Below the pieces are notes generated by a model. That model searched no databases. It saw nothing but the letters and a program-made list of their open reading frames with translations, and was not told where the DNA came from. From assembly GCA_001788835.1 (NCBI GenBank), contig MFXK01000016.1, positions 1 to 50,226 on the forward strand: a stretch of DNA of 50,226 nt. Reading direction: 5' to 3'. The DNA comes from Candidatus Peregrinibacteria bacterium RIFOXYB2_FULL_33_20. Its GTDB lineage: Bacteria > Patescibacteriota > Gracilibacteria > UBA1369 > GWF2-33-10. Positions within the stretch are counted from its first letter, which is position 1, and each line of letters starts with the position of its first letter. Both the position numbers and the translations under genes were made by a program. This document shows positions 1 to 50,226 of this stretch, piece after piece.

Positions 1-811
1 CCTCACATAAATAATCAATAAGATTAGCGGTTATAATTGGTAAAATTTTATCAACTTTACGCCGAATTAGAATTTGTCGTGGCCTGCGTGCCCCTTCTAT
101 TACTGAAGCTATCTCTCTAACATCACTATCACCACATATAATATATAGTAAACTATTAGAAACAGGAGTATATAGTAGTCTGGTAGAAACAGGAGTATTT
201 AATTCTCTAGGCTTATCGCCCAATTTAATATTTACTGTATTTGTTTCTTTGCAAATTATTACCGCTTCCCCTTCTTCACCTCTTCTGCCATTCAAGACAC
301 GAAATAAAAACTGATCCCTAGCCGGATCTTTTATATCTGGATCAATTATAATCGAGTCTAAAAAATCTGTAACAATATTAGGAACACGTTCAAATAAAAC
401 CGTCAAAATATTTTTCATGCTTTTGGCGGATTTTAATTCTTGTAAATCTAAAACAGATTTTATTTGGTCATCACCTGCCGCTAAAATGTCGTATAAAGAA
501 GCTGAGGGTGTGCTTTTTGTTGCCTCTTTTATCGCCGCTCTAGCGGTCTGATCATATCCATCAGTATGGTCAATATCCCACAATTTTCGCTCTAATTGAC
601 TATCAATTGCAGCCATATCTCTATCAAACCCTGCCTGCACTGTTGCTAAATTTGCAGTGTATTGATCATATTTTGTTTGCGCTTCTGTTTTTTGTCGTTC
701 ATATTGCCCCAATATTTCAGTCACCCGCTGATCCAAATCTCTTAAAACATCCAAAACGTCAAAAGAAATATGATCTTTGCCTTCTGCACTGCTGCCTGAT
801 GGAACATCCAT
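1..811 (-). CDS. Hypothetical protein, coiled-coil N-terminus (3' part cut off by window edge)
   Basis: An open frame runs from an ATG at 809-811 on the minus strand to the left edge without a stop, giving at least 270 residues, so the C-terminus lies outside the window. The first 90 or so residues (MDVPSGSSAEGKDH...) are polar and helix-prone, with charged heptads suggesting a coiled coil. The rest is mixed alpha/beta with no motif I recognise. There is no signal peptide or membrane segment, so it is probably cytoplasmic. A 9-residue in-frame tandem duplication (LYTPVSTRL then LYTPVSNSL in the protein) is encoded by the 27-bp repeat at 142-195. It stands alone and diverges from zwf. Function unknown. 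Confidence 0.7.
   Translation of the reverse strand, partial: MDVPSGSSAEGKDHISFDVLDVLRDLDQRVTEILGQYERQKTEAQTKYDQYTANLATVQAGFDRDMAAIDSQLERKLWDIDHTDGYDQTARAAIKEATKSTPSASLYDILAAGDDQIKSVLDLQELKSAKSMKNILTVLFERVPNIVTDFLDSIIIDPDIKDPARDQFLFRVLNGRRGEEGEAVIICKETNTVNIKLGDKPRELNTPVSTRLLYTPVSNSLLYIICGDSDVREIASVIEGARRPRQILIRRKVDKILPIITANLIDYLCE
142..195. repeat. 27-bp in-frame tandem duplication
   Basis: Positions 142-168 and 169-195 are two copies of a 27-bp unit beginning tatatagta and ending aaacaggag, differing at a few bases. Because 27 is nine codons, the unknown gene stays in frame. Confidence 0.8.
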
Positions 812-924
812 AAAGATATTTATTATTAAATGTTTTGTAATTATATCATAAAAAAATTTAATTTAAAACCTTTACTTTCGTTTTCTGTCCTAATATAATC
901 TCAAAAAGCTTTATAAATTCCCTA

Positions 925-2352
925 ATGAATCACAGAACAATCAACAATCCATTCGTGTTTATCATATTTGGAGCTTCCGGAGATTTGGCTAGAATCAAAT
1001 TATTTCCTTCCCTTTATGACCTTTATGAAAAAAATAAATTTAATACTGACTTCATCATTTATGGTTTCGCCAGATCCAAAAAAAGCCAAGAAGAATTCAG
1101 AAAATATTTTGAAGAAAGCGTTTGCGCTAAAAGAAAAAATGTAAATTCAAAGAGACTTAAAGAATTATCTAGACAAATTTTCTACTTCACCGGACATTAT
1201 GATAATTACGATGATTACAAAAAACTTTTTGAAAAAATCAACTCTCACAAACTGCCAAAACACAGCAAAAAAGTCGCTTATTTTTCTGTACCGCCGCAGG
1301 TTTTTAACCCTTTAATCCTCAATCTTGGCAAACTAAAAAAAGAAAACCAGGAAAACATTCAGCTGATCATTGAAAAACCATTCGGCGAGGATGGAAATTC
1401 CGCTCATGATTTATTCCTGCATGTTTCAGAATATTTTGATGAAGACAAAGAAGTGTATCTGCTCGATCATTACCTGGGTAAAACAGGCGTACAAAGCATT
1501 TTACCGTTACGATATGACAACAGCATTCTTAACCTCATGCTCAAAGGTAATGTTATCAAAAACATTCAAATTACGGTCAAAGAAAATTTTGGCATTTATC
1601 AGCGCGCCGGATATTTTGATCAGGTAGGGATCGTCAAAGATATGATCCAATCACACATGCTTCAAATCATGGCCCTGATTTCCATGTATATTCCGGTAGT
1701 TTATACCCCAAGAAACATTCAAAGAGAAAAATATAATATTTTATCTGCTTTAAGATTTCCGCCTGATATCAACAATGTCATCTTAGGGCAGTATGCCAGC
1801 TATCGAACTGAAAAAGACGTGCCGCCAAGCTCTTTAACTGCTACTTTTGTGGCTTTAAGGTTATTCATCGATCAAGTTGATTGGTATGCAGTGCCAATTT
1901 ATCTTCGTGCTGGCAAAAAATTGGATGCCAAATCTTCATATATTACGATTGAATTCAAAAAATTACCTTTTCAAAAAGATCCAAATGCTCCCACTAACAA
2001 GTTAATTTTGGAATTATATCCAAATGAAAAAATTCATATCAGACTCATCAAAAAACAAAGCTCAGAATCTACTGTAATTTATGAAGATATAGTAACCAGC
2101 GAAACTTTAACCTGCAAAGGAGATGCTTATTCAGATGAATACGGTCGATTAATTTTGGAAATGCTTAATGAAGATAAAACCAATTTCCTAAGTTTCAACG
2201 AAATTATCGAATGCTGGAGGCTCGCTGATTATTTAGATAAATTTATTGAAAAACACCAAGTCCCAATCGTTATTTATCATGATAATTCGCAAGGCCCTGA
2301 ACAACAGCATAATTTAACCAAAATTGATAATAATCAATGGTATGAAATTTAA
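925..2352 (+). CDS. zwf: Glucose-6-phosphate 1-dehydrogenase
   Basis: Oxidises glucose-6-phosphate to 6-phosphogluconolactone with NAD(P)+, the entry step of the oxidative pentose phosphate pathway, in the cytoplasm. The N-terminal dinucleotide-binding motif GASGDLA is at residues 16-22, EKPFGED at about 150, and the family signature DHYLGK at 181-186 with its catalytic-region histidine; the usual following Glu is Thr here. At 475 residues it is close to the family norm of about 490. The ATG at 925 is preceded by no clear Shine-Dalgarno sequence but leaves the normal short N-terminal tail. No gnd or pgl lies nearby. The aroA frame follows at once, so the two may be cotranscribed. Confidence 0.93.
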   Translation: MNHRTINNPFVFIIFGASGDLARIKLFPSLYDLYEKNKFNTDFIIYGFARSKKSQEEFRKYFEESVCAKRKNVNSKRLKELSRQIFYFTGHYDNYDDYKKLFEKINSHKLPKHSKKVAYFSVPPQVFNPLILNLGKLKKENQENIQLIIEKPFGEDGNSAHDLFLHVSEYFDEDKEVYLLDHYLGKTGVQSILPLRYDNSILNLMLKGNVIKNIQITVKENFGIYQRAGYFDQVGIVKDMIQSHMLQIMALISMYIPVVYTPRNIQREKYNILSALRFPPDINNVILGQYASYRTEKDVPPSSLTATFVALRLFIDQVDWYAVPIYLRAGKKLDAKSSYITIEFKKLPFQKDPNAPTNKLILELYPNEKIHIRLIKKQSSESTVIYEDIVTSETLTCKGDAYSDEYGRLILEMLNEDKTNFLSFNEIIECWRLADYLDKFIEKHQVPIVIYHDNSQGPEQQHNLTKIDNNQWYEI

Positions 2353-2370
2353 TTGGTTTGCCTTTACTCT

Positions 2371-2395
2371 GTCATTCCCGTGAGAACAGGAATCT
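2371..2395. repeat. Solo terminal repeat of the gtcattcc family
   Basis: A 25-bp partial palindrome starting gtcattcccg and ending caggaatct, in the zwf-aroA gap. The same unit forms the ends of the elements at 15664-16014, 45956-46139 and 18587-18653. It lies in the open frame upstream of aroA, which is why the aroA start is placed after it. Confidence 0.6.
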
Positions 2396-2412
2396 TAAAA
2401 AAACTAAAAGAC

Positions 2413-4158
2413 ATGTCTTCAATATTAAAGGAGATTAAAATTCAACAAATTCGTAAACCCATTAAAGCTTCGATCCAAATCCCTGGTTCGAAATCCTACA
2501 CCAATCGAGCTTTTTTAATTGCATCTTTAGCGGAAGGCAAAAGTATTATAAAAAATGCTCTTCTTTCTGACGATACAATTTACTGCTACAAAGCTTTAAA
2601 ACAATTAGGGATAAATATAAAAAAACGAGGAACAACATTCAAGATTGAAGGAACAACTCACCTCTCCCCTAACCCCTCTCCTCTCTTAAAAGAGAGGAAA
2701 GGGGAATCTCTAAAATTATATCTAGGAAATGCTGGTACTGCAGTTCGTTTCTTATCTTCAACTTTAACTTTATTTCATCAAGACACCATCATCACCGGCA
2801 ATCAAAGAATGCAAAATCGCCCAATTGATGATCTTGTTGAAAGTCTCAAAATTCTTGGAGTTGAAATTGAGTATTTAAAAAAACAAGGCTTCCCGCCAAT
2901 CCTAATTCATGGAAAAGGCTTAAATGGAGGAAAAACCAAAATCAAAGGAAATAAATCCAGCCAATTTCTTTCTGGTCTACTAATCACTTCTCCTTTTGCC
3001 AAAAAAACAATTGAAATAGAAATTGAAGGCGAGCTTGTTTCCAAACCTTATGTGGATATGACCATTGAAATCATGAAAGAATTTGGAGTTAAAGTTGAAA
3101 ATCAAAACTACAAAAAATTCATAATTACATCTGAACAAAAATATTATTCAAAAAATTACGAAGTCGAAGCAGACGCAAGTTCTGCCAGTTATTTTTTTGG
3201 AATTGCCGCCGCAAATAATTCAGAAATTACAGTAACAAATTTAAACAAAAATTCTCTTCAAGCAGATATCCATTTTCTTGATGTACTGGAAAAAATGGGA
3301 TGCGAAATAAAAGCCCCCTTGATAAAGGGGGTTGGGGGATTAAATTTTAAAGGATCATATATCTCATATAACTCTAAATTAAAAGAATTCGCTAAACAAA
3401 ATCGTAATAATCCAACAAGACCAGAATCTAAAATTTGGTATGAAATACTATGTGAAGATAAATTAAATGGTTATAGATTCCTTAGACAAAAACCTATCAA
3501 TAATTTTATATTAGATTTTTATTGTTCTAAATTATTATTAGGCATTGAAATTGATGGAGAAAGTCACTCTGAACAGATAGAATATGATCATATAAGGACT
3601 GAATTATTAAATAATTATAATATTAAAATTATAAGATATTCTAATAATGAAGTAATGGAAAATATTGAAGGTGTATATGAAGATTTAAATGAACAAATAA
3701 AAAACAGAAAAAAAGAACTCAAATCCCCTAAATCCCCTTTATCAAGGGGACTTACTTTAATTGGTCCAAAACAACACCTCTCCCCTCTCGGCACTATCAA
3801 CTTAAATCACATGCCAGATTCCGCAATGACAGTTGCAGTCCTTTGTACTCTTGCAAAAGGTAAAAGTACTTTGACTGGACTTGCAAATTTGAGACTAAAA
3901 GAATGCGATCGACTCAAAGCTCTCACAACTGAACTAACAAAAATCGGAGCCAAAATTAAAGAATTTAATGACGGACTGGAAATCATTGGAAATCCAGAAA
4001 AACTACATGGAGCTGAAATAGAAACTTATGATGATCACCGCATGGCAATGTGTTTCGCAGTTCTTGGTACAAAGATACCAGGAATAATTATAAAAAACCC
4101 TGATTGTGTTAAAAAAACGTATCCTGGGTTTTGGGAAGAGTTGAAAAAAATTAATTAA
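2413..4158 (+). CDS. aroA: EPSP synthase (3-phosphoshikimate 1-carboxyvinyltransferase) interrupted in frame by a DUF559 cassette
   Basis: Makes 5-enolpyruvylshikimate-3-phosphate from shikimate-3-phosphate and phosphoenolpyruvate. Visible landmarks are PGSKSYTNR (24-32), LGNAGTAVRF (about 106), SSQFLSGLL, DASSASYFF, MPDSAMT, KECDRLKA and DDHRMAMC. The ATG at 2413 is chosen because the open frame upstream of it is intergenic repeat. The protein is 581 residues against about 430 for the family. The excess is mainly residues about 301-446, inserted between the segments DVLEKMGCEIK and LTLIGPKQ. This insert reads as a DUF559 (PD-(D/E)XK-fold) nuclease domain with LDFYC and IEIDGESH motifs. A second short insertion sits at residues about 84-99. 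All EPSP synthase motifs are intact, so the enzyme may still work. No intein splicing motifs are visible. Confidence 0.9.
   Translation: MSSILKEIKIQQIRKPIKASIQIPGSKSYTNRAFLIASLAEGKSIIKNALLSDDTIYCYKALKQLGINIKKRGTTFKIEGTTHLSPNPSPLLKERKGESLKLYLGNAGTAVRFLSSTLTLFHQDTIITGNQRMQNRPIDDLVESLKILGVEIEYLKKQGFPPILIHGKGLNGGKTKIKGNKSSQFLSGLLITSPFAKKTIEIEIEGELVSKPYVDMTIEIMKEFGVKVENQNYKKFIITSEQKYYSKNYEVEADASSASYFFGIAAANNSEITVTNLNKNSLQADIHFLDVLEKMGCEIKAPLIKGVGGLNFKGSYISYNSKLKEFAKQNRNNPTRPESKIWYEILCEDKLNGYRFLRQKPINNFILDFYCSKLLLGIEIDGESHSEQIEYDHIRTELLNNYNIKIIRYSNNEVMENIEGVYEDLNEQIKNRKKELKSPKSPLSRGLTLIGPKQHLSPLGTINLNHMPDSAMTVAVLCTLAKGKSTLTGLANLRLKECDRLKALTTELTKIGAKIKEFNDGLEIIGNPEKLHGAEIETYDDHRMAMCFAVLGTKIPGIIIKNPDCVKKTYPGFWEELKKIN
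2661..2710. repeat. In-frame palindromic repeat inside aroA
   Basis: Positions 2673-2704 fold into a 15-bp stem with one mismatch and a 2-nt loop (cccctctcctctctt pairing with aagagaggaaagggg). It is translated as HLSPNPSPLLKERKGE, a peptide type typical of translated palindromic repeats, between the aroA segments KIEGTT and LKLYLGNAG. It adds about ten residues to a surface loop compared with E. coli AroA. Confidence 0.75.
3314..3750 (+). mobile_element. DUF559 nuclease cassette with terminal inverted repeats, embedded in aroA
   Basis: The cassette is bounded by ccccttgataaagggg at 3315-3330 and its exact reverse complement at 3734-3749; homology extends inward (ggttggggga against aaatccccta) to about 30 bp with mismatches. 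Between them the aroA frame encodes a DUF559-type domain: YNSKLKEFAKQNRNNPT, FLRQKPINNFILDFYC, LGIEIDGESH and IIRYSNNEV. In free-standing DUF559 proteins the domain begins with its own Met; no ATG is present at that point here, so it is translated only as part of AroA. Both terminal repeats are also read through in frame. Confidence 0.85.
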
Positions 4159-4242
4159 ATAAATAGATTCCTCAAATTAAACATATAATCAGGAATACAT
4201 TCCCGAAAAGCGAATATCTTTCCCTTTCTATAATTCTTCATT

Positions 4243-6873
4243 TTACATTTTTAATTTCCTCACCACCACCTCATCTGCCACAAAATCAATTTTCACTTTG
4301 TCCCCCTCTTTGATTTTACCTTCAACTATCTGCAAGGCAAGTTCATCAAGAATTTTATTTTGAATTAATCGTTTCAAAGGTCGAGCCCCAAACAATTCAT
4401 CAAATCCAGCAGATGCTAAATATTTCAAAGCAAAATCTGAAATTTGAATCTGAATACTTTTTTTATTCAATCTTTTCGCCACTTTATCCATCTGTAATTT
4501 CACAATTTGAGCAATTTCATCCTCATTCAAATGCTGAAACACAATAATATCATCTATCCTATTCAAAAATTCAGGTCTGAAAAATTTATGTAAAACCTGC
4601 ATTACTTCGTTTTTTTGCTTCTCTTGCCTGTCCTTCAAAGCTTTTTTATCCAACGAAGCTTTAGCGAAGTTGGAAGCGAAAGACGAATCTTTCATGTTTT
4701 TTGCAATTTCACTACTGCCCAAATTGGAAGTCATGATAATGATCGTATTTTTGAAATCAACAGTTCGCCCTTTACTATCAGTAAGCCTACCATCATCCAA
4801 AACTTGTAAAAAAGTATTAAAAACCTCAGGATGAGCTTTCTCAATTTCATCAAACAAAACAACACTGTAAGGCCTTCTACGAACTGCCTCAGTTAATTGC
4901 CCGCCTTCTTCATAACCAACATAACCTGGAGGAGAACCAATCAGTCTTGCAATACTGTGTTTCTCACCATATTCACTCATATCAATCCTAATCATGGCAT
5001 TATCATCATTAAACATAAATTCCGCCAATGCTTTTGCCAATTCTGTCTTACCAACACCAGTCGGCCCAAGGAAAATAAATGATCCGATTGGCTTGTTTTC
5101 TTCCTGAATCCCAGCCCTGCTTCTTCGAATAGCATTTGATACGGCCTTGATTGCCTCCTTTTGTCCTATGACTCTTTTGGCTATTTCTTGTTCCATATTT
5201 GCAAGTTTTGTAATTTCAGAACTCATCATCTTGGTCACAGGAACGCCAGTCCATTTAGCAACAATTTTTGCAATATCATCCTCATTAACCTCTTCTCGTA
5301 AAATTTTCTGATCTTTCTGAATGTCATCAAGTTTAGATTTCAAATCTTTAATTTTTTTCTCATTTTCCGGAATTTTGCCATAATTTATTTCGGCAACTTT
5401 TTGCAAATCACCCATCCTCTCGACCTTAATGGATTCTTCTTTCAAAGTATCAATCTCCTTGCTTAAATTTTTGATTTGATCAATAAAAGTTTTTTCATTT
5501 TTCCAGTGCATTTCAATTTTGCTGTTTTCTTCTTTTAAATCAGCAAGTTCTTTCTCAAGTTCTTTCAAACGTTTCATAGACTGCTCATCTTTTTCCTTTT
5601 TCAAAGCTTCTCTTTCAATCTCCAATTGCCTTATTCTTCTATGCAATTTATCAATTTCAGTTGGCTTGCTTTCGTTTTCTATTCTTATAACCGAACAGGC
5701 CTCATCCATCAAATCAATTGCCTTATCTGGTAAAAACCTATCTGTAATATAACGATCAGAAAGAGTCACCGCCGCAATCACAGCATTATCTCGAATTTTC
5801 ACGCCATGATGAACTTCGTACTTTTCCTTAATGCCTCGCAAAATTGAAACTGCATCTTCAATTGATGGTTCCTCAACATTCACAGGCTGAAATCTCCTCT
5901 CCAAAGCCGCATCTTTTTCAATATATTTGCGATATTCTTTCAAAGTTGTTGCCCCAATCGTTCGAATCTTACCTCTAGCCAAAGCAGGCTTTAACAAATT
6001 TCCAGCATCCATTGCCCCTTCAGAAGCTCCAGCACCAACAATGGTGTGAAGCTCATCTATAAACAAAATGATATCGCCTTTGGAAGCTTCAATCTCTTTC
6101 AAAACCGCTTTCAACCTATCTTCAAATTCTCCGCGATATTTGGTCCCAGCTATCATTGCCCCTAAATCTAGACTTAAAAGTTTTTTATTTGCAATCACAT
6201 CAGGCACATCATTATCAATAATTTTCTTTGCCAAACCTTCAACTATTGCTGTTTTTCCAGTGCCAGGCTCACCCACCAGGACTGGATTATTCTTAGTCCT
6301 TCTGGATAAAATTTGGATTACTCGTCTAATTTCATCATCTCGGCCAATAACAGGGTCAATCTTTCCCTGCCTCGCCAACGCCGTAAAATCCTGAGTATAT
6401 TTCTCCAAAGCCTGATATTTGCCTTCCGGCTCCTGATCAGTCACTCGCTGATTGCCTCGAACAGTAGCTAAAACTTTTAAAACTTCATCCTTGGAAATAT
6501 TTAAAATTTTCTTAACCTCACTTTGATCAAGCAAAGCTAAAAATAAATGCTCGGTAGAAATGTACTCATCGCGTAATTTACCAGCCGCACTTTCCGCCTC
6601 ATCAAACACTTTTTTCATTTCCGCGCTGATATATGGCCCGGAAGCGCCAGAAACTTGCGGATAGGTTTTAATAATGTCTTGCGTTTGGCGTGAAATTTCT
6701 TCCGGTTTAAGTTCTAATTTCTGCAATAAAGTCGGAATGATACTGTCTTTTTGCTCTAACAAAACTAATAATAAATGCAGGGGCATTAAGGTTTGGTGAG
6801 ACATTTTGGAAGCAAATGAAATCATGCCCTGCACTGCTTCCGCCGCTTTGGTGGTAAAATTATTGAAATCCAT
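4243..6873 (-). CDS. clpB: ATP-dependent disaggregase ClpB
   Basis: A hexameric AAA+ chaperone that rescues aggregated proteins with DnaK. The 876 residues match full-length ClpB. They contain two N-domain repeats (1-145), Walker A GEPGTGKT at 201-208 with Walker [10 protein letters not shown], and the charged coiled-coil middle domain at about 405-540. The second nucleotide-binding domain has GPTGVGKT near 605 and [12 protein letters not shown], and a C-terminal domain ends the protein. A perfect CIRCE operator lies 50 bp upstream of the start, so HrcA repression is expected. There is no dnaK or grpE in the window. The gene converges on aroA. Confidence 0.97.
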
Positions 6874-6922
6874 ATTTTTAAAATTTTAAAAATTAAAATT
6901 CATCTCAAATTTACTCTTTTTC

Positions 6923-6949
6923 TTAGCACTCGTCAAACAAGAGTGCTAA
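6923..6949. promoter_or_regulatory. CIRCE operator (HrcA binding site) of clpB
   Basis: TTAGCACTC, 9 nt, GAGTGCTAA: a perfect match to the CIRCE consensus. It lies upstream of the minus-strand clpB start. HrcA itself is not in this window. Confidence 0.95.
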
Positions 6950-7012
6950 AATTTAAAATAGCGCAAAATCGTACAAATAGAAAATTTTCTGCCCTAACCC
7001 ACCTGCCACTTA

Positions 7013-7597
7013 TCAGCTCCCCCTCCTTTCCCTAAACTCCTTCACCACTTCTGGATACCATTTCTTCTCTAAATCCTGAACTTTATTACGCAAACTTTCT
7101 ACCGTTTCATTTGGGTCAATTAAACATGATTTTTGGCATAATACTTCACCTCCATCTACTTCTTCTGTTACAAGATGAATAGTCATACCTGTCTCTTTTT
7201 CTCCATTATCAAGAACTAATTGATGCACATTCCTATCCATACCGCCACCATATTTTGGGAGCAACGATGGATGAACATTCAGAATCCTACCTTCATATTC
7301 TTTAACAAAATAAGAACTGATAATCCGTTTGTAACCAACAAGACAAACAAGATCAACATTCTTATCTTTTAAAATTTTTACAGTTTCTCGATCATATTCC
7401 TCACGCGTTTTGCCGACAGGATCAAGAAAAATACCTTCTACCTGATATTGTTTGGCTTTTTCCAAAGCGCCATTATTATCTTTATTACTTAAAATGCAAG
7501 CTATATCTATTCCCTCTTTTCGACACATTTCAATAATTGGAGGAGCATCTGTCCCTCCACCAGAAGCCAAAATGGCAATAGTAAATTTTTTAGGCAT
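7013..7597 (-). CDS. purN: Phosphoribosylglycinamide formyltransferase
   Basis: Transfers a formyl group from 10-formyltetrahydrofolate to GAR, the third step of de novo purine synthesis. The formyltransferase fold shows ILASGGGTDAPP at the N-terminal phosphate-binding loop (GNGSN in E. coli), then LNVHPSLLPKYGG with N107 and H109, and EEVDGG with D148. These match the N-H-D catalytic set of the family. Length (194) is near the usual 190-215. It ends with TGA followed directly by TAA. purQ and purSL lie upstream on the same strand, separated by two unrelated genes, so purine genes are loosely grouped here. Confidence 0.9.
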   Translation of the reverse strand: MPKKFTIAILASGGGTDAPPIIEMCRKEGIDIACILSNKDNNGALEKAKQYQVEGIFLDPVGKTREEYDRETVKILKDKNVDLVCLVGYKRIISSYFVKEYEGRILNVHPSLLPKYGGGMDRNVHQLVLDNGEKETGMTIHLVTEEVDGGEVLCQKSCLIDPNETVESLRNKVQDLEKKWYPEVVKEFRERRGS

Positions 7598-7722
7598 ATT
7601 ATGTTTTCTTCACAAATTATTATACAACAGTGATATTTTATCAAATCTTTAAACAATGGAAAAGAGAATGACGGCTGACGATAAATTAAAATTTCTTCCA
7701 ACCATTTTCCGCTTGATCCTAA

Positions 7723-8640
7723 TTATTCTTTGTTGCGGTTGCGCAAATAATGATGTGATAAATTTGGCTCCACCTGATCATGGATATTTTTTAAACGAGC
7801 CACCAAAGATAAAGCATCTGAATAAGCACCAGCTCCATTGAAATACACAATATAATAGCCATCTTCTGGACTTTTACCTAAAAACGCTTCTATCCCTCTA
7901 ATTAGTACCCGGTAACATATCGCTTGTTCTATTGGCTGTAAATCTGCTATACCAGCTTGAAAATTATGGAAAAACGTATCAGAATTAGGACTGAACCACA
8001 TGATGTAACGTGCAAATTGCGGTACTGTCTGAACAGCACTGAATTCTCTAATTCGAAAAATCTTAAAAGCTTCTGCCGGATTTTGAGGCAAACGAGGTTG
8101 TTGCGTAGATTGCGCAGAGCTTATTCCATCTATTTCTTGATTTTGTCTGGCAGTTGCAATCACTTCATCAATTCTAGTGTATCTACAACTATTAACTAAA
8201 ATTTGTAGCTCCGGATTCTTAGAATTATGATAAGCAAAAGCGTATAAAGCCCTGTAAAATGAATCTTGAATATTCTCACGAATAACTTCTTTATATTGTT
8301 CTAATTCCCGTGCGTCATCTAAGTCATATAGATCCTTTAACGGCTTTAATTGACTGATAATATCATTGATATTCTGGCTATTCACAGTGCTAATTTTATT
8401 AATCTTTGCTAGGATCGCTGATAATTTTAATGACTCTAGGGTAGCATATTCAGCTAACTGTAAATCATCAGTACGCGCTGATGGATCAGCCAGCAAGTAC
8501 GAGGGACTAGCTAAAACAGCCAGTAGCGCTGGCGCAGTTATTGATCGTCCTAATCGACGTAACCAGGTTAATTCTGCTGGAGTTTGTGATATTTGTTTTC
8601 TACTAGTAATGCTAGGGAATCGTTCTCCAATATTTTTCAT
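7723..8640 (-). CDS. Hypothetical secreted or membrane-anchored protein
   Basis: A 305-residue protein not recognised as a known family. The first 30 residues are polar with several Arg (KNIGERFPSITSRK), followed by a hydrophobic stretch at about 34-51 (ITAPALLAVLASPSYLLA) ending in a plausible signal-peptidase site near LLADP. That is a signal peptide with an unusually long n-region. The mature part is helix-rich and repeatedly charged, without transmembrane segments. The same N-terminal layout recurs in the proteins at 16159-17148 and 25196-25801. It lies between purN and a small coiled-coil gene on the same strand. Confidence 0.7.
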   Translation of the reverse strand: MKNIGERFPSITSRKQISQTPAELTWLRRLGRSITAPALLAVLASPSYLLADPSARTDDLQLAEYATLESLKLSAILAKINKISTVNSQNINDIISQLKPLKDLYDLDDARELEQYKEVIRENIQDSFYRALYAFAYHNSKNPELQILVNSCRYTRIDEVIATARQNQEIDGISSAQSTQQPRLPQNPAEAFKIFRIREFSAVQTVPQFARYIMWFSPNSDTFFHNFQAGIADLQPIEQAICYRVLIRGIEAFLGKSPEDGYYIVYFNGAGAYSDALSLVARLKNIHDQVEPNLSHHYLRNRNKE

Positions 8641-8771
8641 AAATTTAAATATAAAAAATTAAAATTTAATTATTATCAGATTAGTATGAGTTAATTTTAA
8701 AATCAAAACATTTTATTTGACTTAAGTCGTGTCAAATTGCGTAATCTTTCTTGTCTTAACTTTCCATGATT

Positions 8772-9095
8772 TTATACTTTTCTTAAATTATTATACAACA
8801 ACGATAACTGATCAAATTTTTTATCAACCCCTATTTTTAAATCACTTAAACGCACTTCCATTAATTGTTTTAAATCAACCACAAGATGCTCCAAATAATC
8901 CTGCTTGTTTTCTATCTTAGATTGTTGCTCGCTTAATCTCCCAGACCATTGTTCTAAATCAGCCTGTCTTTCTGTTAATCTAACCTGTTTTTGCTCTTCT
9001 TCTAACTTACCCTGGGCACGTTCTAGCTTGATTAATTTATTATTTATATCTTCCAAATTACGAAGCACAACTTTTTGAAAATCTGCCGTTTCCAT
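8772..9095 (-). CDS. Small coiled-coil protein
   Basis: A protein of 107 residues starting METADFQKVV; the ATG at 9093-9095 is preferred to a TTG two codons upstream. Nearly the whole sequence is charged heptads (NKLIKLERAQGKLEEEQKQ and following), predicting a long coiled coil without membrane segment or signal. The composition resembles small DUF-type coiled-coil proteins associated with restriction/toxin loci or phage tails, but no specific family is recognisable. Function unknown. Confidence 0.65.
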   Translation of the reverse strand: METADFQKVVLRNLEDINNKLIKLERAQGKLEEEQKQVRLTERQADLEQWSGRLSEQQSKIENKQDYLEHLVVDLKQLMEVRLSDLKIGVDKKFDQLSLLYNNLRKV

Positions 9096-9199
9096 AAACA
9101 AAAACTTACTAAATATTGTTTATTATTTTAGCAAATTTTCAAAAAACCAACATAATTTTTAATTGCTTTTAATTGGAAAAATCATCGTAATAAAAAACT

Positions 9200-9970
9200 T
9201 TATCTAAAATACTTAACCGCATTTTCAAAAATCCTTAAACACTCACCCCCTTCTCGACCTTCAATATTCCAATCAGGGTGATGATTTTTTTTGCTATTAC
9301 ATTCTGGATGAGGCATTAAACCCATAATTTTGCCATTAGGAGAGCAAAGACCGGCAATGGCTTCAGTTGATCCATTAGGATTAACTGGATAATCCTGCGT
9401 TGAATTTCCATTTTCATCGACATAACGGAAGATCACTTGATTCTGATCCTTAATTCTCTTCAAAGCTTCATCATTGGCCAGAAATCGTCCTTCGCCATGA
9501 GCAGTAGGCATGCGCAATATTTGTCCTTCCATTCCTTTGGTAAAGACACAATTTGATGGTTGCACTTTCATATTTACCCAACGGCATTCAAAATGATTGG
9601 AAGCATTATGAGTAAGCGTTGCTTCAATTTGTCCGACATTGGCAAAAGGTAGCAGTCCAGTACGAATTAAAAATTGAAAACCATTGCAAATACCAATCAC
9701 CAATTTATCCTCAGAAATAAATTTCTGCAGTTGAGTCTGAAAATGAGCTAAAGATTTGGAGGCCCAAATTTTGGCCGACATCACATCATCGCCATAAGAA
9801 AATCCGCCCGGACAAAGTAAAATTTGAAAATCATCAAGACGTTTCTCCCCCTTTTCCAGTTCAATTAATTGGATAATTTCATAGTCAGCGCCAGCCTGAA
9901 TCAAAGCATATGATGTCTCCTGATCACGATTTATGCCAGGACTGAAAATAATAGCGGCTTTTGGTTTCAT
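9200..9970 (-). CDS. purQ: FGAM synthase glutaminase subunit PurQ
   Basis: A class I glutamine amidotransferase that supplies ammonia to PurL for formylglycinamidine ribonucleotide synthesis. The nucleophile Cys95 sits in ICNGFQFL, and the His/Glu pair H221/E223 in MPHPE; PGGFSYGDD forms the oxyanion region. At 256 residues it is slightly longer than Bacillus PurQ (about 227) and similar to other longer PurQ proteins. It lies 114 bp downstream of the purSL gene on the same strand, probably in one transcript; the gap holds a short 9-bp repeat array. Confidence 0.95.
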   Translation of the reverse strand: MKPKAAIIFSPGINRDQETSYALIQAGADYEIIQLIELEKGEKRLDDFQILLCPGGFSYGDDVMSAKIWASKSLAHFQTQLQKFISEDKLVIGICNGFQFLIRTGLLPFANVGQIEATLTHNASNHFECRWVNMKVQPSNCVFTKGMEGQILRMPTAHGEGRFLANDEALKRIKDQNQVIFRYVDENGNSTQDYPVNPNGSTEAIAGLCSPNGKIMGLMPHPECNSKKNHHPDWNIEGREGGECLRIFENAVKYFR

Positions 9971-9973
9971 GTT

Positions 9974-10005
9974 GTAAGGTTTAGAAGGTTTAAAAGGTTT
10001 GGAAA
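9974..10005. repeat. Short 9-bp tandem repeat
   Basis: Three drifting copies of a 9-mer (aaggtttag, aaggtttaa, aaggtttgg) between purQ and purSL. Unit length differs from the 7-bp phase seen in most other gaps. Confidence 0.6.
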
Positions 10006-10084
10006 AGTAAAAATGTAGAATTTTATGTCTATGGCGAAAAGTAATTTTAGGACAAAGTAATTTATAAAAATTTTAAATTTTGAA

Positions 10085-12940
10085 CTACCCAAACACCTTC
10101 TTCATTGGCTCTTTCCAGCTCTTGAACAATTTATCAGTTTTTTCCTGAATTAAAATCTTATCTTTATCTTTAAAAATAATCTGTCCGTTATTATTAATTT
10201 CACCAATGATTTCACATGGAATATCACCGCAGATTTGTTTTAAATTTTCAAAATCATGTTCTGCTACCTCACCAACGAATCTACAAGGTGATTCTGAAAA
10301 CAAATATTCAAAATTTTTCAGGTCTCGGTTCTCAATTCTCAACTCTATCTCCACCCCAAACATTTCTCCAAAAGCCATTTCTGTCACACAACCAGCCAAA
10401 CCTCCTTCTGAAATATCGGCACAAGATTTGATTAATCCATTCTGAATACCTTTATGAATAGCTTGATAAGTTTTGAAAGCCACCGCCTTCTCAATATCAG
10501 GCACTTTTGATCCGACATAACCCAAGACATCATAATAAATTGATCCGCCCATTTCTGCCCTCGTTTCTCCAATCAATACAATTTTATTACCAACCTTTTT
10601 GAACGGTGAAGAAATAGTCTTATTAATATCATCAACCACGCCAAAAGTCGAAACGCAAAGCACTGGCGGAATATGAATTTTCTCGCCCGTGGCTTGGTTG
10701 GTATAAGTAGAGCTCAAACTATCTTTACCAGAAATAAACGGCATCTTGTAAGCCTTGGAAAGTTCGACACAAGCTTCAATTGATTTATCCAAATCAGCTA
10801 TAAATTTGCTGTCAGGTTTCGGCCAGATAAAATTATCAATCAACGCTAAATTTTCAGGATTAGCACCCTGGCAAACCGCATTGGCGATTGCTTCATTAAT
10901 TGCCCATTTTGAACCCAAATATGGATCGATTTTATTTAAAACTGGATTTAGACCATGAGAAATAATCAAGCCCTTGCCACATCCTGGGATTGGTTCCAGT
11001 ACACTGGCATTATTTGGCGCTGAATGGGTTTTGCCACAAAGAGGCATCTGAACGGCGGTGCCTTGCACATTATGATCATATCTTCTGATAATTGGCTCTT
11101 TGGAACAAACATTCAAATTGCTTAAAATTTTATGCAAACTTTCCGTATAATCATCTTTACTAACTTCATTTTCACTTGGATCGGGAAAACTGGAAACGAC
11201 ATAATTCCCTTTTATTACTAATGGATTAAGACCTTTATGCACAAATTCCATCGGCAAATCGCAAAGAGTTTTATCTTCATAAGTGACCAATAATTTGTTA
11301 TCCCCAGTAAATTTACCCAAAACCGTACTTTCAACCGAGTATTTTTCACAAATTTTCTTTGCCTTGTCTAAATTCTGAGGATCAAGCGCTACCACCATTC
11401 TTTCCTGACTCTCGGAAATAAAAATTTCCCAAGGCGCAAGTCCAGTATATTTCAAAGGTGCTTTTTCCAATTCCACATAAGCGCCAGTTTTTTCACCCAT
11501 TTCACCGATAGCCGAAGAAAAACCACCGGCCCCGCAATCAGTGACAGCATGAATCATATTTTCCTTACTGAGTTCCAAAACCGCATCAAAAGTTCTTTTT
11601 TCTTCAATTGGATTGCCAATTTGCACGGCCGTAGAATTGACCGTGGCAGTTTCTGCGGTCATTTCCGCGCTGGAAAAAGTTGCACCATGAATACCATCAC
11701 GACCAGTTCTACCACCAATGACAAAAATCAAATCACCAAAATTAGGTGCTTTTTTGATCGCTTTATCAAGCTCAATCAAGCCATAAGAACCGACAATAAT
11801 GCTTGGTTTGCAACGAAAATCATGATGAAAATGAACTGAACCATTAGGAGTTGGTATGCCCATTGGATTCCCATAATACGACACGCCCCGAACCACACCT
11901 TTCAAAGTAAAACGTGGATGTTTGCATCCTTCTGGAATTTCGGATTCAGGGCAATCAGGCAGACCAACGCAAAACATATCTGTGGAAGCAATTACTTTGG
12001 CCCCTTGTCCAGTACCGGCAATGTCACGGAAAACCCCTCCCGAACCAGTAGCTGCTCCGCCAAATGGATCAAGGGCTGATGGTGAATTATGCGTTTCCAC
12101 TTTGCCGCAAATGCCATATTTATCATCAAATTTCCAGACACCGGAATTATCCACGAAAATTGAGACAGCGTGCGAATGATTAATTTCTTTGGTGGCGTTC
12201 TTAAGTCTTTTGAATAAAGATTCTTTTTCTACTCCATCAATAACCAGCTTAGCGTTAAAAGTCTTGTGACAACAGTGTTCTGACCAGGTTTGCGCCAAAA
12301 TTTCCAATTCCGCATCATAAGGATCACGTCCTAGTTCTTGAAAATAATTTTTGATAGTATGCATTTCTTCCAAAGTCAAAAACAAGGTATTCTTGGAAAG
12401 TTTCATCAGCTCCTCATCAGTCATATCTCTAATTGGTATAATTTTGATTTCTCCAGTTTGTCCTGATAGAATCAATGTCTTGGGCATACCTGTCCTAATA
12501 TCTTCAATAGTTGAATTCATAACTAATTTATTTATAACCGCCTGAATCTCACTTTGATTTAAATTTTCCCCATAAAAACAATAAACGAAACCAGTATCAG
12601 CGGCAATTAAGCTGGTGACGCCCAAGGCATGAGCGGTATCAATAATACTTTGCACTTCTGGGTTCATCATGCCTGGCTTATAAGCCACTTCCACTTGATA
12701 AGGATGACTAGGATAGAAATCCTGATCAATAGCAAAATCTTGCCAAACCTCTTCCACTAACAATTTATCTTTTAAAACAGCTAATTCTTCTTCGTTTATT
12801 CCTTCGAGATAAAACTTTTTGACACATCTAATCTCAGAAATCGTTTGCACTCTCAAAAATTCTTTGGCATCTGCAAGCAAACCTGCCCCTTTGGCATCAA
12901 TTTTCGGATCTTTTGGAAATGTGGAAATGGTATGAATCAT
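10085..12940 (-). CDS. purL: FGAM synthase, PurS-like domain fused to PurL
   Basis: Converts FGAR to FGAM using ATP and ammonia from PurQ. The 951-residue protein has an N-terminal region (about 1-170) resembling two PurS-like modules. The PurL catalytic core follows, with SEHCCHKTF, KVETHNSPSALDPFGGAATG, VTDCGAGGFSSAIGEMGEK, FISESQERM, FISGKDSL and ISEGGLAGCVTEM. There is no C-terminal glutaminase domain, which is the separate purQ downstream. The layout is thus intermediate between the three-protein PurS/PurL/PurQ system and the single 1300-residue enzyme. The start ATG faces a divergent gene at 13016 across a 75-bp gap that must hold both promoters. Confidence 0.95.
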   Translation of the reverse strand: MIHTISTFPKDPKIDAKGAGLLADAKEFLRVQTISEIRCVKKFYLEGINEEELAVLKDKLLVEEVWQDFAIDQDFYPSHPYQVEVAYKPGMMNPEVQSIIDTAHALGVTSLIAADTGFVYCFYGENLNQSEIQAVINKLVMNSTIEDIRTGMPKTLILSGQTGEIKIIPIRDMTDEELMKLSKNTLFLTLEEMHTIKNYFQELGRDPYDAELEILAQTWSEHCCHKTFNAKLVIDGVEKESLFKRLKNATKEINHSHAVSIFVDNSGVWKFDDKYGICGKVETHNSPSALDPFGGAATGSGGVFRDIAGTGQGAKVIASTDMFCVGLPDCPESEIPEGCKHPRFTLKGVVRGVSYYGNPMGIPTPNGSVHFHHDFRCKPSIIVGSYGLIELDKAIKKAPNFGDLIFVIGGRTGRDGIHGATFSSAEMTAETATVNSTAVQIGNPIEEKRTFDAVLELSKENMIHAVTDCGAGGFSSAIGEMGEKTGAYVELEKAPLKYTGLAPWEIFISESQERMVVALDPQNLDKAKKICEKYSVESTVLGKFTGDNKLLVTYEDKTLCDLPMEFVHKGLNPLVIKGNYVVSSFPDPSENEVSKDDYTESLHKILSNLNVCSKEPIIRRYDHNVQGTAVQMPLCGKTHSAPNNASVLEPIPGCGKGLIISHGLNPVLNKIDPYLGSKWAINEAIANAVCQGANPENLALIDNFIWPKPDSKFIADLDKSIEACVELSKAYKMPFISGKDSLSSTYTNQATGEKIHIPPVLCVSTFGVVDDINKTISSPFKKVGNKIVLIGETRAEMGGSIYYDVLGYVGSKVPDIEKAVAFKTYQAIHKGIQNGLIKSCADISEGGLAGCVTEMAFGEMFGVEIELRIENRDLKNFEYLFSESPCRFVGEVAEHDFENLKQICGDIPCEIIGEINNNGQIIFKDKDKILIQEKTDKLFKSWKEPMKKVFG

Positions 12941-13015
12941 GGATGGAAATTTTTAAAAAACATTGCTAGAATAATATCTTAGTCTTTTTTTGGCAATTAA
13001 ATTATAAACTCAATC

Positions 13016-13621
13016 ATGAAATTTGACACACTATCCGCATCAGAAGAAAAAAAAACAACGAGAGCCATCGCTACAATCACCGCGGAAACATACCCCAAAA
13101 GAGAATATCTCCCCTCAAAAGATAATGTTAAGGCAATAAGTTCAGAAATAGCTCAAATTATAAAACGAATTATTGATAGCATCCCAGACACAGATACAAC
13201 CATGGTCGAACCAATCACGCAGTTTAGCAGAAAAGAATTCCACGAAATTTTGACAAAATATTGGCAAACATTTTTAATACACTTTAAAAAAAATCTGAAA
13301 GCTTTTATATTTTTTACTGGCACTCCTATCAAAATAAAAACAGGTATCACGATTCCTGAGCTATCATGGATAGATTTTGAAAACTGCTATATAGATTTTG
13401 ATATAAGATGGGGGAACCAAAATCAAGGTATCATTTTATTTCAGGTCCAGAATAATTCAACCGTAGTGTATTTAATTGTGCACCCATCAATCAAGCCAAT
13501 TGATCCCAAGAAAGGTAAACCAAAAAATACCGATATTTTGGTGAGAGAAGAGTGGATCATTACGTTTTTTCCAAATCCACCCACAGTGTCATCAAAAAAA
13601 ATTATTTATAATTGGAAATAA
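13016..13621 (+). CDS. Hypothetical protein
   Basis: A protein of 201 residues not recognised as a known family. It has no signal peptide or membrane segment. The N-terminal third is charged and helical; the central and C-terminal parts alternate hydrophobic beta strands (WIDFENCYIDFDIRW, IILFQVQNNSTVVYLIVH). It is transcribed divergently from purSL and convergent with a tiny secreted-protein gene 8 bp downstream. Probably a soluble lineage-specific protein. Confidence 0.65.
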   Translation: MKFDTLSASEEKKTTRAIATITAETYPKREYLPSKDNVKAISSEIAQIIKRIIDSIPDTDTTMVEPITQFSRKEFHEILTKYWQTFLIHFKKNLKAFIFFTGTPIKIKTGITIPELSWIDFENCYIDFDIRWGNQNQGIILFQVQNNSTVVYLIVHPSIKPIDPKKGKPKNTDILVREEWIITFFPNPPTVSSKKIIYNWK

Positions 13622-13629
13622 TCCATTAA

Positions 13630-13806
13630 TTATTCTCCGTCGTGAGTGTTTACATAATGATTAAAGATCATATCTTTTAACTTCTCTATACAAAATGATG
13701 GATCTGAGCCAATACAACTATTGCCAGTCCAATAAAAAGCATACGCCTGGGCATTCATGGCCATTACACTCACCAAAACAAGCAAAGTGATAAAAAGTTT
13801 TTTCAT
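13630..13806 (-). CDS. Tiny secreted protein with two cysteines
   Basis: A 58-residue frame from ATG (13804-13806) to TAA. It begins MKKLFITLLVLVSVMAMNA, a textbook signal peptide with a likely cleavage site after AQAYA. The mature part is about 35 residues, carries Trp near its start, two Cys (GNSCIGSDPSFCIEKL) able to form a disulphide, and an acidic tail ending HDGE. Function unknown. A gene of similar design lies at 15214-15369 on the same strand. Confidence 0.65.
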   Translation of the reverse strand: MKKLFITLLVLVSVMAMNAQAYAFYWTGNSCIGSDPSFCIEKLKDMIFNHYVNTHDGE

Positions 13807-13877
13807 ACGAAAAAAAATTAATTTATAAAAACGACAAAAACTTTATACACAACTTCACAAAATTGATAAATATTTTT

Positions 13878-14315
13878 TTATTTAATGCCTTTGACTTTTT
13901 CGTAAATCATATTATGAGCTAGCCTCAAAACTTCTTTATTATTATCATAAGTCAATCTTTTTAAAGCTTCTTCAAAGTTAAGCCAGGCAAAATGCAAATG
14001 TTCATGAGAAATTTTTACTGTTTTTTCTGCAGTCTTTGCTAAAAAAAGAGTTGCAAATTTATGATAAGTGATATTGTCGTAAACACAAAAATAATCAAAT
14101 TCAAATTTATGTTTAGGATCTAATTCAAGATTTTTTATAGCAGTTTCTTCCCAAATTTCCCTTTTGGCGGTTTCTTCCAAAGTTTCATTTCCATCTTGTA
14201 TGCCTTTTGGGAAGCCCCAGGCTTTGTCTGGATATTGTAAAAGCAAATAAAGAATTTGATTGTTTTCAATCCTGTAGAGAATGGCACCGATAGTTTTTAG
14301 TTTAGCAGTTTGAAT
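13878..14315 (-). CDS. Nudix hydrolase, Ap4A-hydrolase-like; start codon unclear
   Basis: Nudix enzymes cleave nucleoside diphosphates linked to another group. The Nudix box runs from GIQDGNETLEETAKREIWEE with the usual Gly of EExG replaced by Ala (EETAI). It follows LLLQYPDKAWGFPKG, a pattern typical of dinucleoside-tetraphosphate hydrolases. The first conserved strand, TIGAILYRIENNQILY, is encoded upstream of the only TTG in frame (14246). Between that strand and the in-frame stop at 14352-14354 there is no ATG, GTG or TTG. The end given here, 14315, is an ATT codon that would give the usual short N-terminus. The gene may use a rare start codon or be decaying. Confidence 0.7.
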   Translation of the reverse strand: MQTAKLKTIGAILYRIENNQILYLLLQYPDKAWGFPKGIQDGNETLEETAKREIWEETAIKNLELDPKHKFEFDYFCVYDNITYHKFATLFLAKTAEKTVKISHEHLHFAWLNFEEALKRLTYDNNKEVLRLAHNMIYEKVKGIK

Positions 14316-14351
14316 AGAAAAAAATATAAGAAAATATATTTCTTTATTATC

Positions 14352-14579
14352 TTAATGTTCTCCACGATCTTTTATTTTTAGCATTTCTTGTTGTGCAGCT
14401 TCTTGCTCTTCACTAAATTTTATTTCTAGCACTGCTTTTAGGGTCTCTCTTTCTAAAGCTATAATAGTATTAGAATCAATTACATCTTTACCACCATATA
14501 TTTCTTGAGTTTGCCTGTCATATTGATCTGGCTCGTAGATCATTTTCTCTAATAATGAAAGATGTTTTTTACTAAGCAT
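14352..14579 (-). CDS. Small hypothetical protein
   Basis: A 75-residue charged, helical protein (MLSKKHLSLLEKMIYEPDQYD...) with no signal peptide or membrane segment. It lies in the same reading frame as the Nudix gene just downstream, separated from it by the TAA at 14352-14354. It is followed upstream by yajQ on the same strand. No family recognised. Confidence 0.5.
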   Translation of the reverse strand: MLSKKHLSLLEKMIYEPDQYDRQTQEIYGGKDVIDSNTIIALERETLKAVLEIKFSEEQEAAQQEMLKIKDRGEH

Positions 14580-14607
14580 AGATTAACGTTTAAGAAATAA
14601 AAAAAAA

Positions 14608-15102
14608 TTATCTATAATTTGTAAATTGCAGTGGAACTTTAATGTTTTCTAAACTTTTTATATAAACCATAACTGCCTGCAAATCATCTTTACTTTTGGA
14701 TGAGACTCTAACGCTATCGCCTTGGATTGTGGGTTTAACTTTGGGAAAATTATCACGAATCATTTTGGACAGTTTCTTGGCCGTTTCCTGATCCAAAGCC
14801 TTAATAAGTTTAATCAATTGCTTAAATCTCATACCGCCAGCATCTTCAATTTTTTGGGGATCAAGGATTTTTGGTGACAAACTCCTGTTTATAAGCTTCT
14901 GAATCAAAATGCCCATTACGGCCTGCATTTGATATTCATTAACAGTGTTAACATTGATATCATTCTCTGTTAAATCAATTTCAATATGTGAATCTTTCAG
15001 ATCATATCTGGTTGACACTTCACGCCTTACCTGATCAACCGCATTACGAAGTTCCTGAGCATCAAACTGGGAAACAATGTCAAAAGAAAAATCAGAAGCC
15101 AT
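14608..15102 (-). CDS. yajQ: YajQ family nucleotide-binding protein
   Basis: A 164-residue protein matching the compact YajQ family (about 163 residues). It starts MASDFSFDIVSQFDAQELRN, followed by the conserved STRYDLKDS and FKQLIKLIKALDQETAKKL and the C-terminal VRVSSKSKDDLQAVM. It folds as two ferredoxin-like halves. Family members bind nucleotides, cyclic di-GMP in Xanthomonas and Pseudomonas; the ligand here is not known. It lies in a minus-strand run with small genes of unknown role. Confidence 0.93.
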   Translation of the reverse strand: MASDFSFDIVSQFDAQELRNAVDQVRREVSTRYDLKDSHIEIDLTENDINVNTVNEYQMQAVMGILIQKLINRSLSPKILDPQKIEDAGGMRFKQLIKLIKALDQETAKKLSKMIRDNFPKVKPTIQGDSVRVSSKSKDDLQAVMVYIKSLENIKVPLQFTNYR

Positions 15103-15170
15103 GAGGAATAAAAAATAAAGAAATGGAAACCTTTTTTATTTTAGCTTAAATTTTCAAAATGAAAATAAAA

Positions 15171-15199
15171 AAACCGAAGTTTTTTAAATCCTTCGGTTT
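15171..15199 (-). terminator. Rho-independent terminator of the small secreted-protein gene
   Basis: On the minus strand, AAACCGAAG and CTTCGGTTT form a 9-bp stem with an 11-nt loop, followed by a T-rich tract. It starts 15 nt after the stop codon of the gene at 15214-15369. Confidence 0.85.
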
Positions 15200-15213
15200 C
15201 AATATATTTTTAC

Positions 15214-15369
15214 TTATCTAAGGCATGACTTTGTAACAACATCCCAGCTTCCACCATTCACTACACACCGAATGGCATCAGAATGCCAAGACCATGTCCC
15301 GGCAAAGGCCACCGCAGCAAGATTAAAAAGGACCACAGCGCTTACAAAAACAAAAATAATTTTACGCAT
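15214..15369 (-). CDS. Tiny secreted protein with two cysteines
   Basis: The preferred start is the ATG at 15367-15369, giving 51 residues. MRKIIFVFVSAVVLFNLAA is a clear signal peptide, with cleavage probably after AFA before GTWSWHSD. A longer frame adds 16 residues upstream but would spoil the signal peptide. The mature chain is about 28 residues, Trp-rich near its start, with two Cys (IRCVVNGG and KSCLR) close to the C-terminus. A strong terminator follows, so it is transcribed as its own unit. Function unknown. Confidence 0.7.
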   Translation of the reverse strand: MRKIIFVFVSAVVLFNLAAVAFAGTWSWHSDAIRCVVNGGSWDVVTKSCLR

Positions 15370-15663
15370 CTTAAAAATATTAAAAAATAAAATTGTCTTT
15401 TGAAAAAAGTAAGTCAAAGGATAGAGTCATTCTAATAAAAAATAAATCTATTTTTTGACAATGAACTTGACATCAAACAAGATATTTTTCTTAAATAAAA
15501 TCCACCTTAATCACCAATTAAATTTTCATCAGAAACTTCATATCTCACAACTAATGGGACTTGATTTAATAAACAACGGAACCAAAAAAATATATCCAGC
15601 ACTTTACTTAAAAAACGGATCAAGCGAAAAATAGTTTGAAGAAATTTTAATTTATCGCCAACC

Positions 15664-16014
15664 GTCATTCCTGCGAAGGCAGGAATCCAGTAGAGGACTC
15701 ACTTCGATAGCGTTTATATATTTTATATGGAGGATTAGTTAAAACAAATAATATAAATGTTTAATTTGTTTCTCTTTTTTAATTGCTGAAATAGAAGTAT
15801 CAAATTCTTCATATCATACTAATCTTGATACGTTATATTTTGATGAAAAGCTTTTATTAATTTATTCTTTATGTTCAGTAATTTTTCTTTCTAAATTATT
15901 TGTCATTCCTACATATAAAGTACCATTACGTTTACTAGCAAGAAAATGTACAAAATAAGTTTTATCCATAAATAATCATTATATTTACTGGATTCCTGCC
16001 TTCGCAGGAATGAC
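15664..16014 (-). mobile_element. 351-bp GIY-YIG element with perfect 29-bp terminal inverted repeats
   Basis: Positions 15664-15692 and 15986-16014 are exact reverse complements over 29 bp (ends gtcattcctgcgaaggcagg). The interior carries a decayed GIY-YIG nuclease frame on the minus strand. No transposase is encoded, so any movement would depend on the nuclease or on enzymes supplied elsewhere. Confidence 0.85.
15739..15969 (-). pseudogene. GIY-YIG endonuclease pseudogene
   Basis: One minus-strand frame from ATG 15969 reads MDKTYFVHFLASKRNG, TLYVGMTNNLERKITEHKE, stop, INKSFSSKYNVSRLV, stop, YEEFDTSISAIKKEKQIK. This is a GIY-YIG-type small endonuclease with two in-frame nonsense codons (TAA at 15862-15864, TGA at 15814-15816) and no frameshift in the recognisable part. 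The normal C-terminus is not recognisable after KQIK. It is the cargo of the element at 15664-16014. Confidence 0.8.
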
Positions 16015-16104
16015 CTTACGACAAATAACATCCATCATTTCTGGTCTTTTCATGAATTTTTTAAATTATTTATTCAAACTATTTTTCGCTTGCTCCAAAA
16101 AACA

Positions 16105-16132
16105 TTGACATAAATAAAAAAACTACTATAAT
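16105..16132 (+). promoter_or_regulatory. Sigma-70-type promoter
   Basis: TTGACA (16105-16110), 16-nt spacer, TATAAT (16127-16132), both perfect hexamers, 26 nt upstream of the ATG at 16159. The predicted leader is only about 20 nt, with no Shine-Dalgarno sequence. Confidence 0.85.
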
Positions 16133-16158
16133 AATCCTCCCAATTAACTTCTATCAAC

Positions 16159-17148
16159 ATGTTAAAACAACACGAATCAGCTCCTACGGCACCAATAACT
16201 CCATCAAAGGGAATGTTAAAAGACATTTTAGATTATTTACCATCTTCGGCAACTTCCATACTACTAGCAAGAACTTTCCTATTGGCTTGTCTAGGGGCTA
16301 TAACTTTTACCGCCCCTGTGCATGCTCAAATCAATGATTCAGAAGCACCTGCCTCTGAAATATCAAAACCAAAAAAAACAAAAACCTTAACTGATCTTGA
16401 ACCTAAACCAGTTGGGAATCATTTCCCATTCACATTAGCAGCTATTCCTCTGAACGACGAAAACATCAAGTTAGATGTAGCTACAGATAATATTGGCATT
16501 TTGAAACTTACCATAAATGATCAAGATTTGCCAATCCTGTATCTAGACTTTTCAAATGACACAGCACAAGCATACCCACTATTTTCAGACCCTGCTTTTG
16601 ATAGCTTACCTGCAACTCTATGTACAGCCATGAATGAAGAATATGCAGAATTAATCACTCAAACAATTCAGCCTGTAATGCAAGAAGCTGTGCCAGCACA
16701 ACATAAACGCGGACAAATTTCCAGAGATTATATGAGTAAAGTAAAAGATGGCAGTATCCCCCCATCATCACTGACTTGGCAAGCGGAGCAATTACAAATG
16801 CCTACATTCCCACAAATTAATATCAAACAATTAGCAAAGCAAATTACAAATCTTATTGATGCAGCTCAACAAACCACACAAAGATTTAATGAAGTTCAAC
16901 AAACTACACAGAGCCAAACTCCTGGCACTTCAAGTTCAACCTCCTTTGATATTCCTCTTGCAGATGGCCAAAAAATAAAATTCCGCATCAAATCTAATAA
17001 AGATGGAACTACTACCATTACCGCTCAATATGAAGATGGCACTGCAGTTATTTTTGCTGACGGAAAAACACAAGTTACCACCAATAATCCCGGAGAAGAA
17101 GTGGGAAAAATCGTTCAAGCTCTTAATAGTGCCCCTACTTCAAAATGA
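16159..17148 (+). CDS. Hypothetical secreted protein
   Basis: A 329-residue protein of no recognised family. A long polar n-region (MLKQHESAPTAPITPSKGM, about 35 residues) precedes a hydrophobic core (LLARTFLLACLGAITFTAP) and a likely signal-peptidase site VHA before QIND. The central part is rich in Gln/Thr, with a small internal repeat (AAQQTTQRFNEVQQTTQSQ). The C-terminal 70 residues are beta-rich with repeated DG turns (IKSNKDGTTTITAQYEDGT). It has its own near-consensus promoter and ends with TGA, overlapping the convergent gene at 17135 by 14 bp. Confidence 0.75.
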   Translation: MLKQHESAPTAPITPSKGMLKDILDYLPSSATSILLARTFLLACLGAITFTAPVHAQINDSEAPASEISKPKKTKTLTDLEPKPVGNHFPFTLAAIPLNDENIKLDVATDNIGILKLTINDQDLPILYLDFSNDTAQAYPLFSDPAFDSLPATLCTAMNEEYAELITQTIQPVMQEAVPAQHKRGQISRDYMSKVKDGSIPPSSLTWQAEQLQMPTFPQINIKQLAKQITNLIDAAQQTTQRFNEVQQTTQSQTPGTSSSTSFDIPLADGQKIKFRIKSNKDGTTTITAQYEDGTAVIFADGKTQVTTNNPGEEVGKIVQALNSAPTSK

Positions 17149-17464
17149 TATAAACCAATATCGCCCCTAAAACCACCCCTGCCACAACAAAAGCCCATTT
17201 GGGATACTCAAGGTCTTTTGGTTCGTCGGCATTCGCTAAATCTGCTAACAAGTTAGAATCAATAACCACCTCTTGATCGGCGTTATTTTCGATGATTTCC
17301 AAAAAACTATGTTTTGCCACCAATTCCACGAACTTACCAAATTTAATTTTCACCTTGGTTGATGGTTCTTGGGTTTCTGTCTCTTCCTCAATATTACGAA
17401 TTTGAAAAGCATTTTTATCGCCATCTTTTTCGTCAGGGATTGATTTGAGATTAAGGTCAGACAT
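17135..17464 (-). CDS. Hypothetical tail-anchored membrane protein
   Basis: A protein of 109 residues, acidic for the first 85 (MSDLNLKSIPDEKDGDKNAF), ending in a single hydrophobic segment at about 90-108 (WAFVVAGVVLGAILVYIILK). This predicts a cytoplasmic domain held by a C-terminal membrane anchor. No family recognised. It is downstream of pilT on the same strand, with a 71-bp gap filled by 7-bp-phased repeats, and could share its transcript; a role in pilus function would be guesswork. Confidence 0.65.
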   Translation of the reverse strand: MSDLNLKSIPDEKDGDKNAFQIRNIEEETETQEPSTKVKIKFGKFVELVAKHSFLEIIENNADQEVVIDSNLLADLANADEPKDLEYPKWAFVVAGVVLGAILVYIILK

Positions 17465-17476
17465 GAAATAATTTTA

Positions 17477-17530
17477 AATTCTTAATTCTTAATTCTTAAT
17501 TAATTCAGAATCCAGAATTCAAAGTTTAAA
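17477..17530. repeat. Heptad-phased repeat
   Basis: aattctt repeated three times (17477-17497), followed by cagaatc, cagaatt, caaagtt, taaaatt (17507-17530). It fills most of the gap before pilT. Confidence 0.7.
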
Positions 17531-17535
17531 ATTTC

Positions 17536-18591
17536 TCACATAGTAAGTTTATTTAATAAGATTTTACCTTCATTTTTCAATTTCTGCAAAGAATCGTTGA
17601 CAGTTTGCATCCCATCTTGCTTTCCTAATTGCATTAATGAATATATTTGCTCAATTTTTGCTTCTTTTATACAATTTTTCACCGCACTATTAGCCAGTAA
17701 CACTTCACAGACCAAAACTCTTGACTGCAAGTCCGCTGATGATCTTAAGGCCTGAGACACAATGCCTTGCAAAGTGCTGGCCAATTGCGTCCTGACCTGA
17801 GGTTGCTGCTCATGAGGAAAAACATCAATAATTCTATCGATAGTTTGCACCGCATCAATAGTATGCACCGTAGAAAAAACCAGATGTCCAGTTTCCGCCA
17901 AAGTCAAAGCTGCGGCAATTGTTTCTTTATCACGCATCTCCCCCACCATAATCACGTCAGGATCCTCACGCAAGGCTGATTTGATAGCGGAAACAAAAGA
18001 ATGAGTATGAGTATATAACTCCCGCTGGGTAATCAAAGCTTTTTGGGGGCTATGTAAAAACTCAATCGGATCCTCAATGGTAAGAATATGACAAGCACGG
18101 TTAACATTAATCCTATCCAAAATCCCTGCCAAAGTCGTACTTTTGCCGCTGCCAGTCGGACCAGTCACTAGCACTAAACCCTTTTCTAAATTACAAAAAT
18201 TCTTAACCGCATCAGGCAAGCCTAAATTATTTATATCGGGAATTGTTTTAGGAATCACTCGCACGGCCATGGATGGTCCGTTATGATCAGCATAAACATT
18301 CACCCTAAATCGACCTAAATCATGATTGAAATAGGAAACATCTATTTCATTTTTTTCAGTCCATAAATCTAATTTTTCTTTATCCAGAACATCTTTGATA
18401 AGCGCCATGATTTCATCAGTACTCAAAACCGGCACATTCTTAGGTTGAAGTAGTGATCCATTAACCAGTCGAACAACCGGAGGGTATCCAACCTTGAAAT
18501 GCACATCTGAAGCCTTATGCTCCACAACTTGTTTTAAAATTTCGTGTAAATCCAATGTAAAAATTCTAAATTCTAAATTGCTCTCTGTCAT
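17536..18591 (-). CDS. pilT: Twitching-motility ATPase PilT
   Basis: A hexameric ATPase that depolymerises type IV pili at the inner membrane. Walker A TGPTGSGKST is near residue 143. ILTIEDPIEF (Asp box), REDPDVIMVGEMRD (Walker B) and ETGHLVFSTVHT (His box) follow in the normal order. Length 351 fits. Similarity to other PilT proteins begins at LDLHEILKQVVEHKASDVHF, whose first codon is a TTG at 18555. The twelve residues before it are coded by 7-bp-phased repeat DNA, and the ATG at 18591 lies in a repeat element. The true start may therefore be the TTG. No pilB, pilC or pilin gene is nearby. Confidence 0.93.
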   Translation of the reverse strand: MTESNLEFRIFTLDLHEILKQVVEHKASDVHFKVGYPPVVRLVNGSLLQPKNVPVLSTDEIMALIKDVLDKEKLDLWTEKNEIDVSYFNHDLGRFRVNVYADHNGPSMAVRVIPKTIPDINNLGLPDAVKNFCNLEKGLVLVTGPTGSGKSTTLAGILDRINVNRACHILTIEDPIEFLHSPQKALITQRELYTHTHSFVSAIKSALREDPDVIMVGEMRDKETIAAALTLAETGHLVFSTVHTIDAVQTIDRIIDVFPHEQQPQVRTQLASTLQGIVSQALRSSADLQSRVLVCEVLLANSAVKNCIKEAKIEQIYSLMQLGKQDGMQTVNDSLQKLKNEGKILLNKLTM

Positions 18592-18653
18592 TCCCGTGAA
18601 GGCAAGAATCTTAATGTCCTGAGGAGTAAGATTCCTGTTTCCACAGGAATGAC
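18587..18653. mobile_element. 67-bp miniature inverted-repeat element
   Basis: Imperfect inverted ends: 18587-18613 (gtcattcccgtgaaggcaag then aatctta) and 18627-18653 (starting taagattcctgtttccac). They match at about 22 of 27 positions and belong to the same end family as the element at 15664-16014. Its left end supplies the ATG assigned to pilT. Confidence 0.65.
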
Positions 18654-18701
18654 AAGTTAGGAAATCTTTCTATTATACCACAAAACTCACAAATTATAAA
18701 A

Positions 18702-18734
18702 AAAGCGGCCTAGACATAATATCCAGACCGCTTT
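18702..18734 (-). terminator. Rho-independent terminator of groESL
   Basis: The arms aaagcggcct (18702-18711) and agaccgcttt (18725-18734) form a 10-bp stem. A T-run follows on the minus strand, after the groEL stop. Confidence 0.85.
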
Positions 18735-18743
18735 ATTTTTCTA

Positions 18744-20507
<1,764 letters not shown>

Positions 20508-20813
20508 TTATTTACTCTCTTCCACAATCGCTTTCACATCATCCATATCCAAAATTAAATATTTAGTACCTTTTATTTCCACTTCTGTGGGACTGTACTT
20601 ACTAAATAACACAATTTTACCAACTTCCACGTCTACTTTCGCGCGACTGCCATTATCAAGTAATTTACCAGGACCGACAGCGACCACCTCTCCTTTTTCA
20701 GGTTTCTCTTTAGAAACCGTATCAGGAATAATAATCCCTCCAGCTGTCACTGATGTATTGTCTAGCGGTATCACTACTACCCTGCCGCCTATAGGTTTAA
20801 TTGGACATGACAT
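20508..20813 (-). CDS. groS: 10-kDa co-chaperonin GroES
   Basis: The heptameric lid of GroEL. In its 101 residues, IKPIGGRVVVIPLD opens the beta-barrel. The mobile loop TSVTAGGIIIPDT contains the hydrophobic III contact for GroEL, and GEVVAVGPG and EIKGTKYLILDMDDVKAIVE follow. It is the first gene of the groESL operon. The MSCP start is supported by alignment of IKPIGGRV to the usual N-terminus. Confidence 0.97.
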   Translation of the reverse strand: MSCPIKPIGGRVVVIPLDNTSVTAGGIIIPDTVSKEKPEKGEVVAVGPGKLLDNGSRAKVDVEVGKIVLFSKYSPTEVEIKGTKYLILDMDDVKAIVEESK

Positions 20814-20847
20814 AGTACAAAAATTTAGGTGATAAATGTAAATAAAC

Positions 20848-20874
20848 TTAGCACTCAGATCAGCTAAGTGCTAA
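20848..20874. promoter_or_regulatory. CIRCE operator (HrcA binding site) of groESL
   Basis: TTAGCACTC, 9 nt, AAGTGCTAA: one mismatch from the consensus inverted repeat. It is 34 bp upstream of the groES start and matches the site at clpB. Confidence 0.92.
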
Positions 20875-20923
20875 GTCATTATAAAAATTAGATTTTTATT
20901 CGTCAATAGCTTTTTCAAAAAAA

Positions 20924-22450
20924 TCACAAAGCATAAGATTCAGCACGTTTTTCTCGAATCACATGTACCTCCACTATTCCTTGATACTGAGTGTCATTTT
21001 CGATTTTTTTGGCAATTTCGTAACTCATTTTTTTAGCTTGCAAATCATCTACCTCCTCAGGCTTAACGAAAACTCTCACCTTCCTGCCGCTTTGAATAGC
21101 AAAAGCCTCATCTACCCCTTCAAAAGACTTTGCAATTGATTCAAATTCAGACAATCTCTTAATATAACTTTCCAAAATATCTTTCTTCGCGCCAGGACGA
21201 TTATTGGAAATTTCATTAGCCGCCATTACTATATAAGCTTCAATACTTTGTGGTAAAATTTCGTTATGATGCGCTTCAACAATATGAATAACCTCAGGGC
21301 TGATGCTGAATTTTCTCAAGATATCCGCTCCAATCTTAGAATGGCTGCCTCTAATTTCATGATCCACCGCTTTACCAATATCATGAAGCAATCCGGCTTT
21401 TTTAGCTAAATCCGCATTCGCTCCAAGAGCTTCCGCCAAACCTTCCGCCAAAAAGGCCACCTCCATAGAATGTTTCAAGGCATTCTGTCCGTAAGATGTC
21501 CTAAATTTTAAACGTCCTAAAATTTTGACCAAATTTGCTGGCAAACCAATAATACCTGTTTCATAAGCCGCTTTTTCCCCTAAATCTTTTATCAAAATCA
21601 AAGTGTCTTTCTTCACTTTATCCACCACTTCTTCAATCTTGGCAGGATGAATACGCCCATCAGATATTAATTGCTCCAAAGCTACCTTGGCTACATAACG
21701 TCTGATCGGATCAAAACAAGAAATCACAATTGAACCAGGAGTGTCGTCCACAATAATATCCACCCCAGTAATTCTTTCAAACGCATTAATATTTCGGCCT
21801 TCACGTCCAATGATTCTGCCTTTCAAATCATCCGACTCCAACTGTACAGTCGTAACTGTGGTTTCAGCCGCTACTTCCGCCGAATATTTTTGAATAGCTT
21901 CCGCCAAAAGTAATTTAGATTTATCTTTCAGATCTTCATGCATTTGTTCTTCCAGTTTTTTAATATGCTGGAAAATTTCGCTCCTTGATTCTTCTTCAAT
22001 TTTTTTGAACAAAATTTCTCTGGCTTCTTCTTTGGATAGATGAGAAATGTTTTCCAATTCTTCAGCTTGTTGTTGATGCAATCTTTCTATTTCCAGTTTT
22101 ATATCTTTGATCTTGCTCACCTTGCTATCCAATTCCTGCTTGGTCATATCCAGCGATTCTAATCTTTTTTCCATCTCCTCTTCTTTTCTAATCAGCTTTT
22201 CTTCTAATTTACGAATTTCCCCGTGTTTCTGCTGTTGCTCTCGTTGCGCTTCCTGCCTGATCTTCAAAGCTTCTGACTGAGCCTCTGCCAAAATTCTGTG
22301 AGTGGTCTGCTGAGCATCCTGCAATTCATCCTGTTTTGCCTCCAATTCTTTTTCCAGTTTTTTTCTAAACACTACTTTCGTCAAAAAATAACCAATCGCC
22401 AAGCCCACAAGAACCCCTCCTGGTGCAAACAATATTACTGTTGTTCCCAT
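20924..22450 (-). CDS. rny: Ribonuclease Y
   Basis: A membrane-anchored endoribonuclease that starts mRNA decay. An N-terminal membrane segment (ILFAPGGVLVGLAIGYFLT) is followed by a long coiled coil to about residue 190. A KH domain (GRIIGREGRNINAFERITGV) and an HD domain follow (LKHSMEVAFLAEGLAEALG, LLHDIGKAVDHE). The C-terminus VEVHVIREKRA is typical. The ATG at 22448-22450 gives 508 residues; a TTG three codons upstream is less likely. It lies upstream of groES on the same strand but separated by the CIRCE promoter. Confidence 0.96.
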   Translation of the reverse strand: MGTTVILFAPGGVLVGLAIGYFLTKVVFRKKLEKELEAKQDELQDAQQTTHRILAEAQSEALKIRQEAQREQQQKHGEIRKLEEKLIRKEEEMEKRLESLDMTKQELDSKVSKIKDIKLEIERLHQQQAEELENISHLSKEEAREILFKKIEEESRSEIFQHIKKLEEQMHEDLKDKSKLLLAEAIQKYSAEVAAETTVTTVQLESDDLKGRIIGREGRNINAFERITGVDIIVDDTPGSIVISCFDPIRRYVAKVALEQLISDGRIHPAKIEEVVDKVKKDTLILIKDLGEKAAYETGIIGLPANLVKILGRLKFRTSYGQNALKHSMEVAFLAEGLAEALGANADLAKKAGLLHDIGKAVDHEIRGSHSKIGADILRKFSISPEVIHIVEAHHNEILPQSIEAYIVMAANEISNNRPGAKKDILESYIKRLSEFESIAKSFEGVDEAFAIQSGRKVRVFVKPEEVDDLQAKKMSYEIAKKIENDTQYQGIVEVHVIREKRAESYAL

Positions 22451-22809
22451 TTTTTTCAAAATTAAATGCTAAACACTCAAGATTTACCGTATAAAAGAAA
22501 ATTTTTTATAGAAACTTAAATACCCATTCTATTTTTTTGAAAAATTTTCATTAATTATTAGTTCAATAAAATTTAAACTCTCTACCAAATTCTAATTTTT
22601 TCAAATTTCATTTAGGATTTAAAATCCAAAATTCAAAATTTCTATAGTGGTAAATCCAAAGCAATTTCAATTTAACAAATTATCTTAGCAAAGGTCAATG
22701 AAATGATAAAAACATAAACTACTAGATTTCATTAATTTACAATATACCCATGAAAACCACTTGACAATTCTCAAAAACACTAAATAATGTATTCTCCTAA
22801 AAAATTCAT
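22451..22809. other. Intergenic region with divergent promoters
   Basis: A 359-bp gap between rny (minus) and an unknown plus-strand gene. It holds 7-bp-phased AT-rich repeats at about 22614-22641 (atttaaa, atccaaa, attcaaa, atttcta). A likely plus-strand promoter has TTGACA at 22761-22766 and TAATGT at 22785-22790, spacer 18. No RNA gene or small reading frame stood out. Confidence 0.6.
22761..22790 (+). promoter_or_regulatory. Probable promoter
   Basis: Perfect TTGACA, 18-nt spacer, TAATGT, 19 nt before the ATG at 22810. The -10 hexamer is weak. Confidence 0.55.
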
Positions 22810-23943
22810 ATGGGTAAAACTGTAAAAAATATTATTGAAGAAATAAACGCACGAGATAAACAAACACCCCCAGCTGAATCAACCATCGCACCACAACCCA
22901 CCACCCCTAGGAAATCTCCAGCTTATACTCGAGTTATAGCAGACATAGAAGCTGGATCACCATTACTCTTAAACATAACTGATACTACTTTAACAAGCAT
23001 AGAAAAAAAGGAATTATTTACCACTTTTCAAGCAAAACATCCCTCTTTTACAATTTGGGGGGTATTCAGGCAAGAAACATGTCCACATAACCAATCATTC
23101 AATCGTAAATTCTACCTAAAGCCTTCAGATAAATGTTACTTAAAGGTAGAAGATTATGGACGTGATAGAGGACTACTCAAATTATCATTAAATGATACCA
23201 CTTATTGTACTGCCCAAATAATCTGTCAAGTTGCTAATCAATACGATTTATCATCCCCATCAGGTCTCGCCAAAACATCAATTAACACAAGATCAGGAGT
23301 ATCAGCCACGACTAACTTACAATCAGAGACAGAATCCCATCCAGAAAAAACTTGGATAGATGATAAAGGACGTCATCATTACAAAATTGAAAATGGAAAA
23401 TTAGACGCTAAATATGTGCAAGAAATTAATGATATGATAGAAAAAAAACGAGTTACTCATATAATAACTAAAGGTCAATTACAAAGAACACAAGCAATTA
23501 ACGACAGCAGAATAAATAAAAGATTTGAAGTACGACCAGACGGATTATATGAAGACGGAAAGGAAATCATTAATTTCGTAGGAGCCAATGACTTAATAGT
23601 CCTAATAAACAATGGTCCTGTTACTGGCTTAACACCAAATACACAATTAAATAAAAAAGTGATTAAGAAAGGATCAGCAGAAAATGCCGAAACTGCTATG
23701 GCCAGAGCTATTAAAACATTGTTATCAGAACCAGACTTACGAAAAGTTATTTTAATTGATTGCCTAGGCAGACAAACAGTAATCACTGTGTACAAACACC
23801 CAGATTGCACAGTTAAAGTTGAATTAGATGATGGTATAATATCCAGATATTGTCTCATTGTTCCTGGACCAAGAGGATACCCTAATTCCTACTTGATAGG
23901 AGATTATGAACAAATAGAATTATATTATAAGACAACGGCTTAA
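22810..23943 (+). CDS. Hypothetical protein
   Basis: A 377-residue protein, not recognised. It has no signal peptide or transmembrane segment. A Pro/Thr-rich linker at about 18-38 separates a short N-terminal helix from a globular region, and a second polar linker lies near 150-175. The C-terminal half has strand-turn repeats (KVILIDCLGRQTVITVYKH, KVELDDGIISRYCLIVPGP). Seven cysteines are scattered. It is a single-gene unit with its own TTGACA promoter. Confidence 0.7.
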   Translation: MGKTVKNIIEEINARDKQTPPAESTIAPQPTTPRKSPAYTRVIADIEAGSPLLLNITDTTLTSIEKKELFTTFQAKHPSFTIWGVFRQETCPHNQSFNRKFYLKPSDKCYLKVEDYGRDRGLLKLSLNDTTYCTAQIICQVANQYDLSSPSGLAKTSINTRSGVSATTNLQSETESHPEKTWIDDKGRHHYKIENGKLDAKYVQEINDMIEKKRVTHIITKGQLQRTQAINDSRINKRFEVRPDGLYEDGKEIINFVGANDLIVLINNGPVTGLTPNTQLNKKVIKKGSAENAETAMARAIKTLLSEPDLRKVILIDCLGRQTVITVYKHPDCTVKVELDDGIISRYCLIVPGPRGYPNSYLIGDYEQIELYYKTTA

Positions 23944-23961
23944 ATCATTATTATCAGCAAT

Positions 23962-24058
23962 ATTCATTTTTCATTTTCAATTTTTCATCTATACTCATAA
24001 TAGCTGTGAACTGTGAGCTAACTCAAAGCCCAAAGCTCATAGCCCATAGCCCTCCCTC
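23962..24058. repeat. Heptad-phased repeat upstream of rmuC
   Basis: The 7-mers ttcattt, ttcattt, tcaattt, ttcatct are followed from 24003 by gctgtga, actgtga, gctaact, caaagcc, caaagct, catagcc, catagcc. The units drift but keep a 7-bp register over most of the gap. Confidence 0.75.
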
Positions 24059-24082
24059 CTACTTAATATTTCATCCTCCCCC

Positions 24083-25183
24083 ATGTCTTCTTTTCCCTAC
24101 ATCCTCGCCATTCTTATCTTAGCCTCTCTTATTTATCTTATTTATTTATTTCAAAACTCCAAAACTCCAAAAGAAGATCCTGCTCAGAAATTAATGCTTG
24201 ATTTAATTGAAAATTTGAGACGTGAAATCAATGAAAGTTCTGGTCGCCAAAGGATCGAACTTCAACAAAAACTTGATAAAATTACGGAACAAATAAGCAA
24301 ACATCAATTATCATCATCTGAAACCCTACAAAAACAATTTGCCCAAAGTGCCAATATTATCAAAGAAGTAACGGAAAAACTTACAAAACTTGATGATACA
24401 AACAAACAAGTTGTTGGTTTTGCCGAACAAATGAAATCGCTTGAAAATATTTTGAAAAACCCCAAACAAAGAGGAATTCTTGGTGAATATTTTCTTGAAA
24501 CCCTACTTTCAAATGTTCTTCAACCAAATCAATATAAAATGCAATATTCTTTTAAAAACGGAGATATTGTTGATGCGGCAATTTTTTTCAAAGATAAAAT
24601 TATTCCCATTGATGCCAAATTTTCTTTGGAAAAATATAATAAAATCATGGAGGAAAATCATAAAGAAAGACGCGAACAATTAGAAAAAGAATTTAAAATG
24701 GATGTTAAACTCAGAATTGACGAAACTTCCAAATATATCCGTCCGCAAGATGATACTACTGAATTTGCCTTCATGTTTATTCCTGCCGAAGGAATTTATT
24801 ATAATTTATTGATTTATAATGTTGGCACAGTCCAGGTAAATACACAGGATTTAATTGAATATGCTTTCAAAAAACATGTAATAATTGTCTCCCCTACTTC
24901 ATTTTTCGCATATTTGGAAACCGTTTTACAAGGGTTAAAAGCCTTAAAGATGGAAGAATCTGTAAAAGAAATTATCAAAAGAGTTGGCGAACTTGCTAAA
25001 CATTTAAATAGTTATGAAGAATACATGAAAAAACTCGGCAATAATCTTGGAACCACCGTAAACATGTACAATTCAGCCTCTCACGAATTCAAAAAAATTG
25101 ACAAAGATGTCTACAAAATTACAGATGGAGAACAGGGTGGGAAAATTGAAGCCATGATGATTGACAAACCTATGGTGGAATAA
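24083..25183 (+). CDS. rmuC: DNA recombination protein RmuC
   Basis: RmuC proteins limit rearrangements at inverted repeats and carry a PD-(D/E)XK-type nuclease fold. The 366 residues begin with a membrane segment (YILAILILASLIYLIYLF). A coiled coil runs from about 38 to 125, and the core domain contains KQRGILGEYFLETLLSNVL, GDIVDAAIFFKDKIIPIDAKF and TTEFAFMFIPAEGIYY. The order and length fit the family. It converges on the gene at 25196 with 12 bp between stops. Its presence is notable given the many inverted repeats in this window, though a link is only inference. Confidence 0.93.
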   Translation: MSSFPYILAILILASLIYLIYLFQNSKTPKEDPAQKLMLDLIENLRREINESSGRQRIELQQKLDKITEQISKHQLSSSETLQKQFAQSANIIKEVTEKLTKLDDTNKQVVGFAEQMKSLENILKNPKQRGILGEYFLETLLSNVLQPNQYKMQYSFKNGDIVDAAIFFKDKIIPIDAKFSLEKYNKIMEENHKERREQLEKEFKMDVKLRIDETSKYIRPQDDTTEFAFMFIPAEGIYYNLLIYNVGTVQVNTQDLIEYAFKKHVIIVSPTSFFAYLETVLQGLKALKMEESVKEIIKRVGELAKHLNSYEEYMKKLGNNLGTTVNMYNSASHEFKKIDKDVYKITDGEQGGKIEAMMIDKPMVE

Positions 25184-25195
25184 AATAATTTTATT

Positions 25196-25801
25196 TTATT
25201 GTTTTTCTACCACATTTAGAAATGGTAAACGTTCCGTAATTTGTTTTTTTAATTCTATTTGAAAATCTATAACTTTCCAAATCTCTGATCTTTGACTATC
25301 TGTATCAAAAAATCTTAAAAAATCACCATTGTTAATACAAAAATACAAATAAACTAAAGCTAAAGTTTGAGCTTTTGGATTATTAGGAAATAATTTTTTA
25401 ACATTTTCTAAATAATCGTTTATAAATTGAGATGGAATATAGGTACCCGCTAAAATATTTGCTTTAATTTTATCAGATACCAAAGGTAACATTGTCTCAA
25501 ATGTTTGTTTTGCTTGTAATACATTTAAAATAGTTGATGGATCTTCAGATAAAGAGTCCAAATCTGTATAATAACCTAAATCAGACAAACAATTAAGTCT
25601 GCTACATCTCATACCACGAGCTGATTGAGTAACAGTTGAAGCTGGCTGAGTAAAAGCTTCTTGCCCTGTCAGTTCACCAGGAACAACAAACAAAGATCCT
25701 AATAATGCCACTAATGGCAATCTATTAATAAAACGGCCCAAACTATGATTTCTAGGAGTTTTTAATGAAACTTCATCAATTCCTCCCTCATTTAATTTCA
25801 T
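25196..25801 (-). CDS. Hypothetical secreted protein
   Basis: A 201-residue protein of unknown family. A long polar n-region (MKLNEGGIDEVSLKTPRNHS) precedes a hydrophobic core (LPLVALLGSLFVVPGEL), a signal-peptide layout like those at 7723 and 16159. The mature part is helical and contains two nearby Cys (RCSRLNCLSDLG) and one Cys in LYFCINNG. No membrane segment follows. It is transcribed alone on the minus strand. Confidence 0.7.
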   Translation of the reverse strand: MKLNEGGIDEVSLKTPRNHSLGRFINRLPLVALLGSLFVVPGELTGQEAFTQPASTVTQSARGMRCSRLNCLSDLGYYTDLDSLSEDPSTILNVLQAKQTFETMLPLVSDKIKANILAGTYIPSQFINDYLENVKKLFPNNPKAQTLALVYLYFCINNGDFLRFFDTDSQRSEIWKVIDFQIELKKQITERLPFLNVVEKQ

Positions 25802-25867
25802 ATTGAAAAGATTAAAATCTAAGATTTAATCTTAAAAAATTTAATTAATTAAATCAACCTGAAATTT

Positions 25868-26443
25868 TTATATTTTATACACATTTCTCATTTGCTCTGC
25901 CAGTTTCTTTTCAATCTGATCAGCATTAAGCGGTCTCATCATTTGTTTTAAATCCGCATCTTCTCTGACCTTCACATTTAAAGCTTTATATAAGCCATAA
26001 ATCATATGCATGGTTTTGGTAATTTCTGATTCCGCAATCAAATTCACCTGCAAATCAATTTCTTCCCGCAAATCCGCAATTCTTGCTTGCCGATTCTGAC
26101 TAATCAACACAAATATAGATAGAAATATTGCTTCTAACGAAACAACCATGGTGAGCAAACCAAATGGAAATGGATCAAAAGGTCTAATACCGGGGATTAA
26201 ATTTGAATTTATCAAAAGCCAAAATATAAACCAACAACCGTGAAGTGCAAAAAATTTTATACTGCCGCAAAAATCAGTTAAGGAGTCGGCAAATTTTTCT
26301 GCTAAACTACGATTTCCAATAAATTTCGCCTCAAAAGATTGAATGGTATTACGTCTTTTCTTCAGTCTCTCCGCAAAAGTCATGCCTGGATTGAGGGTTG
26401 GCGTATGATTGCCAGGTGATAACTTTTCCTTAATGTTAAACAT
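25868..26443 (-). CDS. DUF1003 membrane protein
   Basis: A protein of 191 residues. The DUF1003 pattern is clear: two transmembrane helices (FFALHGCWFIFWLLINSNLI and PFGLLTMVVSLEAIFLSIFV) joined by FDPFPF, followed by the conserved SQNRQARIADLREEIDLQ and a helical cytoplasmic tail. Biochemical role is unknown. It is a minus-strand single gene upstream of tRNA-Val. Confidence 0.9.
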   Translation of the reverse strand: MFNIKEKLSPGNHTPTLNPGMTFAERLKKRRNTIQSFEAKFIGNRSLAEKFADSLTDFCGSIKFFALHGCWFIFWLLINSNLIPGIRPFDPFPFGLLTMVVSLEAIFLSIFVLISQNRQARIADLREEIDLQVNLIAESEITKTMHMIYGLYKALNVKVREDADLKQMMRPLNADQIEKKLAEQMRNVYKI

Positions 26444-26512
26444 GTGAATTATTTAATTTCACCTAATATATCGAAAAAACTATTTTTTCACAAATAATAT
26501 AAATTTTAATTG

Positions 26513-26554
26513 AAATTGGCCGTGCCAACCGTAGCTCATCAGAGCGAAGGTTGG
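26513..26554 (-). repeat. tRNA-linked hairpin repeat, copy 1
   Basis: On the minus strand this starts with the CCA of tRNA-Val. CCAACC pairs with GGTTGG around an inner stem, followed by CACGGCCAATTT. Copy 2, at the end of the tRNA at 46269-46345, has CCATCC/GGATGG in the same stem and the identical 12-nt tail. Confidence 0.8.
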
Positions 26555-26628
26555 TGGACGCTCAAGGACTCGAACCTTGGACCCTCTCGGTGTAAACGAG
26601 ATGCTCTAGCCAACTGAGCTAAGCGTCC
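26552..26628 (-). tRNA. tRNA-Val (anticodon TAC)
   Basis: Complete cloverleaf with encoded CCA, 77 nt: acceptor GGACGCT/AGCGTCC, D-stem GCTC/GAGC, anticodon stem TCTCG/CGAGA with loop TTTACAC, T-arm CAAGG TTCGAGT CCTTG, discriminator A. Its CCA is shared with the 5' arm of the adjoining hairpin repeat. Confidence 0.96.
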
Positions 26629-26636
26629 AGAATGAA

Positions 26637-26664
26637 ATTTTGAATTCTTAATTTTGAATTTTAA
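26637..26664. repeat. Heptad-phased AT-rich repeat
   Basis: Drifting 7-mers ttttgaa, ttcttaa, ttttgaa, ttttaaa directly upstream of tRNA-Val. Confidence 0.6.
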
Positions 26665-26789
26665 ATTAAGCGACAAAAAGATAGCAAAGATGTATTGCAA
26701 ACTCAAGATGTTTTTATAAATTTTGTAATCAGTAGACAGTTAATCTGTTCTCACTGATTTCTCACTACTCACTCTGACTCATCTCCTTT

Positions 26790-27863
26790 TTAAACTTTCC
26801 TTAAAGCATATTGCTCACGTCCCACACGCTTCACTTCAGTCGTTTTCAAATTCAACAAAATCGTCACGTCTTTGACCATTCTCTGTTTTTTTACGGCGCT
26901 GACAATATCCTCTCGACTTTTTGGCTTACCATCTTTCAATACCTCAATAATAATATCTTTCACCGTGCCGCTTTTATAACCCCACTCGCTCAAAGCATAA
27001 ATGCCTCGTCCAATCAGGACAAAACCAGCATGTCTGATACATTCATTATGCACCGCCTGTTTGTTGATAACTTTATTATCAAATTTATATTTAATAATTT
27101 CATTAGCAATCTCAATAAAATGCATTGGTTTATTAATTTTTCGTAAAATATAAAAAATCTTATCTCGTAACGTTTTTGGATTAATACGTTCATCATTGGC
27201 AAGGCCAATTAAATTATCAGTAAATTTAAGATTCCTATCAATAGAGAAAACTGATTTAAAAGTCTGGGATGAATATTTAGGAAAATGACCCTTTAATAAC
27301 TCGCATAATTTATCCACTTCAATTAAGCCGTGACTAGCCTTTCCAATTAATTGCTCTGCTTTATCTGACATATCCTTAATCATTGTTTCTTCAAGATCTG
27401 ACGTCCTCCAGTAAGGATAAAATTTGATGGTATTACTAACCTTTATCAGTCTTCTGTCAAGATTAATTGCTAACTTGACAGCATTTTTGTTAATATTTTT
27501 ATCATGCCTTAACACGCTGATAATCAAATTAATCATATCCTCATCATGAAGTAAGGAGCCTTTCTTCTGAATAATATTTAAAGCAAACTCGCCGATAATG
27601 TGAATTTTGGTCCGTTCCGCTGTTCTTCTTAGTTTTTCCAGGGCGACCTGTTCCATTTGCCTCACTCTTTCTCTTGTAATATTATAACTAGAGCCAATAC
27701 TGGCCAAAGTATATCTTTTATTTTCAGGCACCAAGCCATACCTTTTTTTTACGATATCTTTTTCACGTTCTGATAATAACAATAATAAATTTTCAACGAT
27801 AGTTCCGACATCTAATTCCTCTATACTAGCTGTACCTACAAAAGATGAAGCATTAATGGCCAT
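26790..27863 (-). CDS. Sigma-70 region 4 / HARE-HTH domain regulator
   Basis: A 357-residue protein. Residues about 25-85 form a sigma-70 region 4 helix-turn-helix (LLSEREKDIVKKRYGL, YNITRERVRQMEQVALEKLR). There is no region 2, so it cannot serve as a complete sigma factor. Residues about 225-295 resemble a HARE-HTH domain (LRDKIFYILRKINKPMHFIEI, GRGIYALSEWGY), the module of the Firmicutes RNA polymerase delta subunit. The middle is helical and uncharacterised. It probably contacts RNA polymerase and DNA as a transcription modulator. It is a single gene downstream of a divergent promoter shared with rlmN. Confidence 0.82.
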   Translation of the reverse strand: MAINASSFVGTASIEELDVGTIVENLLLLLSEREKDIVKKRYGLVPENKRYTLASIGSSYNITRERVRQMEQVALEKLRRTAERTKIHIIGEFALNIIQKKGSLLHDEDMINLIISVLRHDKNINKNAVKLAINLDRRLIKVSNTIKFYPYWRTSDLEETMIKDMSDKAEQLIGKASHGLIEVDKLCELLKGHFPKYSSQTFKSVFSIDRNLKFTDNLIGLANDERINPKTLRDKIFYILRKINKPMHFIEIANEIIKYKFDNKVINKQAVHNECIRHAGFVLIGRGIYALSEWGYKSGTVKDIIIEVLKDGKPKSREDIVSAVKKQRMVKDVTILLNLKTTEVKRVGREQYALRKV

Positions 27864-28006
27864 AAAATTATTTTAAGAAATTGACAGATTTTATCTTAAT
27901 ATAGTAAGTATTAAAAAAGCGTTAAAAAATGAGACTTTTTTTTGTCAAACTGGAAAAATTAGCAAAATTCCGCCACAATAGCTTTAGAATTTTTTAATTT
28001 AAGGTC

Positions 28007-29029
28007 ATGTTAGAATTTGAAAATTTAAAAGCATTACTAAATCAAAATGGATTCCCCGCTTTCAGAGCAAAACAGATTTATCATGCAATATATACGGAAT
28101 CTAAAAAAAATTATGATGAGATGACAAATCTTCCCAATAATCTGAAAGAATTTTTAAAGACAAATGTAAATATATTAAACATAAATCCAGTTGTTCATGC
28201 CAAATCATCTGACGGTACAATCAAAACTTTATTTCAACTTCATGACGGAAAAAAAATTGAATCTGTGATGATGGAATTTGATGATGGCAGAATAACTGTT
28301 TGTATTTCATGCCAAGTGGGATGTGTATTCCGATGCAAATTTTGTGCTACAGGCAGTATGGGCTTTAGTAGAAATCTAAGTGCGGAAGAAATGACTGATC
28401 AGGTTTTATATTTCAATCAAATTCTTGCACCAGAAAAAAAACGTGTCAGTCATGTCGTTTATATGGGAATGGGAGAACCTTTTATGAATTTCGAGGAAAT
28501 GAAAAAATCGCTTTTTTGGCTCAATGGGCAGCAAAGTTTCAAACTAGCTTCAAGACATATTACAGTTTCAACATCAGGAGTAAGTGATCGGATCAAAGAT
28601 TTCGCTGAAATCCCAATGCAAATAAATCTAGCAATCAGCTTACATGCACCAAATCAGGAACTTAGACAAAAAATTATGCCACAAGCTGAGAAATTTACTT
28701 TGGATGAATTAATGAATGAAATTAGAAAATACATGGAAAAAACTCATAGGAGAGTTAGTTATGAATATGTAATGTTAAATGGCGTAAATGATAGCCTGGA
28801 ATGCGCACATCAGCTTGGGAAACTTCTAAAAGGACAACTCAGTCATGTTAATACAATAAGATACAACACTACTTATGCCGACTTTCACAGCAGTTCAATG
28901 AAAAGAATCCGTGAATTTGAAGAGATTGTAAAAAGTTACGGCGTTCCAATCAGCCTTCGTATCTCTAGAGGTGAAGACATTTCCGCAGCTTGTGGACAAT
29001 TAGCGGGAGAAAAAACTAAAGCGAACTAA
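28007..29029 (+). CDS. rlmN: Dual-specificity 23S rRNA/tRNA adenine-C2 methyltransferase RlmN
   Basis: A radical-SAM enzyme that methylates A2503 of 23S rRNA and A37 of some tRNAs. The cluster cysteines are C106, C110 and C113 in GCVFRCKFCATGSMGF. The methyl-carrying C-terminal Cys is C329 in DISAACGQL. RVSHVVYMGMGEPFMNFEEM and HITVSTSGVSDRI are present. Its 340 residues match the family. An aaggt ribosome-binding site precedes the ATG, clearer than at most genes here. Its end overlaps the convergent radical-SAM gene by 14 bp. Confidence 0.96.
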   Translation: MLEFENLKALLNQNGFPAFRAKQIYHAIYTESKKNYDEMTNLPNNLKEFLKTNVNILNINPVVHAKSSDGTIKTLFQLHDGKKIESVMMEFDDGRITVCISCQVGCVFRCKFCATGSMGFSRNLSAEEMTDQVLYFNQILAPEKKRVSHVVYMGMGEPFMNFEEMKKSLFWLNGQQSFKLASRHITVSTSGVSDRIKDFAEIPMQINLAISLHAPNQELRQKIMPQAEKFTLDELMNEIRKYMEKTHRRVSYEYVMLNGVNDSLECAHQLGKLLKGQLSHVNTIRYNTTYADFHSSSMKRIREFEEIVKSYGVPISLRISRGEDISAACGQLAGEKTKAN

Positions 29030-30047
29030 ACATTTCATCTAATCGTTGCTTTCTATTAACTACCATCTGATTATGTAAACACAGATAATTATCATTAGTA
29101 ACTGGTCTATATACTCTCCCTGTAAAATTATTAGCTTCTGACATTAATTCCATATCCATCATTTCCAATCCCAATGGAGTTAAAAACATTTTTCCTAATC
29201 TTTCCTCTTTAGCTCTAAATATCTCTCCCGTAAGTCGTCTAAGCAATCTGTCCTCAGTCCAATTTGCAGCCCATAAACGATCTGCACGCATCGCCTCAAG
29301 TGAAAAAGCTTTCCCAGAATTATGCCCAATCGACCCTCCCCCATTTCGATAACGCAAAAAAATACTAGAATGAAAATATTTATCTCCATTAACATCAAGA
29401 TAATCTAAAAATGAAACAAAAGACATATCTTTCAACCCCATTAAACTCATAATCCTTTTATAATTTTGTTCAGTTACACTTATATGAAATTCTAAATATG
29501 GTGTTTTTTTTCGACGATAATATTTTTTAGCTAATTTATTTAAATCCCATATTAAATCTGGATTTCTTTTAGATACAGCCGTAATTAATACAACGCTAAA
29601 ACCTTTCTCTAATAAATATTTCACCATTTTTATAACTCCTGGATTATCTAAAGATTCACTTTTATATCCAATTCTGATCTCTGGTTTAAAAAGTTTTAAT
29701 ATATCTGAATTTTTTTCAGCTTCACTAATAAAACTATCAACATCTAACAATGATCGTAATTTTTCAACAGCCAAATAACAAAACCCACATTGTTCTGAAC
29801 ATCCCTCACCTAATTCCAACGCTCCAACATTGCCCTGAAAAAAAGTAAAAAGCTCTCTATCATATTTATCAAAAATATCTAATGCTGACACTGTTAATAT
29901 ATCAGTTGTTTTTAACCTTTGTGGTTCTTGTATATCAGCTATTGTAACTCTATTATGGGCACATAATGTGTGAACAGCAGGAGTTAATACGCCAGAACCT
30001 CCTACAATATTATTTTTAGCTATCGGTTCTGCCTCTGTATTCTTCAA
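29016..30047 (-). CDS. Radical-SAM domain protein
   Basis: A 343-residue protein with a CxxxCxxC cluster motif at C83, C87 and C90 (EGCSEQCGFCYLA). The spacing and the following Tyr are typical of radical-SAM enzymes, and VVLITAVSKRNPDLI and PYLEFHISVTEQNY fit later strands of the barrel. There are no further cysteine clusters of the SPASM type. I cannot name the substrate. It is a single gene on the minus strand, convergent with rlmN. Confidence 0.78.
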   Translation of the reverse strand: MKNTEAEPIAKNNIVGGSGVLTPAVHTLCAHNRVTIADIQEPQRLKTTDILTVSALDIFDKYDRELFTFFQGNVGALELGEGCSEQCGFCYLAVEKLRSLLDVDSFISEAEKNSDILKLFKPEIRIGYKSESLDNPGVIKMVKYLLEKGFSVVLITAVSKRNPDLIWDLNKLAKKYYRRKKTPYLEFHISVTEQNYKRIMSLMGLKDMSFVSFLDYLDVNGDKYFHSSIFLRYRNGGGSIGHNSGKAFSLEAMRADRLWAANWTEDRLLRRLTGEIFRAKEERLGKMFLTPLGLEMMDMELMSEANNFTGRVYRPVTNDNYLCLHNQMVVNRKQRLDEMFSSL

Positions 30048-30181
30048 ATTTCTAATATTAAAAACTAACTACGCTTAATTTAACATATTTTATGCAAATC
30101 GTCAAACGTAAAGTCTTATCATAATATACATCTCTTGCAAGGAAGATATTGCTTCCATCTGTTGAAATTGGCAAAAAAAAT

Positions 30182-30556
30182 TTACACCTCCGCCACACAT
30201 TCAATCTCAATCAAAACATCCTTAGGCAACCTTGCGACTTCAACTGTTGATCTTGCTGGTTTGTGACTTGCAAAAAATTCTTCGTAAATTTTGTTCACAA
30301 TTGCAAAATCATTCATATTTTTCAAAAATAAGGTTGTTTTCACAACTTTTTCTTTTGATGTTTTCGCTTCTTTCAAAACTGCTTCCAAATTAGCTAAAAC
30401 TCTTTTTGTTTGAGCTTCAATCCCCCCTTCGACGATTTGCATTGTCATAGGGTCAAGAGCTATTTGACCTGAGCTAAACAAAAATCCATTGGAAATGATT
30501 GCCTGTGAATACGGACCAATCGCTTGAGGGGCGGATTGAGTGGAAATAAAATGCAT
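30182..30556 (-). CDS. ridA: RidA family reactive-intermediate deaminase
   Basis: Hydrolyses enamine/imine intermediates released by PLP enzymes. The 124 residues show QAIGPYSQAIISNGFLFSSG at the N-terminus and the signature ARSTVEVARLPKDVLIEIE with the substrate-binding Arg. Length is typical and it acts as a trimer in the cytoplasm. It is a single minus-strand gene; a solo repeat of the gtcattcc family lies just upstream. Confidence 0.95.
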   Translation of the reverse strand: MHFISTQSAPQAIGPYSQAIISNGFLFSSGQIALDPMTMQIVEGGIEAQTKRVLANLEAVLKEAKTSKEKVVKTTLFLKNMNDFAIVNKIYEEFFASHKPARSTVEVARLPKDVLIEIECVAEV

Positions 30557-30588
30557 AAAATAAGTTTATAAAGTTCTATTCGCCAACA

Positions 30589-30617
30589 GTCATTCCAGCG
30601 AAGGCTGGAATCCAGTA
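30589..30617. repeat. Solo 29-bp terminal repeat
   Basis: A 29-bp unit beginning gtcattccagcgaaggctgg and ending ccagta, a close relative of the ends of the 15664-16014 element. It stands alone upstream of ridA. Confidence 0.7.
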
Positions 30618-30709
30618 AGTACACTCTGCACCGAATAGGTTAAATGAATCTCAACTTTTTAAGTTTAAATCAGATTTATGGAAATGGAATAAAAAATTTG
30701 GATAAAAAG

Positions 30710-30739
30710 TTGACAAAAATTAATTATATAGAGTACTGT
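30710..30739 (+). promoter_or_regulatory. Probable promoter
   Basis: Perfect TTGACA (30710-30715), 18-nt spacer, TACTGT (30734-30739), 20 nt before the ATG at 30760. Confidence 0.5.
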
Positions 30740-30759
30740 TAAATCTATTTTTTTATTAT

Positions 30760-31302
30760 ATGGAAGAACTAAATGCCACAACTCAATACTATACTTTAAA
30801 AGAACTAATACTAATGTTACCACATGGAGCAATAAATATTGATCCTGATTTAGCTTCTGAAGTAAGAGGAGCAAGAGAAACAACAAAAACCTCATTAAAA
30901 AGTAATCCTAGAGACCAATCAAAAACACCCAAAGAAAATATATTCAAAACTTCTAATCCAAAAGCCAAAGAGTATATTTTAGCTATTAATGCAAAATGCA
31001 CAGAAACAAATGCCTCAACTTTATTATCAAAAGATGGAACTTTGCAATTAATTTGTACAAAAGTTAATTCAGGATTTTTAGTGAGAATCTTTTCATCTCA
31101 AAGTCAATTACCATTTTTAATAATAACTATTGAAGATATTAACAATGAAAAAATGCCTGTCGAATTAACGTTAAATTTACAAAATTATCAAGGTACTGAT
31201 AATAAATTGCATTTAATAAATAACATACAAATATTTGCAATAATTTTAAGAGAACATTTCGATATAAATGCACCAAAACAAACAAACAGTGGTGATTTAT
31301 AG
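30760..31302 (+). CDS. Hypothetical protein
   Basis: A 180-residue protein, not recognised. It has no signal peptide or membrane segment. The first 75 residues are polar with a Lys/Ser/Thr-rich stretch (ETTKTSLKSNPRDQSKTPK) that looks disordered. The C-terminal 100 residues form an alpha/beta unit (LQLICTKVNSGFLVRIF, LPFLIITIEDI, IQIFAIILREHF). It is a single-gene unit with its own TTGACA promoter, similar to those of the genes at 16159 and 22810. Confidence 0.65.
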   Translation: MEELNATTQYYTLKELILMLPHGAINIDPDLASEVRGARETTKTSLKSNPRDQSKTPKENIFKTSNPKAKEYILAINAKCTETNASTLLSKDGTLQLICTKVNSGFLVRIFSSQSQLPFLIITIEDINNEKMPVELTLNLQNYQGTDNKLHLINNIQIFAIILREHFDINAPKQTNSGDL

Positions 31303-31326
31303 ATTCTGATCAAGCCAGAATGACAA

Positions 31327-31350
31327 AGATTCCTGTTTCCACAGGAATAA
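31327..31350. repeat. Repeat remnant downstream of a hypothetical gene
   Basis: A small hairpin (attcctgt ... acaggaat) related to the right end of the miniature element at 18587-18653. It lies between convergent genes and could also act as a weak terminator. Confidence 0.45.
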
Positions 31351-31352
31351 CA

Positions 31353-32429
31353 CTAAATTCTCTTTTCTATCTCATCTCCCATCTCGCTTGTTCCAACTTT
31401 TTTCATTCCCTCCTCATAAATATCGCCAGTACGAAAACCATCTTCCAAAGTTTTTTGGACTGCATTTTCTATATCTTCTGATTCTTGGATCATTCCAAAA
31501 CCGTATTTAAGCATCATGGCGGCGGATAAAATTTGAGCTATTGGATTTGCTATGCCTTTGCCTGCAATATCTTGAGCAGATCCGCCAGATGGTTCAAACA
31601 GACCAAATCCATCTTTATTTAAACTCGCAGATGGCATCAATCCTAATGATCCAGGCAAAACTGCGGCTTCATCGGATAATATATCTCCAAATGTATTTTC
31701 AGTTAAAATCACATCAAATTGTGATGGATCCTTGATTAACTGCATAGCACAATTATCAACTAACATGTGACAATATTCAATCTCTGGATATTCTTTCGCC
31801 ACTTCATCCACAATTTGTCGCCAAAGCTTGGAACAATCCAAAACATTTGCTTTATCAATAGAAGTTAATTTCTTGCGTCTTTTTTGTGCCGCCTGAAATC
31901 CATCATGAGCAATAATTCTAATCTGATCCTCGTTATATTCCATGACATCTTTGGCTGTTCTTTTCCCCTCAATTTCTTTCATCTCATGTAATCCGAAATA
32001 AATGCCGCCAATAAGTTCCCTTACAACTAATAAATCTATCCCTTTTTCAATAATTTCTTTTTTTAAAGGACAAATATTGGACAATGATTTATAAATTCTC
32101 GCAGGACGGAAATTAGCATGGAAATTAAATTCTTTACGAATTCCTAAAAGAGCATTTCTTTCACAATTAGCCCATTTTGATTCAGTTAATTTATCAACAG
32201 GGCCTCCAACTGATCCGAATAAAATTGCATCACAATTTTTGCAAATATCTTTTGTCTCTTGCGGAAAATGTTCCCCATATTTATCATAAGCCGCTCCTCC
32301 AATCAAAGCTGATTTAAATTGAAATTTATGGCCAAATTTGATCGCAATTTTATCTAAAATCCTCAAAGCCTCTTTCATAACCTCTGGACCTATGCCATCA
32401 CCAGCTAAAACCGCAATTTTCTTTTCCAT
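31353..32429 (-). CDS. leuB: 3-isopropylmalate dehydrogenase
   Basis: Oxidatively decarboxylates 3-isopropylmalate, the third step of leucine synthesis, with NAD+. The 358 residues match LeuB: IAVLAGDGIGPEVM, VRELIGGIYFG with the substrate-binding Arg and Glu, DNCAMQLIKDPSQFDVILTE, NTFGDILSDEAAVLPGSLG and EPSGGSAQDIAGKGIANP. The ELIGGIYFG segment favours isopropylmalate over isocitrate or homoisocitrate, but specificity should be considered provisional. No leuA, leuC or leuD is present in the window, and tRNA-Arg follows upstream. Confidence 0.92.
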   Translation of the reverse strand: MEKKIAVLAGDGIGPEVMKEALRILDKIAIKFGHKFQFKSALIGGAAYDKYGEHFPQETKDICKNCDAILFGSVGGPVDKLTESKWANCERNALLGIRKEFNFHANFRPARIYKSLSNICPLKKEIIEKGIDLLVVRELIGGIYFGLHEMKEIEGKRTAKDVMEYNEDQIRIIAHDGFQAAQKRRKKLTSIDKANVLDCSKLWRQIVDEVAKEYPEIEYCHMLVDNCAMQLIKDPSQFDVILTENTFGDILSDEAAVLPGSLGLMPSASLNKDGFGLFEPSGGSAQDIAGKGIANPIAQILSAAMMLKYGFGMIQESEDIENAVQKTLEDGFRTGDIYEEGMKKVGTSEMGDEIEKRI

Positions 32430-32515
32430 TTTTTAATTAATAAACTCCTATAATTTTTACTTTCATAGCTCCTACTTTACAGACTTTATGAACTTTCAAC
32501 TTTATAAACTCTTTC

Positions 32516-32592
32516 TGGTGCGCCCGGCGGGATTTGAACCTGCGACCTTAGCCTTAGAAGGGCTCTGCTCTATCCAGCTGAGCTACGAGCGC
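32516..32592 (-). tRNA. tRNA-Arg (anticodon TCT)
   Basis: 77 nt with encoded CCA: acceptor GCGCTCG/CGGGCGC, D-stem GCTC/GAGC, anticodon loop CTTCTAA, T-arm GCAGG TTCAAAT CCCGC, discriminator A. The outermost anticodon-stem pair is G-A, a mild oddity; the rest pairs well. Confidence 0.94.
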
Positions 32593-32834
32593 ACACTAAC
32601 TAGGCAAAAAACAATTTTGCTTACAATTTTTAACATAAATTTCAGTAATTATAAAGAGAAATTGCTATAAATAAATGTTTTACGCACTTAACAATAAAAT
32701 TTACCAAGGAGCAATCTGTTCTTTATCAAAATTTTGAAACTTTTTAATAAATTAACTAATGTAAGGTATAGTAGTTAATCTTTATTTAATAAACTCAAAA
32801 TACTTTTTAATCTCTTATTTTTTAATTTTTTTAT

Positions 32835-34928
32835 ATGAAAACTTTTAAAAAAGTTGTTTCAGCAATGTTAACTGGAGCAATGATGTTGATGCTTATGCCA
32901 ACAATGGCATTTGGAGCTCTTTCAACACGGACTCAAACCTACACTGTTAATACAGTGCTTTCCACTGAGTACTTAGTACAAAGCAGTGGCGACCTTAATG
33001 GCGCTCGTATTGGTGTAGTTGCTGTTGATACTGTAGATACTACAGATACAACTAGCGATGTCTTAGGTATGATTTATTATAAAAGCCACATGGAATATCC
33101 AGATGGCGCTTTTGAAGGTACTATTACAAACGACACCTTAGTTTTAACTGGCAATTGGGTAAATGCTTATGAAACTGTTACGGGAACTATTTCTATGACT
33201 TTTAAGGTGACAGGCGATACAACTGCAACTTATGTTGTTAGTGGTACTGGCACTTTAACTTCATCTGATGATTCTGTGACAACAACAGAAAATTTTACAT
33301 TTTCTCAAACGCCAAGAGGCAAATATGCTCAACATGAAATGGAAGAATTACAAGATGAAATTGAAGGATATTTAACTGGTGCTGAAGAATTCAGCCCAGG
33401 CGACCCAATTCCGCCAATGAGCCAAATGTTAACTACTGAATATATGACTAGCGATGGTTATAGATTTGTACTTTTTGTAGCTGACGAAGCTAAACTTGCT
33501 GAATATGGTATTGATAGTGATTATAACACTGTTGGTATTGCTTATAAAACAACACAGGCACCAACATTTGATTCAATAATGTTTGGTAATACTGTTGAAG
33601 ACGATTCAACTAATAGCGTATGGTTCGATGGATATTGGGCAAAAACAGAAACTAATTACAGCCCAATGTATATTCAATTTAAAACTACAATCAAAACTTT
33701 AAGTAATGGAGATGGATATTATTTAGTCACTGGAAATGGGGATTGGTGGACTGATCGAGCATCAGATACAGTAAAAACTGATAATTTTACTTTAACTGAA
33801 ACAGCTAGAGCCAAATATTCAAAACACGAAGCTCAAGAATTAGAAGACGATTTATATGCTTATATAGAAGATAACGAAGAAGAAGTTACAGATGCTTTAG
33901 ATGAAGCTGAAACTGAAGCTGATACTACAACTACAACTAATGATGACACTGTCACTACTACAGACACCTGCAATCCATTTACTGATGTTAATTCAAGTTA
34001 TGAATATTGCGAATCTGTTCAATATGTAAAAGATGAAGGAATTGTCTCAGGTTATCCTGACGGGACTTACAAACCTACCAATACTATTAACAGGGCTGAA
34101 TTCACAAAAATTGTTATGGGGGCAGTAACTACTGAAGAAGAAAGAGCTCAATGTCTTACAGATAACACACAAAAAGATTTCTCAGATACATCAAGATACG
34201 GCAATGTAGCTTGGGTAGCTGGCTACGTTTGTGTCGCCAAAGCTAAAGGCATCATTTCTGGTTATAAAGATGGTACTTTTCAACCAAATAGACAAATTGC
34301 TTTATCTGAAGCGGCTAAAATAACTTCTTTAGCTTTTGAGCTCATTGATGTTCCAGCTACTCCTTCTGAACCATGGTATAAATATTATATTGATGCTCTT
34401 GCAACTAAAAATGCTATCCCACTTTCATTTGATACTTTTGATCAAGCGGTTGAAAGAGGTGAAATGGCAGAAATGGTTGAAAGACTTCATATGCCTGATC
34501 CTTCAAAAGATTCTGAAACCTATTCTTCTTTAGGAGGTACCACGACTGAAACCACATCTCAATATGACCTTGAAGTCCAAAATTCAAGCATAAATATTGA
34601 TGGTAATGATATAATCGCTCATGCAACTCTTCAAAATAATAGCATAGTCAACATTACAAATGTAAAAACCTCAGACCCTTTTATTGCGGCAACTTACTAT
34701 AAAGGAAGTGCTGAAATGAAAACCAATCAATATAGTATTGATACTTATCCATCAATAAATGGGATGTTAAATGCAAATGCAGATGGAGATTTTAATATAT
34801 ATTTAACCCAAACTGACATCGAAACGTATACATCCATAAAAATCTGTTTTGATCCTAGTAATTTAGTCAAAGAATTTGATGAAAACAATAATTGTAAAAC
34901 TACTAATATTGAAGTTGATGGTATGTAA
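32835..34928 (+). CDS. S-layer homology (SLH) domain surface protein
   Basis: A secreted 697-residue protein. The signal peptide MKTFKKVVSAMLTGAMMLML ends near AFGA. Two tandem beta-rich domains of about 150 residues (30-180 and 195-350) each close with a matching helix (RGKYAQHEMEELQDEIEGYL and RAKYSKHEAQELEDDLYAYI). A Thr/Asp linker leads to SLH domains at about 378-430 (FTDVNSSYEYCESVQYV, GIVSGYPDGTYKP) and 447-500 (GIISGYKDGTFQPN), plus a weaker third to 555. The last 120 residues resemble a CARDB-type adhesion domain. SLH domains usually bind cell-wall polymers, so this is probably an anchored envelope protein. A terminator follows directly. Confidence 0.9.
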   Translation: MKTFKKVVSAMLTGAMMLMLMPTMAFGALSTRTQTYTVNTVLSTEYLVQSSGDLNGARIGVVAVDTVDTTDTTSDVLGMIYYKSHMEYPDGAFEGTITNDTLVLTGNWVNAYETVTGTISMTFKVTGDTTATYVVSGTGTLTSSDDSVTTTENFTFSQTPRGKYAQHEMEELQDEIEGYLTGAEEFSPGDPIPPMSQMLTTEYMTSDGYRFVLFVADEAKLAEYGIDSDYNTVGIAYKTTQAPTFDSIMFGNTVEDDSTNSVWFDGYWAKTETNYSPMYIQFKTTIKTLSNGDGYYLVTGNGDWWTDRASDTVKTDNFTLTETARAKYSKHEAQELEDDLYAYIEDNEEEVTDALDEAETEADTTTTTNDDTVTTTDTCNPFTDVNSSYEYCESVQYVKDEGIVSGYPDGTYKPTNTINRAEFTKIVMGAVTTEEERAQCLTDNTQKDFSDTSRYGNVAWVAGYVCVAKAKGIISGYKDGTFQPNRQIALSEAAKITSLAFELIDVPATPSEPWYKYYIDALATKNAIPLSFDTFDQAVERGEMAEMVERLHMPDPSKDSETYSSLGGTTTETTSQYDLEVQNSSINIDGNDIIAHATLQNNSIVNITNVKTSDPFIAATYYKGSAEMKTNQYSIDTYPSINGMLNANADGDFNIYLTQTDIETYTSIKICFDPSNLVKEFDENNNCKTTNIEVDGM

Positions 34929-34980
34929 AAATTCATGAAAACGCCAGATTAAATTCACGAAAAGTCCAGAATTATATGTT

Positions 34981-35013
34981 AAAAGGGGGTAAGTACATTA
35001 CTTAGCCCCTTTT
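34981..35013 (+). terminator. Strong terminator ending next to the following start codon
   Basis: A 15-nt arm (34981-34995) and its partner (34999-35013) form a long stem, GGGGGTAAGTA against TACTTAGCCCC, with flanking A and T runs. The T-run ends four bases before the ATG at 35018. Confidence 0.85.
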
Positions 35014-35017
35014 TGAT

Positions 35018-38000
35018 ATGAATAAAAAAATACTTTTCTTTTCAATATTTATAATATTTTTTATAACAATAATTTCATATTCTGTTTCCAAGGCAAATTC
35101 CGATCAAAGTTATAAAATTATTATTAATGAAATCGGAGCTTATGAAGATTCTAACAATGAATGGATTGAAATTTTAAATGTTTCTCAAAATCAAATTGAT
35201 TTAACTGGATGGAAATTTTATGAATCTTCTACTAAACACAGCCTGAAAGCCTATCAGGAAGATTTAATTATTGAATCAAATGAATATGCAATTATTGCCA
35301 ATGATGGGACAAGCTTTTTAAATAAAAATATAAATTTTCAAGGAACAATAATTGACAGTTCATGGTCGAGTCTATCTGAAGATGGAGAAGAAATAGGACT
35401 TATGGATTCTGTTGGAAACTTCATTGAACTTTTTACTTATATTCCAAATAAAAATTTCAGCTTAGAAAGAAGAGATCCTTTTGCAAATATTTTTACTGCT
35501 GAGAATTGGCAAGAACATTTAAACTCAAATACTGCTGGTAAAGAAAATAGTAATTATAATTCTTCAAATTCTAATCAAAACACAAATAATGAAAGCCAAA
35601 CAAATGAAGAAAATACTGAAAATGAAACTTTAGAAGAAACAAAACCAATTCAAACCCCATCAGATGTTTCAAACTTTTCAATATTTTTTGATGGTACAGT
35701 TTTAAATTTAAAATGGGATTTTCCAGAAAACATTTCAAAAGCATTAATTCTTAAATCAACAAATTCAATATCAGCAACTCTTGAAAACAATGTTTCATAT
35801 TCAAATACTAGTATAAATGATACAGAAATTTTTTTAATACAAGATGAAAATATTTTTAAAGATTTAAGTCCTGAACCAGAAAAAACTTATTTTTATAAAA
35901 TTTTTACTTATGATGAAAATTACATTTACAGCACAGGAATTGAAGATTCCATTTCTATCCCATATATAATCAAAACAAACGATATTATCATAAATGAATT
36001 CGTTTCAAATCCAGGAGAAAATGAAAATGAATGGATCGAATTTTTTAATGCAAGTTCAAAAACTTTGGACATAAATGAATCTTATCTAACAGATGAGAGC
36101 GCAACTAAACATATTTTAAATGGAGAAATAAAAAGTAAAGAATATTTGGTTATTGAAAATCCAAAATTTGCTTTAAATAATTCAGGAGACACTATTTCAT
36201 TATTTAATAAATATAATCAAAATATTTATTCGATTTCTTATGGGACAAATAAAACTATTACAGCTCCAAGCCAAAGCCATAGCGCTGGAACAATAAATGG
36301 CAAATGGATTATTTTTTCTAGACCTAGTAAATCCAAAGAAAATCAAATTATCAATCAACCCCCAAAAGCAATTATAAAAGTGCAAAGCGGATCTCTCTCT
36401 GGCGATGGTTCAGTCAAAATAAATCTTGATGGTAGCGATTCGTATGATTCGGACCTAGATGAGCTTAAATTTAAATGGGATTTCGGCGATGGCGAAAGCA
36501 GTGAATCCAAAAATCCAAACACAAAAACTTTTGATTCATCTGGAGAATACAATATTACCTTAACAGTTGAAGATATTTGGGGAGAACAAGATTCTGACAG
36601 TATCAAGGTCAAAGTTACTGAGAAAGAAAATGATGGCAACAATGAAAATCCATCATCAACAAAAAAATCTAAAACCACCAACAATTCAACAAAAACAAAA
36701 GAAAAATCACCAAATAATACAACTAACAATTTAAATAGTGTCGATAAAGATCTTTTTAAATATATTAAAATTTCTGAATTTCTGCCTAACCCAAAAGCTA
36801 AAGATGAAAACAGTGAATGGATAGAGATTTTTAATAGTTATAATGAAAAAATCAATTTAACTGGACTTTTTCTAGATGATGCTGAAAATGGAAGCAGTCC
36901 ATTCTCTCTTGAGAATCAGATTATTTCTCCAAATGAATATTTAACTTTCAAAAACTCAGAAACAAAAATATCCTTAAATCAGAAAAAAGATTCAGTTCGT
37001 TTAATTAATGAAGACAATATAATTTATGATGAAATTTCATATAATGAACCTACCTTAGAAAACTATTCTTACGCCTTTATCAATGAGTCTTGGCAATGGA
37101 CTAATTCCCTTACTCCAAGCAGTCCGAATACTTTAAACAATCAAAATTTAAATCCTGATGAAATAGAAAATCCAAATGTTTTACGAAATTTAATAGTTTC
37201 AGATTCTTCAAATATAAAAATTTTTATTAATGAAATAATACCAAATCCATATGGCGCAGATAATAATCAGGAATGGATTGAACTTTTTAATGATAACGAT
37301 TTTGCAATTAATTTAAAAAATTGGTCAATTGATGATGATGAAAAAGGAAGTTCGCCATATATTTTTTCTAAAGATATATTAATTGGTCCAAAGCAATATT
37401 TTGTAATTTACAGATACGATTCAAAAATAAATTTAAATAATAACTTAGATTATGTACGACTTTTTGATCCAAACAAATTAATGCGTGATCAAATATATTA
37501 TGAAAATGCAGAGGAAGGATTAAGTTATGCAAAGTTTGGTGGCAAATGGAAATGGACTGAATATGCCACCGCCAATACTGAAAACATTTTTCAGGAAAAA
37601 ACTGATGAGGAAGATATTGGAGATGAAAATTTTTCAGAATATAAAAATGGTAATTTAAGCGATAATATTTTAATTAGCGAAATTTTACCGAATCCAAAAG
37701 GTGCAGAAAAAGATGGTGAATGGATTGAGCTTTATAACAAAGGAGAAAAAGACGTAAATTTAGGGAATTGGTATTTAATTACCGACAGTAAAAACGCCAA
37801 AAAATACATTTTTTCAGATCAGGATACAATTAAATCCAAAACATATCTTATAATTAAAAGAGCAGAATCAAAAATTGCCTTAAATAATAATGGCGACACT
37901 CTTTATTTATACAATTTTGATGAAGATATCCAAAACCAAGTTAAATATGACAAAACCATTGAAAATGAAAGTTTCGCTCTAGTTGAATTAAAGAACGATA

Positions 38001-38485
38001 TAAATCAAAACATCAAGCAAGCAAAATTTATCGATAAAGTATTTGCAGAGACAATTAATAATCCATACTGGACATGGCTAAAGGAAATTTCACCAGGCAA
38101 AGCAAATCCAGTATTTCATAAAATAAGTGGAAAAATTGCTGAAAAAGCCCAGGATTATTTTTATTTAGAAACAAATGCTGGTCAGAAACTTCAAATAAAT
38201 TTAGATAATACAGATTTAAACAAAAATCTTGAAACGAATTTATTTAATGATGGAAATGAAATTGAACTGATAGCCAAAGAACTTAATCAAAATGTCTTTA
38301 CACTACAGGAACTTTCATCATCAAAAACTTCAAATGAAACCCAAAATCAAAATACTGACAACAATCTCTCTTTAAAAATCTCTATAACATTAGGTCTAAT
38401 TTCACTTTTAATAATAACAATATGGTCACTCAAAGAAAAAGGAATTCTAAAAAAAATCCTTTTAAAACTGGTAGAGATAAGTTAA
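35018..38485 (+). CDS. Large surface protein with five lamin-tail domains and one PKD domain
   Basis: A 1155-residue secreted protein. The signal peptide is MNKKILFFSIFIIFFITIIS. Lamin-tail domains, each opening with a variant of IIINEI(x)n EWIE and containing a W-strand, lie at about 27-160, 319-425, 580-710, 732-850 and 882-1000. A fibronectin-III-like region is near 220-310. A PKD domain at 447-540 shows FKWDFGDGESSESKNP and GEYNITLTVEDI. Low-complexity Asn/Thr/Glu linkers separate the blocks. A final membrane helix (ISITLGLISLLIITIWSL, about 1120-1140) with a basic tail anchors it. Lamin-tail domains in bacterial secreted proteins are linked to surface attachment or nucleases; no enzyme domain is visible. 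It sits between two other envelope genes. Confidence 0.9.
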   Translation: MNKKILFFSIFIIFFITIISYSVSKANSDQSYKIIINEIGAYEDSNNEWIEILNVSQNQIDLTGWKFYESSTKHSLKAYQEDLIIESNEYAIIANDGTSFLNKNINFQGTIIDSSWSSLSEDGEEIGLMDSVGNFIELFTYIPNKNFSLERRDPFANIFTAENWQEHLNSNTAGKENSNYNSSNSNQNTNNESQTNEENTENETLEETKPIQTPSDVSNFSIFFDGTVLNLKWDFPENISKALILKSTNSISATLENNVSYSNTSINDTEIFLIQDENIFKDLSPEPEKTYFYKIFTYDENYIYSTGIEDSISIPYIIKTNDIIINEFVSNPGENENEWIEFFNASSKTLDINESYLTDESATKHILNGEIKSKEYLVIENPKFALNNSGDTISLFNKYNQNIYSISYGTNKTITAPSQSHSAGTINGKWIIFSRPSKSKENQIINQPPKAIIKVQSGSLSGDGSVKINLDGSDSYDSDLDELKFKWDFGDGESSESKNPNTKTFDSSGEYNITLTVEDIWGEQDSDSIKVKVTEKENDGNNENPSSTKKSKTTNNSTKTKEKSPNNTTNNLNSVDKDLFKYIKISEFLPNPKAKDENSEWIEIFNSYNEKINLTGLFLDDAENGSSPFSLENQIISPNEYLTFKNSETKISLNQKKDSVRLINEDNIIYDEISYNEPTLENYSYAFINESWQWTNSLTPSSPNTLNNQNLNPDEIENPNVLRNLIVSDSSNIKIFINEIIPNPYGADNNQEWIELFNDNDFAINLKNWSIDDDEKGSSPYIFSKDILIGPKQYFVIYRYDSKINLNNNLDYVRLFDPNKLMRDQIYYENAEEGLSYAKFGGKWKWTEYATANTENIFQEKTDEEDIGDENFSEYKNGNLSDNILISEILPNPKGAEKDGEWIELYNKGEKDVNLGNWYLITDSKNAKKYIFSDQDTIKSKTYLIIKRAESKIALNNNGDTLYLYNFDEDIQNQVKYDKTIENESFALVELKNDINQNIKQAKFIDKVFAETINNPYWTWLKEISPGKANPVFHKISGKIAEKAQDYFYLETNAGQKLQINLDNTDLNKNLETNLFNDGNEIELIAKELNQNVFTLQELSSSKTSNETQNQNTDNNLSLKISITLGLISLLIITIWSLKEKGILKKILLKLVEIS

Positions 38486-38604
38486 AAAATTTAAAAAAAA
38501 GAAAAGTAACTTCCTGTTCTCCAGAAGAACTAATTTATATTAATTGGGAAAAAGAATGGAAACCTTATATTTAGATATTACAAAGATAGAAATATCCTGA
38601 AAAA

Positions 38605-39804
38605 CTACAAAGAAAGGACATACTCCCATACACTACTAAATTCGCCATTTACTGGGATCAAAACGTATTGGCCTTTAACATTCATTGAAGATGTGAAAAG
38701 TCTGCCTTTGAAGGTTTCACCATCAGTTTTGATAAATTCTTTTTCTTGATTGTCCAAAACGTTATTTATAGATAAATTGAAATTCTTGTAATCATTGAAA
38801 TATTGTAATCCTTCAAATACACCGATGTTTGTAGTAATTAAATTGTTAATATTGCTTACCATCTCAATGGTTTGATCTATATGTGTGAAAAAATCCTGAG
38901 ATTTAAGCTCATTTATAGCAGATTTGATAAAATTTTGCTGCCTTGCAGAACGTTTAAAATCTGAATCACCATGCCTTGTTCTAATATATTTCAAAGTTGT
39001 ATCTGCGTTCAAAACTTGCTCGCCTTTTTTTAAGCTAAAAATGCTATAGCCTTTGTTCCATGTTGGATAAGCATTGTCATAAATATCTTCTTCAACAGTC
39101 ACTTTTACCCCGTTTGGGAACAAAATATCATATACTTTCAAGAATGATTGCAGATTTACTATCAAATATTTTTCTGGAACTATTCCTGTAATATTAAAAA
39201 CAGCTTCTTTTAGCTTATCTATTCCTTTATATGTGTAAATTTCATTAATTTTTCTACTTTCATAATATAAATCCCTTGGAATACTGATTAAAACAACTTT
39301 TTTCTGATCTTCTATTAATCTCACTAACATAATAGTATCGCTCAAAGAGCCATTTAATCCAACAATTAAAATATCCATAATCCCATCTGATTTTGGCATC
39401 ACCGGCTTAACAGATTTCAGATTTTCCTGCATCAAAGTACTGATGCTTTTGTTTTGTTCTGCCAATTTAGACTGAGCCCCTTTCAAAGCCTCCTCCAAAG
39501 TTTCTCTTTGAATATTTACCTTGTTTAAATCTTTTGAAAGCTCAGATAAACTTGTATATATAGTTTTTAAATGGCTCTGAGTCTCAATAAATCTTGTAAT
39601 TATGTCATCTTTTTCTTGAGTTAAAAGACCAATTTGTAAATATAAAGTGTCTATATCCTTATGCGCCTGTACCTCAAGTTTAAAATGCCTGGACTCAACC
39701 AAAATAAAAGCGGTAGTAATCGCAATTAAAGCCACTAAAACTGCATATAAAGATATTTTTATTCCTAATAGATTTTTATTTTGTTTGAAAAACACCATAG
39801 ACAT
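38605..39804 (-). CDS. LytR-CpsA-Psr (LCP) family protein
   Basis: LCP proteins transfer glycopolymers to the cell wall or S-layer glycan acceptors. One N-terminal membrane helix (ISLYAVLVALIAITTAFIL) is followed by a coiled coil (about 60-140). The LCP domain follows, with SDTIMLVRLIEDQKKVVLIS, IPRDLYY, KINEIYTYKG and YIRTRHGDSDFKRSARQQ including its conserved Arg and Asp residues. The ATG at 39802-39804 is preferred to a TTG six codons upstream, whose codons are 7-bp-phased repeat DNA. It lies 27 bp downstream of the TraG-like gene on the same strand. Confidence 0.9.
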   Translation of the reverse strand: MSMVFFKQNKNLLGIKISLYAVLVALIAITTAFILVESRHFKLEVQAHKDIDTLYLQIGLLTQEKDDIITRFIETQSHLKTIYTSLSELSKDLNKVNIQRETLEEALKGAQSKLAEQNKSISTLMQENLKSVKPVMPKSDGIMDILIVGLNGSLSDTIMLVRLIEDQKKVVLISIPRDLYYESRKINEIYTYKGIDKLKEAVFNITGIVPEKYLIVNLQSFLKVYDILFPNGVKVTVEEDIYDNAYPTWNKGYSIFSLKKGEQVLNADTTLKYIRTRHGDSDFKRSARQQNFIKSAINELKSQDFFTHIDQTIEMVSNINNLITTNIGVFEGLQYFNDYKNFNLSINNVLDNQEKEFIKTDGETFKGRLFTSSMNVKGQYVLIPVNGEFSSVWEYVLSL

Positions 39805-39830
39805 TCTAAATTTTAAATTCAAAATTTATT

Positions 39831-42416
39831 TTAATCCACCTTCAGCCCGCTCACATCAACCTCCTCTTCTTCAGTAATGCCAATTCTTGCAACTATTTCC
39901 TGTTCAACAAACACTCTTTTTCTTCCATATTTCATCCTTGAGTATTGTTTAACTATTTCCGCCACTTTTGCGTTTTTATCTTTCACATCCCAAACAGTTT
40001 CCAACGAAAATGGTCTGGAGGTAGTATTATTAATATTAAGTTTTATATAGGCCTTATAATTGGAAATGCCAATAATGTCAGACTGAGTCAAAACTGGCGC
40101 ATATTCTTTGGATAAATATTCAGCATCTTCCGCGCCAATCTTGAAAGACATCATGGTACCAACGTTACCAAACACTGCGTCTCTAATCTGAGTGTTTTGA
40201 GCGCCTGATTTACCAATAGTCAGCTGATTTATATACTGATGAGCCATGATCAGAGCTAATTGATATTTACGAGCTTCGGAAAGTATTGAACAGAAACTGT
40301 CAGTCGCAAAATTCTGAAACTCATCCACGAACAAATAGAAAGGTTTTCTATCTGCTTCCGGCATATCAACTCTACTCATCGCCGCCATTTGCAATCTAGC
40401 CACGCAAATCAAACCAAGTAACTGCGTGTTCAAATCACCCATTTTACCTTTTGATAAATTAATTAAAAGAATTTTTTGTTCGTCCATACATTTACGGAAA
40501 TCAAAAGCTGATTTTGTCTGGCCAATGGTATTACGCATGATGGAATTAGTAATAAAAGGCCCGAATTTCGCGGAAAAATACGGAATCATTTCTTGTCTTT
40601 CTCGTTGTCCGGTATGGGCATATTCATGCGTCCAAAAAGATTTAACCACTGGATTTTTCACTTTAGAAACTCGATATTTCATAAAATCCTCATCCACAAA
40701 TATTCTAGGTACATCTATTAAAGTGGCACCCTCCTCAGGGTCTTCCATTAGGGTTAAACAAGCATTACGAAAATAATGCTGAATGCGCGGACCAAATATT
40801 TCATCACCAAATAATTTAATAAAAATTTCTGTCGCCTGACTGGAAGCCATATCCATCTGTTCAGGTGTGTTAGCTTCCAAAATATTAAGACCCATAGGAC
40901 GTTCCTGATCAGCGGGATCAAAAACAATCACATCTTTCGCTCTTTCTTTAGGTACATAATTAAGCAAATCTTCAATCAAATCACCATGAGGATCAATAAC
41001 GCCAACACCAGAACCATTTTGCATGTCTTGGCGCGCCACAAAATTCAAAAATACTGATTTACCAGAACCTGATTTTCCTATGCAATAATGATGTCTGGTC
41101 CTGTCTTTCGGCAACATACGTATTTCTTTTTTCATACCTCTGAACATATTATATCCCAATAAAACTCCCTCTGTCGGAGTGTCAGGCGGAGCAGGTAAAA
41201 CTCGATAATCAAGCCATTTAATAACTGGCGTTGCATTATATCTGCTATATGGGAAATGAAATATAGAAGCTAATTCATCAGGCACTAACAAAGAATTTTT
41301 CTCTCCAAACCATAAAAGCCTTTTCCTGAAATTGTAATACATGCATGGCGTATTGATAAAATCAATTGGAACAATACGTCTGTTTTGAAAATAATTAAGA
41401 CTTGGGTCCTTATACAAATTAAAGCCTAAAACGATATTATCGCAAATTTCCTCAGCCCTAGACATAGCTTTTGCTGAGGCCATAATTCTAATCACACAAT
41501 CAAATCCAACTTGATTTGACTTCTCTCCCATATGTTTAGCTCCTTCTTCTTTTGGCTGTAGCATACGCACATAACTATCCCCGCCACTTGCACCAGGAGC
41601 ATTACTTTTACCACCACCTAATTTTTTTATTCCTAAAAAAAGACCAAGCGTAAGTTTGAAAAAAATACCTATCATAGGAATTTTATAAAGCATCTCCGCA
41701 AAACTAAAACTGTCTATGTCCTTACCTTTAAACAATAATGTACCCATCTGTTCTGCTTTTTTTCTCCATTTTTCACTTCTTGGATTGATAATCAACTGAA
41801 TTGCCGCCGTTTCTCCATTCTCAAGTTTTGACAAAACGTTTGACATATCATTTAATGGATCATTTTCAACAACTTTAAAAGTTTTAATAGGAAACCAAAA
41901 AGGCTTCACTGTATGCATATAAAACATTTTCAATTTATTGCCATTTGGACATATCTCATATGGCTTAACAAACTCCACATCAGCATCTGGATAATATGAT
42001 GTAACTTGTTTTTCAACTAATTCTTTGAAATAAGGATAAGTAACTATATAGAAATAAACTAATTTCTCCTGAACAACTAATTCAAAAGAAACCATATCAA
42101 GATTAAAAATCCACGACCTTATTGTATTCCAAATATTTAATTCTCTTATTTCATGTAAATTTCTATAAAACTGAGACATTACTCCAACTTTTTCACGAAA
42201 ATCTTTTTCCACTTCTTTCTCTTTATCCTTTTCAGTATCACTTCTTGGCAACATCACTCTCATATAAATCATCTTCTTGGACAACATCAAAGCTCTAGCA
42301 AACCGAATCCAAAAAATGAACTGATCCACCAAAAAGAAAAAAACCAATACGGCAGCAATTGCCCACAAAGGATGAGCTAGTAGCCAATCTAAAATGTTTC
42401 CAAAAAAATTCTGCAT
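39831..42416 (-). CDS. VirD4/TraG-like type IV secretion ATPase
   Basis: An 861-residue membrane ATPase. An N-terminal transmembrane segment (LWAIAAVLVFFFLVDQFIFW) is followed by a large domain of about 400 residues. The motor has Walker A IGKSGSGKSVFL near 447, DPHGDLIEDLLNYVP, and Walker B KPFYLFVDEFQNF. A Gln-rich sensor region (LALIMAHQYINQL) follows. The protein resembles conjugative coupling ATPases, but no relaxase, mating-pair gene or pilin is present. Such stand-alone chromosomal copies are common in Patescibacteria. Substrate unknown: DNA or protein export are both possible. Confidence 0.85.
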   Translation of the reverse strand: MQNFFGNILDWLLAHPLWAIAAVLVFFFLVDQFIFWIRFARALMLSKKMIYMRVMLPRSDTEKDKEKEVEKDFREKVGVMSQFYRNLHEIRELNIWNTIRSWIFNLDMVSFELVVQEKLVYFYIVTYPYFKELVEKQVTSYYPDADVEFVKPYEICPNGNKLKMFYMHTVKPFWFPIKTFKVVENDPLNDMSNVLSKLENGETAAIQLIINPRSEKWRKKAEQMGTLLFKGKDIDSFSFAEMLYKIPMIGIFFKLTLGLFLGIKKLGGGKSNAPGASGGDSYVRMLQPKEEGAKHMGEKSNQVGFDCVIRIMASAKAMSRAEEICDNIVLGFNLYKDPSLNYFQNRRIVPIDFINTPCMYYNFRKRLLWFGEKNSLLVPDELASIFHFPYSRYNATPVIKWLDYRVLPAPPDTPTEGVLLGYNMFRGMKKEIRMLPKDRTRHHYCIGKSGSGKSVFLNFVARQDMQNGSGVGVIDPHGDLIEDLLNYVPKERAKDVIVFDPADQERPMGLNILEANTPEQMDMASSQATEIFIKLFGDEIFGPRIQHYFRNACLTLMEDPEEGATLIDVPRIFVDEDFMKYRVSKVKNPVVKSFWTHEYAHTGQRERQEMIPYFSAKFGPFITNSIMRNTIGQTKSAFDFRKCMDEQKILLINLSKGKMGDLNTQLLGLICVARLQMAAMSRVDMPEADRKPFYLFVDEFQNFATDSFCSILSEARKYQLALIMAHQYINQLTIGKSGAQNTQIRDAVFGNVGTMMSFKIGAEDAEYLSKEYAPVLTQSDIIGISNYKAYIKLNINNTTSRPFSLETVWDVKDKNAKVAEIVKQYSRMKYGRKRVFVEQEIVARIGITEEEEVDVSGLKVD

Positions 42417-42645
42417 GTTTATAAGGTGAAAAAAATTATCTTTTACTTAAAAATTAAATCATTAAACTTTAAAAATCTTATTATTATAGCATATTTCATG
42501 AGTTAATTTAACCCTTTGGCTGTTAATAAAATTGCTATTTAATAAAAACCTTGCCGTATATCTTTTAGAGACTTTATTACCAAAAGCAAAATTTGCAATT
42601 TACGAGAGAAAAGCTTAATTTTTTATAGAATTTAACTAATAAACG

Positions 42646-43491
42646 ATGAGGTATTTCTATTCTAGCTCCCGTCAATTGATCAAACGCAGAAAACCTTTAA
42701 CAACAGCTTCCTCCAAACATAACCTTTTCAACCCAGACTATAATCACAATACCTCCAAGTCATTTTTGAAAGTTATTAAACTATTGCTCATAATCTTTAT
42801 CATGAGTTTTGTAGTCTACTCTTTATTTTTCTCCCCCAAATTTGCAATAAGCAGCATCAGAGTGGAAAAAAATAATCAACTGATCAATGATGATCTGATT
42901 AACCTTAGTTTAAATAAATATAAGGGCAAAAACATTTTTTTAACTAAAGAAGCTGATATCAGGCAAGATTTAGAAAAGAATATCAAAAACATGGCTTTTT
43001 TTAACATCCAAAAAAACATACCAGATACAATAGAAATCACTATTCAAGAATACAAAGATGTCCTTAATTTAATTGTTTATTTTGAAAAAATTGAAAAAAC
43101 ATATCTAATCAATGAGAATGGTGATATTACGAAAGAAAATGTCACAGCAGATGATTTGCCGTATGTATATCTTAGAACCATCCAAAATCAAGACAAACAA
43201 CATTTTGCCCTAGACAAAACGGAAATAGAATATTTGTTAAGTTCCAAAAAATATTTTGAAGAGAAATTTAATATCGAAGTTAAATCGATTGATTATTTCC
43301 AAATAGAACACGAAATACATTTAAATACGGTCAAAAACTTTTCTGTATGGCTGGATTTCGATGAATCATACTTGACTCAATTACATGCTTTAAAATTAGC
43401 CTTATCAAAACTTGACATTTTTAACACTCCTTTACTATATATTGACTTAAGAATCGCTAATGGTCAAAAAATAATTTTTAAAAAAAGATAA
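42646..43491 (+). CDS. FtsQ/DivIB-like cell division protein
   Basis: A 281-residue bitopic protein. A basic cytoplasmic tail of about 40 residues precedes one membrane helix (VIKLLLIIFIMSFVVYSLFF). A POTRA-like domain (FAISSIRVEKNNQLINDDLI, then MAFFNIQKNIPDTIEITIQE) and a C-terminal FtsQ-like beta region follow. The order is that of FtsQ/DivIB, which links early and late divisome parts. Sequence similarity is low, so the call rests on architecture. It is the first gene of an operon with an unknown protein, a pseudopilin-like protein and dus. Confidence 0.75.
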   Translation: MRYFYSSSRQLIKRRKPLTTASSKHNLFNPDYNHNTSKSFLKVIKLLLIIFIMSFVVYSLFFSPKFAISSIRVEKNNQLINDDLINLSLNKYKGKNIFLTKEADIRQDLEKNIKNMAFFNIQKNIPDTIEITIQEYKDVLNLIVYFEKIEKTYLINENGDITKENVTADDLPYVYLRTIQNQDKQHFALDKTEIEYLLSSKKYFEEKFNIEVKSIDYFQIEHEIHLNTVKNFSVWLDFDESYLTQLHALKLALSKLDIFNTPLLYIDLRIANGQKIIFKKR

Positions 43492-43556
43492 ATTATGATA
43501 TAATTTTTTAGTAATGAGTTCTCTGCTGTTGCAAAAATAAAAACTAAAATACAAAC

Positions 43557-44153
43557 ATGCCAAACGCCTCAAAAATCGCTTTACTCAAAAGTCTTATCGA
43601 CAGCGCTCAAGCCAATCTCAATTCAGCTAAGCAAATACTAATCGATATGTGTGGCGATACCGGTACAGCCAAAAACAAAAAATACGAAGATTTGGCGGAA
43701 GAATTATCAAAAACCACTGAAGATGACAGCGAAGACAAAATTATTGAAGGTGTTTTTGATGGACAAAACATGATCGGGCCAAAAACTAAGGTTTTTCCTG
43801 TGCCAGCTAATTATGCCAGTAAATCAAAATTAGTAGAGGGAGATATTCTCAAACTAACCATCCTCGATGATGGATCATTTGTTTACAAACAAATTGGCCC
43901 CGTACCTAGAAAAAGAATCAAAGGCCCATTAATTTACGAAGGCAATCAATATATGGTCATGGCGGAAGGAAAAAACTATAAAGTATTGCTCGCTTCAGTC
44001 ACTTATTATCATGGAGAGGCAGGAGATGAAGTTACAATTTTGACCCCAGAACTGGAAGAGAGTGAATGGGCGGCAATTGAAAATATTATTCCCAAAATAG
44101 AATCTGAAATAAATAACAGCCTGTCTATCGACTCTGATACCGACACCAACTAA
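43557..44153 (+). CDS. Conserved hypothetical protein
   Basis: A 198-residue soluble protein. A short helical N-terminus (SKIALLKSLIDSAQANLNSA) is followed by an acidic linker. A beta-rich core (IIEGVFDGQNMIGPKTKVFP, LTILDDGSFVYKQIGPVPRK) and an acidic C-terminus follow. It looks like the small-barrel hypotheticals of Patescibacteria, but I cannot name a family or function. It lies 65 bp after the ftsQ-like gene and 9 bp before the next gene, so cotranscription is likely. Confidence 0.75.
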   Translation: MPNASKIALLKSLIDSAQANLNSAKQILIDMCGDTGTAKNKKYEDLAEELSKTTEDDSEDKIIEGVFDGQNMIGPKTKVFPVPANYASKSKLVEGDILKLTILDDGSFVYKQIGPVPRKRIKGPLIYEGNQYMVMAEGKNYKVLLASVTYYHGEAGDEVTILTPELEESEWAAIENIIPKIESEINNSLSIDSDTDTN

Positions 44154-44162
44154 CTTTTTTGC

Positions 44163-44858
44163 ATGAATGGCGAGGGAAACAAACCAGAAAGCCAACATCT
44201 TTTATATCCAAAACAAATAAAAGAAGAAAAAAAAGAGGGCATAAATCTGGATTTCACCAGAAAACCTCAAGCAAATTTTAATATATCTGAGATAAAGGAC
44301 GAAGACTTGCCGCCACAATCAATTATCAAAGATATCGCTAAAACTTTGTCTGCCAGCGTGGTTTTTTTCCTGTTTTTTATTTTTCTTGGCACTTTAACTA
44401 TTGTTATTAGCAATCACTATCATCACGAACCGCTGACTGAAGTGGCCGTTAATTTAACTGAAGATTTTCAAATAAGAAACAAAGCAAGAACAGATGAATT
44501 AAAAACAATCAAAGATGCTCTGGAACAATTCTACAATCAAAATGCAAATTACCCCAAAGCTGATGAATTAACTCAAGTGCTAATTGATAATGGATATTTG
44601 GGAATTATCAACCCTGATCCTCTCGATAAAGCGCCATTTCGCTATATCTACGCTGTTTATAACAACAATATAGGTGAACAACAAAGTTATATTTTGTCTG
44701 CATCATTAGAGGATAAAAATGGGATAATTAATCTTTACACTATCGGCAGCCCCACTATTTACCATAGAGATTTTCGGGATGTCAATCAGACAAATATCAG
44801 CTACATCCCAAATGAAACAAGCATTGACAATAAAAGCAGAGTAAAGGTAAAGATGTAG
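44163..44858 (+). CDS. Single-pass membrane protein with pseudopilin (GspG)-like C-terminus
   Basis: A 231-residue protein. A polar N-terminal region of about 65 residues precedes one membrane helix (SVVFFLFFIFLGTLTIVIS). An extracytoplasmic domain follows, with RTDELKTIKDALEQFYNQNA, YPKADE and YLGIINPDPLDKAPFRYIYA. That pattern matches the C-terminal part of type II secretion pseudopilins (GspG). The N-terminal prepilin cleavage motif is absent, so it is not a canonical pseudopilin. The dus start lies 2 bp after its stop. Confidence 0.75.
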   Translation: MNGEGNKPESQHLLYPKQIKEEKKEGINLDFTRKPQANFNISEIKDEDLPPQSIIKDIAKTLSASVVFFLFFIFLGTLTIVISNHYHHEPLTEVAVNLTEDFQIRNKARTDELKTIKDALEQFYNQNANYPKADELTQVLIDNGYLGIINPDPLDKAPFRYIYAVYNNNIGEQQSYILSASLEDKNGIINLYTIGSPTIYHRDFRDVNQTNISYIPNETSIDNKSRVKVKM

Positions 44859-44860
44859 TC

Positions 44861-45823
44861 ATGAAAGACTTTTGGAAAAAACTTAAAACCCCAATTATTG
44901 CTCTAGCGCCAATGGCTGGCTACACCGATTCTGCTTATCGCCAACTTATTAAAAGTGTTTGCAATGAAGTAATATGTTTCACGGAATTCACCAGTGCTGA
45001 TGGTATTTCTTATGCCAGTAAAAAAACCTTAGAGCAAATTCAATTTAACGCCCAGAATGAACATCCAATTGTCGCACAAATTTTTGGCAAACATCCTAAT
45101 CATTTTGTCAAAGCCGCCAAATATCTAGAAGAAATTGGTGTTGATGCTATTGATATTAATATGGGATGTCCGGCTAGAAAAGTTTTCTCTTCTGACCACG
45201 GGTCAGCAATATTGAAAAACCCAACGCTGGCCTACGAAATAGTACAAGCAACTAATGAAGCCACCAAACTTGCTGTTTCAGTAAAAACACGCATTGGCAT
45301 AGATAAAATTGATTCAGATTTTATAATCAATTTTTGTAAAAATATTGCCAAAGCCGGGGCTGGATTAATCACTCTGCATGGTAGAACCGCGAAGCAGATG
45401 TATACAGGAATAGCCAATTGGGAAATAATATATGAAGTCAAAAAAAACCTCAACATCCCAGTCATTGGGAATGGCGATATCAGATCAAAAGAGGATGCCG
45501 TTAAAAAAATTAAAAATCTTGATGGAATTATGATTGGTAGAGGCACAATGGGTAATTTTTGGCTCATGGCGGAAATATATGCCGCTTTGCATCATAAAAA
45601 CTATACCAGACCGGCCACTTTTGCAGAGAAACTGCCTTATTTCCTTAAGCATTGTGAACTCAACATAGCTACCAAGGGTGAAAAAATTGGCATATTAGAA
45701 ATGAGAAAACATTTAGCAAGCTATATCAAAGGCATTCCAAATGCCTCAGAATTAAGATCTAAACTTGTCCGTGTAAATACTCTTAAGGAAGCAGAGGAGA
45801 TTTTAAAGACGGTAGTAATGTAA
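44861..45823 (+). CDS. dus: tRNA-dihydrouridine synthase
   Basis: A flavin enzyme that reduces uridine to dihydrouridine in tRNA D-loops. The 320-residue TIM barrel shows APMAGYTDSAYRQLI, EFTSADGISY, PIVAQIFGKHP and DAIDINMGCPARKV with the catalytic Cys. VKTRIGID, LHGRTAKQMYTG, VIGNGDIRSKEDA and IMIGRGTMGN (FMN phosphate site) complete the fold. Subfamily cannot be fixed from motifs alone. It is the last gene of the ftsQ-like operon, followed by a heptanucleotide array. Confidence 0.95.
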   Translation: MKDFWKKLKTPIIALAPMAGYTDSAYRQLIKSVCNEVICFTEFTSADGISYASKKTLEQIQFNAQNEHPIVAQIFGKHPNHFVKAAKYLEEIGVDAIDINMGCPARKVFSSDHGSAILKNPTLAYEIVQATNEATKLAVSVKTRIGIDKIDSDFIINFCKNIAKAGAGLITLHGRTAKQMYTGIANWEIIYEVKKNLNIPVIGNGDIRSKEDAVKKIKNLDGIMIGRGTMGNFWLMAEIYAALHHKNYTRPATFAEKLPYFLKHCELNIATKGEKIGILEMRKHLASYIKGIPNASELRSKLVRVNTLKEAEEILKTVVM

Positions 45824-45843
45824 AAGTGGGAAGGAGGGGAAAA

Positions 45844-45921
45844 AGCTGTGAGCTGTGAGCTGTGAGCTGTGAGCTGTGAGCTGTGAGCTGTGAGCTGTGA
45901 GCTGTGAGCTGTGAGCTGTGA
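45844..45921. repeat. AGCTGTG heptanucleotide tandem array
   Basis: About eleven uninterrupted copies of the 7-mer agctgtg over 78 bp, just downstream of dus. It is the most regular of the 7-bp-phased repeats in the window. No promoter or gene relies on it visibly, though slippage there would change the dus 3' end region. Confidence 0.95.
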
Positions 45922-45955
45922 GTAGGAAGGATGGACTGTTGGTCTGTCGTAAAGT

Positions 45956-46139
45956 GTCATTCCAGATTTAGTCTGGAATCCAGTGGAGGACTAACTTCGA
46001 TAGGGCTGTGTTTTATTTTATATGGAGAATTTGTTAAAACAAAAACAATACGCAATTTAATGATGGGATTTGTTTATATAAAAAATTCATGCATAAATAA
46101 TGAGTATGTTTACTGGATTCCTGCTTCCGCAGGAATGAC
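45956..46139. mobile_element. 184-bp internally deleted derivative of the GIY-YIG element
   Basis: Both ends match the element at 15664-16014. The left end shares ggaatccagt, cttcgatag, ttttatatggag and gttaaaacaaa; the right end shares cataaataat and tactggattcctgc. The nuclease frame between is missing. The terminal repeats are imperfect here (left core agatttagtctgg, right core ctgcttccgcagg). Confidence 0.75.
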
Positions 46140-46155
46140 ATTCACAGTTCTCAGC

Positions 46156-46206
46156 TCTCAATTCTCCTTGCTTTCATGCTCAAAATAATTTAAAAATATT
46201 GAAGCA
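46156..46206 (+). promoter_or_regulatory. Duplicated upstream region of the CAT tRNA, copy 1
   Basis: 51 bp matching 47877-47927 at 50 positions. A possible promoter is TTGCTT (46168-46173), 17 nt, TAAAAA (46191-46196), about 72 nt upstream of the tRNA. Conservation of this block while the bases between it and the tRNA differ suggests it matters. Confidence 0.55.
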
Positions 46207-46210
46207 AGAT

Positions 46211-46258
46211 AGTTTTTAGTTGTTAGTCTCTAGTCTTTCAATTTTCAATTTTTCATTA
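46211..46258. repeat. Heptad-phased repeat before tRNA
   Basis: 7-mers agttttt, agttgtt, agtctct, agtcttt, caatttt, caatttt, tcattat in register. Confidence 0.75.
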
Positions 46259-46268
46259 TTCCTCCTAA

Positions 46269-46345
46269 GGCAGGGTAGCTCAGTTGGTTAGAGCGCGGGA
46301 CTCATAAGCCCGAGGTCGTGGGTTCGACCCCCACCCCCGCTACCA
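46269..46345 (+). tRNA. tRNA with CAT anticodon (Met or Ile2), copy 1
   Basis: 77 nt with encoded CCA; D-stem GCTC/GAGC, anticodon arm CGGGA CTCATAA GCCCG, T-arm GTGGG TTCGACC CCCAC. The acceptor 5' strand GGCAGGG pairs with CCCCGCT except for A4-C69 and a G1-T72 wobble. Elongator Met and lysidine-type Ile2 cannot be separated from sequence here. The CCA runs directly into the hairpin repeat at 46343-46380. Confidence 0.88.
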
Positions 46346-46380
46346 TCCTTCGCTAAAGCTACGGATGGCACGGCCAATTT
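46343..46380 (+). repeat. tRNA-linked hairpin repeat, copy 2
   Basis: CCATCC pairs with GGATGG around TTCGCT/AGCTAC, followed by CACGGCCAATTT; the tail is identical to copy 1 at 26513-26554. The first three bases are the CCA of the tRNA. Confidence 0.8.
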
Positions 46381-46381
46381 A

Positions 46382-46719
46382 GGATCAAGCGGAAAATTGT
46401 TTGAAGAAATAAAATCCTTATGACAACCCACCCTACCCTCCCTTGAAATGGAGGGGAACTAATTCCCAAAAAACTTGCTCGGATATAGTTTGATTTTTTC
46501 TAAGTTCTCTAACAGTATCTTTTATAATACTATCCATAAATATTATTTATTAGAAATATTTGTTTATAAGTTCTATCCCCCCATCTTTTTCAAGGGAGGG
46601 GGCAAGAGGGGGGCGGGTTGTCTTCGCAAGCAATAAAACTTTCTATAATTTATAATATATTTCTAGTCTTTTCATGAATTTTTTAAACTATTTCTTCAAA
46701 CCAATTTCCGCTTGATCCC
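46382..46719. mobile_element. Composite repeat: outer inverted repeat around a DUF559 remnant
   Basis: Left arm 46382-46410 (ggatcaagcggaaaattg ...) and right arm 46663-46719 (ending ccgcttgatcc) match the arms around the GIY-YIG element at 15616-16096. Here the interior is a different cassette, the 201-bp DUF559 remnant. Confidence 0.6.
46422..46622 (-). mobile_element. 201-bp element with a DUF559 N-terminal remnant
   Basis: Inverted ends start gacaaccca and end gggttgtc, with inner cctcccttgaaa/tttcaagggagg. Minus-strand ATG at 46535-46537 opens MDSIIKDTVRELRKNQTISE then QVFWELV, the usual start of a DUF559 protein, which breaks off after about 28 residues. The catalytic part is gone, so this is an internally deleted cassette. 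Confidence 0.75.
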
Positions 46720-46743
46720 CAATTTAGGGAACACGGCTCTTAT

Positions 46744-46772
46744 TTGACTTATCAGTAAAAAAGTTTTAAGAT
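46744..46772 (+). promoter_or_regulatory. Probable kinase promoter
   Basis: TTGACT (46744-46749), 17-nt spacer, TAAGAT (46767-46772), 27 nt before the ATG at 46800. No Shine-Dalgarno sequence precedes the start. Confidence 0.6.
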
Positions 46773-46799
46773 GCTTAATCTATTTCAAAACTTTTATTA

Positions 46800-47726
46800 A
46801 TGAGAGATATTCTGATCCCACAAATGGTTGAAATCATTGATAATGAGTGTTCTAAATATCGATTAGATGAAAAATTAGGTGAAGGCGGTATTGGATCTGT
46901 GTATAAAGCTCACAAACTTGGGTACACACCAAACATTTGTTGCGTTAAGCTTATCATTCGTGGAGACCTAACTAGATTTAATGAGTCTATAAGAGCTATG
47001 GAGACTTTACCTGCCCATCCAAACATTCAATCTTATCAATGCTCTGAAGCTATAATAGTACCCTTCCAAATAGATAATACTCAATACAGAGCTCCTTGTT
47101 ACGTCGTTATTACTAATTATCTAGAAGGAAGACTTTTAACACCAGAGATTTTAGGACCTATTTATTCTCTTGAATACATAAGAAATCTTACTAGAGTTTT
47201 ACTCAACACTCTACTATTATTAGAAACTTTAGAAACTCATGGAATTGTCCACAGAGATATTAAGCGACAAAATTTATTATTATCTCAATCTAAAGAAGTG
47301 TTGTTATTGGATTTTGATATGGCTATGACAGCAGGAAAAAGGACAAGACATACTGTTGGAAGCTTACCTTATTTACCTCCTGAAGCTTTTTTAAGGGAAC
47401 ACACTGAAGACACTCGTTTTGATATTTATCAACTAGGAATGATGGGAGCTGGCTTTTTATTTGGTTTTCAAGAATTTCTAAAGTTAGCCGAAGAATGGTA
47501 TTGGGATAAAGTACTAAACGTACCAGAGTCACACGATAAAAAAGTAATTCTAACTTTGGACTCTTTGGATAAAGAATCTTTTGAAAAAAAAGAAGATGGT
47601 TTAGCTGGAGCTGTTTATAATTTAATTGTTATTATAAAAAAAATGGTAATTGGCAAATTAGATAAAAGGATAAAACTTCCTGAATTAAAAGGACAACTGA
47701 CTGAATTTTTAAATACCATAAATTAA
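46800..47726 (+). CDS. Eukaryotic-type Ser/Thr protein kinase
   Basis: A 308-residue soluble kinase domain without membrane anchor or sensor domain. Visible subdomains are the glycine loop LGEGGIGSVYKA (about 26-37), the ATP-binding lysine K50 in CCVKLI, and the catalytic loop HRDIKRQN (H151, D153, K155, N158). DFD at 171-173 replaces the usual DFG. The activation segment ends GSLPYLPPEA and DIYQLGMM follows. All key catalytic residues remain, so activity is plausible. The gene is alone between two near-identical CAT tRNA genes and repeat elements; partner and role unknown. Confidence 0.88.
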   Translation: MRDILIPQMVEIIDNECSKYRLDEKLGEGGIGSVYKAHKLGYTPNICCVKLIIRGDLTRFNESIRAMETLPAHPNIQSYQCSEAIIVPFQIDNTQYRAPCYVVITNYLEGRLLTPEILGPIYSLEYIRNLTRVLLNTLLLLETLETHGIVHRDIKRQNLLLSQSKEVLLLDFDMAMTAGKRTRHTVGSLPYLPPEAFLREHTEDTRFDIYQLGMMGAGFLFGFQEFLKLAEEWYWDKVLNVPESHDKKVILTLDSLDKESFEKKEDGLAGAVYNLIVIIKKMVIGKLDKRIKLPELKGQLTEFLNTIN

Positions 47727-47790
47727 ATCATTTAAACTCATCTTCATCATATTCTTCACAATCCTTCAAAGGCTTTAAAATTATATGATT

Positions 47791-47846
47791 TACTGGATAC
47801 CAGCCGGGAGTTTACCCCACACTTTGTTGCGGGGCTGGCATATGAC
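47791..47846. repeat. Solo hairpin of the tactggat/atgac end family
   Basis: tactggataccagcc and ggctggcatatgac enclose a GC-rich loop region. The outer bases match the terminal repeats of the 15664 and 45956 elements, while the stem core differs. Confidence 0.55.
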
Positions 47847-47861
47847 TGTCCCACCTCACAG

Positions 47862-47889
47862 ATCTTAGTTCTTAGTTCTCAATTCTCCT
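47862..47889. repeat. Heptad-phased repeat
   Basis: 7-mers atcttag, ttcttag, ttctcaa, ttctcct overlapping the duplicated tRNA upstream block. Confidence 0.65.
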
Positions 47890-47927
47890 TGCTTTCATAC
47901 TCAAAATAATTTAAAAATATTGAAGCA
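47877..47927 (+). promoter_or_regulatory. Duplicated upstream region of the CAT tRNA, copy 2
   Basis: Same 51-bp block as 46156-46206 with one difference, ending 71 bp before the second tRNA. It carries the same TTGCTT and TAAAAA hexamers. Confidence 0.55.
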
Positions 47928-47954
47928 GGAATGAGTTAAAATGTTTTTTTTACT

Positions 47955-47996
47955 ATTCTACATTCTACATTCTACATTCCATATTCCAAATCCTCC
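47955..47996. repeat. Heptad-phased repeat before second tRNA
   Basis: attctac three times, then attccat, attccaa, atcctcc: six 7-mers in register directly upstream of the tRNA. Confidence 0.8.
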
Positions 47997-47998
47997 TT

Positions 47999-48075
47999 AA
48001 CTGGGTAGCTCAGTTAGTTAGAGCGCGGGACTCATAAGCCCGAGGTCGTGGGTTCGACCCCCACCCCCGCTACCA
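47999..48075 (+). tRNA. tRNA with CAT anticodon, copy 2 (possibly defective)
   Basis: Identical to copy 1 from the GGGTAGCTC segment to CCA except for one D-loop base (G to A). The acceptor 5' strand AACTGGG pairs badly with CCCCGCT: positions 2 and 4 are A-C and T-C mismatches. It encodes CCA but lacks the hairpin repeat after it. It may be a pseudogene or a duplicated target site. Confidence 0.7.
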
Positions 48076-48118
48076 AATTTCACCAGAAATTTCCCTGAAT
48101 ACTAAAATTCATCTAAAT

Positions 48119-48733
48119 TTAGCATCTTTCAAATGTATACTGAAAGATATCTTCATTATTAAACATTGCTCTAATTTGCAAAGTACGAGTGACTAATTCA
48201 AAATCATGTTCCTGCGAAACCAATCTAAACCCTAGAGACATCATATAATCTATAAATAAATCTGTTTGGCAATTTTCTTCTGTAATAATCAATTTTCCTT
48301 TTTTTCTTATTATTCTGGCAACTTGCTTATAAATAAAATCTTCTTCCAAGATACCTTTATCTAAATTGCAAAAGAAAAAATCCGCATATACTAGTTCTAA
48401 TTGCGCTGTCGGGACTTGTTGCAACAAAATAGCAACATCTCCCTGCACCAAATGTTGTTCAACTGAATATGTAATTGGCGTTTGATATCTTCTGAATGGA
48501 TAAATGTTGTTCTCATTTAATTTTTTTATCGCTCTTTCAAGAGCTAATAAATCTGTGTTTTGAGCGCTAATGTCTGAATCTATCCCAAGGCAAAAAACTA
48601 TTCCTTGACGCATTAACCAAGCAATTCTTTCACCATCTGGACCACAACCTAAATCTAAATGAGTTATGTATGTAAAATCTTGTAAACACGAAACATTATC
48701 ATTACCACTTGTTAAAACTTTTGAGTTGAACAT
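48119..48733 (-). CDS. Class I SAM-dependent methyltransferase-like protein
   Basis: A 204-residue soluble protein. Motif I, HLDLGCGPDGERIAWL at about 25-40, is a SAM-binding glycine loop, and CLGIDSD follows as the acidic end of strand 2. QLELVYADFFFCNL fits motif IV, and RIIRKKGKLIITEENC the later strands. No substrate-specific features are recognisable, so RNA, protein or small-molecule targets are all possible. It is downstream of the ClpX-like gene on the same strand with a 46-bp gap, suggesting an operon. Confidence 0.8.
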   Translation of the reverse strand: MFNSKVLTSGNDNVSCLQDFTYITHLDLGCGPDGERIAWLMRQGIVFCLGIDSDISAQNTDLLALERAIKKLNENNIYPFRRYQTPITYSVEQHLVQGDVAILLQQVPTAQLELVYADFFFCNLDKGILEEDFIYKQVARIIRKKGKLIITEENCQTDLFIDYMMSLGFRLVSQEHDFELVTRTLQIRAMFNNEDIFQYTFERC

Positions 48734-48779
48734 AATTTTAAATCACCTAAAAAATCATAATTATAAAAGGTTGCTCCCT

Positions 48780-50057
48780 TTATTGTAAAATTCCCCTCAC
48801 CATATCTTGAGTCAAAGTTATAACTCCATCTGTTCCGTATTTGCCTGGTGCAAATAATATTCCCTCAGTTACTTTATACATAGCTACTTTTAAGCCGTTA
48901 GCTCCTTCCGAATTGTCCATCGACCAACGGACAATTGCTTTTAAAGCGTCTTCATCAATTTGAAAATTATAACCATGTATACGAAATCTACTTTGATACT
49001 GTTTCAATAAAGATTGGGGTGTATCTACTAAAATTGAATATAAAGCCGTTTCACTTAGAGGCTGAAATGGCACATAAGCCTGAAATCTTCTCGCTAATTC
49101 TGAGATGAAACCAAATTCTACAAAATCTCTCTCTGTTGCTCTTTTTAAGGTGTTTTCATCACTTTGCTTATTATCTTCTAATCTATCACTAATAATTTTA
49201 TCTAAACCCTCAAATTTTCCAGATACAATTACCCATAAATTACTTGTATCAAAACTTAATCCTTCCCCCAATTGATATGTTCCTCTATCGAGAATAGGAA
49301 GCAAATCATGCTGTAAATTTTGTCTATCTCGTAATTTATCTATTTCATCAATAAATAAACATCCGTGCGTAGCTCCATTTCTTAATTTTAATCTACGTTG
49401 TTCCTGCCCTTTTCTATTACCATATACTTCCACTATACAAAACTCCCTAAGAATATCTCTAAAATCCACACCTCCTGACCCAATCTGTCCTAACGCTGTA
49501 GCACTTACTTTAACACAAGGTAAACCAATTAACTTAGTTGCCGTAAAAGCGAGATATGTTTTGCCAACGCCAGAAGGACCAAATACCAAATAATTATTTG
49601 GTTCTATCTTAACAAAATTATCAGGAGATAATCTACAAGATATATCAGTTAAACCTACAGCAAAAGACATAGTAGCTGTTTCTTGTCCTACCACAATTGT
49701 ATCTAAATACTGTTTAATTTTGTTTGGTGTGGAAACAATCGGGTTTACCTGAGCTGGTTGATATTCTCTGCCATCTAAAGTTTCTAAACGTAGAAGTTTA
49801 AAACCCTCTCTCACAGCTGCCAACTCAGAAGCAATTTCAGCTTCTGTCGTTATCAGGGCTTGTTGATGTTGTAATTCTTCTAAACCTCTTCGCCAATCAT
49901 GTATGTTGGAACTATTTAATCTTGCCGCTAATTGTCTCATGTTATCTCTACCATCATTTTTTGTACCAGCCATTTTTTCTAGAGCACTTGCAATTCTTCG
50001 AAGTGCTTGTTCATCTTGTACTGCACTTGTTAGCATATCTAATAAGTTTTTTCCCAT
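48780..50057 (-). CDS. Divergent ClpX-like AAA+ ATPase
   Basis: A 425-residue protein. Residues 1-105 are helical and unrelated to the zinc domain of ClpX. The AAA+ module has Walker A FGPSGVGKT (159-167), Walker B CLFIDEID (233-240), VSGKFEGLDKIISDRL matching the ClpX GAFDGLEKII segment, the Arg-finger region FGFISELARRF, and the sensor-2 region GANGLKVAMYK. The pore-loop GYVG of ClpX aligns with GSGG (193-196). The IGF loop that docks ClpP is replaced by DNKQSDENTL. It is therefore probably not a ClpXP unfoldase. Paired with a methyltransferase-like gene. Confidence 0.82.
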   Translation of the reverse strand: MGKNLLDMLTSAVQDEQALRRIASALEKMAGTKNDGRDNMRQLAARLNSSNIHDWRRGLEELQHQQALITTEAEIASELAAVREGFKLLRLETLDGREYQPAQVNPIVSTPNKIKQYLDTIVVGQETATMSFAVGLTDISCRLSPDNFVKIEPNNYLVFGPSGVGKTYLAFTATKLIGLPCVKVSATALGQIGSGGVDFRDILREFCIVEVYGNRKGQEQRRLKLRNGATHGCLFIDEIDKLRDRQNLQHDLLPILDRGTYQLGEGLSFDTSNLWVIVSGKFEGLDKIISDRLEDNKQSDENTLKRATERDFVEFGFISELARRFQAYVPFQPLSETALYSILVDTPQSLLKQYQSRFRIHGYNFQIDEDALKAIVRWSMDNSEGANGLKVAMYKVTEGILFAPGKYGTDGVITLTQDMVRGILQ

Positions 50058-50226
50058 AATAATTTGCCATTAAAAAGCTTAAGAAATCATTTTAAATACT
50101 TATTTGCCAAAAAGTCAATACTGTTATGATAAGGAGATTAATTCGGATCATCTGATTTTTGGTTTAAAAAAATTTATGGATGATTAATTTTTTATTTAAA
50201 ATTCATAAAAACTCCATAAATAACTG

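Follow-up and report, generated by a model that had tools for sequence, protein, structure and literature searches.

The window analyzed here, a stretch of 50,226 nucleotides, carries an aroA gene for EPSP synthase that houses, in frame, a DUF559 domain placed between two inverted repeats (hereafter arms). The features of this gene are as follows:

2413..4158, plus strand: aroA (EPSP synthase) frame including the insert, 581 amino acids from the ATG at 2413, open from 2353.
2659..2705, minus strand: solo triplex-type repeat in frame in aroA, CCCCTTTCCTCTCTT / AAGAGAGGAGAGGGG / TTA / GGGGAGAGG, read as HLSPNPSPLLKERKGE.
3313..3751, plus strand: in-frame insert of ~146 codons in the turn that joins MGCEIK to LTLIGPKQ, where intact relatives have few residues.
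3314..3341, plus strand: left arm, with hairpin CCCCCTTGATAAAGGGGG (3314-3331), connector TT and mirror tail GGGGGATT, read as APLIKGVGG.
3376..3699, plus strand: DUF559 domain (predicted Vsr/EDxHD-like nuclease), every conserved catalytic-type residue present.
3721..3753, minus strand: right arm, the inverted copy, with tail AATCCCC, connector and hairpin CCCCTTTATCAAGGGG (3734-3749), read as SPKSPLSRG.

Translation of the window yields an open reading frame from 2353 to 4158 without any internal stop, also across the insert. Along this 601-amino acid frame, Pfam recognizes EPSP_synthase (E 2e-119) split in two stretches around DUF559, the NCBI aroA model TIGR01356 likewise matches in two stretches (438 bits vs. 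a cut-off of 287), and residues 342-449 correspond to DUF559 (PF04480; E 6.6e-27, 94 bits vs. a cut-off of 20.6). This confirms what a preliminary description had read from the letters alone, namely a stop-free aroA frame of 581 residues with EPSP synthase on both sides of an intact DUF559 domain that is not an intein: no intein family appears among the Pfam matches of the 601-amino acid frame, and the translated insert, which starts with APLIKG and finishes with SPLSRG, is devoid of terminal Cys/Ser...HN intein residues. The catalytic EPSP synthase motifs are intact and, since no second EPSP synthase was found in this genome, the interrupted aroA is probably the working copy. The window is one contig of a 1.5-Mb draft in 42 contigs, which might suggest an assembly or binning artefact or a dead aroA. 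As the frame and its catalytic motifs are undamaged, the genome yielded no other EPSP synthase, and the same architecture is present in frame in dozens of other, independent genomes, a misassembly at 3314-3750 is unlikely and this explanation as a whole hardly credible.

The alignment of AroA with related genomes shows a clean, short and uninterrupted site: relatives have, for example, MGCRISKTTKSISVQGPKQLTPLRTINLN at the position of MGCEIK-[insert]-LTLIGPKQHLSPLGTINLN in the window. Far from being an extra domain, without repeats, common to all relatives, the insert is shared by the aroA of none of those examined. On E. coli EPSP synthase, its position corresponds to the stretch bounded by residues 287 and 306, and the alignment to this enzyme and to the intact relatives places it in what is probably a surface loop of AroA, which we take to be a hairpin turn from the sequence pattern and the general fold of EPSP synthase. 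In the closest relative (G001), aroA lacks DUF559 and this turn instead holds another short palindrome, TLPSFAKATAGKQCVS, as an insertion, implying that this turn tolerates insertions. The clpB gene of the window also contains an in-frame palindrome, AACGAAGCTTTAGCGAAGTT (4652-4673, read on the minus strand), which resembles the SFAKATAGK element in aroA of G001; both represent a second, different family of intragenic palindromes.

The exact 16-bp inverted repeats reported to bracket DUF559 were verified by reverse-complement comparison, CCCCTTGATAAAGGGG (3315-3330) being the exact reverse complement of CCCCTTTATCAAGGGG (3734-3749), and the inverted match extends to 28 nt at 86%. Each arm is more than half an inverted repeat, as it combines a hairpin and a G-rich tail in a triplex-type arrangement. 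With up to three mismatches, the 16-mer has five matches in the window vs. 0.28 expected, and it occurs 14 times in its own genome vs. none for a control pattern. Repeat-bracketed DUF559 genes are present in many genomes; the window 16-mer itself was found in none of the remaining 88 genomes of the order. Elsewhere in the window's genome, the palindrome exists as 12 solo copies, all of them in frame in open reading frames, with leucyl and arginyl tRNA synthetases (identified by inspection) and a cysteine-rich paralog family as hosts. In that paralog family, L012, L014, L016 and L018 share the position of an in-frame pair of triplex-type repeats, and L009, without the pair, provides an internal empty site.

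From their sequence, the arms can be assigned to the intrastrand-triplex motif family named BoxC/PIT/TM in E. coli. These repeats occur in E. coli and >260 prokaryotes, and the E. coli TM repeats form a triplex in solution (PMC4666352). Their layout, a Y stem, an R stem, 3 nt (TTA or CCG) and a mirrored R strand, is that of the DUF559 arms, where a hairpin (pyrimidine 5' strand, purine 3' strand) is followed by a connector and a tail mirroring the purine strand; the connector is exactly 3 nt long in 212 of 269 arms, mostly TTA, TTG, CTA, TCG, CCG or CTG. The elements that define the family (Y stem, R stem, short connector and mirrored R third strand) are present in most DUF559 loci and in the window arms, the latter being AT-richer, weaker triplex examples with 6 matches each vs. 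a survey threshold of 7. The inverted A+B pairs of E. coli resemble arm-only mini-elements. By contrast, BoxC/PIT/TM repeats have been described as intergenic, nuclease-free and without association to mobile elements (PMC4666352), whereas DUF559 arms bracket genes and sit in frame in proteins. The tail lies outside in 52 vs. 6 arms of in-frame copies and the hairpin outside in 69 vs. 33 arms of free copies, the window copy having the hairpin outside. A likeness to Rickettsia palindromic elements had been proposed for the cassette. These are short and not known to carry an enzyme gene; the parallel stands in that both are palindromic DNA lying in frame in protein genes and translated, but the BoxC/PIT/TM family is the better match for the arms.

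The association between these repeats and DUF559 is far beyond chance in the genomes compared. Strong inverted repeats occur on both sides of 42% of the Patescibacteria copies of DUF559 (n=103) and of 68% of those in other phyla (n=80), compared with 0.4% (n=515) and 0.5% (n=400) of the respective controls, all of which are random positions within the same loci. A triplex motif lies ≤200 nt from DUF559 in 68% (Patescibacteria) and 82% (other phyla) of cases, the figures for control windows being 0.7% and 1.7%. Roughly one third to one half of the DUF559 copies lack a detectable long inverted repeat, which counts against a mobile element and, if it is one, would imply that arms decay. At the genome level, DUF559 is present in 61 of the 67 genomes of the class that contain the motif CCCTCTCCCN2-6GGGAGAGGG vs. 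107 of the 274 without it (p 1.7e-15, ignoring phylogeny); the other 6 of the 67, with the motif and no DUF559 detected, count against a nuclease-driven system.

Comparison of loci shows that arms and nuclease gene disperse as one unit that ends at the arms. Two loci of the same genome (G143) share 533 nt at 83% identity that start and end at the arms, with no homology outside, and 418 nt, again from arm to arm, are common at 80% to one locus of a deltaproteobacterium and one of a dadabacterium. Transposition was not observed, nor did any recent, identical copy with a fresh empty site come to light, most copies being old; a plasmid search for recent identical copies with two elements as query gave no match. 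No clear target-site duplication was seen at ribE (G309 vs. G310) or in the zinc-ribbon paralogs, where relatives are too diverged. A phage origin was considered and discarded as evidence of mobility: DUF559 is present in 24 viral contigs, several of which also have large inverted repeats, and since groups of these contigs share flanks with each other they give no independent evidence. Among them, L316-L324 (IMG/VR) are related viral or prophage contigs of 6-9 kb with DUF559 and inverted repeats scoring up to 49 near the contig end.

These observations make it probable that we are dealing with bacteria-wide mobile elements of ~0.4-0.6 kb, composed of one DUF559 gene between inverted triplex repeats, driven by the nuclease and accompanied by non-autonomous derivatives reduced to the arms. 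The triplex repeats might instead owe their mobility to another factor and DUF559 be a passenger caught between two copies, in line with the standalone repeats, of which the 12 in the window's genome all lie in frame, and with repeats in genomes without detected DUF559. We regard this as quite unlikely, because one same gene family lies between the repeats across phyla, repeats and DUF559 strongly co-occur, and the nuclease stays conserved even inside other enzymes. REPIN-RAYT systems offer a model for such a factor, since they also have short paired inverted hairpin repeats flanking an enzyme gene as well as non-autonomous copies. Unlike DUF559, RAYT is a Y1/HUH transposase of unrelated fold, and a RAYT mobilizer was rejected here as Y1_Tnp (PF01797) has no match in the window's genome. 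The initial view of the nuclease as mere cargo is replaced by that of a probable driver, given its strong purifying selection, its fold similar to that of homing endonucleases and its co-occurrence with the repeats; from these, we infer that the nuclease drives the mobility of the element.

The window domain is, as judged from its profile match and structural model, a DUF559 (PF04480) predicted nuclease of the Vsr-like PD-(D/E)XK/EDxHD type. Its AlphaFold model (pLDDT 89) is nearest to NGO0050 (Z 16.2), then to the catalytic domain of the homing endonuclease I-Bth0305I (Z 14.0, rmsd 2.4 over 94 residues) and to Vsr (Z 10.2). DUF559 has in common with Vsr and EDxHD homing endonucleases, of which I-Bth0305I is a representative (PMC3943268), the fold of the catalytic domain and the conserved E-D-H-D residues. 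However, I-Bth0305I is a member of a group I homing endonuclease family and contains additional DNA-binding regions (PMC3943268), while the DUF559 element has the domain on its own, flanked by DNA repeats and present in a variety of genes, without splicing. Inteins with a homing endonuclease also place a nuclease domain within an essential enzyme, but no splicing (Hint) domain was matched in the window protein and the insert appears to stay in the product. As for function, YcjD was assigned to the PD-(D/E)XK superfamily in 2005 (PMC1189080), and the sole functional DUF559 paper found (PMC12907096) concerns the Caulobacter VsrA: a methylase mutant needs this protein for its SOS response, and the paper treats it as a repair-type nuclease, which counts against the mobile-element reading.

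In-frame residence is widespread. Profile searches detected DUF559 in 170 of 353 genomes of the class and 101 of 380 of the phylum, with a maximum of 12 copies per genome. For a scan of the collection, the narrower DUF559 alignment A2 was used, alignment A1 being too diverse. We identified 44 in-frame insertions in Patescibacteria and 8 confirmed ones in other groups, a sample enriched by the choice of long frames that gives no estimate of their share among copies. Frames and Pfam show ValS, LeuS (two sites), Sua5, MnmA, MiaB, TsaB/TsaD-type, Fmt and Elp3-like proteins as Patescibacteria hosts; others are AroA, UvrC (two different sites), RibE, RibD, RsmG/GidB, MurD, an F420-ligase-like protein and glycosyltransferases, among others. 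RarA (L088) and a methyltransferase-like host (L178) were assigned by inspection, Pfam giving no confirmation of the host. Beyond Patescibacteria, the scan of named genomes revealed HrpA, PriA, HsdS, HsdM, Mfd and a class I tRNA synthetase, the last two from one Rickettsiales genome. Every ribE insert measured is a multiple of three nucleotides long, and the empty ribE site is seen within the same genus (G309 vs. G310). The proposal of a mobile cassette tolerated by being translated through gains support from the clean site in relatives and the same cassette in many genes.

This intragenic life can be traced in a tree of 137 domains, in which the in-frame or free state changes 13 times vs. at least 30 in 200 permutations. 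In one family (f19), the 29 in-frame copies, together with one N-terminal fusion, are set apart from the rest by a branch with support 97/97. Within this family, a single ribE clade is rejected (p-AU 2e-7) and the ribE and rsmG copies of one genome are sisters, forming the closest pair of that genome, which implies that the lineage changed host genes while staying intragenic. An upstream ATG is present in 11 of 44 in-frame vs. 78 of 93 free copies (p 2.6e-11), and the family seems to have specialized on in-frame residence with its own start codons largely lost. The embedded nuclease bears the marks of strong purifying selection in these alignments: its signature residues (D, E, D, H and Q) do not vary among the 44 in-frame copies, and dN/dS is 0.05 for a ribE pair and 0.16 for the ribE/rsmG pair.

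These data also bear on homing without an intron, by which DUF559 would cut the uninterrupted allele at one gene site and be copied in by recombination, the arms serving as linkers only. The fold, close to I-Bth0305I after NGO0050, would suit it, as would the recurrent insertions seen in several genera, which interrupt ribE at about one linker and rsmG in one region. Yet the element occurs in many genes, hosts were swapped within the clade as seen in the split ribE copies and the ribE-rsmG pair, and intergenic copies carry the same arms; recurrence may moreover reflect survivorship at a few tolerant turns, such as that of aroA with its different palindrome in G001. We hold homing to be rather unlikely. 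Recruitment of the domain for a host function such as DNA repair, with host selection keeping it, would explain the strong purifying selection and the many hosts that act on nucleic acids (UvrC, Mfd, PriA, tRNA-modifying enzymes), but it is very improbable considering that other hosts are riboflavin, shikimate, peptidoglycan and glycosyl enzymes, that the insert is missing from sister species and that the arms are DNA repeats present elsewhere in the genome.

In E. coli, the ycjD gene of K-12 is a DUF559 gene with TM number 9 of the published table (1351204-1351239) directly downstream. The ycjD stretch is present in 3,364 of 5,426 E. coli genomes. Among sampled genomes, those with ycjD have 12-27 repeat places (median 19, n=37) and those without it 1-18 (median 4, n=23), a difference with p 7e-10 by a statistic that ignores phylogeny; the 1-18 copies kept by lineages without ycjD count against the nuclease as driver. 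A clean strain-level empty site was sought and rejected: strains without ycjD (L338, L339) have a TetR regulator and RND efflux genes beside fabI instead, and therefore no clean excision.

In the mechanism that we propose for the nuclease-driven element, DUF559 would recognize the structured terminal repeat or a related target and break DNA, the element would be copied into the break, and short arm-only copies might be mobilized by the same nuclease. Where an essential enzyme receives the copy in frame at one of its surface turns, the arms would become flexible proline/glycine-rich linkers, such that the host enzyme would still work and the nuclease be translated as an internal domain. One idea is that arm-only pairs, which resemble the two outer ends of the aroA element fused together, might correspond to a circle junction. 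We lean, with some reserve, towards the broader proposal that an EDxHD/Vsr-type nuclease mobilizes BoxC repeats across bacteria, including E. coli (ycjD), with one lineage obligately intragenic as a translated internal domain, and that this is an undescribed class of elements. Each component has been described before; as a system, and in residing within host enzymes, they correspond to no known kind tested here. In the passages covered, the open-access papers naming DUF559 contain no link of it to repeats, nor did we find such a link in the searchable literature for BoxC with mobility or nucleases, for REPIN with Vsr, or for EDxHD.

If correct, this would provide a likely enzyme and origin for the BoxC/PIT/TM repeats, on record in E. 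coli since the 1990s without an explanation so far, as well as a likely role for DUF559, a widespread family of unknown function, both testable in E. coli K-12. It would also add a third way for a selfish nuclease to live within essential genes, neither RNA-spliced as an intron nor protein-spliced as an intein; it would instead persist as a lasting additional domain that many enzymes have repeatedly tolerated. In-frame copies would then be natural maps of the enzyme sites that accept whole-domain insertions.

Several individual loci deserve mention. In uvrC, DUF559 lies at two different sites in two genera (L081, L163), and at the site used in one of them the other has a different short palindromic insertion, SPLTKGAGG. 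One contig (L181, G263 contig 13) bears, near its end, two tandem DUF559 with identical protein sequence 565 nt apart, either a tandem duplication or an assembly artefact. Finally, a leucyl-tRNA synthetase (L175, G152, 31-3390) from a TGA-recoded genome combines an in-frame DUF559 with an inserted NUDIX domain.
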